Shown here: piece after piece, positions 1-52,642 of the stretch
Position numbering within the stretch: position 1 is the first letter of the stretch
Layout of the letters: the number at the start of each line of letters is the position of its first letter
Assembly (NCBI RefSeq): GCF_944393015.1
Contig: NZ_CALXYQ010000021.1
Span: 1-52,642, forward strand
DNA from: an uncultured Brachyspira sp.
Lineage (GTDB): Bacteria > Spirochaetota > Brachyspiria > Brachyspirales > Brachyspiraceae
Direction of reading: 5' to 3'
DNA length: 52,642 nt
The notes under the pieces: generated by a model
The model's database searches: none
Told to the model about the DNA's origin: nothing
Seen by the model: the letters and a program-made list of their open reading frames with translations, nothing else
Program-made: the position numbers and the translations under genes

Positions 1-97
1 TTGTAGCAATTATAAATTATAAGGAATACCATCTTTTTTTTAAACTAAAAGTGTGCAATATCTATGGCTCTTAAACAGATTATATTAAAAAATAATG

Positions 98-125
98 TTG
101 ACAAAAAATATAATTAGTATATAAT
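98..125 (+). promoter_or_regulatory. Consensus sigma-70 promoter for the tRNA cluster
   Basis: TTGACA at 98-103 and TATAAT at 120-125 are separated by 16 bp. The predicted start lies about 10 nt before the tRNA-Pro gene, so this probably drives the first tRNA genes. Confidence 0.75.
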
Positions 126-142
126 TAACACACATAAATTAA

Positions 143-216
143 CGGGATGTAGCGCAATTGGTTAGCGTACCTGCTTTGGGAGCAGGGGGTTGTGAGTTCG
201 AGTCTCACCATCCCGA
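143..216 (+). tRNA. tRNA-Pro (anticodon TGG)
   Basis: A full cloverleaf can be drawn. The acceptor stem CGGGATG pairs with CATCCCG, and the anticodon arm CCTGC-TTTGGGA-GCAGG gives anticodon TGG. The T-arm is GTGAG-TTCGAGT-CTCAC. CCA is not encoded. It is the first of a closely spaced group and lies 2 nt before tRNA-Arg. Confidence 0.95.
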
Positions 217-218
217 AT

Positions 219-292
219 GCGCTAGTAGCTCAATTGGATAGAGCAACTGCCTTCTAAGCAGTAGGTTACAGGTTCGATTCCTGTCTGGCGCG
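219..292 (+). tRNA. tRNA-Arg (anticodon TCT)
   Basis: The acceptor stem GCGCTAG pairs with CTGGCGC, with one G-T pair. The anticodon stem-loop CTGCC-TTCTAAG reads anticodon TCT (AGA codons). The T-arm is ACAGG-TTCGATT-CCTGT. CCA is not encoded. It is probably co-transcribed with the preceding tRNA-Pro. Confidence 0.95.
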
Positions 293-297
293 TATAT

Positions 298-318
298 AAG
301 CCGCTGTCATCGGCTTTT
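298..318 (+). terminator. Intrinsic terminator after tRNA-Arg
   Basis: AAGCCG (298-303) pairs with CGGCTT (311-316) around a 7-nt loop, followed by Ts. It sits a few bases after tRNA-Arg and before tRNA-His, so it probably ends the Pro-Arg transcript. Confidence 0.6.
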
Positions 319-359
319 ATTGTATGATAAAAAATAATAACTCTTTTTAATGTTTAAAT

Positions 360-434
360 GGCGAATGTAGCTCAGTTGGTTAGAGCGCCAGATTGTGGAT
401 CTGGATGTCGCGGGTTCAAGTCCCGTCTTTCGCC
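360..434 (+). tRNA. tRNA-His (anticodon GTG)
   Basis: The anticodon arm CCAGA-TTGTGGA-TCTGG gives anticodon GTG. An extra G at -1 (position 360) faces C73, the hallmark of tRNA-His. The acceptor stem has one T-T mismatch at pair 6-67. CCA is not encoded. Confidence 0.93.
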
Positions 435-739
435 CATTTTTTCTTCCACATTAACTTTCAATAATTAATACTATAATTTTTTACTTATAAATAAGTCCAT
501 AAAATGTCTGACCTCTTTATTTAATATAAAAAATCTAGTTTGAAGCATTTAGCAGCAAAGCTTTATAAGATCAACAGATTAAACACTTAAAATTTATAAT
601 TTGTATTATACTTGTACTATATATATAAATAATTTGTATTAATAAGTAAAAAATCTTTATTATTCTCATTGATTTTTTATAAAAAATAAAGTAGTTTATT
701 AATTATATATGGAATATTTTTTAAGGAGACTAGAAAATA
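435..739. other. Gene-free AT-rich leader of the surface-protein array
   Basis: This stretch of about 300 bp between tRNA-His and the first surface-protein gene has no supported ORF or RNA gene. A promoter-like TTGTAT (601-606), 17 bp, TATAAA (624-629) lies about 110 bp before the first gene, which would give a leader of roughly 100 nt. A purine-rich AAGGAG at 723-728 is the likely ribosome-binding site. Confidence 0.4.
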
Positions 740-1444
740 ATGAACAAAATAAAAAAACTATCATTAGTATTTCTTTTCATATTAGCAGCTAATATGAAAG
801 TATTTGCAGAAAGCGGTTTTGAAGCAGCTTTAAGTGTACCATTAGGAGCATCTTTCGGTATATTTACAGGAGAAATTACTACAACCGGTATAGCTCCAGC
901 AATTAATTCAGAAATAGGATTTGATTCAGGAGTGCATGCTCAAATAGGGTATATGTTTGATTTCGGCGGTTTTGGATTAAGCCTTTTAGGTGATTTGGGA
1001 TATAGTTATGATAGCTACAGATATTCACTTTCAATAAGTGGTTTTGGTAATGAAATGAAGCTATATCGAAATTTATATTTACATAGTTTCCAGTTGGGAG
1101 TTCTTCCTAAATTTAACTTTGGAAACTTTGCATTAGGAATAGGCGGAGGTGTAAAAATACCTATATCGGGTACTATTGAAATGAAAGAAACATATAATGG
1201 TTCAGAAAGTAATAATCAAAAAACAGATTATAAATCTTCTTATTTTGGTTCAAATATCATAGGATATATTAAAGCTACATTTGATTACTCTTTATTCTTT
1301 ACTGATAATATGGCTTTCGTTTTAGGTGCTTATATAGGATACGATATAGGACTTTCTGACAAAACAGATAAAGATACCAGAGTGGATAGTTTCGATGTAG
1401 GAGCTCAATTAGGATTCAAATTCGGTCCTAGAGTTGGATATTAA
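740..1444 (+). CDS. Secreted beta-barrel-type surface protein, array member 1
   Basis: This 234-residue protein has a clear signal peptide (basic MNKIKK, hydrophobic core, probable cleavage after VFA before ESGFEA). The mature part is rich in Gly, Phe and Tyr in alternating short segments such as GIGGGVKIPISG and ends in aromatic/hydrophobic residues. This is typical of small outer-membrane beta-barrels. It is the first of six tandem paralogues sharing the ESGFEA start, a LGYSYDSY-like motif, an HS(F/I)(Q/K)(L/I)G(L/V)LPKFN motif and a DYS-FF segment. AAGGAG lies 11 nt upstream and a terminator follows. An outer-membrane location is inferred; no specific function is recognised. I do not equate it with the known Brachyspira Vsp proteins. 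Confidence 0.8.
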   Translation: MNKIKKLSLVFLFILAANMKVFAESGFEAALSVPLGASFGIFTGEITTTGIAPAINSEIGFDSGVHAQIGYMFDFGGFGLSLLGDLGYSYDSYRYSLSISGFGNEMKLYRNLYLHSFQLGVLPKFNFGNFALGIGGGVKIPISGTIEMKETYNGSESNNQKTDYKSSYFGSNIIGYIKATFDYSLFFTDNMAFVLGAYIGYDIGLSDKTDKDTRVDSFDVGAQLGFKFGPRVGY

Positions 1445-1468
1445 TATTTGATTTTATTTACTGAATAA

Positions 1469-1500
1469 AAAGTCTGCTGATTTTTATATCGGCGGACTTT
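1469..1500 (+). terminator. Intrinsic terminator after array member 1
   Basis: AAAGTCTGCTGA (1469-1480) pairs with TCGGCGGACTTT (1489-1500), with two G-T pairs and an 8-nt loop, followed by a T-rich tail. It separates member 1 from member 2, so these are probably separate transcripts. Confidence 0.7.
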
Positions 1501-1540
1501 TATTTTATGGTTTTATATATTAGTTATATTGGGTTTATTT

Positions 1541-2278
1541 ATGAAGAATATAAAGAAAATATTATTAATTATTATCATTATGACATTTAATATAAAGTTA
1601 TTTGCCGAAAGCGGTTTTGAAGCAGTATTAAATGTACCTTTAGGGGTTTCCTTAGGAATATTCAATGGCGAGGTTGAGTCAATAGGAAATGAGCCTCAAA
1701 TCAATACTAAAGCAGGATTTGATGCAGGAGTGAATGCTCAGCTTGGTTATATGTTTGCTTTTGGAAAATTCGGATTAAGTGTTTTAGCAGATTTAGGATA
1801 TAGTTATGATAGTTTTAGATATTCAGTATATCATAGTGTTTCAGCATTAGGGGGAAGTGAGGAATATAATATAGAAAATAGTTTGTATTTGCATAGCTTT
1901 CAAATAGGTCTTCTTCCAAAGTTTAATTTCGGTGCATTTTCTTTTGGTATAGGAGGGGGAGTAAAAATACCAATTTCAGGAACAAGAGAAAGTAAAACAA
2001 AAAAAACTATAAATATATTAGGCGATTCAATAAAATCGGAGTATAATATTAAAACAGATTATAAAAAATCAGACTATTTATCATCTGTTATAGGTTATTT
2101 TAAATTTACATTTGATTATTCTTTCTTCTTTACAAGTAAATTAGCTTTCAATTTAGGGGCTTATTTTGCTTATGATATAGGACTATCATATAAAGCATCA
2201 AACTTAAATGAAACATATAGAGTTGATAGTTTTGATATAGGTGTTCAGATTGGTTTGAGATTTGCTCCTAGATTATGA
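1541..2278 (+). CDS. Secreted beta-barrel-type surface protein, array member 2
   Basis: Reading from the ATG at 1541 gives about 245 residues. An upstream in-frame TTG at 1529 is possible but would only add MGLF before the basic signal-peptide start MKNIKKI. The signal peptide probably ends at LFA before ESGFEA. The protein is closest to member 1: it shares the KIPISGTxE segment, the NSLYLHSFQ-like motif and the VDSFDxGxQ end. It carries an extra loop of about 15 residues after the GTRESK segment, the sort of length change expected in an exposed loop. No strong Shine-Dalgarno site precedes either start. The function is not known. Confidence 0.75.
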   Translation: MKNIKKILLIIIIMTFNIKLFAESGFEAVLNVPLGVSLGIFNGEVESIGNEPQINTKAGFDAGVNAQLGYMFAFGKFGLSVLADLGYSYDSFRYSVYHSVSALGGSEEYNIENSLYLHSFQIGLLPKFNFGAFSFGIGGGVKIPISGTRESKTKKTINILGDSIKSEYNIKTDYKKSDYLSSVIGYFKFTFDYSFFFTSKLAFNLGAYFAYDIGLSYKASNLNETYRVDSFDIGVQIGLRFAPRL

Positions 2279-2291
2279 TAGTTAATATTGC

Positions 2292-2320
2292 TTGATATTT
2301 TTCTTATATTTTAATATACT
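2292..2320 (+). promoter_or_regulatory. Promoter before array member 3
   Basis: TTGATA (2292-2297), 17 bp, TATACT (2315-2320). The same promoter block recurs before member 5 (3886-3913) and again, without a gene, after member 6 (near 5493). Confidence 0.6.
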
Positions 2321-2350
2321 ATAAAATGTATCTTTTAGGAGATAATTATA

Positions 2351-3064
2351 ATGAAAAAGATTCCATTGATTATTGCCTTTATTCTTCTGGTTAATATAAA
2401 ATCTTTTGCTATAAATAGTTTCGTAGCTATACTTAATGTTCCTGTAGGATTATCTGTATGTATTGCTGATGGATTGATTTTGGGAAAACCTCTTACTAAA
2501 TTAGGATTAAATACTGGAGTTAATGCTAAATTGGGATATATGTTTGATTTAGGCAGTATTGGAATTACTCCTTTGTTTGAATTGGGATATAGTTATGATA
2601 CTTATGGAGCTGTTTCATTTAATGAAACTAAATTTGTTGGAAGCCTTATAAGACAGTCTTTAGATATGACTTTAATAACACATAGTCTTCAAATAGGAAT
2701 TATACCTCAAATTAATATAGGAAATTTTGCGATAGGTATCGGATTCGGATTAAAAATTCCATTAGCTGCTGAATTAGAATATAGAAGAATAAAATCCGAT
2801 TATAATAAAATAGAAGTATCAGAACATAATAAAGATAAACTAAATAGAAAAGATATAGAAAATACTTACAGCATAAATGTAATACCATATATAAAACTCA
2901 GTTTTGATTACAATTTATTTTTCACAGAAGAATTAGCTGTTACTATAGGGGCATATTTAGGATATGATTTCGGACTGCCTATAAAAGAAATATCTCAGAA
3001 TGTAAGATTGGATAGTTTGGATATAACTGCTCAGGTAGGGCTTAGATATAACAGTATACTATGA
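2351..3064 (+). CDS. Secreted beta-barrel-type surface protein, array member 3
   Basis: This 237-residue protein has a signal peptide (MKKIPLIIAFILLVNIKSFA). The mature N-terminus INSFVAILNVPVGLSVC is typical of the sub-family it shares with member 5. AGGAGA sits 8 nt before the ATG and a promoter block precedes it. It is far closer to member 5 (positions 3942-4655) than to its neighbours, as shown by the shared NKDKLNRKDIE-type segment and the SQNxRLDSLDITAQVGLRY end. It is therefore the first half of a duplicated two-gene unit. A beta-barrel is inferred from the short alternating aromatic/glycine segments; the ligand or role is unknown. Confidence 0.78.
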   Translation: MKKIPLIIAFILLVNIKSFAINSFVAILNVPVGLSVCIADGLILGKPLTKLGLNTGVNAKLGYMFDLGSIGITPLFELGYSYDTYGAVSFNETKFVGSLIRQSLDMTLITHSLQIGIIPQINIGNFAIGIGFGLKIPLAAELEYRRIKSDYNKIEVSEHNKDKLNRKDIENTYSINVIPYIKLSFDYNLFFTEELAVTIGAYLGYDFGLPIKEISQNVRLDSLDITAQVGLRYNSIL

Positions 3065-3103
3065 AAACTGATACTGTATTTTTTATTTTAGGATTTTGAT
3101 TCT

Positions 3104-3856
3104 ATGAAAAAAATAAATAATTTTGTATTGATAATTTTCATTTTAATACTTTCAAATATTCATGTTTTTGCTGAAAGCGGATTTGAAGCTATAATTGATG
3201 TGCCTATAGGTGCTTCTATTACTATGTGTTTTGGTACCCCTGATTTTAATTTAGGCAATAATAATGTTATTAAGATACAAGAAATAAATGGTAAGGTAAA
3301 TGCAAGTGCTGGAATAGACGTTAAACTTGGATATTTATTTGATATATATGAGGATATAGGAATAAGTACTTTAGCTGAAATAGGATATAGTTACAATTCT
3401 TATACTACGGTAATTCATATAAAAGATGAATCAGGAGAAAAGCTTGATGATAATATAACTAAAAATATAAGAACCCATAGTATAAAAATAGGATTACTGC
3501 CTAAATTTAATAAAGGAAATTTTTCTTTGGGTTTAGGATTTGGAATCAAGGTGCCTTTATATGCAATTGTGGCAAGAGAAAATTTATATTTTAATATAGA
3601 AAAACCTTATTATAACAAAAGTCAGTTCATAGAAGAACTCAATTTTACAGGTATAAAGGATAATTATGAAATACCTATAATACCTTATATTAAACTTACA
3701 GCAGATTATTCTATTTTCTTTGTTGAGGATATAGCTTTCAATATAGGAGCTTATTTTAATTATGATTTTGGTTTGCAGACTAAAGGTACTGATTTCAGAT
3801 TAGACGGATTAGAGTTCGGTTTTCAATTAGGATTAAGATTCGCCCCTATACTATAA
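3104..3856 (+). CDS. Secreted beta-barrel-type surface protein, array member 4
   Basis: This 250-residue protein has a signal peptide (MKKINNFVLIIFILIL, cleavage probably after VFA) followed by ESGFEAIIDVPIGAS. It pairs with member 6: both share the KINASAG(I/V)DVKLGYLF-type block, the TKN(I/V)RTHSIKIGLLPKFNKGNFS segment and the EFGFQLGLRFAP end. It lies only 39 nt after member 3 with no terminator or strong promoter between, so members 3 and 4 probably form one transcript. A weak AGGA lies about 12 nt before the ATG. It is probably an outer-membrane protein; the role is unknown. Confidence 0.78.
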   Translation: MKKINNFVLIIFILILSNIHVFAESGFEAIIDVPIGASITMCFGTPDFNLGNNNVIKIQEINGKVNASAGIDVKLGYLFDIYEDIGISTLAEIGYSYNSYTTVIHIKDESGEKLDDNITKNIRTHSIKIGLLPKFNKGNFSLGLGFGIKVPLYAIVARENLYFNIEKPYYNKSQFIEELNFTGIKDNYEIPIIPYIKLTADYSIFFVEDIAFNIGAYFNYDFGLQTKGTDFRLDGLEFGFQLGLRFAPIL

Positions 3857-3885
3857 AATAAAAAATATATTAATTTTAATATAAC

Positions 3886-3913
3886 TTGATATTTTTTTAT
3901 ATTTTAATATACT
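3886..3913 (+). promoter_or_regulatory. Promoter before array member 5
   Basis: TTGATA (3886-3891), 16 bp, TATACT (3908-3913), in the same sequence context as the promoter at 2292-2320. It marks the start of the second copy of the two-gene unit. Confidence 0.6.
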
Positions 3914-3941
3914 ATAGACTGTATTTTAGGAGACGATTATA

Positions 3942-4655
3942 ATGAAAAATATTATATTGATTATTGCATTTATATTTCTAGTTAGTATAAAATCATTTGC
4001 TGAAAATAGTTTTGTAGCTATACTTAATGTGCCAGTAGGATTGTCAGTATGTATTGGCGATGGATTAATTTTGGCAGAACCTCTTAATAAAATAGGCATC
4101 AATACCGGGGTTAATACTAAATTAGGATATATGTTTGATTTAGGCAAGATTGGAATTACTCCTTTGTTTGAATTAGGCTATAGCTATGATAGTTATGGGT
4201 TTGGTTCATTTGGAGAAAGTAGATTTTTAGGAAAGGTATCAAGACAGTCTGTAGATTTGTCTTTAAGAACACATAGCTTTCAAATAGGAATTATGCCTCA
4301 AATTAATATAGAAAATTTTGCAATAGGTCTTGGATTTGGATTAAAAATTCCATTGGCTGCTGAATATGAATTTAAAAGAACAGGTTCCCGTAATAATGAC
4401 CGTGAAATAGTAGAAAATATAAAAGCTAAACTAAATAGAAAAGATATAGAAGATACTTACAGCAGAAATATAATACCATATCTAAAACTCAGTTTTGATT
4501 ACAATTTCTTTTTCACAGAAAAGTTTGCTGTTGTGGTTGGGGCATATTTAGGATATGACTTTGGATTACCTGTAGCTGGATCATCTCAGAATATAAGATT
4601 GGATAGTTTGGATATAACTGCTCAGGTAGGACTTAGATACGGCAGCAAATTGTAA
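3942..4655 (+). CDS. Secreted beta-barrel-type surface protein, array member 5
   Basis: This 237-residue protein has the same length as member 3 and is its duplicate. The signal peptide MKNIILIIAFIFLVSIKSFA is followed by ENSFVAILNVPVGLSVCIGDG. Differences from member 3 cluster around residues 80-95 and 140-160, where the charged loop differs. This is consistent with exposed loops changing after duplication. An AGGAGA site precedes the ATG. The start-to-start distance between members 3 and 5 is 1,591 bp. It is probably in a transcript with member 6, 50 nt downstream. Confidence 0.78.
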   Translation: MKNIILIIAFIFLVSIKSFAENSFVAILNVPVGLSVCIGDGLILAEPLNKIGINTGVNTKLGYMFDLGKIGITPLFELGYSYDSYGFGSFGESRFLGKVSRQSVDLSLRTHSFQIGIMPQINIENFAIGLGFGLKIPLAAEYEFKRTGSRNNDREIVENIKAKLNRKDIEDTYSRNIIPYLKLSFDYNFFFTEKFAVVVGAYLGYDFGLPVAGSSQNIRLDSLDITAQVGLRYGSKL

Positions 4656-4705
4656 AATATAAAGACTTATACTATATGTTAATTTTGTTATTAGGATTTT
4701 AATTT

Positions 4706-5467
4706 ATGAAAAAAATAAATAATTTTATATTGATAATTTTTATTTTAATGATATCAAATATTAATGTTTTTGCTGATAGCGGATTTGAAGCTATAATTGA
4801 TATGCCTATAGGGGCTTCTTTTACTATACCTATTGGAAAACCTAATATTGATGTTTATGGGGATAATTTTTCTATTAAGAGGGGAGATGTTATCGGTAAA
4901 ATAAATGCAAGTGCTGGAGTAGATGTAAAGCTTGGATATTTATTTAATATATATGATGATATGGGTATAAGTGCTTTGGCTGAAATAGGATATCATTATA
5001 ATTCTTATACATCAATAATGCGTATAGAAGGGGAAGGATTTGATCTTTCGGATACTTTAACTAAAAATGTAAGAACTCATAGTATAAAAATAGGGCTGCT
5101 TCCTAAATTTAATAAAGGAAATTTTTCTTTTGGTTTAGGATTTGGCGTTAAAATTCCTTTATTGGCAATTTTTTCAACTGAATATGCATATCTAAATGCA
5201 ACCGAAGTCGGAGAAACATATAGCAAAAATCAGAAAATAGAGAATTTTAATTTTGAAGATATAAAAAATAGTAAAGTAATACCTGTAATACCCTATATTA
5301 AACTTACAGCAGATTATTCTTTTTTCTTTGTTGATAATATAGCTTTTAATTTGGGAGTTCATATAAACTATGATTTTGGACTTCAACAGAAAGATTCAAA
5401 TTTTAGAGAAGATGCAATAGAGTTCGGTTTTCAATTAGGATTAAGATTTGCTCCTAAGTTAGAATAA
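4706..5467 (+). CDS. Secreted beta-barrel-type surface protein, array member 6
   Basis: This 253-residue protein is the duplicate of member 4 (start-to-start distance 1,602 bp). The signal peptide MKKINNFILIIFILMISNINVFA is followed by DSGFEAIIDMPIGASF. The conserved barrel-like blocks match member 4, while the region around residues 35-55 and the loop near residues 155-185 differ in sequence and length. It is the last gene of the array. After its stop the promoter block that precedes members 3 and 5 appears once more, but is followed by a tRNA gene and not by another copy. Confidence 0.78.
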   Translation: MKKINNFILIIFILMISNINVFADSGFEAIIDMPIGASFTIPIGKPNIDVYGDNFSIKRGDVIGKINASAGVDVKLGYLFNIYDDMGISALAEIGYHYNSYTSIMRIEGEGFDLSDTLTKNVRTHSIKIGLLPKFNKGNFSFGLGFGVKIPLLAIFSTEYAYLNATEVGETYSKNQKIENFNFEDIKNSKVIPVIPYIKLTADYSFFFVDNIAFNLGVHINYDFGLQQKDSNFREDAIEFGFQLGLRFAPKLE

Positions 5468-5679
5468 AAAAACATATTAATTTCAATATAACTTGATATT
5501 TTCTCATATATTAATATATATTAATATACTATTATATATATTTAGTTTTAAAGTTATTAAAATAGCATTTGAAAATAATCATTTTTTATTATACTTTTAT
5601 ACAAAATATGTTATTGAGATTTACCTCTATATTGTAAACTATAGTTCATAATTGCCGATAATTATAATAATATTGTAAA
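5468..5679. other. Orphan unit start (promoter relic) after the array
   Basis: No gene is present. Just after member 6 the block with TTGATA (5493-5498) and the TTAATATACTAT sequence reappears, matching the upstream regions of members 3 and 5. It lacks the AGGAGA site and coding sequence. I read it as the beginning of a third repeat unit left by unequal exchange. Confidence 0.5.
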
Positions 5680-5753
5680 GCGTCTGTGGCTCAATTGGAT
5701 AGAGCAGCGGATTTCGGTTCCGCCGGTTGGGGGTTCGATTCCTCTCAGACGCG
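5680..5753 (+). tRNA. tRNA-Arg (anticodon TCG)
   Basis: The acceptor stem GCGTCTG pairs with CAGACGC. The anticodon arm GCGGA-TTTCGGT-TCCGC gives anticodon TCG (CGA codons). The discriminator base is G and CCA is not encoded. It is a single gene downstream of the surface-protein array. Confidence 0.93.
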
Positions 5754-5826
5754 AAGAAAAATTGATTATTTAAATAAATGTGTTAAAATATAGATAATGT
5801 AATAGAAAGAAGGTTTTTTATAAGAA

Positions 5827-7008
5827 ATGAAAGAAAAAGCTATAAGAAAACTCAATTTAGTTATATTAATACTATTCCCAATAATGCTTTTAGTATTCTC
5901 TATTACATATAATATATATAGTGTAGGTACAGAAAATAGAATTAGAAGAGAACTCGAAAACTTTACAAACTCACTTTCATTGAGAATGGAAAGTAAGTAT
6001 ATGGATATGATGACTTTATACTTTAAAGAAGAGTTGAATAATTATGCCATAACAAATGAATTTACTAATTTAGTTAAAGAACAGGTAAGATTAGGTATTA
6101 CTCCGCATTTTAATTCTCTTAAATTTTCTGTAGATTATACAATGAAAAATAATGTAAGAACTACTACTTATGCTTTATTGTTTATAGCAATTCTTATGTT
6201 TATATTGACTCTTGTAATTAATTTCACCAATAACAGTATAAATAATACAGTTCATGTCAGTCCGCCGGTTAATAATGCAAATGAAAATATTAAAGAGGAT
6301 ACTCAAAAACCTTCTAATCCTATAGGAAATATGATTGATTCATCTTCAATCGAAGCTATAAGACTTGAGATTGAAGAAATGTACAAAAGATTAGTAAAAG
6401 AGATGAAAAACTCAAGAGATGATCAGGCATTAGAAATAATAGAGAAGATGTTTCAATTAGATGATAGAAATCATTTAGCTTTGAATGGGGCTGGTATATT
6501 ATATACAAAAATGTACGGCAGAGAAAATAAAGATGAATATTTCAAAAAAGCAAATGAATATTTTCAATATGCTTTATCATTATATACAAATAATGAAAAT
6601 GTATCAAACAACAAAGCAATATTATATTCTGTAAGATATGAGTTAAAGAAATCAGAAGAAGATTATGAAACTGCTTTAATTATATTCAATGATGCTTTAT
6701 CTGCTAATCATTTGGATGTAGAGCTTCTTAATAACAGAGCAACTTTATATTCTGTGAAATATAAAATAGGCGGTGATGAAAATATATTTACAAGGTCTTT
6801 AAATGATTATGATGAGCTTATAAAAATAGATTATAATAATATATATGCTCTTAATAATAGAAGTGCTTTATATTTTACTAAATATAAAAACTCCGGTGAT
6901 AAAAAATATTTCGACAAATCTATAGAAGATTGTAATATGGCATTCAAAATTAATTCTGCTGAAGCTCTTTATGATAACAGAGGCTCATTGTATATATATA
7001 AATACTAA
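5827..7008 (+). CDS. Membrane-anchored TPR protein
   Basis: This 393-residue protein has two probable membrane helices (about 10-31 and 116-136) flanking an extracytoplasmic stretch of about 85 residues. A charged linker and a cytoplasmic C-terminal half (from about 180) follow, made of degenerate TPR-like repeats with recurrent NNRA-LYS/NNRSALY-type motifs at roughly 45-residue spacing. The last repeat stops abruptly at YDNRGSLYIYKY, so the C-terminus may be shortened relative to relatives. AAGAAGG lies upstream of the ATG. It converges on the ATPase gene with only 3 nt between the two stop codons. TPRs indicate a protein-binding scaffold; partners are unknown. Confidence 0.7.
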   Translation: MKEKAIRKLNLVILILFPIMLLVFSITYNIYSVGTENRIRRELENFTNSLSLRMESKYMDMMTLYFKEELNNYAITNEFTNLVKEQVRLGITPHFNSLKFSVDYTMKNNVRTTTYALLFIAILMFILTLVINFTNNSINNTVHVSPPVNNANENIKEDTQKPSNPIGNMIDSSSIEAIRLEIEEMYKRLVKEMKNSRDDQALEIIEKMFQLDDRNHLALNGAGILYTKMYGRENKDEYFKKANEYFQYALSLYTNNENVSNNKAILYSVRYELKKSEEDYETALIIFNDALSANHLDVELLNNRATLYSVKYKIGGDENIFTRSLNDYDELIKIDYNNIYALNNRSALYFTKYKNSGDKKYFDKSIEDCNMAFKINSAEALYDNRGSLYIYKY

Positions 7009-7011
7009 TCA

Positions 7012-8214
7012 TTAAAATATACTTATTTTTTTCTTTGTAAGTCCTAATCTATTTTTTCTATACTCTTTTTCTAAATTATCAATATTTAAATTATTATTTG
7101 TTTTAGATAAATCATCAACTCTATAAATACGGCTTATATTATTTTCTTTATTTGTTATAAAATAATTATAAAGCATAGTTCCGCCAATACTCATAAGAGA
7201 TGAATCATGGGTGGAAAGTATAAGCTGAGAAGTATCTGTTTCTATTGGGTGAATTTTATTAAAAAAATTACTGCCGAATAAATTCACAACAAATTCCAGT
7301 AATTCTGATTGTATGCCATTAAATTCATCAACTATAGATAATGTGCCATTGATAAGAGAAACTAATATATAAATCAAATTAATAGCGTAAATTTTACTTC
7401 CTTCTGATTCTACTTCATCGAAATCATTTTTATAACTATCATGTTTTGATACTAATCTCTTATTGTCTATAATAAAAGAAAATTCATTTTGAGATATGCC
7501 TTCTTCTATATTCAAATCATCTATATCAATAAAAGATAATAGTTTTTTATATATATACCAAACATTATATTTATTAAAATAATCGAAAGCCTCTACTATA
7601 GCATAAGAAGAAAAGTCTGCTTCATTCGTAAATGGAAATAAGAAACATAAATTTTTAAATAATGAAAGATAATAATTTACTTCTTCTCTGTATTCATCTA
7701 TTTTTTCATCATTTATAAAACTTAAAAATGTATTTGTATCTGGAATATATTTATTATAATTAAATATGCCGTCTTTTATATGATTTAATTCTCTTTCAAA
7801 TACTATAATATCATTATTTTTTATAAATTTTTCTGAATATATTCTTTTATTTTCATTGTCCAATACTAATTCATACAAATATAATATGCATTCATCATTA
7901 GAGTAAAATTCCAAACAGAATCTGCTTTTATCATTTTTGCCATGAATCATATTTGGGTCTAAAAGTTTTTTTATACTATCATCGCTTGAAGTTATATATC
8001 CATTATTAGAATAAAGAATAAATTTTAAAGCATTAATTAAATTACTTTTACCAGAACCGTTATATCCGTATAAAAGACATAATTTTGATATATATTCATC
8101 ATTGATCTTCTTTATAAATCGGCATTCATTTTTTTCGGAAATATCAACAGTTAAATCTAAGACAGCCTCATCATAAAAAGATCTGTAATTTGAAATTGTA
8201 AATTTTTTTAGCAT
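7012..8214 (-). CDS. ABC-type AAA ATPase (AAA_15/AAA_21, OLD-like)
   Basis: This 400-residue protein begins MLKKFTISNYRSF, the usual start of the ATP-binding head of SMC/RecF/OLD-type ATPases. The Walker A motif GYNGSGKS is at residues 50-57. A Walker B-like SIVDEF lies in the C-terminal half, followed by the family H-loop sequence LILSTHDSSLM. There is no TOPRIM nuclease domain, so this is the stand-alone form. Such ATPases are often paired with RloB or other effectors in anti-phage loci. No partner is adjacent here: the neighbours are a convergent TPR gene and a divergent VWA gene. The substrate is unknown and a defence role is only a possibility. No clear Shine-Dalgarno site is visible. 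Confidence 0.8.
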   Translation of the reverse strand: MLKKFTISNYRSFYDEAVLDLTVDISEKNECRFIKKINDEYISKLCLLYGYNGSGKSNLINALKFILYSNNGYITSSDDSIKKLLDPNMIHGKNDKSRFCLEFYSNDECILYLYELVLDNENKRIYSEKFIKNNDIIVFERELNHIKDGIFNYNKYIPDTNTFLSFINDEKIDEYREEVNYYLSLFKNLCFLFPFTNEADFSSYAIVEAFDYFNKYNVWYIYKKLLSFIDIDDLNIEEGISQNEFSFIIDNKRLVSKHDSYKNDFDEVESEGSKIYAINLIYILVSLINGTLSIVDEFNGIQSELLEFVVNLFGSNFFNKIHPIETDTSQLILSTHDSSLMSIGGTMLYNYFITNKENNISRIYRVDDLSKTNNNLNIDNLEKEYRKNRLGLTKKKISIF

Positions 8215-8300
8215 ATTATTTTATTTTTTAAAATATTTTCTCTTTAACCTTATAAAAACAAAACAATATCAAATATGTAAAGATTAAAAAACTTAAAAAA

Positions 8301-8399
8301 GTTTGGGCGGGTGCTGTAATTTCTTTTTAAATTAAATAAGAAAATAAATACTAAAATGACAAAATAAAGCAGAAAGCATAGAGGGCGGGGAATTAGAAT
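8301..8399. repeat. Module A' (inverted A) intergenic element
   Basis: An inverted copy of module A runs from TTGGGCGGGTGC to GAGGGCGGGGAATTAGAAT with an AT-rich middle. It fills most of the gap between the divergent ATPase and VWA genes. No coding sequence is seen in this gap. Confidence 0.75.
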
Positions 8400-8422
8400 A
8401 GTATTTTAAAGCATAAAAAAAT

Positions 8423-8450
8423 TTGATTTTTTATTTATTTGTTTTATTAT
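8423..8450 (+). promoter_or_regulatory. Promoter giving a predicted leaderless VWA mRNA
   Basis: TTGATT (8423-8428), 16 bp, TATTAT (8445-8450). The -10 box ends 6 nt before the ATG at 8457, which would put the transcription start on the start codon itself. Confidence 0.5.
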
Positions 8451-8456
8451 TATTGT

Positions 8457-9596
8457 ATGAATAATAATGCAGATAATAAAAATATAAATAGATGGCGTTT
8501 AATACTCGGAAGTTTCGCTGAAGATAATTTAAAGCTTGACGGAGAGTATTCTGAAATGGATCAATCATTAGGTTTTTTATATGATAGAGAGTACAGCAAA
8601 GAAGCTGGATATGCTGATTTTGAAAATAATGATAAACAGAGAGGCGGAAAAGGTGCAAGTGTTTTAACTGTTCCTACTTGGGTTGCTAAGGTAAAAAAGT
8701 TATTTCCAAAAAAAACAGTTGAAATTATGCAAACTCATGCATTAGAAAAATATAATCTTACCGAGATGATTACTGATGAGAATATTTTAAAAGAGATGGA
8801 ACCTAATATGGAGCTTTTAAAAAATATTCTTACATTTAAAGATATGATGAACGGCAACGTTAAAAAACTTGCTTATAATATAGTAAGAAAAGTTGTCAAT
8901 GAAATAAAAAATAAAATGGAAAGCGATATAAAAAAAGTTTTCTATGGAAAAAAACTTCCTAACTCTACTACTCAAAATAAAATATTTAAAAATCTTGATG
9001 TAAAAAAAACAATAAGAAATAATTTAAAAAACTATAACATAGAAGATAAAACCATTTTTGTAGATAAATTATATTTCAATCAAAACATAAAAAAATATAA
9101 TCCATGGCATATAATAATATTAATAGATGAAAGCGGTTCTATGCTTGATTCAGTTATATATTCTTCGATTATGGCTTCTATATTTTCAAACCTTCCATAT
9201 TTATCAATAAAACTTGTAATATTTGATACCTCTATAGTTGATTTAAGCGACAGGGTAAAAGATCCTATTGACGTATTATTCAAAGTACAATTGGGAGGGG
9301 GTACTGATATTCTAATGGCTTTGGAATATGCTAAAAAGATCACAACTATACCTGATAAAACCATAGTTCTTCTTATAAGTGATTTATATGATAATAAAGA
9401 TTACAAATATATGTATAAAAGTGCAAGAGATATAATAGAGGCAAGGTCTAAACTTTTTGTACTTCCTGCTTTGGACTATAATGCTGATGCAAGTTATGAT
9501 AAAGAGGCAGCGAAACAGTTGTCAAAAATCGGTGCTAAAGTTGCGGCCATTACACCTAATGAACTTTCTAAATGGATAAGCACTGTTATATCATGA
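8457..9596 (+). CDS. VWA domain protein, CoxE-like
   Basis: This 379-residue protein carries a C-terminal von Willebrand A domain. The MIDAS motif DESGSM is at about residues 224-229, and the metal-coordinating Thr is in the GGGTDI segment. The N-terminal 200 residues are helical and charged, as in CoxE-like proteins that work with MoxR-type AAA+ ATPases. No MoxR gene is adjacent, so the partner must be encoded elsewhere or be absent. I chose the ATG at 8457 over the upstream TTG at 8439 for two reasons: the TTG would overlap the promoter, and the ATG lies exactly 6 nt from the -10 box. No Shine-Dalgarno site is present. It is followed by a repeat composite. Confidence 0.8.
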   Translation: MNNNADNKNINRWRLILGSFAEDNLKLDGEYSEMDQSLGFLYDREYSKEAGYADFENNDKQRGGKGASVLTVPTWVAKVKKLFPKKTVEIMQTHALEKYNLTEMITDENILKEMEPNMELLKNILTFKDMMNGNVKKLAYNIVRKVVNEIKNKMESDIKKVFYGKKLPNSTTQNKIFKNLDVKKTIRNNLKNYNIEDKTIFVDKLYFNQNIKKYNPWHIIILIDESGSMLDSVIYSSIMASIFSNLPYLSIKLVIFDTSIVDLSDRVKDPIDVLFKVQLGGGTDILMALEYAKKITTIPDKTIVLLISDLYDNKDYKYMYKSARDIIEARSKLFVLPALDYNADASYDKEAAKQLSKIGAKVAAITPNELSKWISTVIS

Positions 9597-9668
9597 GTAT
9601 TTCTTGATAGAAAAATTATTTATTTTAAAATTGTAATTTAAAATATAAAGTGTTAGGTATATAAAAAT

Positions 9669-10211
9669 TAATTACATTTGCCCGCCCTTTATATTTAAAG
9701 TTTTAATCTACAATATAAACTTTTATTTTATTATTTTCTTAATTAGAATTTCTTGCTGCCCCCCAAGCGGATTTTAAATTTGTTATGTATTTACCGCACG
9801 GGAGACAAAGCTAAAAATATAGATTCATTTTTAATTCAGATTTTTTTATATTTTAGAATTTAATTAAACGTGCGTTGATAAGATTTTAAAATAAAAAAAT
9901 ACTTGGGTGGGTGCTTTATTTTCTGATTAGGCTTTAAATATAATTGATTTTTATATTTAAAAAGTATAGCAATAAATTTTAAAGGGTGGGGTATGAAATT
10001 TAATTACATTCGCCCGCCCTTTATATTTAAAGTTTCAATCTGCAGTATAAACTTTTATTTTTTTATTTGCTTAATTAGAATTTTTAGCTGCCCGCCCAAG
10101 CGGATTTTAAATTTATTGTGTACACAACGCACGTATAATAAAATTAAAAATATATGTCTAATTATAATTATGAATTAAACAATAAATAAAAATCAGCTTA
10201 CCGTGCGATTA
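9669..10211. repeat. Composite element A-B-A'-A-B
   Basis: This fills the 610-bp gap between the convergent VWA and lipoprotein genes. A at 9669-9770 (GCCCGCCC to CCCCCCAAGCGG); B at 9791-9876 (ACCGCACG to ACGTGCG); A' at 9901-9995 (CTTGGGTGGGTGC to AGGGTGGGG); A at 10001-10103; B at 10126-10211 (ACGCACG to ACCGTGCGATTA). The right end of the last B supplies the stop codon of the leftward lipoprotein gene. The only ORF inside is a repeat artefact. Confidence 0.8.
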
Positions 10212-10604
10212 ACTAATTTTTGAAAGTTTTCCTTCTGATGTTGTATTATCAGTATTGTTGATTGTTAAATTCATGTAAGTATCATAAAAAGCAAAAGAAT
10301 ATTTTTTTCCTTCTTTATCTGCTGTGTATGAAGCATCTCCAGCTTTAGTTAATTCTTCTTTTGCTATGGTTACTCTACTGTTACGTATATTTCCGCCTTC
10401 TATGATGATTTCTATGGAACTATCTTCATTAACAATTAAAGTGCATTTATTTGTTTCAAGCTGTCTAGTATTTTGTGTAGTTATTAAAGTTCCTTCATAT
10501 CTAGCTGTTTCTTTTAGATTTTCTATAGGATCATTTTTATTTCCGCAGCTTAAAATAAATAAAAATATAAAAGATACACTTAGAATTTTAATACAATGTT
10601 TCAT
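10209..10604 (-). CDS. Small lipoprotein of unknown function
   Basis: This 131-residue protein has a lipoprotein signal peptide (MKHCIKILSVSFIFLFILSC), with the lipobox LFILSC placing the lipidated Cys at about residue 20. The mature part is hydrophilic and resembles a small beta-rich domain of the kind that measures as a single lipocalin-like sheet, with TKAGDASYTADKEGKKYSF near the C-terminal end; no family is recognised. AGGGG lies upstream of the ATG. Its TAA stop codon falls inside the CGTGCGATTA end of a module B element, so the C-terminus may have been set by element insertion. Confidence 0.7.
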   Translation of the reverse strand: MKHCIKILSVSFIFLFILSCGNKNDPIENLKETARYEGTLITTQNTRQLETNKCTLIVNEDSSIEIIIEGGNIRNSRVTIAKEELTKAGDASYTADKEGKKYSFAFYDTYMNLTINNTDNTTSEGKLSKIS

Positions 10605-10711
10605 AATTTAACCCCTAAATAAATTAATTTTATGTAAAACAATAGTAATGTTTTTTATGAAATTGTAAATAGTATTTTATCAAAAATTAATATTAATATT
10701 TTTATTAATTA

Positions 10712-11359
10712 TTATTTTTTTGAAAAACTATTTTCTTCGCCCTTAAGCATTCTTTTATAATTTGGTATATGTTTTATAATTATAAATATTGCAAGAAGTA
10801 TAGCTATAGGAAGAAGAATAATGTAGTTTATATTAAAAAAGATTCTGTATAAAAAATTAGCTTTAAAATATAAAAAACTTAAAACTATAGGAAAAGCAAT
10901 AGCTCCGCAAGTAGAACCTATAGCAACAGTTTTTCTTGAGGCAAATAAACCTATAAAGAAAAATACCATAGTTAGAAGCAAACTTACAGGTGCAAGCATA
11001 AACATAGAACCTGCACTAGTTGCAACACCTTTACCGCCTTTAAATCCTAAGAATATAGAAAATACATGCCCAAGTATAGAAGCAATAGCACAAGCTACTA
11101 ATATATAACTATGAGTTGAAATGATGCTTGATAATATAAAAGACGGTACTAAAACGGCAATCATTCCCTTACCTATATCGCAAATATAAGCAGCGATTCC
11201 AGCTTTTTTACCGCATACGCGAAGTACATTGCTGGCACCCGGATTGCAGCTTCCCTCTTTTCTTACATCATGTCCATTTATTTTTCCTATTATGAATGAA
11301 AATGGTATTGCTCCGATTATATATGAAACAAGTATGCTTACTATAATTTTAACTATCAT
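10712..11359 (-). CDS. plsY: Glycerol-3-phosphate acyltransferase PlsY
   Basis: PlsY transfers the acyl group of acyl-phosphate to glycerol-3-phosphate, the first step of phospholipid synthesis, in the inner membrane. The 215-residue protein has five predicted membrane helices. It carries the family motifs: a phosphate-binding KEGSCNPGASN (usually GSGNxGATN, here with SC in place of SG) and LGHVFSIFLGFKGGKGVATS. I chose the ATG at 11359 because GGAGG sits 7 nt before it; the longer frame starting with TTG at 11374 would use that same GGAGG as coding sequence. It starts 4 nt after the der stop codon, so the two are almost certainly co-transcribed and perhaps translationally coupled. Confidence 0.93.
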   Translation of the reverse strand: MIVKIIVSILVSYIIGAIPFSFIIGKINGHDVRKEGSCNPGASNVLRVCGKKAGIAAYICDIGKGMIAVLVPSFILSSIISTHSYILVACAIASILGHVFSIFLGFKGGKGVATSAGSMFMLAPVSLLLTMVFFFIGLFASRKTVAIGSTCGAIAFPIVLSFLYFKANFLYRIFFNINYIILLPIAILLAIFIIIKHIPNYKRMLKGEENSFSKK

Positions 11360-11363
11360 ATTT

Positions 11364-12872
11364 TTAACCTCCAAATTTTTTTCCTCTTTTTCTGAAATTG
11401 AGGATAATAGGTGTTCCCCTAAAGTCGAACATCTCTCTGAATCTATTTTCTAAATATCTTTTATAATGCGAATTTAATTTATGAGGATGATTACAAAATA
11501 CAGCAAAAGCCGGAGGATTTACCCCTGTTTGAACTACATAGAAAATTTTGAAAGGATTTCCTCCTGCTGATATTGAATATTCTCTAGTAGCCCTTACCAT
11601 AGTTTCTGTGAGTGCATGAGTTTCAAATCTCTGCATTCTTGTTTTTGCTACTCTTACTGCTAAAGATAAAAGTTTTTCTGCATCGTTTTTTCTATTGGCA
11701 CAAACTCTTGCATAAAAAGCATAATTAAGAACAGGAAAAGCGTCTTTCATATATGCTTCATAATCATTCCAAGTAGTTCCTTTCTCTCTTATATCCCATT
11801 TGTTTGCTGCTATTACTATTCCCTTTCTTCTTTCTATTATAAGATTAGCTATAGTTTTATCCTGATCTGTAAGCCCTTCAAAAACATCAAGCATTAATAT
11901 ACAAACATCAGATGCTTCTATGGCTTTTATTGCTCTGTTTACGCTATAATATTCAACATCAGTATTAACATTTTTTTTCTTTCTTATTCCGGCAGTATCT
12001 ACAAGACAAATATTATCGTCTTTGAAATCGAATGTTTCATCTATAGAATCTCTTGTAGTGCCTGCTATATTTGAAACGATGCTTCTGTCTTTTCCTATTA
12101 ATGTGTTTAATAAAGTAGATTTTCCAGCATTGGGCTTTCCAACTATTGCTATGTTGATTGTTTTCTTTTGTGCTATATATTCATCGAGCCTATATTGTTT
12201 TGATTTTTCTTTTTTATTATTATAATTTTCTTCATCATCTTCATCTAAATCATCATCATAATATTCTTCTTCAAAATCTTCATCAATATTTTCAATTTCT
12301 ATTGTATTATTATTTTCATCTGTTATATTAGAATTATTATTTTTAGATATTTCTTTTTCTGCTTCTAAATCAAATCCGTTTCTTTCAAGAACTTCTAATA
12401 TTTTTTCTCTTAAATCATAAATACCGTTATTATGCTCGGCACTTATTATAGATACATCTTTTATACCTAATGAATAGAACTCGCTTACCAAATTATTATG
12501 GGAATCAGCATCTACTTTATTTATAACAAGTATTATAGGTTTTCCGGATTTTCTTATTATATTAATGAAATGTCTGTCATCTGGGTGGCTTTGATGTGCA
12601 TCTACTAAAAATAAAAGTATATCCGAATCTTCTAATGCAGTTTTTAATGCTTTTTCTCTTACCTTTTCATTTAAAGTGTCATCACTTACATCAAGCAGTC
12701 CGCCGGTATCAAAAACATTGAATGCAATATCATCAATATAAGTTTTAGCTATACTTATATCCCTAGTAACTCCTGCCATAGGGTCAACTATAGATTTTCT
12801 TCTTCCTGCAAATCTGTTAAATAGTGTAGATTTACCAACATTCGGTCTTCCAAGTATAGCGATATTTATCAT
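11364..12872 (-). CDS. der: Ribosome-assembly GTPase Der (EngA)
   Basis: Der is a double GTPase needed for 50S subunit maturation. Domain 1 has GRPNVGKS (8-15), DTGG (55-58) and NKVD (118-121). Domain 2 has GKPNAGKS (245-252), DTAG and NKWD. A KH-like C-terminal domain ends in RKRGKKFGG. At 502 residues it is about 60 longer than typical Der. The extra length is an Asn/Asp/Glu-rich linker (about 170-235, with runs such as EEEYYDDDLDEDDEENYNNK) between the two GTPase domains. The start MINIAILGRPNVGKS is fixed by homology. It is followed within 4 nt by plsY. Confidence 0.96.
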   Translation of the reverse strand: MINIAILGRPNVGKSTLFNRFAGRRKSIVDPMAGVTRDISIAKTYIDDIAFNVFDTGGLLDVSDDTLNEKVREKALKTALEDSDILLFLVDAHQSHPDDRHFINIIRKSGKPIILVINKVDADSHNNLVSEFYSLGIKDVSIISAEHNNGIYDLREKILEVLERNGFDLEAEKEISKNNNSNITDENNNTIEIENIDEDFEEEYYDDDLDEDDEENYNNKKEKSKQYRLDEYIAQKKTINIAIVGKPNAGKSTLLNTLIGKDRSIVSNIAGTTRDSIDETFDFKDDNICLVDTAGIRKKKNVNTDVEYYSVNRAIKAIEASDVCILMLDVFEGLTDQDKTIANLIIERRKGIVIAANKWDIREKGTTWNDYEAYMKDAFPVLNYAFYARVCANRKNDAEKLLSLAVRVAKTRMQRFETHALTETMVRATREYSISAGGNPFKIFYVVQTGVNPPAFAVFCNHPHKLNSHYKRYLENRFREMFDFRGTPIILNFRKRGKKFGG

Positions 12873-13019
12873 TTATTTAAGCCTTTTATATTATTATGAT
12901 GAAAATTAATCATATCATAATTTTTAATATATTGCTATTATATTTTTATTTTAGAATTATATGAAGAAGACAAAAATTGTATGTCTTATATTTTTTAGTT
13001 CTTACCGCTTTTATTTATA

Positions 13020-13421
13020 TTATTTTGCAAGACTGCTGTAAATTCTATCAAATTCTGCAATAAAAGTAATAATAACTTTTTGTGTAATATTATTTAATTT
13101 TGAAAAACAGTAATAAGGATCTTTTCCTTCATATTCTACATCAATTAAGGAAGAAGGTTCTATATCTGTTAATTTAGTTATATTATGCTTAGTTAAAAAT
13201 TCTGATAAATACAAAATACTATGATTATGGTTAATAGTAAGTATATTATTATCAAATGATAAGAATAAACCTATAAAAGTATATTCAGCATCATTTTTGA
13301 ATTGAATACCTTTATTATTATAATAATAGTTAGTATTAAAATAATGTAAAAATCCCATTTTAAGCATAGTTTCGTATACTATTTCATCTTTATATTCTTT
13401 GTTCAATTTAATGTATGTCAT
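13020..13421 (-). CDS. Small protein of unknown function
   Basis: This 133-residue protein is rich in Tyr and Asn and has no signal peptide or membrane helix. Its sequence (start MTYIKLNKEYKDEIVYETML, with LHYFNTNYYYNNKGIQF later) looks like a small alpha/beta cytoplasmic protein. I recognise no family. An AGGAG-type site lies upstream of the ATG. It stands alone, about 150 bp upstream of der in the same orientation. Upstream of its own start, 13422-13632 is AT-rich and appears empty. Confidence 0.6.
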   Translation of the reverse strand: MTYIKLNKEYKDEIVYETMLKMGFLHYFNTNYYYNNKGIQFKNDAEYTFIGLFLSFDNNILTINHNHSILYLSEFLTKHNITKLTDIEPSSLIDVEYEGKDPYYCFSKLNNITQKVIITFIAEFDRIYSSLAK

Positions 13422-13632
13422 AATATTCCATCCTACTCCTAATAAAATTGTTAGATATATTATACCATAATTATATTTTTATTAAAACCAAATTTATAAA
13501 AAATATTATGTTAATATGGTAAATATATTAAAAAACTAATAAAATTCTTGTTGTATATACTTTTTTCTTATTAAATTTAAATTATAATTTTATAATGTGA
13601 ATAGGAAAGTATGTAAATTAAGTTTAAAAAAT

Positions 13633-13840
13633 TAATTACATTTGCCCGCCCTTTAGGTATGTAAATTTATTTTGTTATTTTTATTTTATTTTTCTTGATA
13701 GTTTTTCATTTAATTATAACGCCCACCCAAGCGTTTTTTAAATTTAAAATTCACATACCGCACGCAGAATAATATTTAAAATATAGATAGATTTATAATT
13801 TTAATCTTTATTATATATAGAGCTTAGTTAAGCGTGCGTA
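13633..13840. repeat. Composite element A-B upstream of the TPR gene
   Basis: A runs from ATTACATTTGCCCGCCC (13633) to GCCCACCCAAGCG (about 13733). B runs from ATACCGCACGCAGAAT (about 13756) to AAGCGTGCG (about 13838). It lies between a leftward gene and the rightward TPR gene, i.e. in a divergent gap, so it is not a simple terminator. Confidence 0.8.
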
Positions 13841-13919
13841 ATATTTTATGCCAATTATCATGGTATTAAATTTTTTTTATATTATAATTATTTCAATAAA
13901 TTTATATTAGGAAATTTTT

Positions 13920-14721
13920 ATGTCAGTTGTTAATGATAATGATTCTGGTAGGGATTCAGAATATTATTTTGATAGGGCAAATATTTTTTCTCTTGAAGGA
14001 AAATATGAAGAAGCCATAGTATATTATAATAAAGCTATAGAGTTAGACCCAAATTATACTGATGCTTATAACGGCAGAGGAAAAGCTAAAAATGATTTAG
14101 GTAAATATGAAGACTCTATTAAAGATTTTAATAAAGTAATAGAATTAACCCCTAATTATACTAATGCTTATTATGACAGAGGAAATGCTAAAAAAATTAG
14201 GTAAATATGAAGAAGCTATTAAAGACTATGATAAGGCTATAGAGTTGTACCCTAATTATAGTGCTGCTTATAATAACAGAGGAAGTGTTAAAGTTGATTT
14301 AGGTGAATATGAAGAAGCTATTAAAGACTATGATATGGCTATAGAGTTAGACTCTGATTACAGTGATGCTTATAATAACAGAGGAATTGTTAAAAATGTT
14401 TTAGGTAAATATGAAGACTCTATTAAAGATTTTAATAAAGTAATAGAATTAAACCCTAATGATAGTGATGCTTATTATAATAGAGGAAGTGTTAAAGATG
14501 TTTTAGGTAAATATGAAGAAGCTATTAAAGACTATGATAAGGCTATAGAGTTAAACCCTAATAATGGAGCTTTTTATAATAACAGAGGAGTATCTAAAGA
14601 AAATTTAGAGGAGTACAATGAAGCTTTAAAAGATTATAAAAAGGCTTTGGAATTAGACCCTAACTATGATATTGCTAGAGAAAATATAAAAGAGATTCAA
14701 GATAAATATGGCTTGAAATAA
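13920..14721 (+). pseudogene. TPR-repeat protein, frameshifted in an A7 tract
   Basis: Two overlapping frames (13920-14204 and 14164-14721) together encode about 266 residues of six to seven near-identical 34-residue TPRs, with the consensus LGKYEEAIKDYDKAIELNPN. Frame 1 ends at IR-stop just after AYYDRGNAKK. Frame 2 takes over in register at LGKYEEAIKDYDKAIEL. The break is at a run of seven A residues (14190-14196); six A's would restore one reading frame. The TPR that corresponds in the preceding repeat reads AKNDLGKYED, supporting a 2-bp net loss or 1-bp gain. It could be a real pseudogene, a slippage-switched gene or a sequence error. It is flanked on both sides by A/B elements. Confidence 0.8.
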
Positions 14722-14723
14722 AC

Positions 14724-15275
14724 TTTACGCACGGTGAATAAAACCTAAAAAATTAACTGCATTATCAATGGAAATTTATTAAATAATTAAAATTCGTTAA
14801 TCGTGCGTTAAATGGATTTTAAATTTAAGCATCACTTGGGTGGGTGTGCTTTTTATTATCAAGTTATTAATATAATTAAAGTTAAAATTTGAAAAATATA
14901 CTATAAAGAATAAAGGGTGGGTATGTAAATAAAGTTTTAAAATTTAATTTACACTTGCCCGCCCTTTAGGTTCTTTAATTCTTATAAGGTTTCAAATAAA
15001 ATATATTTTGGCACTTTTGCAACTTTTGCTGCGGGAAAAGTTGATAAAAAATAAGTTTAAAATTTTATTTACATACCCCGCCCTCTAGGCTTTTTAATTT
15101 ATATTGTTATTTTTGCTTTGTATTTTCTTTCTGTTTAAACTAGAAATTACAGCACCCGCCCAAGTTTTTTTAAAAATTGTAAAGAATATACCACACATGT
15201 TAATGGGATTAAAAATATATGTTTATGGATAATGGTGATTTAAATTATATATTTAAGCCTATTTACCGTGCGTTT
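14724..15275. repeat. Composite element B-A'-A-(hairpin C)-A-B
   Basis: This fills the 680-bp gap before murA. B at 14724-14811 (TTACGCACGG to ATCGTGCGTTA); A' at 14831-14930; a truncated A left end at 14945-14980; hairpin repeat C at 15012-15055 (CAACTTTTGCTGCGGGAAAAGTTG); a complete A at 15065-15166 (CCCCGCCC to ACCCGCCCAAG); a degenerate B at 15188-15275 (ACCACACATG to ACCGTGCG). Repeat C appears to have landed within or next to an A copy. No gene is seen. Confidence 0.75.
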
Positions 15276-15397
15276 TAATGACGAATTTTTGAATATTTAC
15301 ATAATATATGAATAAAATTTATTAAGGCTTTTTTCATTATACCGAAAATAAAGAAAGCAGATTTTTTATACTTTTAAAGTTTAAAGGCGGAAAATAT

Positions 15398-16675
15398 ATG
15401 TATAAATATGTGATAGAAGGTTCAAACAATATTGGGGGAGTATTAAAGGTATCAGGATCAAAAAATGCATCATTGCCTTTGCTCGTTGCATCTATTTTAA
15501 CAGATGAACCTGTTATACTTCATAATGTTCCAGATTTGGTAGACGTGCATGTTCTTATAAATATATTAGAGCCTTTAGGGAAAAAAGTAGATTTTAAAAA
15601 TAATACCACTGTAATAATATCTCATAACGGAAAAAGCGAGGAAGCTCCTTATAAGTTAGTTAAAAAGATGAGAGGTTCTATAATAGTATTAGGGCCATTA
15701 CTAGCTAAGAGGAAGCATTGCAGAGTATCATATCCGGGCGGATGTGCTTTCGGTCCAAGACCAATAGATTTGCATTTAAAAGGAATGGAAGCATTAGGAG
15801 CTAAAATAGATATTACAGCAGGATATATCGATGCTAGAGTTGAAGGCGATTTAATAGGTGCTGATATGGACTTGTCAGGTAAATTCGGCCCTACAGTATT
15901 AGGTACTGATAATGTTATGATGGCTGCTACTTTGGCTAAAGGTACTACTATCATAAGAAATGCTGCAAAAGAACCGGAATGTACTAACTTGGTTGATTTG
16001 CTTAATGCTATGGGAGCAAAAATCACAGGCGGCGGTACTGATATTCTAACTATAGAAGGAGTTGAAGCTCTTCATGGTGCTGAGTTTACTGTTATTCCTG
16101 ATAGAATAGAAACAGGCACTTTCCTAGCAATAGCTGCTGCCGGAAGAGGTAAATTGAAGCTTGAAAATGCAGAACCTAAACATTTAACTTATGTATTAGA
16201 TTTGCTTTCAGATATAGGATGTGATATAAAAACTACAGAAAATACTATAGAAATAGATGCTAGAGATAAGGAATTAAAGCCTTTTAAGGTTGAAACTTTG
16301 TCATATCCTGGCTTTCCTACAGACTTGCAGGCTATTTATACAACATTAGCATGCACTATAAAAGGTAAGAGCGAGCTTATAGAGGGTATTTATCCTGATA
16401 GATTCAGTCATGTACCGGAACTTGTTCGTATGGGTGCTGATATAGAGTTGAATACTTCTGACATAGTTGTAAATGGCGGTAAAGAGTTATCAGGTGCCGA
16501 TGTTCAAGCTAGTGATTTGCGTGCAGGTGCTGCTTTGGTTGCTGCCGGAGCTATAGCTAAAGGTACAACTAATGTTCATAGAATCTATCATATAGAAAGA
16601 GGATATGAAAATTTAGAAGAAAAATTAAAAACTATTAATATAGAAACAAAAAAAGAAAAAGATGATATTTTATAA
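15398..16675 (+). CDS. murA: UDP-N-acetylglucosamine 1-carboxyvinyltransferase MurA
   Basis: MurA transfers enolpyruvate from PEP to UDP-GlcNAc, the first committed step of peptidoglycan synthesis, in the cytoplasm. The 425-residue length is normal. The start has the catalytic lysine (K22 in SGSKNA). The loop cysteine is present as C116 in YPGGCAFGPRP, so the protein is of the fosfomycin-sensitive Cys type rather than the Asp type. The C-terminal DLRAGAALVAAGAIAKGTT segment is also typical. GGCGG lies before the ATG. The next gene, a flagellar rod gene, starts 36 nt downstream and may be in the same transcript. Confidence 0.96.
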   Translation: MYKYVIEGSNNIGGVLKVSGSKNASLPLLVASILTDEPVILHNVPDLVDVHVLINILEPLGKKVDFKNNTTVIISHNGKSEEAPYKLVKKMRGSIIVLGPLLAKRKHCRVSYPGGCAFGPRPIDLHLKGMEALGAKIDITAGYIDARVEGDLIGADMDLSGKFGPTVLGTDNVMMAATLAKGTTIIRNAAKEPECTNLVDLLNAMGAKITGGGTDILTIEGVEALHGAEFTVIPDRIETGTFLAIAAAGRGKLKLENAEPKHLTYVLDLLSDIGCDIKTTENTIEIDARDKELKPFKVETLSYPGFPTDLQAIYTTLACTIKGKSELIEGIYPDRFSHVPELVRMGADIELNTSDIVVNGGKELSGADVQASDLRAGAALVAAGAIAKGTTNVHRIYHIERGYENLEEKLKTINIETKKEKDDIL

Positions 16676-16711
16676 TTATATTATTAAGAATTAAAATTAG
16701 GGGGATTATAG

Positions 16712-17560
16712 ATGGTAAGAGGAGTTTATACAGGTGCCAGCGGAATGATGGCTGAACAGGCTAGACTAGATGTTGTAGCTAACAATTTAGCTAATGTAGA
16801 TAAACCTGGATTTAAAAGAGATACAGTAAGTTTTAAGGCTTTTCCAGAAATGATGGCTGCAAGAACAGAAGATGACGGAGTAGTAATATTTCCGCTTGGT
16901 TCTACAGATGTAAGACCTTATGTAGGAAGAATGGGAACAGGCGTTGAAGTTAATGAAGTTTTCACAGAATGGGAGCAGGGTTCTTTAAGAGAAACAGGCA
17001 ATCAGCTTGATATAGCTTTGGGCGATAAAGGATTCTTTGCTATAGAAACTCCTAATGGCGAAAGATACACAAGAAACGGAAGTTTTTTAATAGATAAAGA
17101 TCATTATCTTGTAACTAAACATGGCTATAAAGTTATGGGTGAGAATGGTTATATTCAGATAAAAACTAATAACTTCAATATAGATGAAGAAGGAAGAGTA
17201 AGTATTAATAGAAGATATCAAGACGGTAATACGTTTGTACAGTTTAATGATAATGAATGGGAAGATGAAGAGATACTTGATACATTAAAAATAGTAAGAT
17301 TTGATAATGAAAGATATTTGAAAAAAGAAGGTGAATCTTTCTGGGTAGATACAGATATCAGCGGTCCTGCTTATATAGCTCAGAAAGGTGTTGACAGACC
17401 TAAAGTATTATCAAGATTCTTAGAAATGAGTAATGTAAATCCTATAAACGAAATGGTTAGAATGATTGAAGTTCAGCGTGCTTATGAATTAAATTCCAAA
17501 ACTATAGCTACTCATGATACATTGGTCGGAAGAGTAATTAATGAAGTGGGAAGAGTATAA
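16712..17560 (+). CDS. flgF: Flagellar basal-body rod protein (FlgF/FlgG family)
   Basis: This is a structural subunit of the distal/proximal rod of the flagellar motor (periplasmic flagella in spirochaetes). It has 282 residues. The N-terminal Flg_bb_rod motif is YTGASGMMAEQARLDVVANN, continuing LANVDKPGFKRD. A central segment reads GDKGFFAIETPNGERYTRNG. The C-terminal rod motif is VNPINEMVRMIEVQRAYELN. FlgF and FlgG are hard to tell apart by eye; the stand-alone position and length favour the FlgF-like spirochaete form. GGGGG lies 8-12 nt before the ATG. It is followed by a chemotaxis receptor with its own promoter. Confidence 0.85.
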   Translation: MVRGVYTGASGMMAEQARLDVVANNLANVDKPGFKRDTVSFKAFPEMMAARTEDDGVVIFPLGSTDVRPYVGRMGTGVEVNEVFTEWEQGSLRETGNQLDIALGDKGFFAIETPNGERYTRNGSFLIDKDHYLVTKHGYKVMGENGYIQIKTNNFNIDEEGRVSINRRYQDGNTFVQFNDNEWEDEEILDTLKIVRFDNERYLKKEGESFWVDTDISGPAYIAQKGVDRPKVLSRFLEMSNVNPINEMVRMIEVQRAYELNSKTIATHDTLVGRVINEVGRV

Positions 17561-17597
17561 TTTTTTAATATATGCTTCATTTTTTTACAAATAAATT

Positions 17598-17626
17598 TTG
17601 ATAAAAAATAAACGATAATATATAAT
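17598..17626 (+). promoter_or_regulatory. Promoter for the chemotaxis receptor gene
   Basis: TTGATA (17598-17603), 17 bp, TATAAT (17621-17626), about 35 bp before the start codon. This is a sigma-70-type site, although motility genes often use sigma-28. Confidence 0.65.
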
Positions 17627-17660
17627 AGTGTATTAATGCATTTATTTAATAGAGGATATT

Positions 17661-20546
17661 ATGGCTTCAGAAAAGATAAAAATACATGTTATTAGAAGGC
17701 TAAGAATTTTAACCATTCCGCTATATTTATTAGTGGATATTGTTATTTGGAATATAGCGTTATTTTTTATATATAAAGAAATACCTCCAATTTATGGACT
17801 AAAGATAGTCTTTTCTGCAATCTCTTTTATATTCTTCTTTAAGTATTTAAAAATGTGGAGGTTAAATTCTGAGATAAAATTAGCCAGCAGAGTAATATTA
17901 GTGTTTTTTATAATTTCCTTAGTAGGAAGCATTATAGAAATAATAGGATATTCTCTTATAACTAAAGCATTTTTACATACTACAGCATTAGCTATATTCA
18001 ATGCTACCATAAATACTGCTTTATTGTCATGCGTATTTATGCTATTGTTTAAATTATTATCTAAGAATTTTGAATTAGATGAAAACATAGTAACTTTTTA
18101 TATACCGCTTATAGCTAAATTGGGACTTATAGTATATTTGTTCTTCTCAACTATAATATTAGCCTTTCTTTTGAATCATGTATCTATAGAAGAAGATGTT
18201 TATTTGAAAAATTACAGCAATTTAGTATTAAATGAAATGCTTACTATATCTGATAATATGAAAAATTTTGATGATAATATAAAATCAGATATGATGTCCT
18301 ATTCAGAAGCGGTACTTAATATTTATTCTAATAAGAATGTAATTTCAAGAGATGATATACAAACTCATTTCGTTAATAGATTGGCATATATAAATGATAC
18401 TTTAGAAAATAAATATGATTCGGTTTCAGTTAATATAAATCAGGAATATTTAGATACAGATCTTCCTTATTCTGTAACAATATCAAAAGATGCTGCTACA
18501 GATAGATATACAAGCAGAGTATCAGATGCTTTAACTATTCATAATTTCTTAGAAAATGATATACAAAATAACTTTGTAACTTTAGGTATAGATGTTTATG
18601 ATAGAAATAATATATATGTATCTGCTTATACTCCTTTAAGATTATTTGGAAGAGACATAGGATATCTTATATCAGAAACTGGCATAGGAAATATTAATAA
18701 TATAATAAAAAAGAATGATCTTCTATCTCAATGGTCTTATGTTTATTATGTTGCTGTAAAAAGAGATATAATACTTGGCTCTGACAGCAGATATATAGCT
18801 GAAAGTGCTTCTGAAGTATTATCATCATCTCCTGATCTTATTAAAAATATAGAGAATTTTGAGAAATCATTTGGTGCTAATAAAACATTTGAAATATTTT
18901 ATCCTATTAATGTAGCAGGAAAAAAATCTATTGCTATAGTTTCATATATAGAAGAATTAAAAGTTATAGGCTTGTATTATAAAGATGTAAGTACAATAAT
19001 AAAAGATTCTGATATAAATATAAAAATATTTAATTTTATATTTGTATTTATATCTGTATTTATTTTGTTCTTTGTTATTTATTTAGTTATATTAAAAATA
19101 CTTTTATCTTCTATAAGCAGAGCAAATCAATCTACAAAAATGCTTTTAGGCGGAAATGGAGATTTAAGAAAAAGAATATCTTCAAAAAACAATGATGAAA
19201 TAGGTGTTTTGATTTATAATTTTAACTTATTCTTATCTAGTTTGGATAATCTTATAGGAGATTTAAAAATAGAAAGTTATAAGGTATTTGAAGAGATAAA
19301 AGTAATAGAAAAAATTATTGATGAAAATACTAATAGAATAAATGATCAAAGCTCAAGTATTACTGAAAGTGTAGCGAGTGTTAATAATATTATTACTTCT
19401 ATACAGAATGTTACTAATTCTACAGATCAGCAAAGGCATGCTTTTTCATCAGCTTCTATTGCTGTAGAAGAGCTTTTGCAGACAATCTATAAAATTAATG
19501 ATAACATGGAACGTCAGTCATCAGCTGTAGAGCAGACATCGGCTTCTATTGAGGAGATGATATCTAATATTACATCAGTGGCAAGAAGCGTTAATAAAGC
19601 AGACAGTTTCTCTAAAAAACTTCTTGTTGATGCTCATGACGGCGGTGATACGGTAGATGAAGTTATTGAGGCGGTTAGAGGTATCGAGGAAAGCTCTGAC
19701 CAGATTAAAGAGATAGTTAACGTTATTCAAGGCATTGCTGAGCAGACTAACCTTTTGGCTATGAACGCAGCTATAGAGGCAGCACATGCCGGAGAGCAAG
19801 GAAGAGGTTTCTCTGTAGTTGCTGATGAGATTAGATCTTTGGCTGAGCACACAGCGGATAACACTAAATCTATTACAAACATCATTAAAGCTATTACTAA
19901 GAGAATAGAAGAAACTGTGGAACTTGCTAGTAACAGTGGTAAATCTCTTGATAACATACTTGATATGTCAGAAAATACCGCAAGAGTTGTTTCTGAAATA
20001 AATACAGCAAACAGTGAATTAGAGGTAGGCGGTAGAGATATACTTGAAACAATTAGACACTTGAATAATATTACAACAGGTGTTAAAGACAGCGTAAAAG
20101 AACAGATGAACAGCGGTGATGTGGTAGACAGCCAAATTACTTTGCTTGACCAAATTACTAGAGAAGTTTCTGATATAATTGAAGCTAATAGTTCAGGTGC
20201 TAAAGAAGTTATGCATGCTATGAGCTTTTTGAATGAGCTTTCTGTAAAAACGGTTGAGGGTAATAAAGAGTTCTATACAGCTACAAGCAAATTGAATGAA
20301 ATATTTGTGAAGTTTAATGAGCTTATGGGTAAGTTTGTTACTAATGCTGATAATTTAGAAGAAGCTAAAAATGAAATGGTTAGTAAAAAGAATCCTGAAA
20401 ATTATACTGTTGATGAAAGAATGGATATGGAGCTTAGAAGTCTTGAAGAAGAATTCAAAAGGGATAATGATGAATTCAAAAAAGATGATGATGTATTAGA
20501 GATGCTTAAAGAGGATTTCAAAAATCCTGAAATGTTCAGCATGTAA
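17661..20546 (+). CDS. Methyl-accepting chemotaxis protein with multi-helix N-terminus
   Basis: This large (961-residue) chemoreceptor has about five N-terminal membrane helices (residues 15-175). An extracytoplasmic sensor segment (about 185-455) of Cache-like size follows, with [16 protein letters not shown]-type features. A further membrane helix (456-480), a HAMP domain ([21 protein letters not shown]) and the cytoplasmic signalling coil come next. The tip carries [20 protein letters not shown] near residue 695, the site of CheW/CheA binding. The unusual part is the five-helix N-terminus in place of one helix. The C-terminus has an acidic/Lys-rich tail. The ligand is unknown. A terminator follows. 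Confidence 0.93.
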
Positions 20547-20568
20547 ATATATATTTATGACTTTTAAT

Positions 20569-20603
20569 AATGAGATATTATGCATAATAATATCTCATTT
20601 TTT
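20569..20603 (+). terminator. Intrinsic terminator after the chemotaxis receptor
   Basis: AATGAGATATTAT (20569-20581) pairs perfectly with ATAATATCTCATT (20587-20599) around a 5-nt loop, followed by a T-run. It separates the receptor from alr. Confidence 0.75.
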
Positions 20604-20654
20604 ATATTTTTCTAATAATAAAGTTTTAACTTTAAAAATAAGTAGGTTGAAATT

Positions 20655-21752
20655 ATGGGAAATTATACTATAGCAGAAATTGATTTATCTATATTGAAAA
20701 AAAATATGCATATTATAAAGTCTATCATAAAAGACGTAAAACTTCTTAATATTGTTAAGGCTAATGCTTATGGACATGGTTTGATAGAGATATCAAAGGC
20801 ATCAGAGAGATTTGGAGCAGATGCTTTAGGTGTTGCTAATGTTGAAGAGGGTGTAAAGATAAGAGAGGCAGGAATTAAACTTCCTATATTGGTTTTATTT
20901 CAGCATTTCAAAGATGAATCAGATTTGGTATGCAAATATAATTTAAGTCCTATTATAAGTAATGATGAATGCTTAGAATCTTATGATAAATTTTTGAAAA
21001 AGAACGGCGGTAATTTGAACCTTTATATAAAAGTTGATACAGGATTAAACAGAATGGGAGCTAAGCCTGAGGAAGTTGTTTCTTTAGCAAAAAAAATATT
21101 ATCTTATGATACTTTGAATATAGAAGGTATTAATACTCATTATGCCGCTTCAGATATGCAGGATGATTTTTCTGTGAGCTTTACTAATAAGCAGATTGAT
21201 ATTTTTAATAATGTATTGAATGATTTGAATGAAAATGGTATAAAAATAAAAAATGCCCATACTTCAAATTCGGCAGCTATAATTTCATATAAGAACACTT
21301 ATTTTGATATGGTGCGTGCCGGAATTATACTTTATGGCTATAATGATGAATTCTTAGGTATTAAGCCTATACTCAATTTAAAATCTCATGTTGTTTTAGT
21401 AAGAAATATAAAGAAAGGCGAGAGTATTTCTTATGGTATGACTTGGACTGCTGAGAAAGATACTAAAGTTGCTGTTATACCTATAGGATACGCTGATGGA
21501 GTACCAAGAAAATTATCAAATAATTGGGAAGTTAAAATTAATGGAAAATATTATCCTTTACGCGGAAGAGTATGCATGGATTCTATCATTGCTGAAATAG
21601 AAAATGACAATGTAAAAACAGGTGATGAAGTATTGATATTTGGAAATGATGAAAGACTTAATGCTGATACTTTAGCTGAAAGAATAGGAAGCATAAGCCA
21701 TGAAGTGCTTGTTAATATAGGCGAAAGGGTAAAAAGAGTTTATATAGAATAA
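20655..21752 (+). CDS. alr: Alanine racemase
   Basis: A PLP enzyme that interconverts L- and D-alanine for peptidoglycan. The 365-residue length is normal. The PLP lysine is K35 in VKANAYGHG. The second catalytic base Tyr lies in the ISYGMTW segment. The substrate-binding GYADGVPR and RVCMDS motifs are present. Together with murA in the same block this gives two wall-precursor enzymes on the rightward strand. AGGTTG lies upstream of the ATG. It converges on the YcxB-like gene, with no obvious terminator hairpin between. Confidence 0.95.
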   Translation: MGNYTIAEIDLSILKKNMHIIKSIIKDVKLLNIVKANAYGHGLIEISKASERFGADALGVANVEEGVKIREAGIKLPILVLFQHFKDESDLVCKYNLSPIISNDECLESYDKFLKKNGGNLNLYIKVDTGLNRMGAKPEEVVSLAKKILSYDTLNIEGINTHYAASDMQDDFSVSFTNKQIDIFNNVLNDLNENGIKIKNAHTSNSAAIISYKNTYFDMVRAGIILYGYNDEFLGIKPILNLKSHVVLVRNIKKGESISYGMTWTAEKDTKVAVIPIGYADGVPRKLSNNWEVKINGKYYPLRGRVCMDSIIAEIENDNVKTGDEVLIFGNDERLNADTLAERIGSISHEVLVNIGERVKRVYIE

Positions 21753-21811
21753 AGTCGGCAATTTATCATATACTTGTTATTACTTAAAATATTAGTAAAT
21801 AGAATTATAGG

Positions 21812-22330
21812 CTATTTTTTATACGATAAAAGCAAATCTATATCTTCAGAGTTTAATATTTGTTTAGGTATTATTATAGCTGACATTTCATCTATATAAA
21901 AAAATACGCATTTATTTGTAGAATCTATTTTTATTATTTCATCTTTATTAAACTCGCTTGTTCCTCTATCTTCTTTGAAAACAACTTTATTATCATATAT
22001 GGTTAATTCTTTATCTCCAAAAACCTTATCCAATTTACCGCTTCTTACATACTCTTTTACTTTTTTAACAATCTTTTTCTCAAGACGCTTTTTATATGTT
22101 AATATTTGAAGAATAGAAAAAGCAGACACCAGTAAAGCTATTACTACTATTAAAAAAGCATTATCTCTGAAATATATTGCCATAGATGCAAATACTACAA
22201 TATATAATACTACAAGTATTATAATAGTTTTTTTTACTGATGAATTCATATTTGAATTTGATTTCAAATAATGAAGCTGAAAATCTATAAAATCATCTTC
22301 TGTTAATCTGTATTTATATTCTTTTTTCAT
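21812..22330 (-). CDS. YcxB-like membrane protein
   Basis: This 172-residue protein begins with a short cytoplasmic segment (KYRLTEDDFIDFQLHYLKSN). Two adjacent membrane helices follow (about 33-52 and 58-76), then a basic region and a C-terminal beta-rich, PH-like part with FFYIDEMSAIIIPKQIL, which is the signature layout of the YcxB-like family. The function of that family is not established. It lies leftward between convergent alr and a divergent-side glycosyltransferase gene about 85 nt upstream in the same orientation. Confidence 0.7.
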   Translation of the reverse strand: MKKEYKYRLTEDDFIDFQLHYLKSNSNMNSSVKKTIIILVVLYIVVFASMAIYFRDNAFLIVVIALLVSAFSILQILTYKKRLEKKIVKKVKEYVRSGKLDKVFGDKELTIYDNKVVFKEDRGTSEFNKDEIIKIDSTNKCVFFYIDEMSAIIIPKQILNSEDIDLLLSYKK

Positions 22331-22414
22331 TATTCAGTTTCAATACCTTTTATTATTTTTTAATTTTATTAGTATAGTATAATTGAATGTTTTTTCAAGT
22401 ATTAGTTTATTTTA

Positions 22415-23524
22415 TTATTTCCAATTCTTATTTGCAAGCTTATCGAGATTTGTTTTTTTATATTTTTCTCTTAATGTAATTGAAGGTATCCACCAAGCTG
22501 CATCAAAAACTTTTTTCTTGATTGATTCAATCTTTTCTAAATATATATTATAATCATCATAAGTTTTCATTATATATACACTATAAGCATAAAAAGCATG
22601 TTTATCTCTGTCTATTTCTACATCTAATTTTTTCATTAATTCATTACATTTTTTATAGAATTCATTTTTATTATCAGCTTTATAATTATTGAATGTATGC
22701 ATTAATGATAAGAAATTATAATAATTGCATTCTATTAATAATTCTTTTTTATTTTCTTTATAATAATTAAATACATTTTCAAAAACTTCTAATATAGCTA
22801 TTGGGATTTTTTTAGCAGTATGCACACTTCCTGCAAGAGATGTACTTCTTTGAAGATAATAATATTTTGAATTATGATTATAATACATTTTAGGATTATT
22901 AGCCAAAATTCTATAGAACATATCAACATCTTCAGCCAATCTCACTTTTGTATATAATAATTTTTTTTCTTTAAGAAAACTTTTTTTATATAATTTATTC
23001 CAAGCAACAGCAAGAGGATATTCAGGTGTATTTTCTTTTTCTATTGCGCTTACATCAAAATTACTTATTCCTTCAAGGTATTTATCTTTGAAATCTTTTT
23101 TCCATTTTTCTAATCTATTATGATAATAAGGTTTTATATATCCCTTGCTTTCATTAACTGTATATATATTGTCTGTAAAAACTATATCAGCATCGTATTT
23201 TTTTGCCGTATTATATAAATGTTCTATATAATCATTAGAAACAAAATCATCTGAATCTATAAATGCCACATAATCAGCATTGCTATTATTAAATCCTGTA
23301 TTTCTTGCAAAACCTAAACCCTGATTTTCATCATGATTAATAAGTTTTATTCTATCATCTTTTTTATTATAATCTTTAATTATAGTCTCACAGCTATCTG
23401 TAGAACAATCATTAACGCATATTATTTCTATATCTTTTAATGTCTGATTGATAATGCTATCCAAACATTTAGGTAAATATTTTTCTACATTATATATAGG
23501 CAAAACAACTGATACTTTTATCAT
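22415..23524 (-). CDS. Family 2 glycosyltransferase
   Basis: This 369-residue protein has an N-terminal GT-A domain. MIKVSVVLPIYNVEKYLPKC binds the nucleotide sugar, and the metal-binding DxD motif is D90-S91-D92-D93. The GFARNTGF segment follows the usual order for GT2. The C-terminal half (from about 210) is helical and Tyr/Lys-rich, of the type found in enzymes building lipo-oligosaccharide or surface glycans. There is no membrane helix. It sits 21 nt after a lipoprotein gene in the same orientation, so the two may be co-transcribed. The sugar donor and acceptor are unknown. Confidence 0.88.
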   Translation of the reverse strand: MIKVSVVLPIYNVEKYLPKCLDSIINQTLKDIEIICVNDCSTDSCETIIKDYNKKDDRIKLINHDENQGLGFARNTGFNNSNADYVAFIDSDDFVSNDYIEHLYNTAKKYDADIVFTDNIYTVNESKGYIKPYYHNRLEKWKKDFKDKYLEGISNFDVSAIEKENTPEYPLAVAWNKLYKKSFLKEKKLLYTKVRLAEDVDMFYRILANNPKMYYNHNSKYYYLQRSTSLAGSVHTAKKIPIAILEVFENVFNYYKENKKELLIECNYYNFLSLMHTFNNYKADNKNEFYKKCNELMKKLDVEIDRDKHAFYAYSVYIMKTYDDYNIYLEKIESIKKKVFDAAWWIPSITLREKYKKTNLDKLANKNWK

Positions 23525-23545
23525 AAATTATAACCTTTTAATTTT

Positions 23546-24244
23546 TTATTCCCAAACTATTCTATATTCTTCTTCTGTATTATATTGAGAGTAGGCAGGA
23601 TCTGTTATATTAAATTTTAATTTTATTGAATTATCTGTAAAAGTAAATGTTATAGTAAAGCTATGATTTTCACCAGCAGTATTTGTGAAATCTACTGTTT
23701 TTGTAAATACCATTTCTTCAGTATATGTATTTTCTATATCGATATAAGCATCAGTAAAATAACTCCATTCTATTTTATTAGCTGTTATTATTACTCTTTT
23801 TTGCTTACTCTGATTATAATATACTCCAATCCTTTCTTTGAATTTTACATTAGTACTATAAGAGCTTCTTTCGAAATAAACTTCTTTATCAGAATATCTG
23901 AATCTGCCATATTGAAAATCTATAAAATAAGTATTAGGCTCTACGCCGTTTATAGTTTCTTTTATATCAAAAGAAAAGGTTTTATTTGTACTTTCAGGGT
24001 TTCCAAGTATATAAGTACCTAGATTATTTGCTGTATCTGCTTTACTTCCTATGAAATTTATATTTCCTGTTTCAAATATTATAAAGTCTAATTTTATATC
24101 TTTATTAAAATTGCCTTTAATAGAATATCGTCCGGCCCTATTTTTTAATTTAATAGTTCCGATTGATGATGTAGGTATATCGCTGCATGATAGTAATACT
24201 AATAAGACGGTAAAAATTAATATAAAATTTTTAGTATATTTCAT
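23546..24244 (-). CDS. Lipoprotein of unknown function
   Basis: This 232-residue protein has a lipoprotein signal peptide (MKYTKNFILIFTVLLVLLSC), the lipobox VLLSC placing the lipidated Cys at residue 20. The mature part is predicted to be mostly beta-strand with alternating aromatic residues, such as KVDFTNTAGENHSFTITFTF-like strands near the C-terminus, and may be a small two-sheet domain. No family is recognised. It is followed closely by a glycosyltransferase. Confidence 0.7.
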   Translation of the reverse strand: MKYTKNFILIFTVLLVLLSCSDIPTSSIGTIKLKNRAGRYSIKGNFNKDIKLDFIIFETGNINFIGSKADTANNLGTYILGNPESTNKTFSFDIKETINGVEPNTYFIDFQYGRFRYSDKEVYFERSSYSTNVKFKERIGVYYNQSKQKRVIITANKIEWSYFTDAYIDIENTYTEEMVFTKTVDFTNTAGENHSFTITFTFTDNSIKLKFNITDPAYSQYNTEEEYRIVWE

Positions 24245-24454
24245 AAATATGTCCGTTTAATTATAAGGCGTTACATATTAATTATATAGAAAGAATTTTA
24301 AAAGTAAAGCAAATAATATAAAGTTATCATAATATTTTACAGTTTATGTATATAAATTTTTTACTATTTATGTTATAATTTACTTATATAAGGTATAAAA
24401 TTTTTTGAATATAAATATCTTTTTTATATACATTTTCAAATAAGGATTTTAGAC

Positions 24455-25924
24455 ATGATGAAAAACAAAGAAAGACTTTTATGGATATTTCTTTTAATTT
24501 TTGTAGTAGCAATTTCTTTTTTCAATTTTAAAAGCCCTTCGCTTGCAATAGCACAGCAGGGAAATGCTCAGTCTGATAATGATTTTTATTATTACAGCAG
24601 ATTGTTCCAAAAAGTATTTGCAACATTACAGCAGAATTTCGTTGATACTAATAGTGTAACAACAAAAAAACTTATGTATGGTGCTATAAAAGGTATGCTT
24701 GAAGCTACTGAAGACCCATTTACATTTTTACTTGATGAGGAATTAAATACAGCATTGAATACAGAAATGTCTGGTAAATACGGCGGAGTAGGACTTTCTA
24801 TTTCAAAGAATGCTGATAAAGGCTTAATGGTAGTTTCTCCTATAGAAGATGGTCCGGGTGAAAAAGCTGGTATATTATCAGGTGATATTATTACAGAGAT
24901 AGACGGAAAAAGCACAAAAGATATGTCTGTTGATAATGCTGCTAATATAATGAGAGGAAAAGAGGGCAGTAAAGTAACTTTAACTATAGTAAGAGAAGGA
25001 GTGGCTGAGCCTATTAAATATCCTCTTACAAGAGCAATCATTGAAATAAAAAGCGTTAAATATAAAATGGTTGATAATAATATAGGATATATAAGAATAA
25101 CTACTTTCGGTGATGATACTGCTAGAGATTTAGAAAATGCTTTAATAGATCTTAAAAAACAAGGTATGAAAAAACTTATTCTTGATTTAAGAAATAATCC
25201 TGGCGGAAGACTTGATACTGCTATAAATATAGTAGAAGAATTCCTATCTGAAGGAAAAATAGTTTATACAAGAGGAAGAAGCAGAAATGAAAATCAGGAT
25301 TATTATGCTTCTAAAAAAGGCGATGAATGGCTTGAAGGCGATACATTAGTTTTAGTTAATCAATACAGTGCTTCTGCTTCTGAAATACTTTCAGGTGCAT
25401 TACAAGACAGCGGAAGAGCTAAACTTTTGGGTGAAACTACATTCGGAAAATTCAGTGTACAGTATGTGCTTCCATTAGATGCTAGAGATAATACTTCTTT
25501 CAAATTCACTGTAGCACATTATTATACACCAAATGGAAGAAGACTTCATGGTAAAGGTTTAACTCCTGACTTCGTTGTAGTAGAGCCTAAACTTTCAAGC
25601 ACAGATATCACAGCTTTAACAGAGCTTAGAAAAGGCGGACAGATTTCTGCTTATGCTAAAAAATACCCTAATGAAAGTTCAGATGCTACAGCTTTGCCTG
25701 CTTTCAAAGAAGAGCTTAGAAAACAAAATATAATGGCTAGCGATTATTTACTTGAGCGTTTAATATATAATGAAAGAAACTTAGATAATTATAAAGAGAT
25801 ATATGATCTTCGTTATGATAAACAGTTGAAGGCTGCTATTGAATATTTACAAACAGGTAAAGAGCCTCCTCAAGATAAAGAAGAGCCTAGAGAAAATTGG
25901 TCAAATGAAAAAGAAGAAAATTAA
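24455..25924 (+). CDS. ctpA: Carboxyl-terminal processing protease (S41), CtpA-like
   Basis: A periplasmic serine protease that trims or degrades envelope proteins. The 489-residue protein has an N-terminal membrane anchor/signal (about 8-27). A PDZ domain follows (about 105-185, with GPGEKAGILSGDIITEIDGK). The S41 peptidase domain contains LDLRNNPGGRLDTA. The catalytic pair is S307 in YSASASEIL and K332 in GETTFGKFS, 25 residues apart as in the family. The C-terminal tail is long and charged. AAGGAT lies before the tandem ATG-ATG; either Met could start. A strong terminator follows. Confidence 0.93.
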   Translation: MMKNKERLLWIFLLIFVVAISFFNFKSPSLAIAQQGNAQSDNDFYYYSRLFQKVFATLQQNFVDTNSVTTKKLMYGAIKGMLEATEDPFTFLLDEELNTALNTEMSGKYGGVGLSISKNADKGLMVVSPIEDGPGEKAGILSGDIITEIDGKSTKDMSVDNAANIMRGKEGSKVTLTIVREGVAEPIKYPLTRAIIEIKSVKYKMVDNNIGYIRITTFGDDTARDLENALIDLKKQGMKKLILDLRNNPGGRLDTAINIVEEFLSEGKIVYTRGRSRNENQDYYASKKGDEWLEGDTLVLVNQYSASASEILSGALQDSGRAKLLGETTFGKFSVQYVLPLDARDNTSFKFTVAHYYTPNGRRLHGKGLTPDFVVVEPKLSSTDITALTELRKGGQISAYAKKYPNESSDATALPAFKEELRKQNIMASDYLLERLIYNERNLDNYKEIYDLRYDKQLKAAIEYLQTGKEPPQDKEEPRENWSNEKEEN

Positions 25925-25946
25925 TAAGTTTTAATTTCTTTAATAT

Positions 25947-25983
25947 AAAAGGTGATAGTATTATTAATATTATCACCTTTTTT
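25947..25983 (+). terminator. Intrinsic terminator after ctpA
   Basis: AAAAGGTGATA (25947-25957) pairs perfectly with TATCACCTTTT (25971-25981) around a 13-nt loop, ending in a T-run. Confidence 0.8.
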
Positions 25984-26077
25984 AATTGCATAAATATATA
26001 TTAAATTATTCATATAAAAATAGTATATACCTAAACAACTATATTCTGTCAAAAATTATTTTATTAGTTTTATTATT

Positions 26078-26250
26078 TGTGGGGACTAGCCCCACCGCTC
26101 TGCGTACTTCGTAACCCACCAGTTCTTTTACCGACGCTCTGCGTGCCGTAGGCAAGGTACCTTTCGGTATTGGTATAAGGCGAAGCCCGCCTGCGGCGAG
26201 AACCTTATATCCTCGACAGGCTCGGATACGCTTCGCGAACAACTGCATTT
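26078..26250. repeat. GC-rich mosaic repeat patch
   Basis: A GC-rich island in AT-rich DNA that shares phrases with the other mosaic patches at 28.6-32.2 kb, for example GTGCCGTAGGCAAGGTACCTTT (also near 29790) and GACGCTCTGCGTG. It is full of short inverted repeats such as GCTTCGC-type stems. A 69-codon leftward frame across it looks non-coding: Arg/Ala-rich composition and no start signal. The wider gap 25984-26640 otherwise contains only the hairpin described next. Confidence 0.65.
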
Positions 26251-26320
26251 TAACCTAAAATTATGCTATTACACCATATTTGATAGATATTCTTAAAATA
26301 TAAAGTTCTAGCAATTGCGT

Positions 26321-26353
26321 TTTTTGCTACTTTTTTGTGCGGCAAAAAAGTAG
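26321..26353. repeat. Hairpin repeat C
   Basis: CTACTTTTTTG and CAAAAAAGTAG form a perfect stem around a short GC-rich loop. Related hairpins are at 15012-15055, 32868-32930 and 46480-46541, differing in loop and stem but sharing the (C)AACTTTT...AAAAGTTG(ATA) layout. Confidence 0.6.
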
Positions 26354-26640
26354 ATAATTCTACATAAAGTGTATTGATTGACAAACAATAAAATTGAAAA
26401 AACTAAAATTTACAAAATGTAGTTATTTTTGTGTATACCGTATATGCCTATATTGACATTTTTATTTTGATAATATATATTATTAAACGAGGTTTTATTT
26501 TTATGAAAAGTTGTATTATGTCATTAATTGCATATTCAAACACAACATCATAAATAATATTAAAAAATAATAAAGCTAATGCCAAATTAGTAAGTAAGTG
26601 CACATACTTATAAAAATATAAACAATAATGGAGGTGTATA

Positions 26641-27221
26641 ATGAAAAAACTAATTTTAATTCTATCATTTTTATTGAGTATCTTTACCATATCTTGTTCA
26701 AATAATAATAATATATTAGATGCTATAGTAAATAATGATTTAGAATGTCTCAAAAAATTAATAAACAAAGAAAATATTAATACTGGAATAACCATAAAGG
26801 ATGAGGTTTCTATATTAGATAGATCTTATGAGATTAATAAAGAAACTCCTATCATATTATATTAGCTGTACTTAGTAGAAATAAAGATATGATAAGATAT
26901 CTGCTTGATAATGGTGCTGATCCTTCTATTTATGACGGCAGAGAGAGAAATGCTTTTCTTTGGGCTTGCGGTGCAGGTAATGTTGAAATTATACAGATGT
27001 TAGTTGAACATGATCCTAATTTAGTTAATTCAAGAACTGGCAATAATGCTAATGGAATTATTATAGCAGCTGATTTTCGTAATATAGATGTATTTGAATA
27101 TTTAGTAAAAGATTTAGGTCTTGATGTAAATCACATGGATGATTTAGGAGTAACTGCTCTGCTTTTATCTCGTAAAAAAGAGGCTAAAGAAAAATTAATA
27201 GAGCTTGGTGCAAAAAGATAA
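26641..27221 (+). pseudogene. Ankyrin-repeat lipoprotein broken by a 5-bp duplication
   Basis: Frame 1 (26641-26865) gives a lipoprotein signal (MKKLILILSFLLSIFTISC) and the start of an ankyrin domain ending TPIILY-stop. Frame 2 (from about 26864, first ATG at 26889) continues LAVLSRNKDMIRYLLDNGAD and two to three more ankyrin repeats to 27221. At the joint the sequence ATATT occurs twice in a row (26854-26863). Removing one copy gives TPIILAVLSRNKDMIRYLL in a single frame. The full protein would be about 192 residues. GGAGG precedes the first ATG. It may be decayed or switched by slippage. Confidence 0.85.
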
Positions 27222-27232
27222 GAATAATAACA

Positions 27233-27310
27233 AGCAGCCAGTAACTTTAGTTACTGGCTTATATTGGCGATGCTGTAGGTAAGACCCTTATTGTTGGCAT
27301 AGTAATAATA
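27233..27310. repeat. Hairpin plus mosaic repeat downstream of the ankyrin pseudogene
   Basis: GCCAGTAACT and AGTTACTGGC form a 10-bp stem with a 2-nt apex (effectively 4-nt or more), near 27236-27258. The same stem recurs at about 29812 and 32158. It is followed by a D-type unit (GTAGGTAAGACCC...GGCATAGTAATAA, 27275-27310). It could act as a terminator for the ankyrin gene, although no long T-run follows. Confidence 0.6.
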
Positions 27311-27401
27311 AAATATAATTTATAAAAATTGTGAGGATCTAGCAAATTTATTTGCTAGAGTTGGTTAGCGAACAATTTTTATTGATAATAATAGGATTCA
27401 A

Positions 27402-28433
27402 ATGATAAAAAAATATATTGTCTTAATTATTGTTGGAATAGTTTTAATGGTAAATATTTCTTATGGTATATCTCAAGATGAAAGAAATTTTTTGAATGCC
27501 TGCCATTATGGTTACATTGATATAATTGAAAAATTAATTGATAAAGTTAATATTAATGTTCAAGATGAAGAAAAAGGATATACTCCTTTAATGAATGCTA
27601 TAAGAGGAAGAAAAATAGAAACTGTTAAAATTTTATTAGAACATAATGCAGATGTTACTAAAATAAAAAGTAATAATGGAAGAAATGCTTTTTTCTGGGC
27701 TGCTGCTTTAGATGAACTTGAAATGTTAAAACTATTTGAAAAATATAATCCTGATTTTAATACTGTAGATAATGACGGTGCTACTGCTTTATTTTATGCT
27801 AGTAAAATAGAAACTATGGATTATCTAATAAAAAACGGTATTGATGTTAATAAAAAAGATATAACTGGAAGAACTGCTTTAATACAATATTCGTTAGCAT
27901 ACCAAAGCCAAAATATTGTAAGGTTTTTAATTGAAAACGGCGCAGATGTTAATGCTCAGGATAATGAAGGAATAACAACATTGATGTTTGCTGTCAAGGA
28001 TTATAATATTGAAATAGTAAATATGTGCTTATCAGCAAATGCCAATCTTCATATAAAAGACAAAGAAGGAAAAACAGCTTTATTTTATACATTATTATAT
28101 TTTTATGCTATAGATTATGGTAAAAATATGACATATAATATGTTTGGAAAAATTAATGCTGACATAAGTGAATTTATAACAGGGAATAGAAAAAAAGAAC
28201 AAGAAGAAGCAACTAAAAATGTTATTAAATTTGTAAAGCTATTAACAGATAATGGGGCAGATATCAATTCACAGGATAACAAAGGAAACACTTTATTAAT
28301 GTATGCTGTAACCTTTAAATATAAACCTCTTGTAGATGAGATATTAAAATTCAATCCTGATCTTAATATAAAAAATAAAGAAGGTAAAACAGCTAGTGAT
28401 ATAGCAAAGGAGTACGGTTATAAAATAGTATAA
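27402..28433 (+). CDS. Secreted ankyrin-repeat protein
   Basis: This 343-residue protein has a signal peptide (MIKKYIVLIIVGIVLMVNIS, cleavage probably before YGISQDER). About nine ankyrin repeats follow, visible as recurring GxTALxxA and LLxxGADVNxxDxxG motifs, for example IENGADVNAQDNEGITTLMF. One repeat is extended by an insertion around residues 230-270 (YAIDYGKNMTYNMFGK). It belongs to the same family as the broken gene just upstream but carries a standard, not a lipoprotein, signal. AGGAT precedes the ATG. Ankyrin arrays bind proteins; an exported location is inferred. The target is unknown. Confidence 0.88.
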   Translation: MIKKYIVLIIVGIVLMVNISYGISQDERNFLNACHYGYIDIIEKLIDKVNINVQDEEKGYTPLMNAIRGRKIETVKILLEHNADVTKIKSNNGRNAFFWAAALDELEMLKLFEKYNPDFNTVDNDGATALFYASKIETMDYLIKNGIDVNKKDITGRTALIQYSLAYQSQNIVRFLIENGADVNAQDNEGITTLMFAVKDYNIEIVNMCLSANANLHIKDKEGKTALFYTLLYFYAIDYGKNMTYNMFGKINADISEFITGNRKKEQEEATKNVIKFVKLLTDNGADINSQDNKGNTLLMYAVTFKYKPLVDEILKFNPDLNIKNKEGKTASDIAKEYGYKIV

Positions 28434-28494
28434 TATTGAATGTTTTATAAATTTGTAATATTTATGTTTTAATTTATATATAAGGATAAGAAAA

Positions 28495-28825
28495 AATTAA
28501 AACTATATATAACTAATAAAAAACTTGTGAGTGTAGTAAAAAATAAATTTTTTATATATAATAAAAAATGTAGGTAAGACACACTTGCGGGTGGCATAAC
28601 AACAAAATAAAAAATTACAAGATTTTGAAAATTATATATAACAAAAAAGTGAGCCGAGCACAGACGTGCTTATTCACTACTTTAAGGCGACCAGGTAGGC
28701 ACTTTCAGTGGGCGACCAAGTAGGCACCCTTTGGGTGACATAACAACAACCAAGCGAGCCGAAGCCAGCTAGTGAGTTTACTCACTAGCTTATTTAAGGC
28801 GTAGGCGAGCATAGCAACAACAGGA
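28495..28825. repeat. Mosaic hairpin repeat cluster before SH3 protein 1
   Basis: This gene-free stretch is composed of recurring pieces: ACTTGTGAGTGTA...TTTTTTATATA (28525-28562, also near 31826); D units at 28570-28604 and 28720-28750 (GTAGGC...CACC-loop-GGTG-ACATAACAACAA); AAGTGAGCCGAGC; and an 10-bp stem AGCTAGTGAG-TTTA-CTCACTAGCT (about 28771-28794). It ends in GGCGAGCATAGCAACAACAGGAG, so the last element overlaps the ribosome-binding site of the next gene. Confidence 0.65.
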
Positions 28826-28834
28826 GTTATTACA

Positions 28835-29704
28835 ATGAAAAAAATTATTTTATTTCTTTTAAGCATTAATTTTTTATGGGCATTTCCACCTAGTGAAGCA
28901 TATTTTTCTGAACTTTTAAGCGATGATGGTAAAGTGACAAAAAATACACTTAAAGCCTATAATGTAGAAAGTTATGGTATTGTTTATTTTGATGGAGAGA
29001 TTACATTAACAGGAGTTCTTGAAAGATCTGATAATTATGATATGGGAAATAATTATACTGCTTTGAGATTTTATCCTGATAATAATGTAGATCTTCCTTT
29101 TTTATACGTTTCATCTGAAATGGATTTGAAAAATCAAGGTGCTTCTAAATATGGTGATTCTTGGGATTTTAGCGGTGTTGAATTTGACAGATTGGAATTC
29201 GGTGTTTTATTAAAAAATATTGAAGTAAAATTACCAGAACCTTTGAATAAAAGATTTTTAGGTGCTGCTGCTGTAAGAGCAGAAATAACAATAAAAAATT
29301 ATCATTTTTACGGAGAAGGTGAAGCATCTAGAGAGGCTTACGGTGATATTGTAGGTTTTAAGGCTTTAGGTGATGTAGAAACAGAGTATTTTAGTAAAAA
29401 TAATTATAATTCAGGAGATGTTCATTACAACGAACTTCAATATAATTCTAAAGATGATTATGTGAATATAAGAGATAAAGCAAATGGAAAAATAATAGGA
29501 AAGATTTTGAAAAGAGATATGATTTATAATGGGGGAATTTTATTATCTATCAATGGAGAAGGTATTGATTATGAGAATTATCAAGATATCGAAACAAAGT
29601 GGCTTGAAGTATTTTATCTTCCTCCAGAGGCTGAAGACGGAAAAGATGCAATTCATGGCTTTGTGCATGGTTCACAGATAAAACTTGAAAACGGAGGCTA
29701 TTAA
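28835..29704 (+). CDS. Secreted protein with C-terminal SH3-like domain, copy 1
   Basis: This 289-residue protein has a signal peptide (MKKIILFLLSINFLWA, cleavage before FPPSEAYF). The central region (about 30-190) is of unknown fold and contains ITLTGVLERSDN and PEPLNKRFLGAAAVRAE blocks. The C-terminus has a bacterial SH3-like domain with DDYVNIRDKANGKIIGKILK (VNIR is the usual SH3b start) and WLEVFYLPP...IHGFVHGSQI. Such domains bind peptidoglycan or short peptides. AGGAG lies before the ATG. It is one of two tandem copies (the second at 29989) about 1,154 bp apart, each preceded by the same mosaic repeat. An envelope-associated role is inferred. Confidence 0.8.
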   Translation: MKKIILFLLSINFLWAFPPSEAYFSELLSDDGKVTKNTLKAYNVESYGIVYFDGEITLTGVLERSDNYDMGNNYTALRFYPDNNVDLPFLYVSSEMDLKNQGASKYGDSWDFSGVEFDRLEFGVLLKNIEVKLPEPLNKRFLGAAAVRAEITIKNYHFYGEGEASREAYGDIVGFKALGDVETEYFSKNNYNSGDVHYNELQYNSKDDYVNIRDKANGKIIGKILKRDMIYNGGILLSINGEGIDYENYQDIETKWLEVFYLPPEAEDGKDAIHGFVHGSQIKLENGGY

Positions 29705-29980
29705 AAGAGCATAGCAACAGAATAAAAAATTACGAGCTTTTGAAAATTATATTAATAAAAAAGTGAGCCGACCGACACTCTGTGTGCCGTAGGCAAGGTA
29801 CCTTTGGTAAGCAGCCAGTAACTTTAGTTGCTGGCTTATATTAGCGACCAAGTAGGCACCTTCGGTGGGCGACCGGGTAGGCACCCTTTGGGTGACATAG
29901 CAACAACCAAGCGAGCCAAGCCAGTGAATAAGTTTACTTATTCACTACTTTAAGGCGAGGCGAGCATAGCAACAATAGGA
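29705..29980. repeat. Mosaic hairpin repeat cluster between the SH3 copies
   Basis: A gene-free 284-bp gap. It contains AAGTGAGCCGACCGACACTCTG, the GCCAGTAACTTTAGTTGCTGGC hairpin (about 29814-29837), a D unit at 29877-29907 and the stem AGTGAATAAG-TTTA-CTTATTCACT (about 29924-29947), then GGCGAGCATAGCAACAATAGGAG. It is clearly related in order and sequence to the cluster at 28.6-28.8 kb but not collinear with it: the variable stem differs while its flanks are conserved. Confidence 0.65.
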
Positions 29981-29988
29981 GTTATTCA

Positions 29989-30816
29989 ATGAAGAAAATT
30001 ATTTTGTTTCTTTTAAGCATTAATTTCTTATGGGCATTTCCGCCTAGTGAAGCGTATTTTTCTGAACTTTTAAGCGATAATGGTAAAGTAACAAAAAATA
30101 CACTTAAACTAAAAAAAATTGATGGCGGCAATTATTCTGCTTATTTTGATGGTGAAATTACATTAACAGGAGTTCTTGAAAGATCTGATAATTCTGATGT
30201 TGATACTATTTATAGTGCTTTAAGATTTTATCCTGATAATAATATTGATTTGCCTTTTTTATTTAGTCTAGTTAGTGCAGATTCCTATAATATAGATGAT
30301 TATAAAGAATTTGAAAGATTAGACTTCGGTGTTTTATTAGAAAATATTAAAGTAAAATTACCAGAACCTTTGAATAAAAGATTTTTAGGTGCTGCTGCTG
30401 TAAGGGCGGAGGTAACAATAAGAAATTATTCTATTTTTTGTGAAGGTGAAGCAGGAAGAGAGGCTTATGGAGAGCTTGTAAATTTCAAACTATTAGGAGA
30501 TATTAAAACAGAGTATTTTGATAAGTATGATTATGAATTTAAAGGAGAAGCTATTTATAGTATTCTTGAATATAATTCTAAAGATGATTATGTGAATATA
30601 AGAGATAAAGCAAATGGAAAAATAATAGGAAAGATTTTGAAAAAAGATATGATTAATAATGGGGGACTTTTATTATTAGTTGATATTAACGGCGATTTAA
30701 GTGATTGGGAAAAAAACTGGATTGAAGTGTATTACTTACCTCCTGATGATAATGACAGCAAAGGTACGATTCATGGTTTTGTTCATGGTTCGCAGATAAA
30801 AACTAGATATAATTAA
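29989..30816 (+). CDS. Secreted protein with C-terminal SH3-like domain, copy 2
   Basis: This 275-residue paralogue of the preceding gene has a nearly identical signal peptide and first 35 residues (MKKIILFLLSINFLWAFPPS). The PEPLNKRFLGAAAVRAE block and SH3-like core DDYVNIRDKANGKIIGKILK are also nearly identical. The two segments between these (residues 36-100 and 150-185) differ markedly and are shorter here. The conserved-variable-conserved pattern suggests either gene conversion at the ends or selection for variety in the middle. AGGAG lies before the ATG. A strong promoter and the Rpn nuclease gene follow 47 nt later. Confidence 0.8.
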   Translation: MKKIILFLLSINFLWAFPPSEAYFSELLSDNGKVTKNTLKLKKIDGGNYSAYFDGEITLTGVLERSDNSDVDTIYSALRFYPDNNIDLPFLFSLVSADSYNIDDYKEFERLDFGVLLENIKVKLPEPLNKRFLGAAAVRAEVTIRNYSIFCEGEAGREAYGELVNFKLLGDIKTEYFDKYDYEFKGEAIYSILEYNSKDDYVNIRDKANGKIIGKILKKDMINNGGLLLLVDINGDLSDWEKNWIEVYYLPPDDNDSKGTIHGFVHGSQIKTRYN

Positions 30817-30828
30817 AACAATATAATT

Positions 30829-30857
30829 TTGACAATTTATATTAATTTTATTATAAT
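30829..30857 (+). promoter_or_regulatory. Consensus promoter for a predicted leaderless Rpn mRNA
   Basis: TTGACA (30829-30834), 17 bp, TATAAT (30852-30857) is a perfect sigma-70 match. Exactly 6 nt separate it from the ATG at 30864, so the start codon is expected to be the 5' end of the mRNA. Confidence 0.75.
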
Positions 30858-30863
30858 GTTTGT

Positions 30864-31727
30864 ATGATGGATAATGATTATAAAAGTATAAAATATTTTA
30901 ATACATTAAATGATTATTTTGTTAGATATCTTTTTTCTGATAAAGGAAGCGAGGCAATATTATTGGATTTTATTAATTCAATAATGCTTGACTCTGGAAT
31001 GAAGACTTTTAGAAGTGTAGAAATACTTACTCCTTTTAATTATAAGGAAAATTATGAAGATAAAGAAATCATAACAGATGTAAAATGTATAACTCAAAAT
31101 GGTTCAGTTGTTATAATAGAGATTCAGCTTCAAGGTAATTCAAGGTTTCCAGAGCGCATACTTTATTATTGGTCTTATAATTACAGTAAACTTTTAAAGC
31201 AGGGTGAAAAGTATGATGCTCTAACTCCTGTAATAAGTATTAATCTTCTTAATTTTAATTTAGATGATTCAGCAAATATTCATTCCTGTTATATGATTTA
31301 TGATACAGTTAATCAAAGATTATTAACAGACCATTTACAAATACATATAATTGAAGTGAAAAAATTTAAATGCAATTTATTAAAACCAGATTTAGATTGC
31401 TGGCTTAAATTTTTTACTATGAAAGAAAATGATAATAAGGAGGCTATTATGTCAGAAATAGTAAAAGAAAAACCTATAATGGAAGAAGTGCAAAGAAGAT
31501 ATAATAACTTCATTAAAGACAGACTAATGATGAATGAATATGATAAAAGACAAGTATATTTATATGGAAATCAAATAATGCTTGAAGAAGAGCGAAGACT
31601 AGGAATTGAAGAAGGTGAAAAAAACAAAGCAATATCTATAGCTAGTAATTTAAAAAAAGCCGGCATCGATATAAAAATAATTAGTGAAAATACAGGATTG
31701 AGTATAGAAGAAATAGAAAAATTGTAA
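30864..31727 (+). CDS. Rpn-family PD-(D/E)XK nuclease, copy 1
   Basis: This 287-residue protein belongs to the Rpn/PDDEXK_2 family, often labelled recombination-promoting nuclease or putative transposase. The nuclease core is D72 in ITDVKC and E86-I87-Q88 in VVIIEIQL, the family's D...ExQ active site. The opening YFNTLNDYFVRYLF motif and the middle YYWSYNYSKLLKQGEKY block are typical. A helical C-terminal part ends in a charged IEEGEKNKAISIASNLKKAG coil. Rpn proteins cut DNA and have been linked to recombination and, in some cases, phage resistance. No Shine-Dalgarno site exists. A second copy is at 44742-45596 on the other strand. Confidence 0.85.
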   Translation: MMDNDYKSIKYFNTLNDYFVRYLFSDKGSEAILLDFINSIMLDSGMKTFRSVEILTPFNYKENYEDKEIITDVKCITQNGSVVIIEIQLQGNSRFPERILYYWSYNYSKLLKQGEKYDALTPVISINLLNFNLDDSANIHSCYMIYDTVNQRLLTDHLQIHIIEVKKFKCNLLKPDLDCWLKFFTMKENDNKEAIMSEIVKEKPIMEEVQRRYNNFIKDRLMMNEYDKRQVYLYGNQIMLEEERRLGIEEGEKNKAISIASNLKKAGIDIKIISENTGLSIEEIEKL

Positions 31728-31799
31728 GTTTATAAATGTTAGTATTTGATGAAAAGTATGCGGATATAATAAATTAAAAAATAACATAACAATAATAAA

Positions 31800-32215
31800 A
31801 AATTAAAACCATATAGAACTAACAAAAACTTGTGAGTGTATTAACGAATAAGTTTTTTATATAAAATAAAAAAGCTAGCCGACGAAGTCCTCTATGATGT
31901 CGGTAAGGCACCATTACGGGGGCATAATAACAACCAAGTGAGCCGGCCGACACTCTGTGTGCAGGACTAAGTCCACCTCGCGAAGCGTGCCGACGAAGTC
32001 CACCTTATGGTGTCGGCAGATGTAGGCAAGACACCATTAAAGGCGGCATAGCAACAGAATAAAAAATTACGAGCTTTTGAAAATTATATTAATAAAAAAG
32101 TGAGCCGACCGAGTAGGTACCTTTACAGGTGACATAGCAACAACCAAGTGAGCCGGAGCAGCCAGTAACTTTAGTTGCTGGCTTATATTAGTGTAGGCGA
32201 ACCTAATAATAGGAA
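31800..32215. repeat. Mosaic hairpin repeat cluster between Rpn and DUF4234 genes
   Basis: A gene-free 490-bp gap. It contains ACTTGTGAGTGTATTAACG (about 31829), three D units (31902-31934, 32022-32056, 32113-32144), short stem-loops such as CACCTTATGGTG, and the GCCAGTAACTTTAGTTGCTGGC hairpin near 32160. Also present is the phrase AAAAAATTACGAGCTTTTG (about 32060) which recurs near 29728. The last element reaches to the ribosome-binding region of the DUF4234 gene. Confidence 0.65.
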
Positions 32216-32220
32216 ACAAT

Positions 32221-32787
32221 ATGAATATAGGTGCTGTAAGATCAATTCCTACAATGTTTATTCTAAACTTCTTTACTTTAGGAATATACCATTACTATTG
32301 GATTTATTATATTACTTTAGAAGTGCAGAATTTTACCAAAAGAAAAGATATATCTCCTTCATTAGAACTTTTACTTAGTATTATTACATGCAATCTTTAC
32401 AGCGTATTTTGGTATAATAAATACGGAAACATTATTCATAAAGAAATAGCTTTAAAAATTGATGAAAACGATAAAAATGATGTCACTCAAATAAGTATGG
32501 TTTCATTTATTATTGTATTATTTGTAGGTATGCCAATTATAGGGGGATTAATATTTGCTTTTGTTATGGGAGTATTGCTAAGCGGTATGTCAGTACTTTA
32601 CGGAGGAGCTTATAATAGTTTTACTTTGAATCCTGAAGTATTATTAGTATTTGCTGGTACTATATTGGCACTCATTATTATTATTCTAGTAATTACTGCT
32701 ATGCTGCTTATTCCTGATATTATTGTGCAAAAGAAATTAAATACTATATGGACAAAAGTAAAAGAACTTCATTATAATAAAAATTAA
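32221..32787 (+). CDS. DUF4234-like membrane protein
   Basis: This 188-residue protein has about four to five membrane helices. The N-terminal segment FFTLGIYHYYWIYYITLEVQ and the repeated TCNLYSVFWYNKYG block (turn-Tyr-x-x-x-W) are typical of DUF4234 proteins, whose function is unknown. AGGAAA lies before the ATG. Immediately after the TAA stop (32785-32787) the sequence switches to a fragment that matches the 3' end of the gene at 46167-46430. This is the junction of a long duplication. The gene itself is intact. Confidence 0.7.
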   Translation: MNIGAVRSIPTMFILNFFTLGIYHYYWIYYITLEVQNFTKRKDISPSLELLLSIITCNLYSVFWYNKYGNIIHKEIALKIDENDKNDVTQISMVSFIIVLFVGMPIIGGLIFAFVMGVLLSGMSVLYGGAYNSFTLNPEVLLVFAGTILALIIIILVITAMLLIPDIIVQKKLNTIWTKVKELHYNKN

Positions 32788-33171
32788 TGAAGATAAAGTC
32801 TGGGATATTAAATAGCGGCAAAGATTGATTATATTTGTAACTATTCCTAAATAAATAAATTTTATGTGCTTTTGCAACTTTGACGAAGTCCGCAGAGCGT
32901 ATGCCATGAAAAAGTTGATAAAAAATAAGTTTAAAATTTTTTATTTATATATACTTTCATCTAAACTTTTATATTTTATTCTAAAATTAGAATTTTAATA
33001 AAGATAAAAAATTTAAATGTCTGGGTTTGGGAATGAATCTTTTCTAATTCCCCGCCATTTATATTTTTTTTCTTTATTCTGTTATTTTTGTTTTTTATTT
33101 CTTTATTGTTTTAAAATAAATGTTAATGCCCGCCCGAGTTTTATTTAAATTTATAATGCATTCACCGCACG
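32788..33171. repeat. Roughly 380-bp direct repeat, left copy (partner at 46403-46781)
   Basis: The stretch from TGAAGATAAAGTCTGGG to CACCGCACG is nearly identical to 46403-46781. It includes the last codons of the small membrane-protein gene at 46167 (DKVWDIK-stop, at about 32794-32814), the C-type hairpin at 32868-32930, and module A. Similarity ends inside the left terminal repeat of module B. The two copies are in the same orientation, 13.6 kb apart. Confidence 0.85.
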
Positions 33172-33600
33172 TAGAATATTATTATATTATTAAGTATATT
33201 TATCAATTACAATTATCATTATATATAGAATTTTACTTACCCTGCGTTAATAAAAATTAATAGTCTAATAACATCTAGGGTGGGTATTAAAATAGCAGTG
33301 TAAAATAATAAAATAAAATATCATAAAAATAACAGTTAAGATTTTAAATGTAGAGGGTGGGGAGTTAGAATAAAATTTTGTTTTTAAATCTTTTCTAATT
33401 CCCGCCCTTTATGTTTTATTGCCTTATTCTGTTATTTCTATTTTTTGTTCCTTTATTGTTTAAAAAGAAATGTTAACGCCCACCCAAGCGATTTTTAAAT
33501 TTAAAATCTATTTAACGCACGATTAATGAATTTTAATTGTATGTGTAAATTATAATTAAGGATTATTTTATATTGTTAATTTTATTTAGCGTGCGGTATA
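33042..33600. repeat. Composite element A-B-A'-A-B before bgl cassette 1
   Basis: A at 33042-33140; B at 33161-33250 (CACCGCACG to ACCCTGCGTTA, one mismatch); A' at 33270-33370; A at 33389-33490; B at 33511-33598 (AACGCACG to AGCGTGCGG). A' and the following A form a large inverted repeat around TTAGAATAAAATTTTG. Bases 33352-33600 are read as identical to 38597-38845. No gene lies in the 32.8-33.7 kb gap. Confidence 0.85.
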
Positions 33601-33728
33601 GATATAATAAATTTAAACAAAATTTGTAGTACTTTTATACTTGTACTTTCGTATTGTTCTTGACTCTGTAGCGGGAAAAATAGCAATAAAAATTGACGAA
33701 ATTAAAAATTGAAAAAATAAAAATAATT

Positions 33729-33757
33729 TTGAAAAAAATACATATATATGTTATATT
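33729..33757 (+). promoter_or_regulatory. Promoter of bgl cassette 1
   Basis: TTGAAA (33729-33734), 17 bp, TATATT (33752-33757). The expected start is about 10 nt before the RAT hairpin, the normal arrangement for BglG/LicT-controlled leaders. Confidence 0.65.
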
Positions 33758-33774
33758 TCTTTCAAAATTAATAA

Positions 33775-33858
33775 GGCTTGCTACTGTTAAATCAGGCAAT
33801 ACCAAACAATTGTTATAAGCTATATATTATAGCTATACTATTTTGTTTGGTTTTTTTT
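33775..33858 (+). promoter_or_regulatory. RAT antiterminator site overlapping an intrinsic terminator (cassette 1, antiterminator gene)
   Basis: RAT-like sequence 33775-33803 (GGCTTGCTACTG...CAGGCAATACC) matches the BglG/LicT target pattern GGnTTGnnACTG-loop-CAGGCAAnACC. Its last bases, ACC, are the first of the terminator stem ACCAAACAA (33801-33809), which pairs with TTGTTTGGT (33843-33851) and is followed by a T-run. The two folds are mutually exclusive, so antiterminator binding should let transcription proceed. Confidence 0.85.
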
Positions 33859-33885
33859 GCAATTTTTATATTTTGGTGGCAAATA

Positions 33886-34712
33886 ATGATTATTAAAAAA
33901 ATTTTAAATAATAATGTAGTTACTTCAACTAGCGAAAATGGGCAGGAAATAATTGTTGTTGGAAACGGAATAGGATGGAAACAAAAAGTAGGACAAGAAA
34001 TTGAAGATAGTAAAATAGAAAAAATTTTTCGTATGGAACTGCATCTTCAACAGCTAAACTAAAACAGCTTTTTATAGAAGTAAAAATAGAATCAATAAAT
34101 GCTAGTACCGAAATTATAGAATATGCCAAAAAAATCTAAATAAAGATTTAAATAAAAATATATATATTACATTGACGGACCATATTGATTTTGCAATAGA
34201 GCGTTTTGAGAGAGGAATTGAGTTTAAAAATGTACTTTATTGGGAAATACGTAAGATATATAAAAAAGAGTTTGAAATTGGTCAATATGCTTTGAATATA
34301 ATAGAGAAGCATTTTGGTGTAAGATTACCGGAAGAAGAGGTAGCTGCTTATAGCAACTTATATTATAAATGCTGAATTTGACGGCAATATGTCTCATACA
34401 GAATCAATGATACGTATTGTTAAAAAAGCAATAAATGTGGTAAGTCTTTTTGTTGGTAAGCAATTAGATGAGGATTCTTTGGATTATCAAAGATTTGTAA
34501 CTCATTTATTATTTTTTGCACAAAGAGTCATTGAGCAAAAATTTTTAGAGGTTAAATCAGACTGTTTAGTTGATACAATAAAAAAAGAGTATCCGCAAGA
34601 GTATAAATGTGCTAGAAAAATAGCTGATTTTGTCAGCAGAGAATATGATATAGAAATAGGAGATGAAGAAACAACTTTTTTGGCTGTACATATTATAAGA
34701 GTGATGTCATAA
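33886..34712 (+). pseudogene. BglG/LicT-family antiterminator, decayed copy
   Basis: The ATG at 33886 begins a CAT RNA-binding domain (MIIKKILNNNVV...GNGIGWKQKVGQEIE), followed by PRD1 and PRD2 in pieces. The frame breaks at least three times: near 34029-34042; in an A7 tract at 34128-34134 (one A short); and at 34347-34348 (one extra T in GCTTATAGC). Repaired, it reads ...YAKKNLNKDLNKNIYITLTDHI... then ALYIINAEFDGN. The PRD1 histidine expected in ALHIVNA is Tyr (ALYIINA). PRD2 is intact from 34389. It cannot make a full protein in the present sequence. Confidence 0.88.
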
Positions 34713-34743
34713 GGAAGATATCATAAAAAGTAAATAATATTTA

Positions 34744-34819
34744 GGACTTGTAACGATTAAATTCGGCAATATCCAGATTAAAAAGCAGAAAATCAATCTG
34801 TTTTTTGTCTGGATTTTTT
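34744..34819 (+). promoter_or_regulatory. RAT-like site and terminator before EIIBCA of cassette 1
   Basis: GGACTTGTAACG...CGGCAATATCC (34744-34774) resembles the RAT pattern. The terminator stem ATCCAGA (34771-34777) pairs with TCTGGAT (34808-34814), followed by a T-run. As in the first leader, the RAT tail and terminator stem share bases. It sits 64 nt before the EIIBCA start codon and so gives a second antitermination checkpoint inside the cassette. Confidence 0.7.
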
Positions 34820-34870
34820 GTTTAAAAACTTTTGTACAAGACTAAAAAATAATAGAATTTATAATTTTAA

Positions 34871-38244
<3,374 letters not shown>

Positions 38245-38298
38245 TTTATATTATTGTGTAGAGTTAATGAATTATTAATTTTTAAAGCGATAAACGAG

Positions 38299-38376
38299 TA
38301 GCTGGCAACTTTGAAGTAGGTTGTCAGCTATTTAGAAATAAAAAAATCGAGAGCCTATCAGCTTTAGCTGGTAGGG
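38299..38376 (+). terminator. Tandem hairpins after GH1 of cassette 1
   Basis: TAGCTGGCAAC pairs with GTTGTCAGCTA (38299-38330, one G-T). CCTATCAGCT pairs with AGCTGGTAGG (near 38354-38375), with an A-rich strand before and a T-run after a short spacer (TTTTTTTATA at about 38391). The same arrangement, with a different stem, follows the second GH1 gene (44338-44363). Confidence 0.5.
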
Positions 38377-38410
38377 ATATTAAAACGAGATTTTTTTATA
38401 TATAAATAAT

Positions 38411-38845
38411 AAGTTTATCGTTAGCAATAATAAAAATAAACTTATTTAAAATCATAATTTAAACTATATTAAAAAATTTATTTACCGTGCGTTAATAAAA
38501 ATTAATAGTCTAATAACAGCTTGGGTTGGTATTAAAATAACAGAGCGAAATAACAAAATAAAATATATTAAAAATAACAGTTAATATTTTAAATTTAGAG
38601 GGTGGGGAGTTAGAATAAAATTTTGTTTTTAAATCTTTTCTAATTCCCGCCCTTTATGTTTTATTGCCTTATTCTGTTATTTCTATTTTTTGTTCCTTTA
38701 TTGTTTAAAAAGAAATGTTAACGCCCACCCAAGCGATTTTTAAATTTAAAATCTATTTAACGCACGATTAATGAATTTTAATTGTATGTGTAAATTATAA
38801 TTAAGGATTATTTTATATTGTTAATTTTATTTAGCGTGCGGTATA
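38411..38845. repeat. Composite element (partial B)-A'-A-B after bgl cassette 1
   Basis: A left-truncated B ends at 38493 (ACCGTGCGTTA). A' at 38515-38615 starts with a variant TTGGGTTGG. A is at 38635-38736 and B at 38757-38844. Bases 38597-38845 are read as identical to 33352-33600 (249 bp, same orientation), so bgl cassette 1 lies between perfect direct repeats. The rest of the 38245-39005 gap is AT-rich and appears empty apart from the terminator hairpins. Confidence 0.85.
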
Positions 38846-39005
38846 AAAGTAGAAAATTTAAATAAAATTTGTGTCAGTAAAATCACAGTTTAAAATAAAA
38901 ATAAAACTTTTTAAGAAAATATTTTGTTTAAAAAAATAGTCAAAAAATGGAGAAACTTAATTTATAATAGATACTTCTAATATATAAAATTCCAAAGAGG
39001 TTTAT

Positions 39006-39458
39006 ATGTTCATTGCTTTATTAATAGTTTTTATATTGTTTGTATTATTTATCATTTTATATTATGCTAAAATCAAAAAAGTAAAAAACGTTGGAAAGAT
39101 AAAGTATTGCTATAACTCCTTACTTTCTTTTATACTAATAATGGTAAATAAAATTAGTAAATCTGATTTTATTGCTATTACTAATCCGCTTACAAATAGA
39201 ATACATTTAATAAATAAAAATTATTATGACAATATTACTGAAGAATATTTTTTATATAAGCATGAATTGGTGCATATTTATCAAGGCGAAATATTAGGAA
39301 AAATAAAATTTTTATTTCTTTATTTTGTTTACAGTATAAAGTATGGTTATTATAATAATCCATTTGAAAAGCAGGCAAGAGAACATGAAACAAAAAATTT
39401 TATTATAAAAGAAAATATAGCAAAAGAAATTAATAATAATTTTAGATTATATGAATAG
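39006..39458 (+). CDS. Small membrane protein with HExxH motif
   Basis: This 150-residue protein has an N-terminal membrane helix (about 3-20). A soluble part contains HELVH at residues 86-90 in YKHELVHIYQGE, and a conserved-looking NPFEKQAREHE at 119-129 that could provide the third zinc ligand (E/H). This resembles small HExxH metallopeptidase-like proteins, but the domain is too short to be sure it is an active protease. AGAGG precedes the ATG. It lies alone between two A/B-type elements and two bgl cassettes. No partner is evident. Confidence 0.65.
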   Translation: MFIALLIVFILFVLFIILYYAKIKKVKNVGKIKYCYNSLLSFILIMVNKISKSDFIAITNPLTNRIHLINKNYYDNITEEYFLYKHELVHIYQGEILGKIKFLFLYFVYSIKYGYYNNPFEKQAREHETKNFIIKENIAKEINNNFRLYE

Positions 39459-39500
39459 TATTAAAATATTTTAATGATTTTATAATAAAGCTTGAAAAAT

Positions 39501-39633
39501 TAATTACATCTGCCCGCCCAAGCGATTTTTAAATTTAAAATCTATTTAACGCACGATTAATGAAATTTAATTATATGATTAAATTATAATGAAAAATTGT
39601 ATTATATTATTAATTTTATTCAACGTGCGGTAT
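39501..39633. repeat. Collapsed module A plus module B
   Basis: A is reduced to ATTACATCTGCCCGCCCAAGCG (39501-39524): the left flank of A is joined directly to its right flank with one CCCGCCC retained, as expected if the two short terminal repeats of A had recombined. B follows at 39545-39633 (AACGCACG to AACGTGCGG) and diverges in the interior from the B at 38757. No gene is seen in the 39459-39738 gap. Confidence 0.75.
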
Positions 39634-39738
39634 ATAAGCATAACAAATTTAGATAAACTGTGTTGGAAAAATTGCAGTTTAAAATTTAAAATAAATAAAA
39701 GTTTTATATAGCTTTAACAAGTTAATATAAAAAAGTCC

Positions 39739-39767
39739 TTGACAATTAATGTTATATAGTTTATGAT
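39739..39767 (+). promoter_or_regulatory. Promoter of bgl cassette 2
   Basis: TTGACA (39739-39744), 17 bp, TATGAT (39762-39767). It lies just upstream of a RAT-like hairpin and terminator. Confidence 0.65.
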
Positions 39768-39781
39768 AATAACATCATATT

Positions 39782-39889
39782 GGATAGTGATTGTTTTATT
39801 TAAATCTTTTAAGACAAGCTAAACCTATTTATATAAAGACGAAATTCGGAAGTATTGTATATTTTGTTTTTATATAAATAGGTTTTTTT
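39782..39889 (+). promoter_or_regulatory. RAT-like hairpin and terminator before the cassette 2 antiterminator gene
   Basis: GGATAGTGATTG...AAGCTAAACC (39782-39825) can fold with GG/CC, TAG/CTA and TTGTTTT/AAGACAA pairs and asymmetric internal loops, as in RAT, but with a longer upper stem. The terminator is very strong: AAACCTATTTATATAAA (39821-39837) pairs with TTTATATAAATAGGTTT (39869-39885), 17 perfect bp, then a T-run. The RAT tail overlaps the terminator's first bases. Confidence 0.7.
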
Positions 39890-39907
39890 ATTTTAGGAGA
39901 ATTTATT

Positions 39908-40744
39908 ATGAAAGTAGGAAAGATACTTAATAATAATGTCGTTGTTGTTTTTGAAAGCGGTAAAACAGAGAAAATCGTTATGGGCAGAGGTATAGCCTTT
40001 GGTAAAAAAGTTGGCGATACTATAGATGAAGAAAAAATTGATAAAACGTTCTTATTAGAAAATTCAGACAATAACAGCAAACTTCAGCAATTATTAAAAG
40101 ATATACCTGCAGAATATTTAAATACTACAGAAAAAATTATTGCGTATGCCAAAACTAAATCTGAAAGAAGTTTAAATGATTTTTTGTAAATCACTTTAAT
40201 GGATCATATATATATGGCAATAGTTAGAACTAAAGACGGTGTCAATATAAAAAATATGATGCTTTGGGATATAAAAAAATTCTATAAAGATGAATATAAT
40301 ATAGGTTTAAAGGCTTTGGATATTATAGAAGAAGATTTTAATATAAGACTTTCAGATGATGAGGCAGGTTTTCATATAGTTAATGCTCAAACTAATGATG
40401 ATTACGGATGCATAAAAGAAATGGGCGAGATTACAAAACTTATACAAAAAATAGTTATGATAGTAGAGAGGCATTTTAATATAAAGTTCAATGAAGAATC
40501 TTTGTATTATAACAGATTTATAACTCATTTAAAATTTTTTGCTTTGAGATTGTTCCAAAAAAATATTTATAATGATAAAGAAGATGAAGATTTGTTATCT
40601 GTGGTAAAGATGAAATATAAAGAAGCTTATGAATGCACTTTAAAAATAGCAGAATATATTTTGCTTTCTTATTCTTATGATATAAGCGATGAGGAGAAAT
40701 TATATTTAACTATACATATAGAGAAAGCAAAAAGGAGAGAATAA
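39908..40744 (+). pseudogene. BglG/LicT-family antiterminator interrupted by one in-frame TAA
   Basis: Frame 39908-40189 is a full CAT RNA-binding domain (MKVGKILNNNVVVVFESGKT...) plus linker. The following PRD1/PRD2 frame (40199-40744) is in the same register, so only the TAA at 40187-40189 separates them. The surrounding codons give LND-FL-stop-ITLMDHI, where LND..IYITLTDHI is expected; a single-base change from TAT (Tyr) to TAA would explain it. PRD1 also lacks three residues (IAL) in DEAGF-HIVNA. No Shine-Dalgarno site precedes the second part. A free CAT domain could still bind RAT without regulation by the PRDs. Otherwise this is an early pseudogene. Confidence 0.8.
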
Positions 40745-40769
40745 AATATTTATAGGATTTAATATATTT

Positions 40770-40796
40770 GGATGGTGACATTAAGTTGGCCAAACC
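40770..40796 (+). promoter_or_regulatory. RAT-like sequence before EIIBCA of cassette 2
   Basis: GGATGGTGACATTAAGTTGG (40770-40789) then CCAAACC resembles the cassette 2 leader RAT-like hairpin. The inner TGG/CCA pair replaces TAG/CTA there, a compensatory change. No clear terminator follows, so it may be a relic. Confidence 0.4.
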
Positions 40797-40822
40797 TTCA
40801 TTATTATAAAAAATTATTATAA

Positions 40823-42778
<1,956 letters not shown>

Positions 42779-42816
42779 TTATTTAAATAAAAGTTTAAAT
42801 AATATAGGAGATATAA

Positions 42817-44244
<1,428 letters not shown>

Positions 44245-44337
44245 TTATTATTTATGCGGTTTAAAATTCAGCGATAAACGAGCAGCTGATAACTGATGAA
44301 GGAAGTTGTGAGTTAATTCTTAAATAAAAAAATCGAG

Positions 44338-44363
44338 CCTCTATCAGCTTTAGCTGATAGAGG
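44338..44363 (+). terminator. Hairpin after GH1 of cassette 2
   Basis: CCTCTATCAGCT (44338-44349) pairs with AGCTGATAGAGG (44352-44363), 12 bp with a tight apex. It is flanked by AAAAAAATCGAG before and GCGAGATTTTTT after, which can extend the structure. Equivalent hairpin to 38354-38375. Confidence 0.55.
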
Positions 44364-44397
44364 TATAAAAGCGAGATTTTTTATATATAAATAAAAT

Positions 44398-44436
44398 AAG
44401 AAAGTTATAGCTTCTAATGGTGAGGACTTAGATTGA
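44398..44436 (+). pseudogene. Orphan 3' tail of a third GH1 gene
   Basis: This reads [12 protein letters not shown]-stop in frame and nearly matches the last codons of the GH1 gene that ends at 44244 (GGTGAG for GGCGAG, GAT for GAC). It is not part of any longer open frame. It begins directly after the terminator hairpin, and the sequence changes to module B just after its stop. I read it as what remains after deletion of a third GH1 copy. Confidence 0.8.
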
Positions 44437-44450
44437 TTATAATTTAAACT

Positions 44451-44690
44451 ATCACGCACGGTGTGTGAAATTTAAAATATAAGCTTATTTCAAATTATAA
44501 TTTAAACTATATAAAAAAATACATTTACCGTGCGTTAATAAAAATTTTCAATATAATAACAGCTTGGGTGGGTATTAAAATAACAGTGTAAAATAACAAA
44601 ATAAAATATATAAAAATAGCAGTTAAGATTTTAAATTTAGAGGGTGGGAGTTAGAATAAAATTTTGTTTTTAAATCTTTTCTAATTTCCC
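44451..44690. repeat. Composite element B-A'-(truncated A)
   Basis: B at 44451-44536 (CACGCACGG to ACCGTGCGTTA); A' at 44561-44658 (GCTTGGGTGGG to GAGGGTGGGAGTTAGAAT); then the start of A, cut off at about 44680 (TTTCTAATTTCCC). It is placed between the convergent GH1 and Rpn genes; no gene is present in 44437-44741. Confidence 0.8.
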
Positions 44691-44741
44691 ATATTTTTTC
44701 TTTATTTGTATGCATTTTTAAGCATACTATAAATGTTTAGC

Positions 44742-45596
44742 TCATAATTTTTTTATTTCTTCTATAGTCAAACCTGTATATTTAGAAATAATATTAATAT
44801 CAACTTTATCATCTTTCATTTGTTTTGCTATAGAAGTTTGTCCTTCTTTTATACCTTTTTGCATTCCTTCTTCTATTCCCTTTATACGCTCCTCATTAAG
44901 CATTAAAACATTAAAATAATCTCTTTCATAATTACTATAGCCATTATATAAATCATTACTTTTTACAAATTTGTTATATTCTTCATATACTTCTTTCATT
45001 ATAGGATTTTTCTTTACTAATATTTCCATAGTATCCTCCAATTTATCTTTCGAATTTAAAAACTCAAACCAATCTGATAAACCTTCATATAAATTATAAG
45101 AATTACTAAATTTCCTAAGCTCTAGAAAATGAAGCTCTAAATGATTAGTTAATATATGATTAGTTTCTAACTCTTTAATAAAATAACAGCTATGAGGCTT
45201 ATCTATACCTTTTATCAAATTAAAATCAAGAATATTAATACTTATTACAGGTGTTAAATCTGAATATATATCCTTAGATTTTAAATTTGTAAAATAATTT
45301 TTAGCCCAATAGTATAAACTTCTATATATAAATGACTGATTACCTATTCTTTGTATTTCTATAATTATAGTTTCGCCTGATTTCGTTTTTGCTTTAACAT
45401 CTGCTATTGATTCTTTATCAAATACATTTTCTTTTAGATTAAAAGTATTTAAAACTTCTATATATTCAAAAGGCTCTTGATTAGAATCTATCCTAACAGA
45501 ATTAATAAGATTTTTAAGTATATGCTCATGTCCTTCTTTAGCAAACATATAACGCATAAAATAATCATTCAAAACATTAAAATACTTTCCACTCAT
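44742..45596 (-). CDS. Rpn-family PD-(D/E)XK nuclease, copy 2
   Basis: This 284-residue paralogue of the gene at 30864 has the start YFNVLNDYFMRYMFAK and active-site residues D66 (IADVKAK) and E80-I81-Q82 (TIIIEIQR). A conserved SLYYWAKNYFTNLKS block and a C-terminal charged helix follow (IEEGMQKGIKEGQTSIAKQM). The last 20 residues, ending YTGLTIEEIKKL, are close to copy 1's (NTGLSIEEIEKL). It belongs to the family of recombination-associated nucleases, related to some mobile-element proteins. The ATG is 6 nt from a perfect -10 box and has no Shine-Dalgarno site. It is flanked by A/B elements on both sides, with no recognisable inverted-repeat ends of its own. Confidence 0.85.
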   Translation of the reverse strand: MSGKYFNVLNDYFMRYMFAKEGHEHILKNLINSVRIDSNQEPFEYIEVLNTFNLKENVFDKESIADVKAKTKSGETIIIEIQRIGNQSFIYRSLYYWAKNYFTNLKSKDIYSDLTPVISINILDFNLIKGIDKPHSCYFIKELETNHILTNHLELHFLELRKFSNSYNLYEGLSDWFEFLNSKDKLEDTMEILVKKNPIMKEVYEEYNKFVKSNDLYNGYSNYERDYFNVLMLNEERIKGIEEGMQKGIKEGQTSIAKQMKDDKVDINIISKYTGLTIEEIKKL

Positions 45597-45602
45597 AATA
45601 TT

Positions 45603-45631
45603 ATTATAATGAAATAATTTGTAAATGTCAA
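45603..45631 (-). promoter_or_regulatory. Consensus promoter for a predicted leaderless Rpn mRNA (copy 2)
   Basis: On the minus strand, TTGACA (45631-45626), 17 bp, TATAAT (45608-45603), then 6 nt to the ATG at 45596. This is the same geometry as upstream of copy 1. Confidence 0.75.
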
Positions 45632-45639
45632 AATAAATT

Positions 45640-46020
45640 TTTTGATTTATTTTATTCTGTTATTTTTGTTTTTTGGTTGTTAAAAATAAATTTTAATGCC
45701 CCAAGTTTTGTTTAAATTTATAATGCATTCACCGCACGCAGAATATTATTATATTATTAAGTATATTTATTAATTACAATTATCATTATATATAAAATTT
45801 TACTTACCGTGCGTTAATAAAAATTTTCAATATAATAACCGCTTGGGTGGGTATTAGAATAACAGAGTAAAATAACAAAATAAAATATAACAAAAATAAC
45901 AGTTAAGATTCTAAATTTAGAGGGTGGGGAGTTAGAATAAAATTTGTTTTTTTAATCTTTTCTAATTTCCAGCCCTTTATATTTTATTGCTTTATTCTGT
46001 TACTTTTATTTTATATTTTT
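45640..46020. repeat. Composite element (partial A)-B-A'-(partial A)
   Basis: A right part ends GCCCCAAG (about 45700). B at 45728-45815 (CACCGCACG to ACCGTGCGTTA) closely matches the B at 33161-33250. A' at 45838-45940 (GCTTGGGTGGG to GAGGGTGGGGAGTTAGAAT). A left part at 45955-46015 has no right end. It lies in a divergent gap between Rpn copy 2 and the next rightward gene. No gene is present in 45632-46166. Confidence 0.75.
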
Positions 46021-46118
46021 TGAAAATATTAATAACAATGATGATTTATTTATGAATTATAATATACAAAACAAAATACATATTAATTTTAAAATTTGTA
46101 TACTTTTATATAAATTAA

Positions 46119-46147
46119 TAGACAAAAATTAAAATATTGTTTATAAT
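46119..46147 (+). promoter_or_regulatory. Promoter of the small membrane-protein gene
   Basis: TAGACA (46119-46124), 17 bp, TATAAT (46142-46147), followed by AGGAA and the ATG at 46167. Confidence 0.6.
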
Positions 46148-46166
46148 ATTTATATAGGAATTGTAT

Positions 46167-46430
46167 ATGTCAGGATTAACATTTTGGTTTGCATTTTTAT
46201 TAGTTATATTCATTTTTACTAGATATTTTATATTACCCAAAATATTTAGCAAAGATTCAAAAGAATTTAAAAAATATGTTGAAGAAGCATATAATGATTT
46301 GGATAAATACTACAATTCAGGTAATGAACGGTCTAAAGAAATGATAAAAAATTCAATTATTGGTATGGCTAAAGAAGGAAATGATATAGCAAAAAAATTC
46401 TGTGAAGATAAAGTCTGGGATATTAAATAG
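46167..46430 (+). CDS. Small membrane protein of unknown function
   Basis: This 87-residue protein has one N-terminal membrane helix (FWFAFLLVIFIFTRYFILP) and a charged, helical cytoplasmic tail (KDSKEFKKYVEEAYNDLDKY...). I start it at the ATG at 46167, 6 nt after AGGAA, and not at the TTG at 46161. No family is recognised. Its last seven codons, DKVWDIK and the stop, and about 350 bp downstream also occur at 32788-33171, showing that the locus or its end has been duplicated. Confidence 0.65.
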   Translation: MSGLTFWFAFLLVIFIFTRYFILPKIFSKDSKEFKKYVEEAYNDLDKYYNSGNERSKEMIKNSIIGMAKEGNDIAKKFCEDKVWDIK

Positions 46431-46781
46431 CGGCAAAGATTGATTATATTTGTAACTATTCTTAAATAATTTTATGTGCTTTTGCAACTTTGACGAAGTC
46501 CGCAGAGCGTATGCCATGAAAAAGTTGATAAAAAATAAGTTAAAAATTTTTTATTTATATATACTTTCATCTAAACTTTTATATTTTATTCTAAAATTAG
46601 AATTTTAATAAAGGGAAAAAATTTAAATGTCTGGGTTTGGGAATGAATCTTTTCTAATTCCCCGCCCTTTATATTTTTTTTCTTTATTCTGTTATTTTTG
46701 TTTTTTATTTCTTTATTGTTTTAAAATAAATGTTAATGCCCGCCCGAGTTTTATTTAAATTTATAATGCATTCACCGCACG
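46403..46781. repeat. Roughly 380-bp direct repeat, right copy
   Basis: Partner of 32788-33171: it includes the gene's own 3' end, the C-type hairpin at 46480-46541 (CAACTTT...AAAGTTG with the GACGAAGTCCGCAGAGCG loop) and a module A at about 46655-46755. Similarity stops at CACCGCACG, the left end of module B. Confidence 0.85.
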
Positions 46782-46858
46782 ATAAACAAAATTAAAAAAT
46801 ATTATTTTCACTTAAATATAATTTTTATTATATTTATTGATTTACTTATCGTGCGTTA
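46655..46858. repeat. Composite element A-B overlapping a stop codon
   Basis: A at 46655-46755 (TTCCCCGCCC to GCCCGCCCGAG); B at 46772-46858 (CACCGCACG to ATCGTGCGTTA). The last three bases, TTA, are the reverse complement of the TAA stop codon of the leftward gene at 46856-48421. Confidence 0.8.
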
Positions 46859-48421
46859 TATAATTTCATAATCATCATCTACATTAAAACCTAAATTTAC
46901 TTCAAGATTTTCTAACTTTTGATTTTTCTTTTCATAGTCAGCTTTAATCTGAGAATATATATTGTATCCTGCACTCATATTTATAAATCTTAAATATATA
47001 TCATTTTCCTTGCCGTTAAATGCTCCTTCTCTAAAAAGTTCAAATAGATAATTATTGATTAAATGATATGTATAAAGCTGGGTTTTGTATACAGAACAAT
47101 TTTTTTGAGATGACTGAAAATTGAAATTAACAATCTCTCCGGAATGAAGCTCATTATAAAATTCATTGTCAGCACATATTTCAGGTAAGAATAAAAATAA
47201 ATCACTTGCAAGACTATAATCCTTTGTAAGCTCTTCTGCCAAATTTCCTAATTTATCATATGACTCTTCAGATTCTTTTAAATTTAAAACTATATTTGAA
47301 TATTCTCGAATAAATTTTAAAATCTCATCATTACTGAATGGGTAAGGAGTGTAAGTTTCATTATCCTGTACTAAAAAGAAAAACTGCTTGTCTGATGAAA
47401 AATCTGTTTCATTCCAAGTTTTAACATATTCATTCATTTTGTCGGCAAGCACTGGTATATTAACATCATTGATTCTAAGCTCTCCTATAGAATAATCATT
47501 ACCTGCCTTAGCTCCATATATTTTAATGTAGCATATTTTTTGATTTCCTATTCTTTTTAAAATATCATCTTTGAACATGTCCCAATAAATATTTACATTT
47601 TTAGGCTTTCCATTATCGCCGCCCATATTAACTAAATTACTTGTATAAACTTTCCATTTATGTTTTTTACCGGCAAATTCAGTTTCTACTTCATCAAGTA
47701 TTCTGTTTTCATTCATCGCTTTTATGCCTGTCATTATACCGAATATGAAACTTCCATTTGAAAGCCCTACAGAAGTATTGGCATCTTTTCCAGCACTGGC
47801 ACAGCATTCAAATATATCTCTGTCCCAATCAGGACTTGATATATAATAGTTTATAACTGCACTTTTATCTGTTATAGTATCAGGATAAGCATTTATAAAT
47901 ATATTCCATTTTTTTATAACAATACTTCCCTCTATTATTTCATTATCTATATCATTTGATAAAATAGATGATATATCTTTTATGATAGAATCAGGATCAT
48001 CAATATTAACTGCATTAGCTTCATAATGCATACTTCCGCCTTGTATATATTCTTTTAAATTATTATATAAATTGTTGTAATAATCATATTCTTCATTGCT
48101 TATTAAAGATTTGTTCATTTCTAATGTATACAATGCTCTGTCTATATTTAAATTGGCATTGCTCATATCAGATTTTCCTGAATATGCATAGGCAATTTTA
48201 TAAAACCAAGTATGATGGCTTTTGGTTTCTTCGGATAAAGAATTTAATATTTCTATTGCTAGGTCAAATTCTCCAGTATTATTATATGCTACAGCAAGCT
48301 GCCCTTTAATATCATCATTTAATTGTTCTTCAGGTAAGGAGAGTATTAATTCAATAATTCCTCTATGATTTCCTTCTTCATATAATTTGTGAAATTGTAA
48401 ATCTAATTCTTCATTATTCAT
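46856..48421 (-). CDS. TPR-like protein of unknown function
   Basis: This 521-residue cytoplasmic protein has no signal peptide. The N-terminus (1-130) contains two to three TPR-like repeats (AVAYNNTGEFDLAIEILNSL, WFYKIAYAYSGKSDMSNANLN). The C-terminal part (about 150-500) has long alpha/beta regions with INYYISSPDWDRDIFECCAS and conserved-looking Trp/Tyr clusters. I do not recognise it securely; it may belong to a TPR-plus-DUF family. AAGGAT lies before the ATG. Its stop codon lies in a module B end, and the final residues DDDYEII precede it. Confidence 0.65.
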   Translation of the reverse strand: MNNEELDLQFHKLYEEGNHRGIIELILSLPEEQLNDDIKGQLAVAYNNTGEFDLAIEILNSLSEETKSHHTWFYKIAYAYSGKSDMSNANLNIDRALYTLEMNKSLISNEEYDYYNNLYNNLKEYIQGGSMHYEANAVNIDDPDSIIKDISSILSNDIDNEIIEGSIVIKKWNIFINAYPDTITDKSAVINYYISSPDWDRDIFECCASAGKDANTSVGLSNGSFIFGIMTGIKAMNENRILDEVETEFAGKKHKWKVYTSNLVNMGGDNGKPKNVNIYWDMFKDDILKRIGNQKICYIKIYGAKAGNDYSIGELRINDVNIPVLADKMNEYVKTWNETDFSSDKQFFFLVQDNETYTPYPFSNDEILKFIREYSNIVLNLKESEESYDKLGNLAEELTKDYSLASDLFLFLPEICADNEFYNELHSGEIVNFNFQSSQKNCSVYKTQLYTYHLINNYLFELFREGAFNGKENDIYLRFINMSAGYNIYSQIKADYEKKNQKLENLEVNLGFNVDDDYEII

Positions 48422-48489
48422 ACATAATATCCTTATTTGTTATTGGTAAAATATAATATATTTATGATAATAAAACAATATATTTTTGT

Positions 48490-48518
48490 TTAACTTTTTT
48501 ATGATTTTAGTATATAAT
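48490..48518 (+). promoter_or_regulatory. Promoter of gpmA
   Basis: TTAACT (48490-48495), 17 bp, TATAAT (48513-48518), about 33 bp before the ATG. AAGGAG lies near 48537. Confidence 0.5.
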
Positions 48519-48550
48519 AAAACTTAATATCATTATAAGGAGTTATAAAG

Positions 48551-49297
48551 ATGACAAAAGTTGTTTTAATTCGTCATGGTGAGAGTGTTTGGAACAAAGA
48601 AAATCTGTTTACAGGCTGGGCAGATGTTACATTATCAGAAAAAGGAATAGAAGAAGCTAAAGCAGGCGGAGCTGAGTTAAAAAAAGCAGGATTTACTTTC
48701 GATAAAGCATACACTTCTACACTAACTCGTGCTATCAAAACTTTAAATTTAGTATTAGAAGAAATGGGACTTTTATGGATACCTGTAGACAAATGCTGGC
48801 AGTTAAATGAAAGACATTACGGAGCTTTACAGGGATTAAACAAATCACAAACAGCTGAAAAATACGGAGAAGATCAAGTAAAAATTTGGAGAAGAAGTTA
48901 TGATACTCCGCCTCCAGCATTAGAAAAATCTGATGAAAGATATCCTGGACATGATCCTCGTTATAAAAACTTATCAGAAAAAGAACTTCCTCTTACTGAA
49001 TGTTTGAAAGATACAGTTGCAAGAGTAGTGCCTTTCTGGGAAAATGTTATACTTCCAGATATTAAAGCAGGTAAAAAAATCATCATTGCTGCACATGGTA
49101 ACAGCTTAAGAGCTTTAGTAAAATATTTGGATAATATTTCTGATGCTGATATCACTGAGCTTAATATACCAACAGGAATGCCTTTAGTTTATGAACTTGA
49201 TGATAATTTCAAAGCAGTTAATAAACAGTATTTAGGAGATCCTGAAGCTGTTAAAAAAGCTATGGAAGCAGTAGCAAATCAAGGTAAGAAAAAATAA
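48551..49297 (+). CDS. gpmA: 2,3-bisphosphoglycerate-dependent phosphoglycerate mutase
   Basis: Interconverts 3- and 2-phosphoglycerate in glycolysis. At 248 residues it is the usual length. The catalytic His is H9 in LIRHGES, with [11 protein letters not shown] and the second His in [11 protein letters not shown]. The protein is of the cofactor-dependent type (dPGM). AAGGAG precedes the ATG. It is transcribed alone and followed by a strong terminator. The next glycolytic enzyme, enolase, begins 2.8 kb further on. Confidence 0.96.
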
Positions 49298-49334
49298 GAA
49301 TATAAAAATATATAGTTTTTTATTTTATAAAAAT

Positions 49335-49372
49335 AAAAGGAAGTCTTTAATCATTAAAAGACTTCCTTTTTT
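49335..49372. terminator. Intrinsic terminator after gpmA
   Basis: AAAAGGAAGTCTTT (49335-49348) pairs perfectly with AAAGACTTCCTTTT (49357-49370) around an 8-nt loop, with A- and T-runs on its sides. It can serve both gpmA and the convergent small membrane-protein gene. Confidence 0.85.
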
Positions 49373-49392
49373 ATTAAATTGTATATTTAGTT

Positions 49393-49623
49393 TTAATTGT
49401 TCTTTTTATTTAGAAAACCAAAGATATAAATTATAGGCTCAATAAAAATATCATATAAGAATTGACTTATATTTTTTACTAGAAATCTTTTCACTAAAAA
49501 TATAATAATGAATACACCCTTAATAAGTCCAAATGATGTATCCAATATATCAATGAAAATCTTTTCAAAGTCTGTAAATAAAAATAAACTTACAGCTGAT
49601 ACTATAAAAATAATTTCAAGCAT
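49393..49623 (-). CDS. Small membrane protein of unknown function
   Basis: This 76-residue protein is strongly hydrophobic with probably two membrane helices (about 3-20 and 33-50) and a short KKNN end. No family is recognised. AAGGAT lies 5-6 nt before the ATG, which supports a real gene. It lies downstream of kdsB in the same direction, 76 nt away, and could be the end of that transcript. Confidence 0.55.
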   Translation of the reverse strand: MLEIIFIVSAVSLFLFTDFEKIFIDILDTSFGLIKGVFIIIFLVKRFLVKNISQFLYDIFIEPIIYIFGFLNKKNN

Positions 49624-49699
49624 ATTAAATCCTTAAAATAAAAATTGGTATTTAGGAATAATACATTTTAATGATGACATTTTTTGTCGTGATTAATAA

Positions 49700-50470
49700 T
49701 TACTTATATAAATTTTCATTATTTAATTCACTTTGGGCAAAATTTCTTAAATAATTCTGAACGAACTCTAAATCTTCTCTTGTATCTATACCATGAAGGA
49801 ATTTTTTAGTTTCTAAAACTTTTATTTTCATGCCATTATAAAGCCATCTTAATTGTTCTAGCTTTTCTATCATCTCATATTTACATTCTTGTAAGCCTTC
49901 TATCTTTAATAGAATGTCTCTTCTAAAAGCATAAACTCCTATATGTTTATAGTATTCAGCACTAATATTCTGATCGAATCTTTTATGAGGTATTGTGGCT
50001 CTAGAAAAATACATAGCATAATTATTTATATCAGTAACAACTTTAACAGCATTTTCATCTTTTATTAATGGGCTGTCATCTTCTATTCTTGTTTTTAAGG
50101 TGGCAATATCAACATTTTCATCATCAAAAGCATCTATTAAAGGATTAAGCACTGATTCATTTATTAAAGGTTCATCACCTTGTACATTTATAATAATATC
50201 GCTTTCTATCTTTTTAGCAACTTCTATTATCCTTGAAGTTCCTGAAGTATGTTCTGATGAAGTCATTACCGCCTTAGCATTATTTTTTTCACATATATCC
50301 ATTATTTCTTTAGAGTCTGTTGCAATAATACAGTCATCTATTTTTTTAGCAGCCTTAACATTATCATAAACTGCTATTATTATAGGCTTTCCTAATAATT
50401 CATAAGTTAATTTTTTTGGAAATCTAGTTGATTCATATCTGGCAGGTATTATTGCTGTGATTTTAGCCAT
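49700..50470 (-). CDS. kdsB: 3-deoxy-manno-octulosonate cytidylyltransferase KdsB
   Basis: Activates KDO with CTP to make CMP-KDO for lipo-oligosaccharide. The 256-residue length is normal. The CTP-binding start is IIPARYESTRFPKK. NVQGDEPLI and the HIGVYAFRR segment are family signatures. GGAG precedes the ATG. It is preceded at 38 nt by an EIIA-type gene in the same orientation, likely one operon. In a spirochaete this suggests a KDO-containing surface lipid, which is inference. Confidence 0.95.
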   Translation of the reverse strand: MAKITAIIPARYESTRFPKKLTYELLGKPIIIAVYDNVKAAKKIDDCIIATDSKEIMDICEKNNAKAVMTSSEHTSGTSRIIEVAKKIESDIIINVQGDEPLINESVLNPLIDAFDDENVDIATLKTRIEDDSPLIKDENAVKVVTDINNYAMYFSRATIPHKRFDQNISAEYYKHIGVYAFRRDILLKIEGLQECKYEMIEKLEQLRWLYNGMKIKVLETKKFLHGIDTREDLEFVQNYLRNFAQSELNNENLYK

Positions 50471-50508
50471 ATTATTACTCCAATAATATTTATTTTTTTA
50501 TTATTTCT

Positions 50509-50994
50509 TTATTTAGCATTAAGCATTTCTTTGGATATATCTATTAATTTTTCTTTAAATTCTTCTATAGTTTTTGATTCTAATAATACAACAGGGTACA
50601 TACTCATTCTTGAAATCTTTGTAAATAAAGAGAGAAGTCCTAAATATTTTTCATTACTATTTTTATTGGTTAAAAACATAGTAAGTAAATGAACCGGTTT
50701 TTTATCAAGTGCAGAATAGTTTAATCCTTTTTTTGATACAGCAAATATTAAATCATTGTCTTCAACTTGATTAGTTCTTACATGCGGAAAGGCTACACCA
50801 TATCCTAAACCGCTGCTTATAATATCCTCTTTTTTATACATAGATTCTATTATTTGAGCTATATTTATTCTAAGTCCATTAGCCTCTGAATATATTAACA
50901 TTTCACTTATAGCTTCTTCTTTATTGTCAGCTTTTAAATCTAAAATAACATAAGAATTATTTATGTATTTTTCAACATCATTTAATGAAATCAT
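50509..50994 (-). CDS. PTS EIIA, fructose/nitrogen (PtsN) type
   Basis: This 161-residue single-domain EIIA of the EIIA-2 (fructose/Ntr) family has its phospho-histidine as H71 in GVAFPHVRT. There is no EIIB or EIIC fused, and no sugar-PTS gene nearby, which fits the regulatory PtsN role better than a transporter. GAAGG precedes the ATG. It sits between an unknown gene (53 nt upstream) and kdsB (38 nt downstream), so probably in one operon. Its partner HPr-like protein is not in the window. Confidence 0.82.
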   Translation of the reverse strand: MISLNDVEKYINNSYVILDLKADNKEEAISEMLIYSEANGLRINIAQIIESMYKKEDIISSGLGYGVAFPHVRTNQVEDNDLIFAVSKKGLNYSALDKKPVHLLTMFLTNKNSNEKYLGLLSLFTKISRMSMYPVVLLESKTIEEFKEKLIDISKEMLNAK

Positions 50995-51047
50995 ACAATT
51001 TAACCTTCATTATATATAATATAATAATTTAATATAAAAAATTTATA

Positions 51048-51434
51048 TTAAATTCCAAAATTATCTTTTAAATATTCTTTTATAGTATATTTTTTTTGTA
51101 TTAACTCTAATGTGATATTAAGGGGATATATAGTTTTATGATTTTTGAAACCAATTCCTATAGTTTCATCATCTAAATCTATATCTCTGGACAATTCCCA
51201 ATGACCATTAAATTTTTTCCTTATAACTTCACCTATATACGCACTTATAGAAAATATAAAATTTCTATTATCATCTCTTTCCAAGACTAAATTCATTTTT
51301 TCTTTAAAAAATTTATCTATTTCAAATAGACTTTCTATAGTGTAATCGGCATGATAGCCTTCACGCATAAGAAAATTACTTATCCAATCGGAAGCCCTTG
51401 AAAGTTCATCTTGGGGTAAAAGATATTTTGGCAT
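51048..51434 (-). CDS. Protein of unknown function
   Basis: This 128-residue soluble protein opens MPKYLLPQDELSRASDWISN and has AYIGEVIRKKFNGHWELSRD, a block similar in style to small alpha/beta proteins found in immunity-type and housekeeping contexts. I cannot assign a family. AAGGAT precedes the ATG. It is the first gene of the apparent leftward group with the EIIA gene and kdsB. Confidence 0.6.
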   Translation of the reverse strand: MPKYLLPQDELSRASDWISNFLMREGYHADYTIESLFEIDKFFKEKMNLVLERDDNRNFIFSISAYIGEVIRKKFNGHWELSRDIDLDDETIGIGFKNHKTIYPLNITLELIQKKYTIKEYLKDNFGI

Positions 51435-51503
51435 AACATAAATCCTTGTTACAATATTACATTTTTTTTATAATATGTCAACTTATAATTTAATATAAAA
51501 TTA

Positions 51504-51944
51504 TTATAAATTTGTACTATTATTTAGTAGTTTATAAAACCAAGTATTTTCAGAATTATTCAGCGGAAGTGTGTATTTCTTACCATCAATATCTGTAAAT
51601 AGTATTTTATCTTTACCATAATTAATAGTCATTTTAGTATTATCAAATTTCAAATCTTTAACATTATTAGTGTTTTTAATATCTTCTATATATTTAGCTT
51701 CTTCTATACTTTTTATAATCTGATTTCCGCTTTTATTGTTAATAGTTCCTGCAATATATGTTAATTTGTTAAAGCTGTTAGTATCTTCTCTTTTAACCAA
51801 AATAAAATTTAAAGTTTCATTTGTGAGTCTATTGCCTTTAGTATCTTCATCAAACATTAAAATACTCACTTTATCGCTGACATACATATTGCAGCCTGCT
51901 AAAAATAGTAATGTAAATAAAAGTATTAATCCAATTTTTTTCAT
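51504..51944 (-). CDS. Small lipoprotein of unknown function
   Basis: This 146-residue protein has a lipoprotein signal peptide (MKKIGLILLFTLLFLAGC), lipobox FLAGC, with the lipidated Cys at residue 18. The mature part is polar, with no recognised domain. GAGAGGG lies before the ATG. It is a single gene facing away from eno. Confidence 0.7.
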   Translation of the reverse strand: MKKIGLILLFTLLFLAGCNMYVSDKVSILMFDEDTKGNRLTNETLNFILVKREDTNSFNKLTYIAGTINNKSGNQIIKSIEEAKYIEDIKNTNNVKDLKFDNTKMTINYGKDKILFTDIDGKKYTLPLNNSENTWFYKLLNNSTNL

Positions 51945-52051
51945 AATAAAGCCCTCTCAAAATATAAAACAAATCAAATGATAAAAAATAATATAAAATA
52001 ATTTAATAATAGTTTCAATATGTATATTTTTTATATGTTCAATTTTTTCAC

Positions 52052-52079
52052 TTGAAATTTATATTTTATGTTATATTAT
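52052..52079 (+). promoter_or_regulatory. Promoter of eno
   Basis: TTGAAA (52052-52057), 16 bp, TATTAT (52074-52079), about 33 bp before the start codon. Confidence 0.45.
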
Positions 52080-52094
52080 ATATAAGAATTATAA

Positions 52095-52642
<548 letters not shown>

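What the first reader, a model, noticed from the sequence alone, without database searches (positions are those of the whole stretch)
33352..33490. A' followed by A forms a long inverted repeat with G-tracts at its ends
In A'-A pairs the outer GGGTGGGG and CCCGCCC tracts and the AGTTAGAA/TTCTAATT segments are complementary around TAAAATTTTG. This could fold as a large hairpin in DNA or RNA. It recurs at 9.97, 14.92, 33.37, 38.61, 44.65 and 45.94 kb. The repeated order suggests the pair, not the single module, is the functional or mobile unit.
Basis: partly seen in the sequence, partly recalled or inferred. Interest (0 to 1): 0.5.

Follow-up and report, generated by a model that had tools for sequence, protein, structure and literature searches.

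The report
Brachyspira-only mosaic repeat near chromosome terminus
The "long hairpin" is part of a large repeat found between genes of Brachyspira gut spirochaetes; its short G/C motifs sit at strictly fixed distances, are preserved in place, and cluster in the chromosome half far from the replication origin, so it looks like a DNA landmark rather than an RNA hairpin.

Summary
The inverted pair exists, but it is a fragment of a larger unit. A half-module reads: I box (CCCGCCCTTTA) - about 77 nt - O box (CCCRCCCAAG) - 37 nt - K dyad (CGCACG - 73/74 nt - CGTGCG). The strict K-dyad pattern occurs 135 times in this genome. The O-K pattern is in 23 of 26 Brachyspira genomes and 0 of 366 other sampled genomes of the phylum. 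None of 271 O-K sites lies well inside a long ORF, and sites hug gene 3' ends. In two relatives, 50 of 52 and 44 of 49 loci lie in the origin-distal half; in the one sampled for it, non-coding space is equal in both halves. Between orthologous copies, G/C columns in boxes are 91-95% identical (spacers 53%). Stem positions do not covary and G.U is not preferred over A.C, so an RNA hairpin is not supported. Best reading: a genus-specific, BIME-like DNA element without a Y1/RAYT transposase, probably a protein-binding platform for chromosome organisation. The binding protein is unknown.

The parts
33129..33246 (+). O box CCCGCCCGAG (33129-33138) and K dyad CGCACG...CCTGCG (33166-33246, right end degenerate); left-hand half-module of the 33 kb array, whose I box (about 33050) is degenerate (CCCCGCCATTTA)
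33275..33284 (-). O box of the left arm (CTAGGGTGGG, degenerate)
   Evidence: sequence; position from the ~77 nt rule
33351..33411 (.).
33479..33488 (+). O box CCCACCCAAG of the right arm, 77 nt from the I box
33516..33595 (.). K dyad CGCACG-74-CGTGCG closing the 33 kb element
9682..10207 (.). array: I(9682) [O 9759 degenerate] K(9795-9874) O-(9902) I-(9980) I+(10014) O+(10091) K(10128-10207); ends 1 nt from the stop codon of ORF 10209-10604(-)
13646..13838 (+). single half-module I(13646) O(13722) K(13759-13838), no partner across the I centre
14728..15272 (.). K(14728-14807) O-(14835) I-(14911) I+(14959), then a second right half I+(15078) O+(15155) K (left end degenerate, right end 15267-15272)
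8303..8416 (-). single half-module in reverse orientation (I box at 8379)
38486..38840 (.). K right end (38486) O-(38520, CTTGGGTTGG) I-(38596) I+(38647) O+(38724) K(38761-38840); sister of the 33 kb copy
39484..39629 (+). half-module in which the I box and O box are fused (77-nt spacer missing), O box 39513, K 39550-39629
44455..44690 (.). left half K(44455-44534) O-(44563) I-(44638), interrupted in the right I box next to the PDDEXK_2 gene 44742-45596(-)
45640..46020 (.). right half (O box ~45699 degenerate) K(45733-45813) O-(45842) I-(45918) and a damaged right I box
46644..46855 (+). right half I(46662) O(46739) K(46776-46855), touching the stop codon of ORF 46856-48421(-)

Best explanation
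It is a genus-specific composite extragenic DNA element that works like an enterobacterial BIME. Two diverged half-modules (a: boxes CCCACCC, K end CGCACGCAG; b: boxes CCCGCCC, K end CGCACGGT) alternate in orientation around two dyads, giving a polar array with a period of about 345 bp. Shown: the boxes and their spacing, not base pairing, are what is kept; boxes are kept in place between species; elements avoid genes, favour gene 3' ends and are concentrated in the origin-distal part of the chromosome. Inferred: one or more dimeric DNA-binding proteins (a nucleoid or terminus-domain protein, or gyrase as for BIME-2) read the I, O and K boxes as spaced half-sites and fold the DNA into a compact complex that organises the terminus-side chromosome and/or absorbs supercoils at gene ends. 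The array varies by recombination between copies, which also captures or loses genes.
For: Geometry: I-O 75-78 in 224 of 243, O-K 37-38 in 258 of 279, K+ to K- 73-75 in 214 of 241 (each dyad once); tandem copies 342-347 apart. The strict O-K pattern is in 23 of 26 Brachyspira and 0 of 366 other genomes sampled; the K dyad is in 23 of 26, 22-137 copies in each of those, with 0 control hits. 0 of 271 O-K sites well inside ORFs over 150 aa, with 72% of the sequence in such ORFs. Gene-end bias: convergent 54 of 182 element gaps against 20 of 267 other gaps; within 30 nt of a stop in 60 of 201 but of a start in 4 of 163. Origin-distal: 50 of 52 loci in G004 and 44 of 49 in G007; in G004 sampled non-coding DNA is equal in the halves (16.4 vs 16.5 kb) but K dyads are 1 vs 11; accessory PDDEXK_2 genes are not so biased (6 of 22 in G004, 9 of 19 in G007; positions). 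In-place constraint: columns with G/C 91% (I), 95% (O), 91% (K) identical against 53% in spacers and 62% in flanks; I+K above spacer in 18 of 22 orthologous pairs. No covariation.
Against: No binding protein was identified and nothing was measured. Three Brachyspira genomes (G001, G003, G020) lack both patterns, so it is not essential to the genus. 4 of 22 orthologous pairs do not show the box excess, and 14 boxes (I 2, O 4, K 8) are intact in only one of the two sequences against 79 in both. Box conservation could partly come from gene conversion between copies. The arms do share a palindromic consensus (shuffling arm spacers weakens the fold from -52.1 to -45.9). The peak lies at 0.58-0.61 of the circle clockwise from dnaA rather than at 0.5, and the real terminus was not located. 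Orientation shows no replichore bias. Gyrase binding is pure analogy.
Confidence: 0.5

Rival explanations
1. It is a non-autonomous transposable element (MITE-like), spread by an unknown transposase that binds the K ends; its intergenic and gene-end location only reflects where insertion does no harm.
For: High copy number; sites filled in one species and empty in another (L130/L148, L060/L129, L102/L036); copy-number variation such as one unit in L093 and two in L099; CGCACG/CGTGCG at many outer ends.
Against: No target duplication seen at the three filled/empty pairs, which are too diverged to be decisive. Ends vary (K, I centre or O linker). Boxes are constrained in place after insertion. 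No Y1 transposase in 26 genomes; other transposases were not surveyed.
Confidence: 0.28
2. It is a transcribed RNA hairpin (3' UTR stabiliser or bidirectional terminator).
For: Window copy folds with z -6.6 as RNA; I centre hairpin is followed by TTTA; proximity to stop codons; fixed G.U in the I box on one strand; the G.U strand folds better than its complement (-52.1 vs -46.6).
Against: No covariation in the arms, the I centre or K; G.U not favoured over A.C (210 vs 198); the G.U strand is only weakly tied to gene direction (between co-directional genes: inner pairs TG 11, CA 4, GG 1; outer pairs TG 5, CA 4, TA 4); in several loci read by eye the gene has its own hairpin-plus-T terminator before the element; no Rfam family at gathering score over the elements (two weak microRNA hits far below cut-off).
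Confidence: 0.1
3. It is a recombination landing pad whose main role is exchange of gene cassettes.
For: A variable-surface-protein gene sits between element copies in L120 where L074 and L043 have one uninterrupted element; the PDDEXK_2 gene at 44742-45596 and a small ORF near 46.2 kb interrupt the array in the window, whereas L091, which has a 95% identical first PTS operon, carries one uninterrupted element after it.
Against: No integrase or att core was tied to it; ordinary homologous recombination between repeats explains these cases; the L085 deletion lies between two GGGTGGG direct repeats. PDDEXK_2 copy number does not follow element number: G001 has 25 genes and no K dyad, G018 has 1 gene and 35 K dyads.
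Confidence: 0.12

Closest known systems
BIME / REP elements of enterobacteria (BIME-2 with alternating Y and Z units)
   Same: Extragenic, often over 100 copies, palindromic units in alternating orientation, two unlike unit types paired, tandem arrays. PMC2817692 (abstract and passages seen) says BIME-2 arrays bind gyrase and BIME-1 binds IHF. A bias to gene 3' ends is recalled for REPs.
   Different: REPs are 20-40 bp (PMC3733652, abstract and passages seen). Here the K dyad is 80 bp, the repeat unit about 345 bp, and spacers have fixed lengths. No Y1 transposase (RAYT) in 26 genomes.
MITEs such as Correia or RUP elements (recalled)
   Same: Short, non-coding, high-copy, intergenic, inverted-repeat character.
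   Different: No constant ends or target duplication shown; alternating arrays with shared K dyads; boxes constrained in place.
matS sites of the Ter macrodomain (MatP system)
   Same: Copies concentrated on the terminus side of the chromosome.
   Different: matS is a 13-bp target repeated 23 times in 800 kb (PMC3330122, abstract in the search listing); this element is far larger and composite. MatP was not searched for in Brachyspira.
BOX elements of Streptococcus pneumoniae (recalled)
   Same: Mosaic modular intergenic repeat.
   Different: BOX is described as a stem-loop with variable boxB number (recalled); no comparison was run.

Membership tests
REP/BIME | extragenic location | tested here: met
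   0 of 271 O-K sites well inside ORFs over 150 aa
REP/BIME | palindromic units regularly spaced in alternating orientation | tested here: met
   O-O through K mostly 143-146, through the I centre mostly 197-205; both dyads mostly pair unlike halves: 73 of 86 I centres, 77 of 92 K dyads with both ends typed (225 dyads in all)
REP/BIME | unit of 20-40 bp able to form a stem kept by complementary mutations | tested here: not met
   80-bp K dyad, no covariation
REP/BIME | associated Y1 (RAYT) transposase | tested here: not met
   PF01797 in 0 of 26 genomes; 5 of 14 control genomes ring
MITE | constant terminal inverted repeats | tested here: inconclusive
   CGCACG/CGTGCG at many outer ends, but other ends fall at the I centre or O linker
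MITE | target-site duplication | tested here: inconclusive
   none seen by eye at three filled/empty pairs with 74-88% identical flanks
structured non-coding RNA | compensatory base changes in stems | tested here: not met
structured non-coding RNA | match to an Rfam family | tested here: not met
   only four tRNAs at gathering score in the window
matS/MatP-like domain marker | restricted to the terminus region | tested here: met
   50 of 52 and 44 of 49 loci in the origin-distal half in two genomes; terminus itself not located
matS/MatP-like domain marker | bound by a dedicated protein | not testable with these tools
   needs ChIP or pull-down

The most novel reading that the evidence does not exclude
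A spirochaete terminus-domain system: a lattice of I, O and K half-sites with O-K+ and K+-K- spacings close to 3.5 and 7 helical turns (at 10.5 bp per turn), wrapped by an unknown protein into large nucleoprotein complexes that mark and organise the origin-distal part of the Brachyspira chromosome. It would be an independent solution to what MatP-matS and BIME-gyrase do in enterobacteria.
Probability: 0.22. Interest if true: 0.8.

Novelty: new variant of a known kind. Interest (0 to 1): 0.55.

Why it matters
The repeat is conserved in place, absent from the 366 other genomes of the phylum that were sampled, and concentrated on the terminus side in the two genomes checked, so it gives a defined DNA bait for finding a chromosome-organising factor in a lineage where none is known to me. 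It also explains part of Brachyspira genome plasticity: gene gains and duplications in this window are bounded by its copies. Four searches of the open paper library that paired Brachyspira with repeat, repetitive or intergenic terms, one on recombination and gene transfer, and passages of three Brachyspira genome papers showed no description of it; subscription papers were not searchable.

Tried and rejected
RNA hairpin by covariation: rejected. Mobilisation by PDDEXK_2 (Rpn-like) proteins, suggested by the gene inside the array at 44.7-45.6 kb: rejected as the sole cause, because gene and element numbers do not follow each other. RAYT/REPIN: rejected, no Y1_Tnp. Plasmid or phage origin: one 436-bp query gave no match in the plasmid or phage collections. 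The viral-contig scan gave 74 pattern hits, of which 0 of 74 had the K dyad plus O box, so chance. Replichore orientation bias: none seen. GC skew of G004 from 20 stretches was too scrambled to place the terminus, so dnaA was used; the length of G007 was taken as the rounded 3.1 Mb.

Orthologous pairs: one search printed 146 rows; I picked 26 by hand, one per element pair with gaps of similar size on both sides, leaving out repeat rows, empty sites and rows with a large insert. The first test (26 pairs, each in both directions) gave box 0.869 against spacer 0.800 but included non-orthologous pairs (L068 with L107 and L116; L110 with L117). One search used 24 of these and dropped two (22 kept), but required the query box to be intact, which inflates identity (22 of 22 pairs above spacer). 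One search repeats it on those 22 pairs with boxes taken from either sequence and pattern-selected stretches left out; only one search is used as evidence. In one search the printed K+ to K- distances are 37 too small (script slip). In one search the symmetric counts (K+ to K- 485, O-O 87 and 114) count most pairs once per strand; one search gives them once each (241, 44, 58).

Bias to note: L009-L110 were fetched by an O-K pattern and the G000 stretches were chosen because they hold O boxes, so counts of half-modules and pairs are conditional on that. L001-L006 and L008 (L007 too) were left out of the counts because they repeat the window or other stretches or are short. ORF-based counts rest on simple ORF calling, not on annotation.

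Full report
What was checked. The stretch 33352-33490 reads GGGTGGGG-AGTTAGAATAAAATTTTG...TTCTAATT-CCCGCCCTTTA and ends in the next C-rich box. Its core folds better than shuffled sequence as DNA (z -2.86); a longer stretch does so as RNA on either strand (z -6.6 and -6.0).

Organism. The window is contig C21 of a 3.44-Mb genome with 27% G+C.

Anatomy. Mapping the motifs shows a larger rule: I box (CCCGCCCTTTA), about 77 nt, O box (CCCRCCCAAG), 37 nt, K dyad (CGCACG, 73-74 nt, CGTGCG). Over the loci then fetched, I-O is 75-78 in 224 of 243 and O-K is 37 or 38 in 258 of 279; K+ to K- is 73-75 in 214 of 241 dyads counted once. The spacers are A/T-rich and vary in sequence while keeping their length. 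K is itself an inverted repeat of half-sites (CGCACG...AAATATA) with, typically, one CAG end and one GT end: 77 of 92 K dyads with both ends typed are mixed, out of 225 dyads in all. I centres are also mixed: GGGT faces CCCG (or its complement) in 73 of 86 and 67 of 79 full elements. Half-modules with A boxes tend to carry CAG-type K ends (AA: 39 CAG, 14 GT, 55 other) and those with G boxes GT-type ends (GG: 26 GT, 11 CAG, 23 other); halves with unlike boxes show no such rule (AG 6, 6, 3; GA 6, 13, 24). The array is therefore polar: two diverged inverted halves repeated head to tail, with tandem copies 342-347 bp apart.

The unit. Of 65 I-centred elements with enough flank, 34 had both K dyads complete. 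Of 306 half-modules, 112 had a full partner across the I centre, 47 only a bare box, and 147 none. I-centred (58) and K-centred (44) O-O pairs are both common.

Hairpin test. If the stem mattered, partners should covary. Left and right arms of one element are no more alike than arms of different elements (63.3% vs 64.9%; own partner ranks 38.9 of 67 on average). In the I centre a permutation test gives 2951 of 10000, and position-wise tests give z between -1.4 and 1.1. In K, 88 oriented sequences give z -0.6, and 59 non-redundant ones -1.2. Sixty full elements fold at -52.1 kcal/mol on average; with arms swapped between elements they fold at -53.2. With the arm spacers shuffled and the boxes kept they fold at -45.9, so the arms do share a palindromic consensus, but no pairing is maintained element by element. 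G.T and A.C mismatches are about equal (210, 198). This speaks for conserved DNA sites, not for RNA.

Distribution. The O-K pattern is in 23 of 26 Brachyspira genomes and 0 of 366 others drawn from the phylum, with reversed-pattern controls zero. The K dyad is in 23 of 26 as well, 22-137 copies in each, 135 in the own genome; the same three genomes lack both. No O-K site of 271 lies well inside an ORF over 150 aa, though 72% of the sequence does. Elements are over-represented between convergent genes (54 of 182 element gaps, 20 of 267 other gaps), and their edge lies within 30 nt of a stop codon in 60 of 201 cases but of a start in only 4 of 163. In two relatives (one and two contigs), positions relative to dnaA put 50 of 52 and 44 of 49 loci in the origin-distal half. 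In G004, twenty evenly spaced stretches hold equal non-coding DNA in both halves (16.4 and 16.5 kb) but 1 and 11 K dyads; this was not repeated in G007. PDDEXK_2 genes, as an accessory-gene control, are 6 of 22 and 9 of 19 distal (positions, halves computed by hand).

Conservation in place. For 22 orthologous element pairs with aligned flanks (picked by hand from the rows), taking boxes from either sequence and leaving out pattern-selected stretches, I, O and K boxes are 92.8, 93.1 and 91.5% identical, spacers 84.6%, flanks 79.7%. For columns containing G or C the figures are 91.2, 94.8 and 90.7% against 52.7% and 62.5%. 18 of 22 pairs have I+K above spacer and 4 do not; 79 boxes are intact in both sequences and 14 in one only. 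Gene conversion between copies could contribute.

Dynamics. Relatives show sites with and without the element (L130/L148, L060/L129, L102/L036), one versus two units (L093/L099), loss of the 77-nt spacer between GGGTGGG direct repeats (L085 against L116 and L107), and a variable-surface-protein gene (PF05540, E 8e-97) lying between element copies in L120 where L074 and L043 have one element. In the window the same process separates two operons of a PTS transporter and a family-1 glycosidase and leaves the PDDEXK_2 gene at 44742-45596 between element halves; L091, with a near-identical first PTS operon (95% over 6 kb), has a single uninterrupted element after it. Ordinary recombination between repeats suffices; no transposase was tied to the element, and Y1_Tnp is absent from all 26 genomes.

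Reading. The best explanation is a BIME-like, genus-specific DNA element that serves as a binding platform with fixed geometry, enriched on the terminus side. The protein is inferred, not shown. A MITE-like origin is compatible with the data and is the main rival. Literature: in the passages seen by term, Brachyspira genome papers PMC3532143 (12 of 25 places shown), PMC3163572 (4 of 4) and PMC2650404 (3 of 3) mention no such repeat; BIME facts are from passages of PMC2817692 and PMC3733652; matS from an abstract in a search listing (PMC3330122).

Noticed in passing
window 46468-46600, 32858-33000 and 15013-15060: A second repeat (TTTGCAACTTT...AAAAGTTGATAAAAAATAAGTT, an inverted repeat, seen by eye) lies next to the elements; the 32858-33157 and 46468-46767 copies are 99% identical, a very recent duplication.
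   Followed up: no
window 740-5467: Six ORFs of 234-253 aa in tandem, about 800 bp apart, sharing repeats; no NCBIfam or Pfam match for the first, the only one tested.
   Followed up: partly
window 13921-14721: Gene with 102-bp repeats; the 185-aa ORF at 14164-14721 is TPR repeats, and the repeats continue upstream of it out of frame, so the gene looks frameshifted in this copy.
   Followed up: partly
window 34883-36780: The first PTS transporter appears as two overlapping ORFs (EIIB-EIIC and EIIA), whereas its paralogue at 40823-42778 is one ORF with all three domains; probably a frameshift.
   Followed up: partly
window 44742-45596 and 30864-31727: Two PDDEXK_2 (PF12784) genes; 30 matches in this genome and present in 25 of 26 Brachyspira.
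   Followed up: partly
L120 6989-8197: A variable surface protein gene (PF05540 Serpulina_VSP) sits between two element copies; L074 and L043 lack it at that place.
   Followed up: partly
window 44395-44437: The 3' end of the second family-1 glycosidase gene is duplicated just before the K dyad at 44455.
   Followed up: no

What the first reader, a model, noticed from the sequence alone, without database searches (positions are those of the whole stretch)
44398..44436. Orphan GH1 3' end, next to a module B
A 39-bp in-frame fragment encodes [12 protein letters not shown]-stop, the GH1 tail, but no gene precedes it. The fragment is followed by a module B after about 15 bp. Together with the tail at 32788 this is the second case of a gene's last codons surviving beside an element, so cassette loss may commonly leave 3' footprints.
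Basis: partly seen in the sequence, partly recalled or inferred. Interest (0 to 1): 0.65.

Follow-up and report, generated by a model that had tools for sequence, protein, structure and literature searches.

The report
Hairpin element copies gene tail ends
The 39-base scrap is the original last stretch of the intact sugar-enzyme gene just upstream of it, pushed away by a small hairpin repeat that sits next to many genes in this bacterial genus (Brachyspira) and is often followed by a second copy of the neighbouring gene's tail.

Summary
The 39-bp GH1 tail at 44398-44436 is real, but "no gene precedes it" is wrong: an intact GH1 gene (42820-44244) ends 153 bp upstream with the same [12 protein letters not shown]-stop. 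The layout is gene tail T (44206-44244), hairpin element E (about 44270-44394), second tail T' (44398-44436), then module B. In four other Brachyspira genomes a GH1 stop runs straight into module B, so T' with its flank is the native gene end. No lost third GH1 gene is needed. The pattern is general: E occurs in 20 of 26 Brachyspira genomes, its fold is supported by compensatory changes, and about a quarter of sampled copies carry a T' starting exactly at E's right end. T' length varies (about 14 to over 130 bp). Junctions prefer G|A in the gene (18/24, p=3e-7). T and T' differ mostly at third codon positions (54/77), and at moxR a T' can match another species' living gene better than its own T. 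Best reading: E's right end is repeatedly joined to the tail of its own host gene or an allele of it; recombination then shuffles alleles. The enzyme is unknown.

The parts
42820..44244 (+). intact GH1 (family 1 glycosidase) gene that owns both tails
   Evidence: ORF of 474 aa; PF00232 E=4.9e-127
44206..44248 (+). T: working 3' end of the GH1 gene ([12 protein letters not shown]-stop + TTAT)
   Evidence: read
44270..44394 (+). E: hairpin element (left arm AGCGATAAACGAG, first hairpin 44285-44318, nested terminator-like hairpin about 44331-44387); its right arm GTTTATCGCTAGCAATAATAA is deleted in this copy
   Evidence: 27 places in own genome match the query stretch that spans E, most of them in E itself; genus-wide; covariance model partial hit 44270-44332 E=9e-4; fold z=-3.5; terminator-like hairpin 44338-44363
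44398..44440 (+). T': displaced native 3' end of the GH1 gene (the finding)
   Evidence: contiguous with the flank seen in empty sites of G022, G023, G014, G012
44441..44708 (+). module B, native downstream flank (starts TAATTTAAACTATCACGCACGG)
   Evidence: repeat families D5, D9; same flank follows a GH1 stop in genomes without E
44742..45596 (-). PD-(D/E)XK nuclease family 'transposase' (PDDEXK_2, Rpn-like) next to module B
   Evidence: PF12784 E=8e-43; 30 copies in own genome
38286..38433 (+). second E copy, after the paralogous GH1 gene 36808-38244; right arm intact, no T' behind it

Best explanation
The fragment is T', the displaced native 3' end of the GH1 gene that ends 153 bp upstream. 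A small, non-coding, fold-back element (E; core fold: outer stem, tandem G-A step, inner hairpin, then the right end TAGCAATAATAA) lies directly behind the working gene end T and directly in front of T'. Shown: the T-E-T' order, sites without E, recurrence at unrelated genes and species, T' starting exactly at E's right end, variable T' length, a preferred G|A junction in the gene, conserved folding of E, and T and T' that often have separate allelic ancestry. Inferred: E's right end is cut or attacked by an unknown nuclease or transposase-like enzyme and joined at a G|A site in the tail of its own host gene, on an E-less allele (giving T-E-T' with the native flank) or on an E-bearing sister copy (giving (T-E)n arrays). 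Homologous recombination in the gene body then closes the left side, so the host gene keeps a complete end, and later moves these arrangements between strains. In this window E has also lost its right arm together with the first bases of T', a form shared with G009 and G024.
For: Empty sites: in G022, G014, G012 and, with another GH1 body, G023, the GH1 stop runs into the same module-B flank. Recurrence: T-E-T' or arrays at GH1 in G000, G009, G024, G015, G004, G005, at rsgA, at a MoxR-like gene and at several others. 19 of 63 distinct element right ends are followed by a copy of their own upstream sequence, against 39/928 with other loci's upstream sequence and 1/63 on the reverse complement. 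E's left context at GH1 is alike in six species while the right junction differs (T' about 60, 39, 19, 16, 14 bp). Junction preceded by G in 18/24, background 0.25, p=3e-7, mostly without microhomology. T/T' differences 54/77 at third codon positions, p=5e-11 against 1/3. T' at moxR of G023 is 99% like the living gene tail of G025 but 89% like its own T. E's fold: 13 of 23 pairs show compensatory changes, 141 double-change cells against 26.5 shuffled.
Against: The joining enzyme is not identified, and no E-like element carrying a gene was found. Only about 15 of 60 sampled E loci show a detectable T'. The different T' lengths at one gene could partly come from later deletions from one longer T'. 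The window's own junction is secondary (C before T, E's right arm lost), so the G|A rule cannot be read at this site. T' being chimeric with T, as allele transfer through T' would predict, is seen at moxR but not overall.
Confidence: 0.55

Rival explanations
1. Simple local event: slippage or unequal crossing-over duplicated the gene tail and spacer, and E is a bystander.
For: Arrays (T-E)n exist and expand as tandem units (L131, L130, L142); T and T' are 95% identical here.
Against: A tandem duplication would put E behind T' as well, but behind T' comes the flank found in genomes without E. Junctions are fixed at E's right end, prefer G|A and mostly lack microhomology. T and T' differ as alleles do.
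Confidence: 0.15
2. Ordinary transposition of E with one long target-site duplication at each gene.
For: In L131, L187, L194, L227, L224 and L236, T ends exactly at E's left end and T' starts exactly at its right end; G|A target preference.
Against: Length varies from about 14 to over 130 bp, unlike the fixed duplications of known DNA transposases (general knowledge); one left junction with several right junctions at the same gene (GH1); no Y1 transposase in the genome.
Confidence: 0.18
3. One reading: a third GH1 gene or cassette stood here and was lost, leaving its 3' end.
For: At 32788 a real gene-loss footprint of this sort exists; in G023 a GH1-1-like body is joined to the same tail and flank.
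Against: At 44398, genomes without E have the GH1 gene itself in front of T' (G022, G014, G012); the nearest genome G009 has the same arrangement without a third gene; it would need a lost gene at every T' in the genus.
Confidence: 0.07
4. Target-primed reverse transcription: the gene's mRNA ending in E is copied back into its own gene.
For: Variable-length duplication and an A-rich start of T' after a fixed 3' end recall LINE/SINE insertions.
Against: Reverse transcriptase (PF00078) is found in only 7 of 26 genomes, at most once, and is absent from most E-rich genomes.
Confidence: 0.05

Closest known systems
Mobile endonuclease ORFs (mORFs) of fungal mitochondria with carboxy-terminal duplication (Allomyces atp6; Glomus atp6, atp9, cox2, nad3; PMC3630166)
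   Same: Insert at a gene's 3' end that brings a replacement tail in frame; the native tail stays downstream; inserted and native tails diverge as alleles of different species.
   Different: Those carry a homing endonuclease gene; E is about 80-150 bp, non-coding and genus-wide in many copies, and no endonuclease is linked to it.
REP/REPIN/BIME palindromes and other bacterial MITEs (PMC3733652, PMC3116915, PMC2817692)
   Same: Short intergenic fold-back repeats in many copies, tandem and mosaic arrays.
   Different: No GTAG/CGTC-type tag was looked for; no Y1 transposase in the genome; variable gene-tail copies at one end with G|A junctions, whereas MITEs leave short duplications of fixed length (general knowledge).
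Rpn (YhgA-like) recombination-promoting nucleases (PMC5350276)
   Same: PD-(D/E)XK nucleases that promote RecA-independent recombination; a PDDEXK_2 relative sits beside this site and 13-40 copies occur in most E-rich genomes.
   Different: E. coli RpnA cuts nonspecifically; no link to E was shown; G001 and G012 have many PDDEXK_2 genes but no E, and G018 the reverse.

Membership tests
Bacterial MITE (non-autonomous DNA transposon) | short, non-coding, terminal inverted repeats, many dispersed copies | tested here: met
   about 70-80 bp core, stem AGYGATAAAC/GTTTATCRCT, 20 of 26 genomes
Bacterial MITE (non-autonomous DNA transposon) | short target-site duplication of fixed length | tested here: not met
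   direct copies of about 14 to over 130 bp, length differing even at the same gene
Bacterial MITE (non-autonomous DNA transposon) | autonomous parent with the same ends | not tested
   no dedicated search; none noticed in the stretches read
REP/REPIN mobilised by RAYT (Y1) transposase | Y1 transposase in the genome | tested here: not met
   PF01797 absent from own genome, found in 5 control genomes
mORF-type element with C-terminal duplication | native tail displaced downstream of an inserted replacement tail | tested here: met
   empty sites and allelic T/T'
mORF-type element with C-terminal duplication | element encodes the endonuclease that cuts the tail-less allele | tested here: not met
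   E is non-coding; the PDDEXK_2 gene lies behind module B, outside T-E-T'
Retrotransposed (LINE/SINE-like) element | reverse transcriptase available | tested here: not met
   PF00078 in 7 of 26 genomes only, not in most E-rich ones
Known Rfam RNA | match to a curated family | tested here: not met
   no match at E<=5

The most novel reading that the evidence does not exclude
E belongs to a new class of bacterial fold-back element that makes its host gene's 3' end part of the moving unit: an enzyme joins E's right end to a G|A site in the tail of the same gene on another allele, so each insertion replaces the tail and leaves the old one as T'.
Probability: 0.3. Interest if true: 0.75.

Novelty: new variant of a known kind. 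Interest (0 to 1): 0.55.

Why it matters
It turns an odd scrap into a rule: across Brachyspira, short hairpin repeats at gene ends are often followed by displaced copies of that gene's own 3' end. If right, it gives bacteria a counterpart of the tail-swapping elements known from fungal mitochondria, may explain some variable tandem repeats in these gut spirochaetes, and offers readable records of allele exchange at gene ends.

Tried and rejected
Rfam search of the site: nothing. REP/RAYT idea: no Y1 transposase. Reverse-transcription idea: too few RT genes. Microhomology-driven slippage: weak or no microhomology at junctions. Chimeric-T' test: clear at moxR only, not overall. Link to PDDEXK_2 nucleases: copy numbers agree only roughly, with clear exceptions. 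Strain-level check for a third GH1 gene: not possible, the collections hold one genome per species. Open-access literature searches found no description of these repeats in Brachyspira.

Full report
The window is part of a Brachyspira genome (G000, 3.44 Mb, contig C21; relatives named include B. alvinipulli and uncultured Brachyspira). The 39 bp at 44398-44436 do encode [12 protein letters not shown]-stop, and chance does not explain them. But an intact GH1 gene, 42820-44244, ends 153 bp upstream with the same residues.

Between the two tails lies a repeated element, E, at about 44270-44394. The query stretch that spans it matches 27 places in the own genome, most of them in the element itself, and it matches in 25 of 26 Brachyspira genomes, there including the gene itself. 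From 13 short copies a covariance model was built. It finds E in 20 of 26 genomes, from one to 50 copies each, and in none of three genomes of related genera. On 140 copies the fold is strongly supported by compensatory changes: 13 of 23 pairs, 141 double-change cells against 26.5 in shuffles; the alignment was fitted to the model, which leans towards it. The short form is AGYGATAAACGAGCAGCTGATAAC..AAGTTGTCAGCTA..GCGAGTTTATCRCTAGCAATAATAA. The window copy is a long form with a nested terminator-like hairpin and has lost its right arm.

Empty sites settle which tail is native. In G022, G014 and G012 the GH1 stop is followed within about 20 bases by the same CACGCACGG flank (module B) that follows T' in the window; in G023 the same tail and flank sit behind a GH1 gene whose body is of the neighbouring paralogue type. 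So T' plus module B is the native end, and T-E stands in front of it. G009 and G024 share the window's junction.

The arrangement is a rule. At rsgA, G007 has (T-E)x4-T' with T = 78 bp; G024 and G002 have T-E-T'; G009 is empty; G017 and G015 keep only E's right end. At a MoxR-like gene, E or a different hairpin (F, same right end TAGCAATAATA) is followed by T' in G022, G023, G024, G009 and G004, and about a dozen species have no insertion. In 60 loci taken by model score, about 15 have a T' starting within 2 bases of E's right end. Over all fetched sequence, 19 of 63 distinct right ends are followed by a copy of their own upstream sequence, against 4% with other loci and 1 of 63 on the reverse complement. 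Some of these loci were chosen because they were arrays, so this fraction is not an unbiased rate.

Three observations bear on mechanism. First, the junction: after removing shared bases, the gene base before T' is G in 18 of 24 independent junctions (background 0.25, p=3e-7), and most junctions have no microhomology. That looks like an enzyme's site preference. Second, at GH1 the left side of E is alike in six species but the right junction is not (T' about 60, 39, 19, 16 and 14 bp), so right junctions were probably made, or trimmed, several times. Third, T and T' behave as alleles: 54 of 77 differences fall on third codon positions, and T' at moxR of G023 is 99% identical to the living gene end of G025 but 89% to its own T. 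Homologous recombination is known to be substantial in B. pilosicoli (PMC8116685).

I therefore think that E's right end is repeatedly joined to the tail of its own host gene on another allele or a sister copy, and that recombination in the gene body completes the exchange. The anatomy is well shown; the joining step and its enzyme are inferred. The nearest known system is the mORF of fungal mitochondria, which brings a new gene tail and leaves the native one downstream (PMC3630166); E works like it but encodes no endonuclease, so it is not a member. It is MITE-like in form but fails the fixed-length duplication test. Reverse transcription and RAYT transposition are disfavoured.

Noticed in passing
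32785-32860: Tail ..NEDKVWDIK-stop plus module A directly behind the DUF4234 stop. G025 has a 638-codon ORF with this 3' end in between; intact short relative at 46168-46430. Looks like a gene-loss footprint shared with G009, G023, G007.
   Followed up: partly
27223-32215: Chains of related hairpins (GAGC..GCGA..ATAGCAAYAA) upstream of ankyrin-like, paralogous unknown and DUF4234 genes, with ends close to ribosome-binding sites.
   Followed up: partly
L294-L297 (rsgA of G000, G022, G024, G025): An about 850-bp insert with a module B and a small membrane-protein ORF lies between copies of the rsgA tail, so tail copies also flank larger inserts.
   Followed up: partly
L105 (G023:C110): A GH1-1-like gene body is joined to the GH1-2-type tail and module B: apparent recombination between the two GH1 paralogues with loss of the PTS/GH1-2 block.
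   Followed up: no
44742-45596 and 30864-31727: Two PDDEXK_2 (Rpn-like) nuclease genes; 30 in this genome and up to 40 in a relative, a striking expansion in the genus.
   Followed up: partly
L221, L218: Here the copied stretch beyond E is the 5' start of a minus-strand gene, so the pattern is not limited to gene 3' ends.
   Followed up: no
A2 columns 11-12 with 59-60: E's two stem parts are separated by conserved GA/GA steps (tandem sheared G-A like), a possible protein-binding feature shared by the other hairpin families.
   Followed up: no
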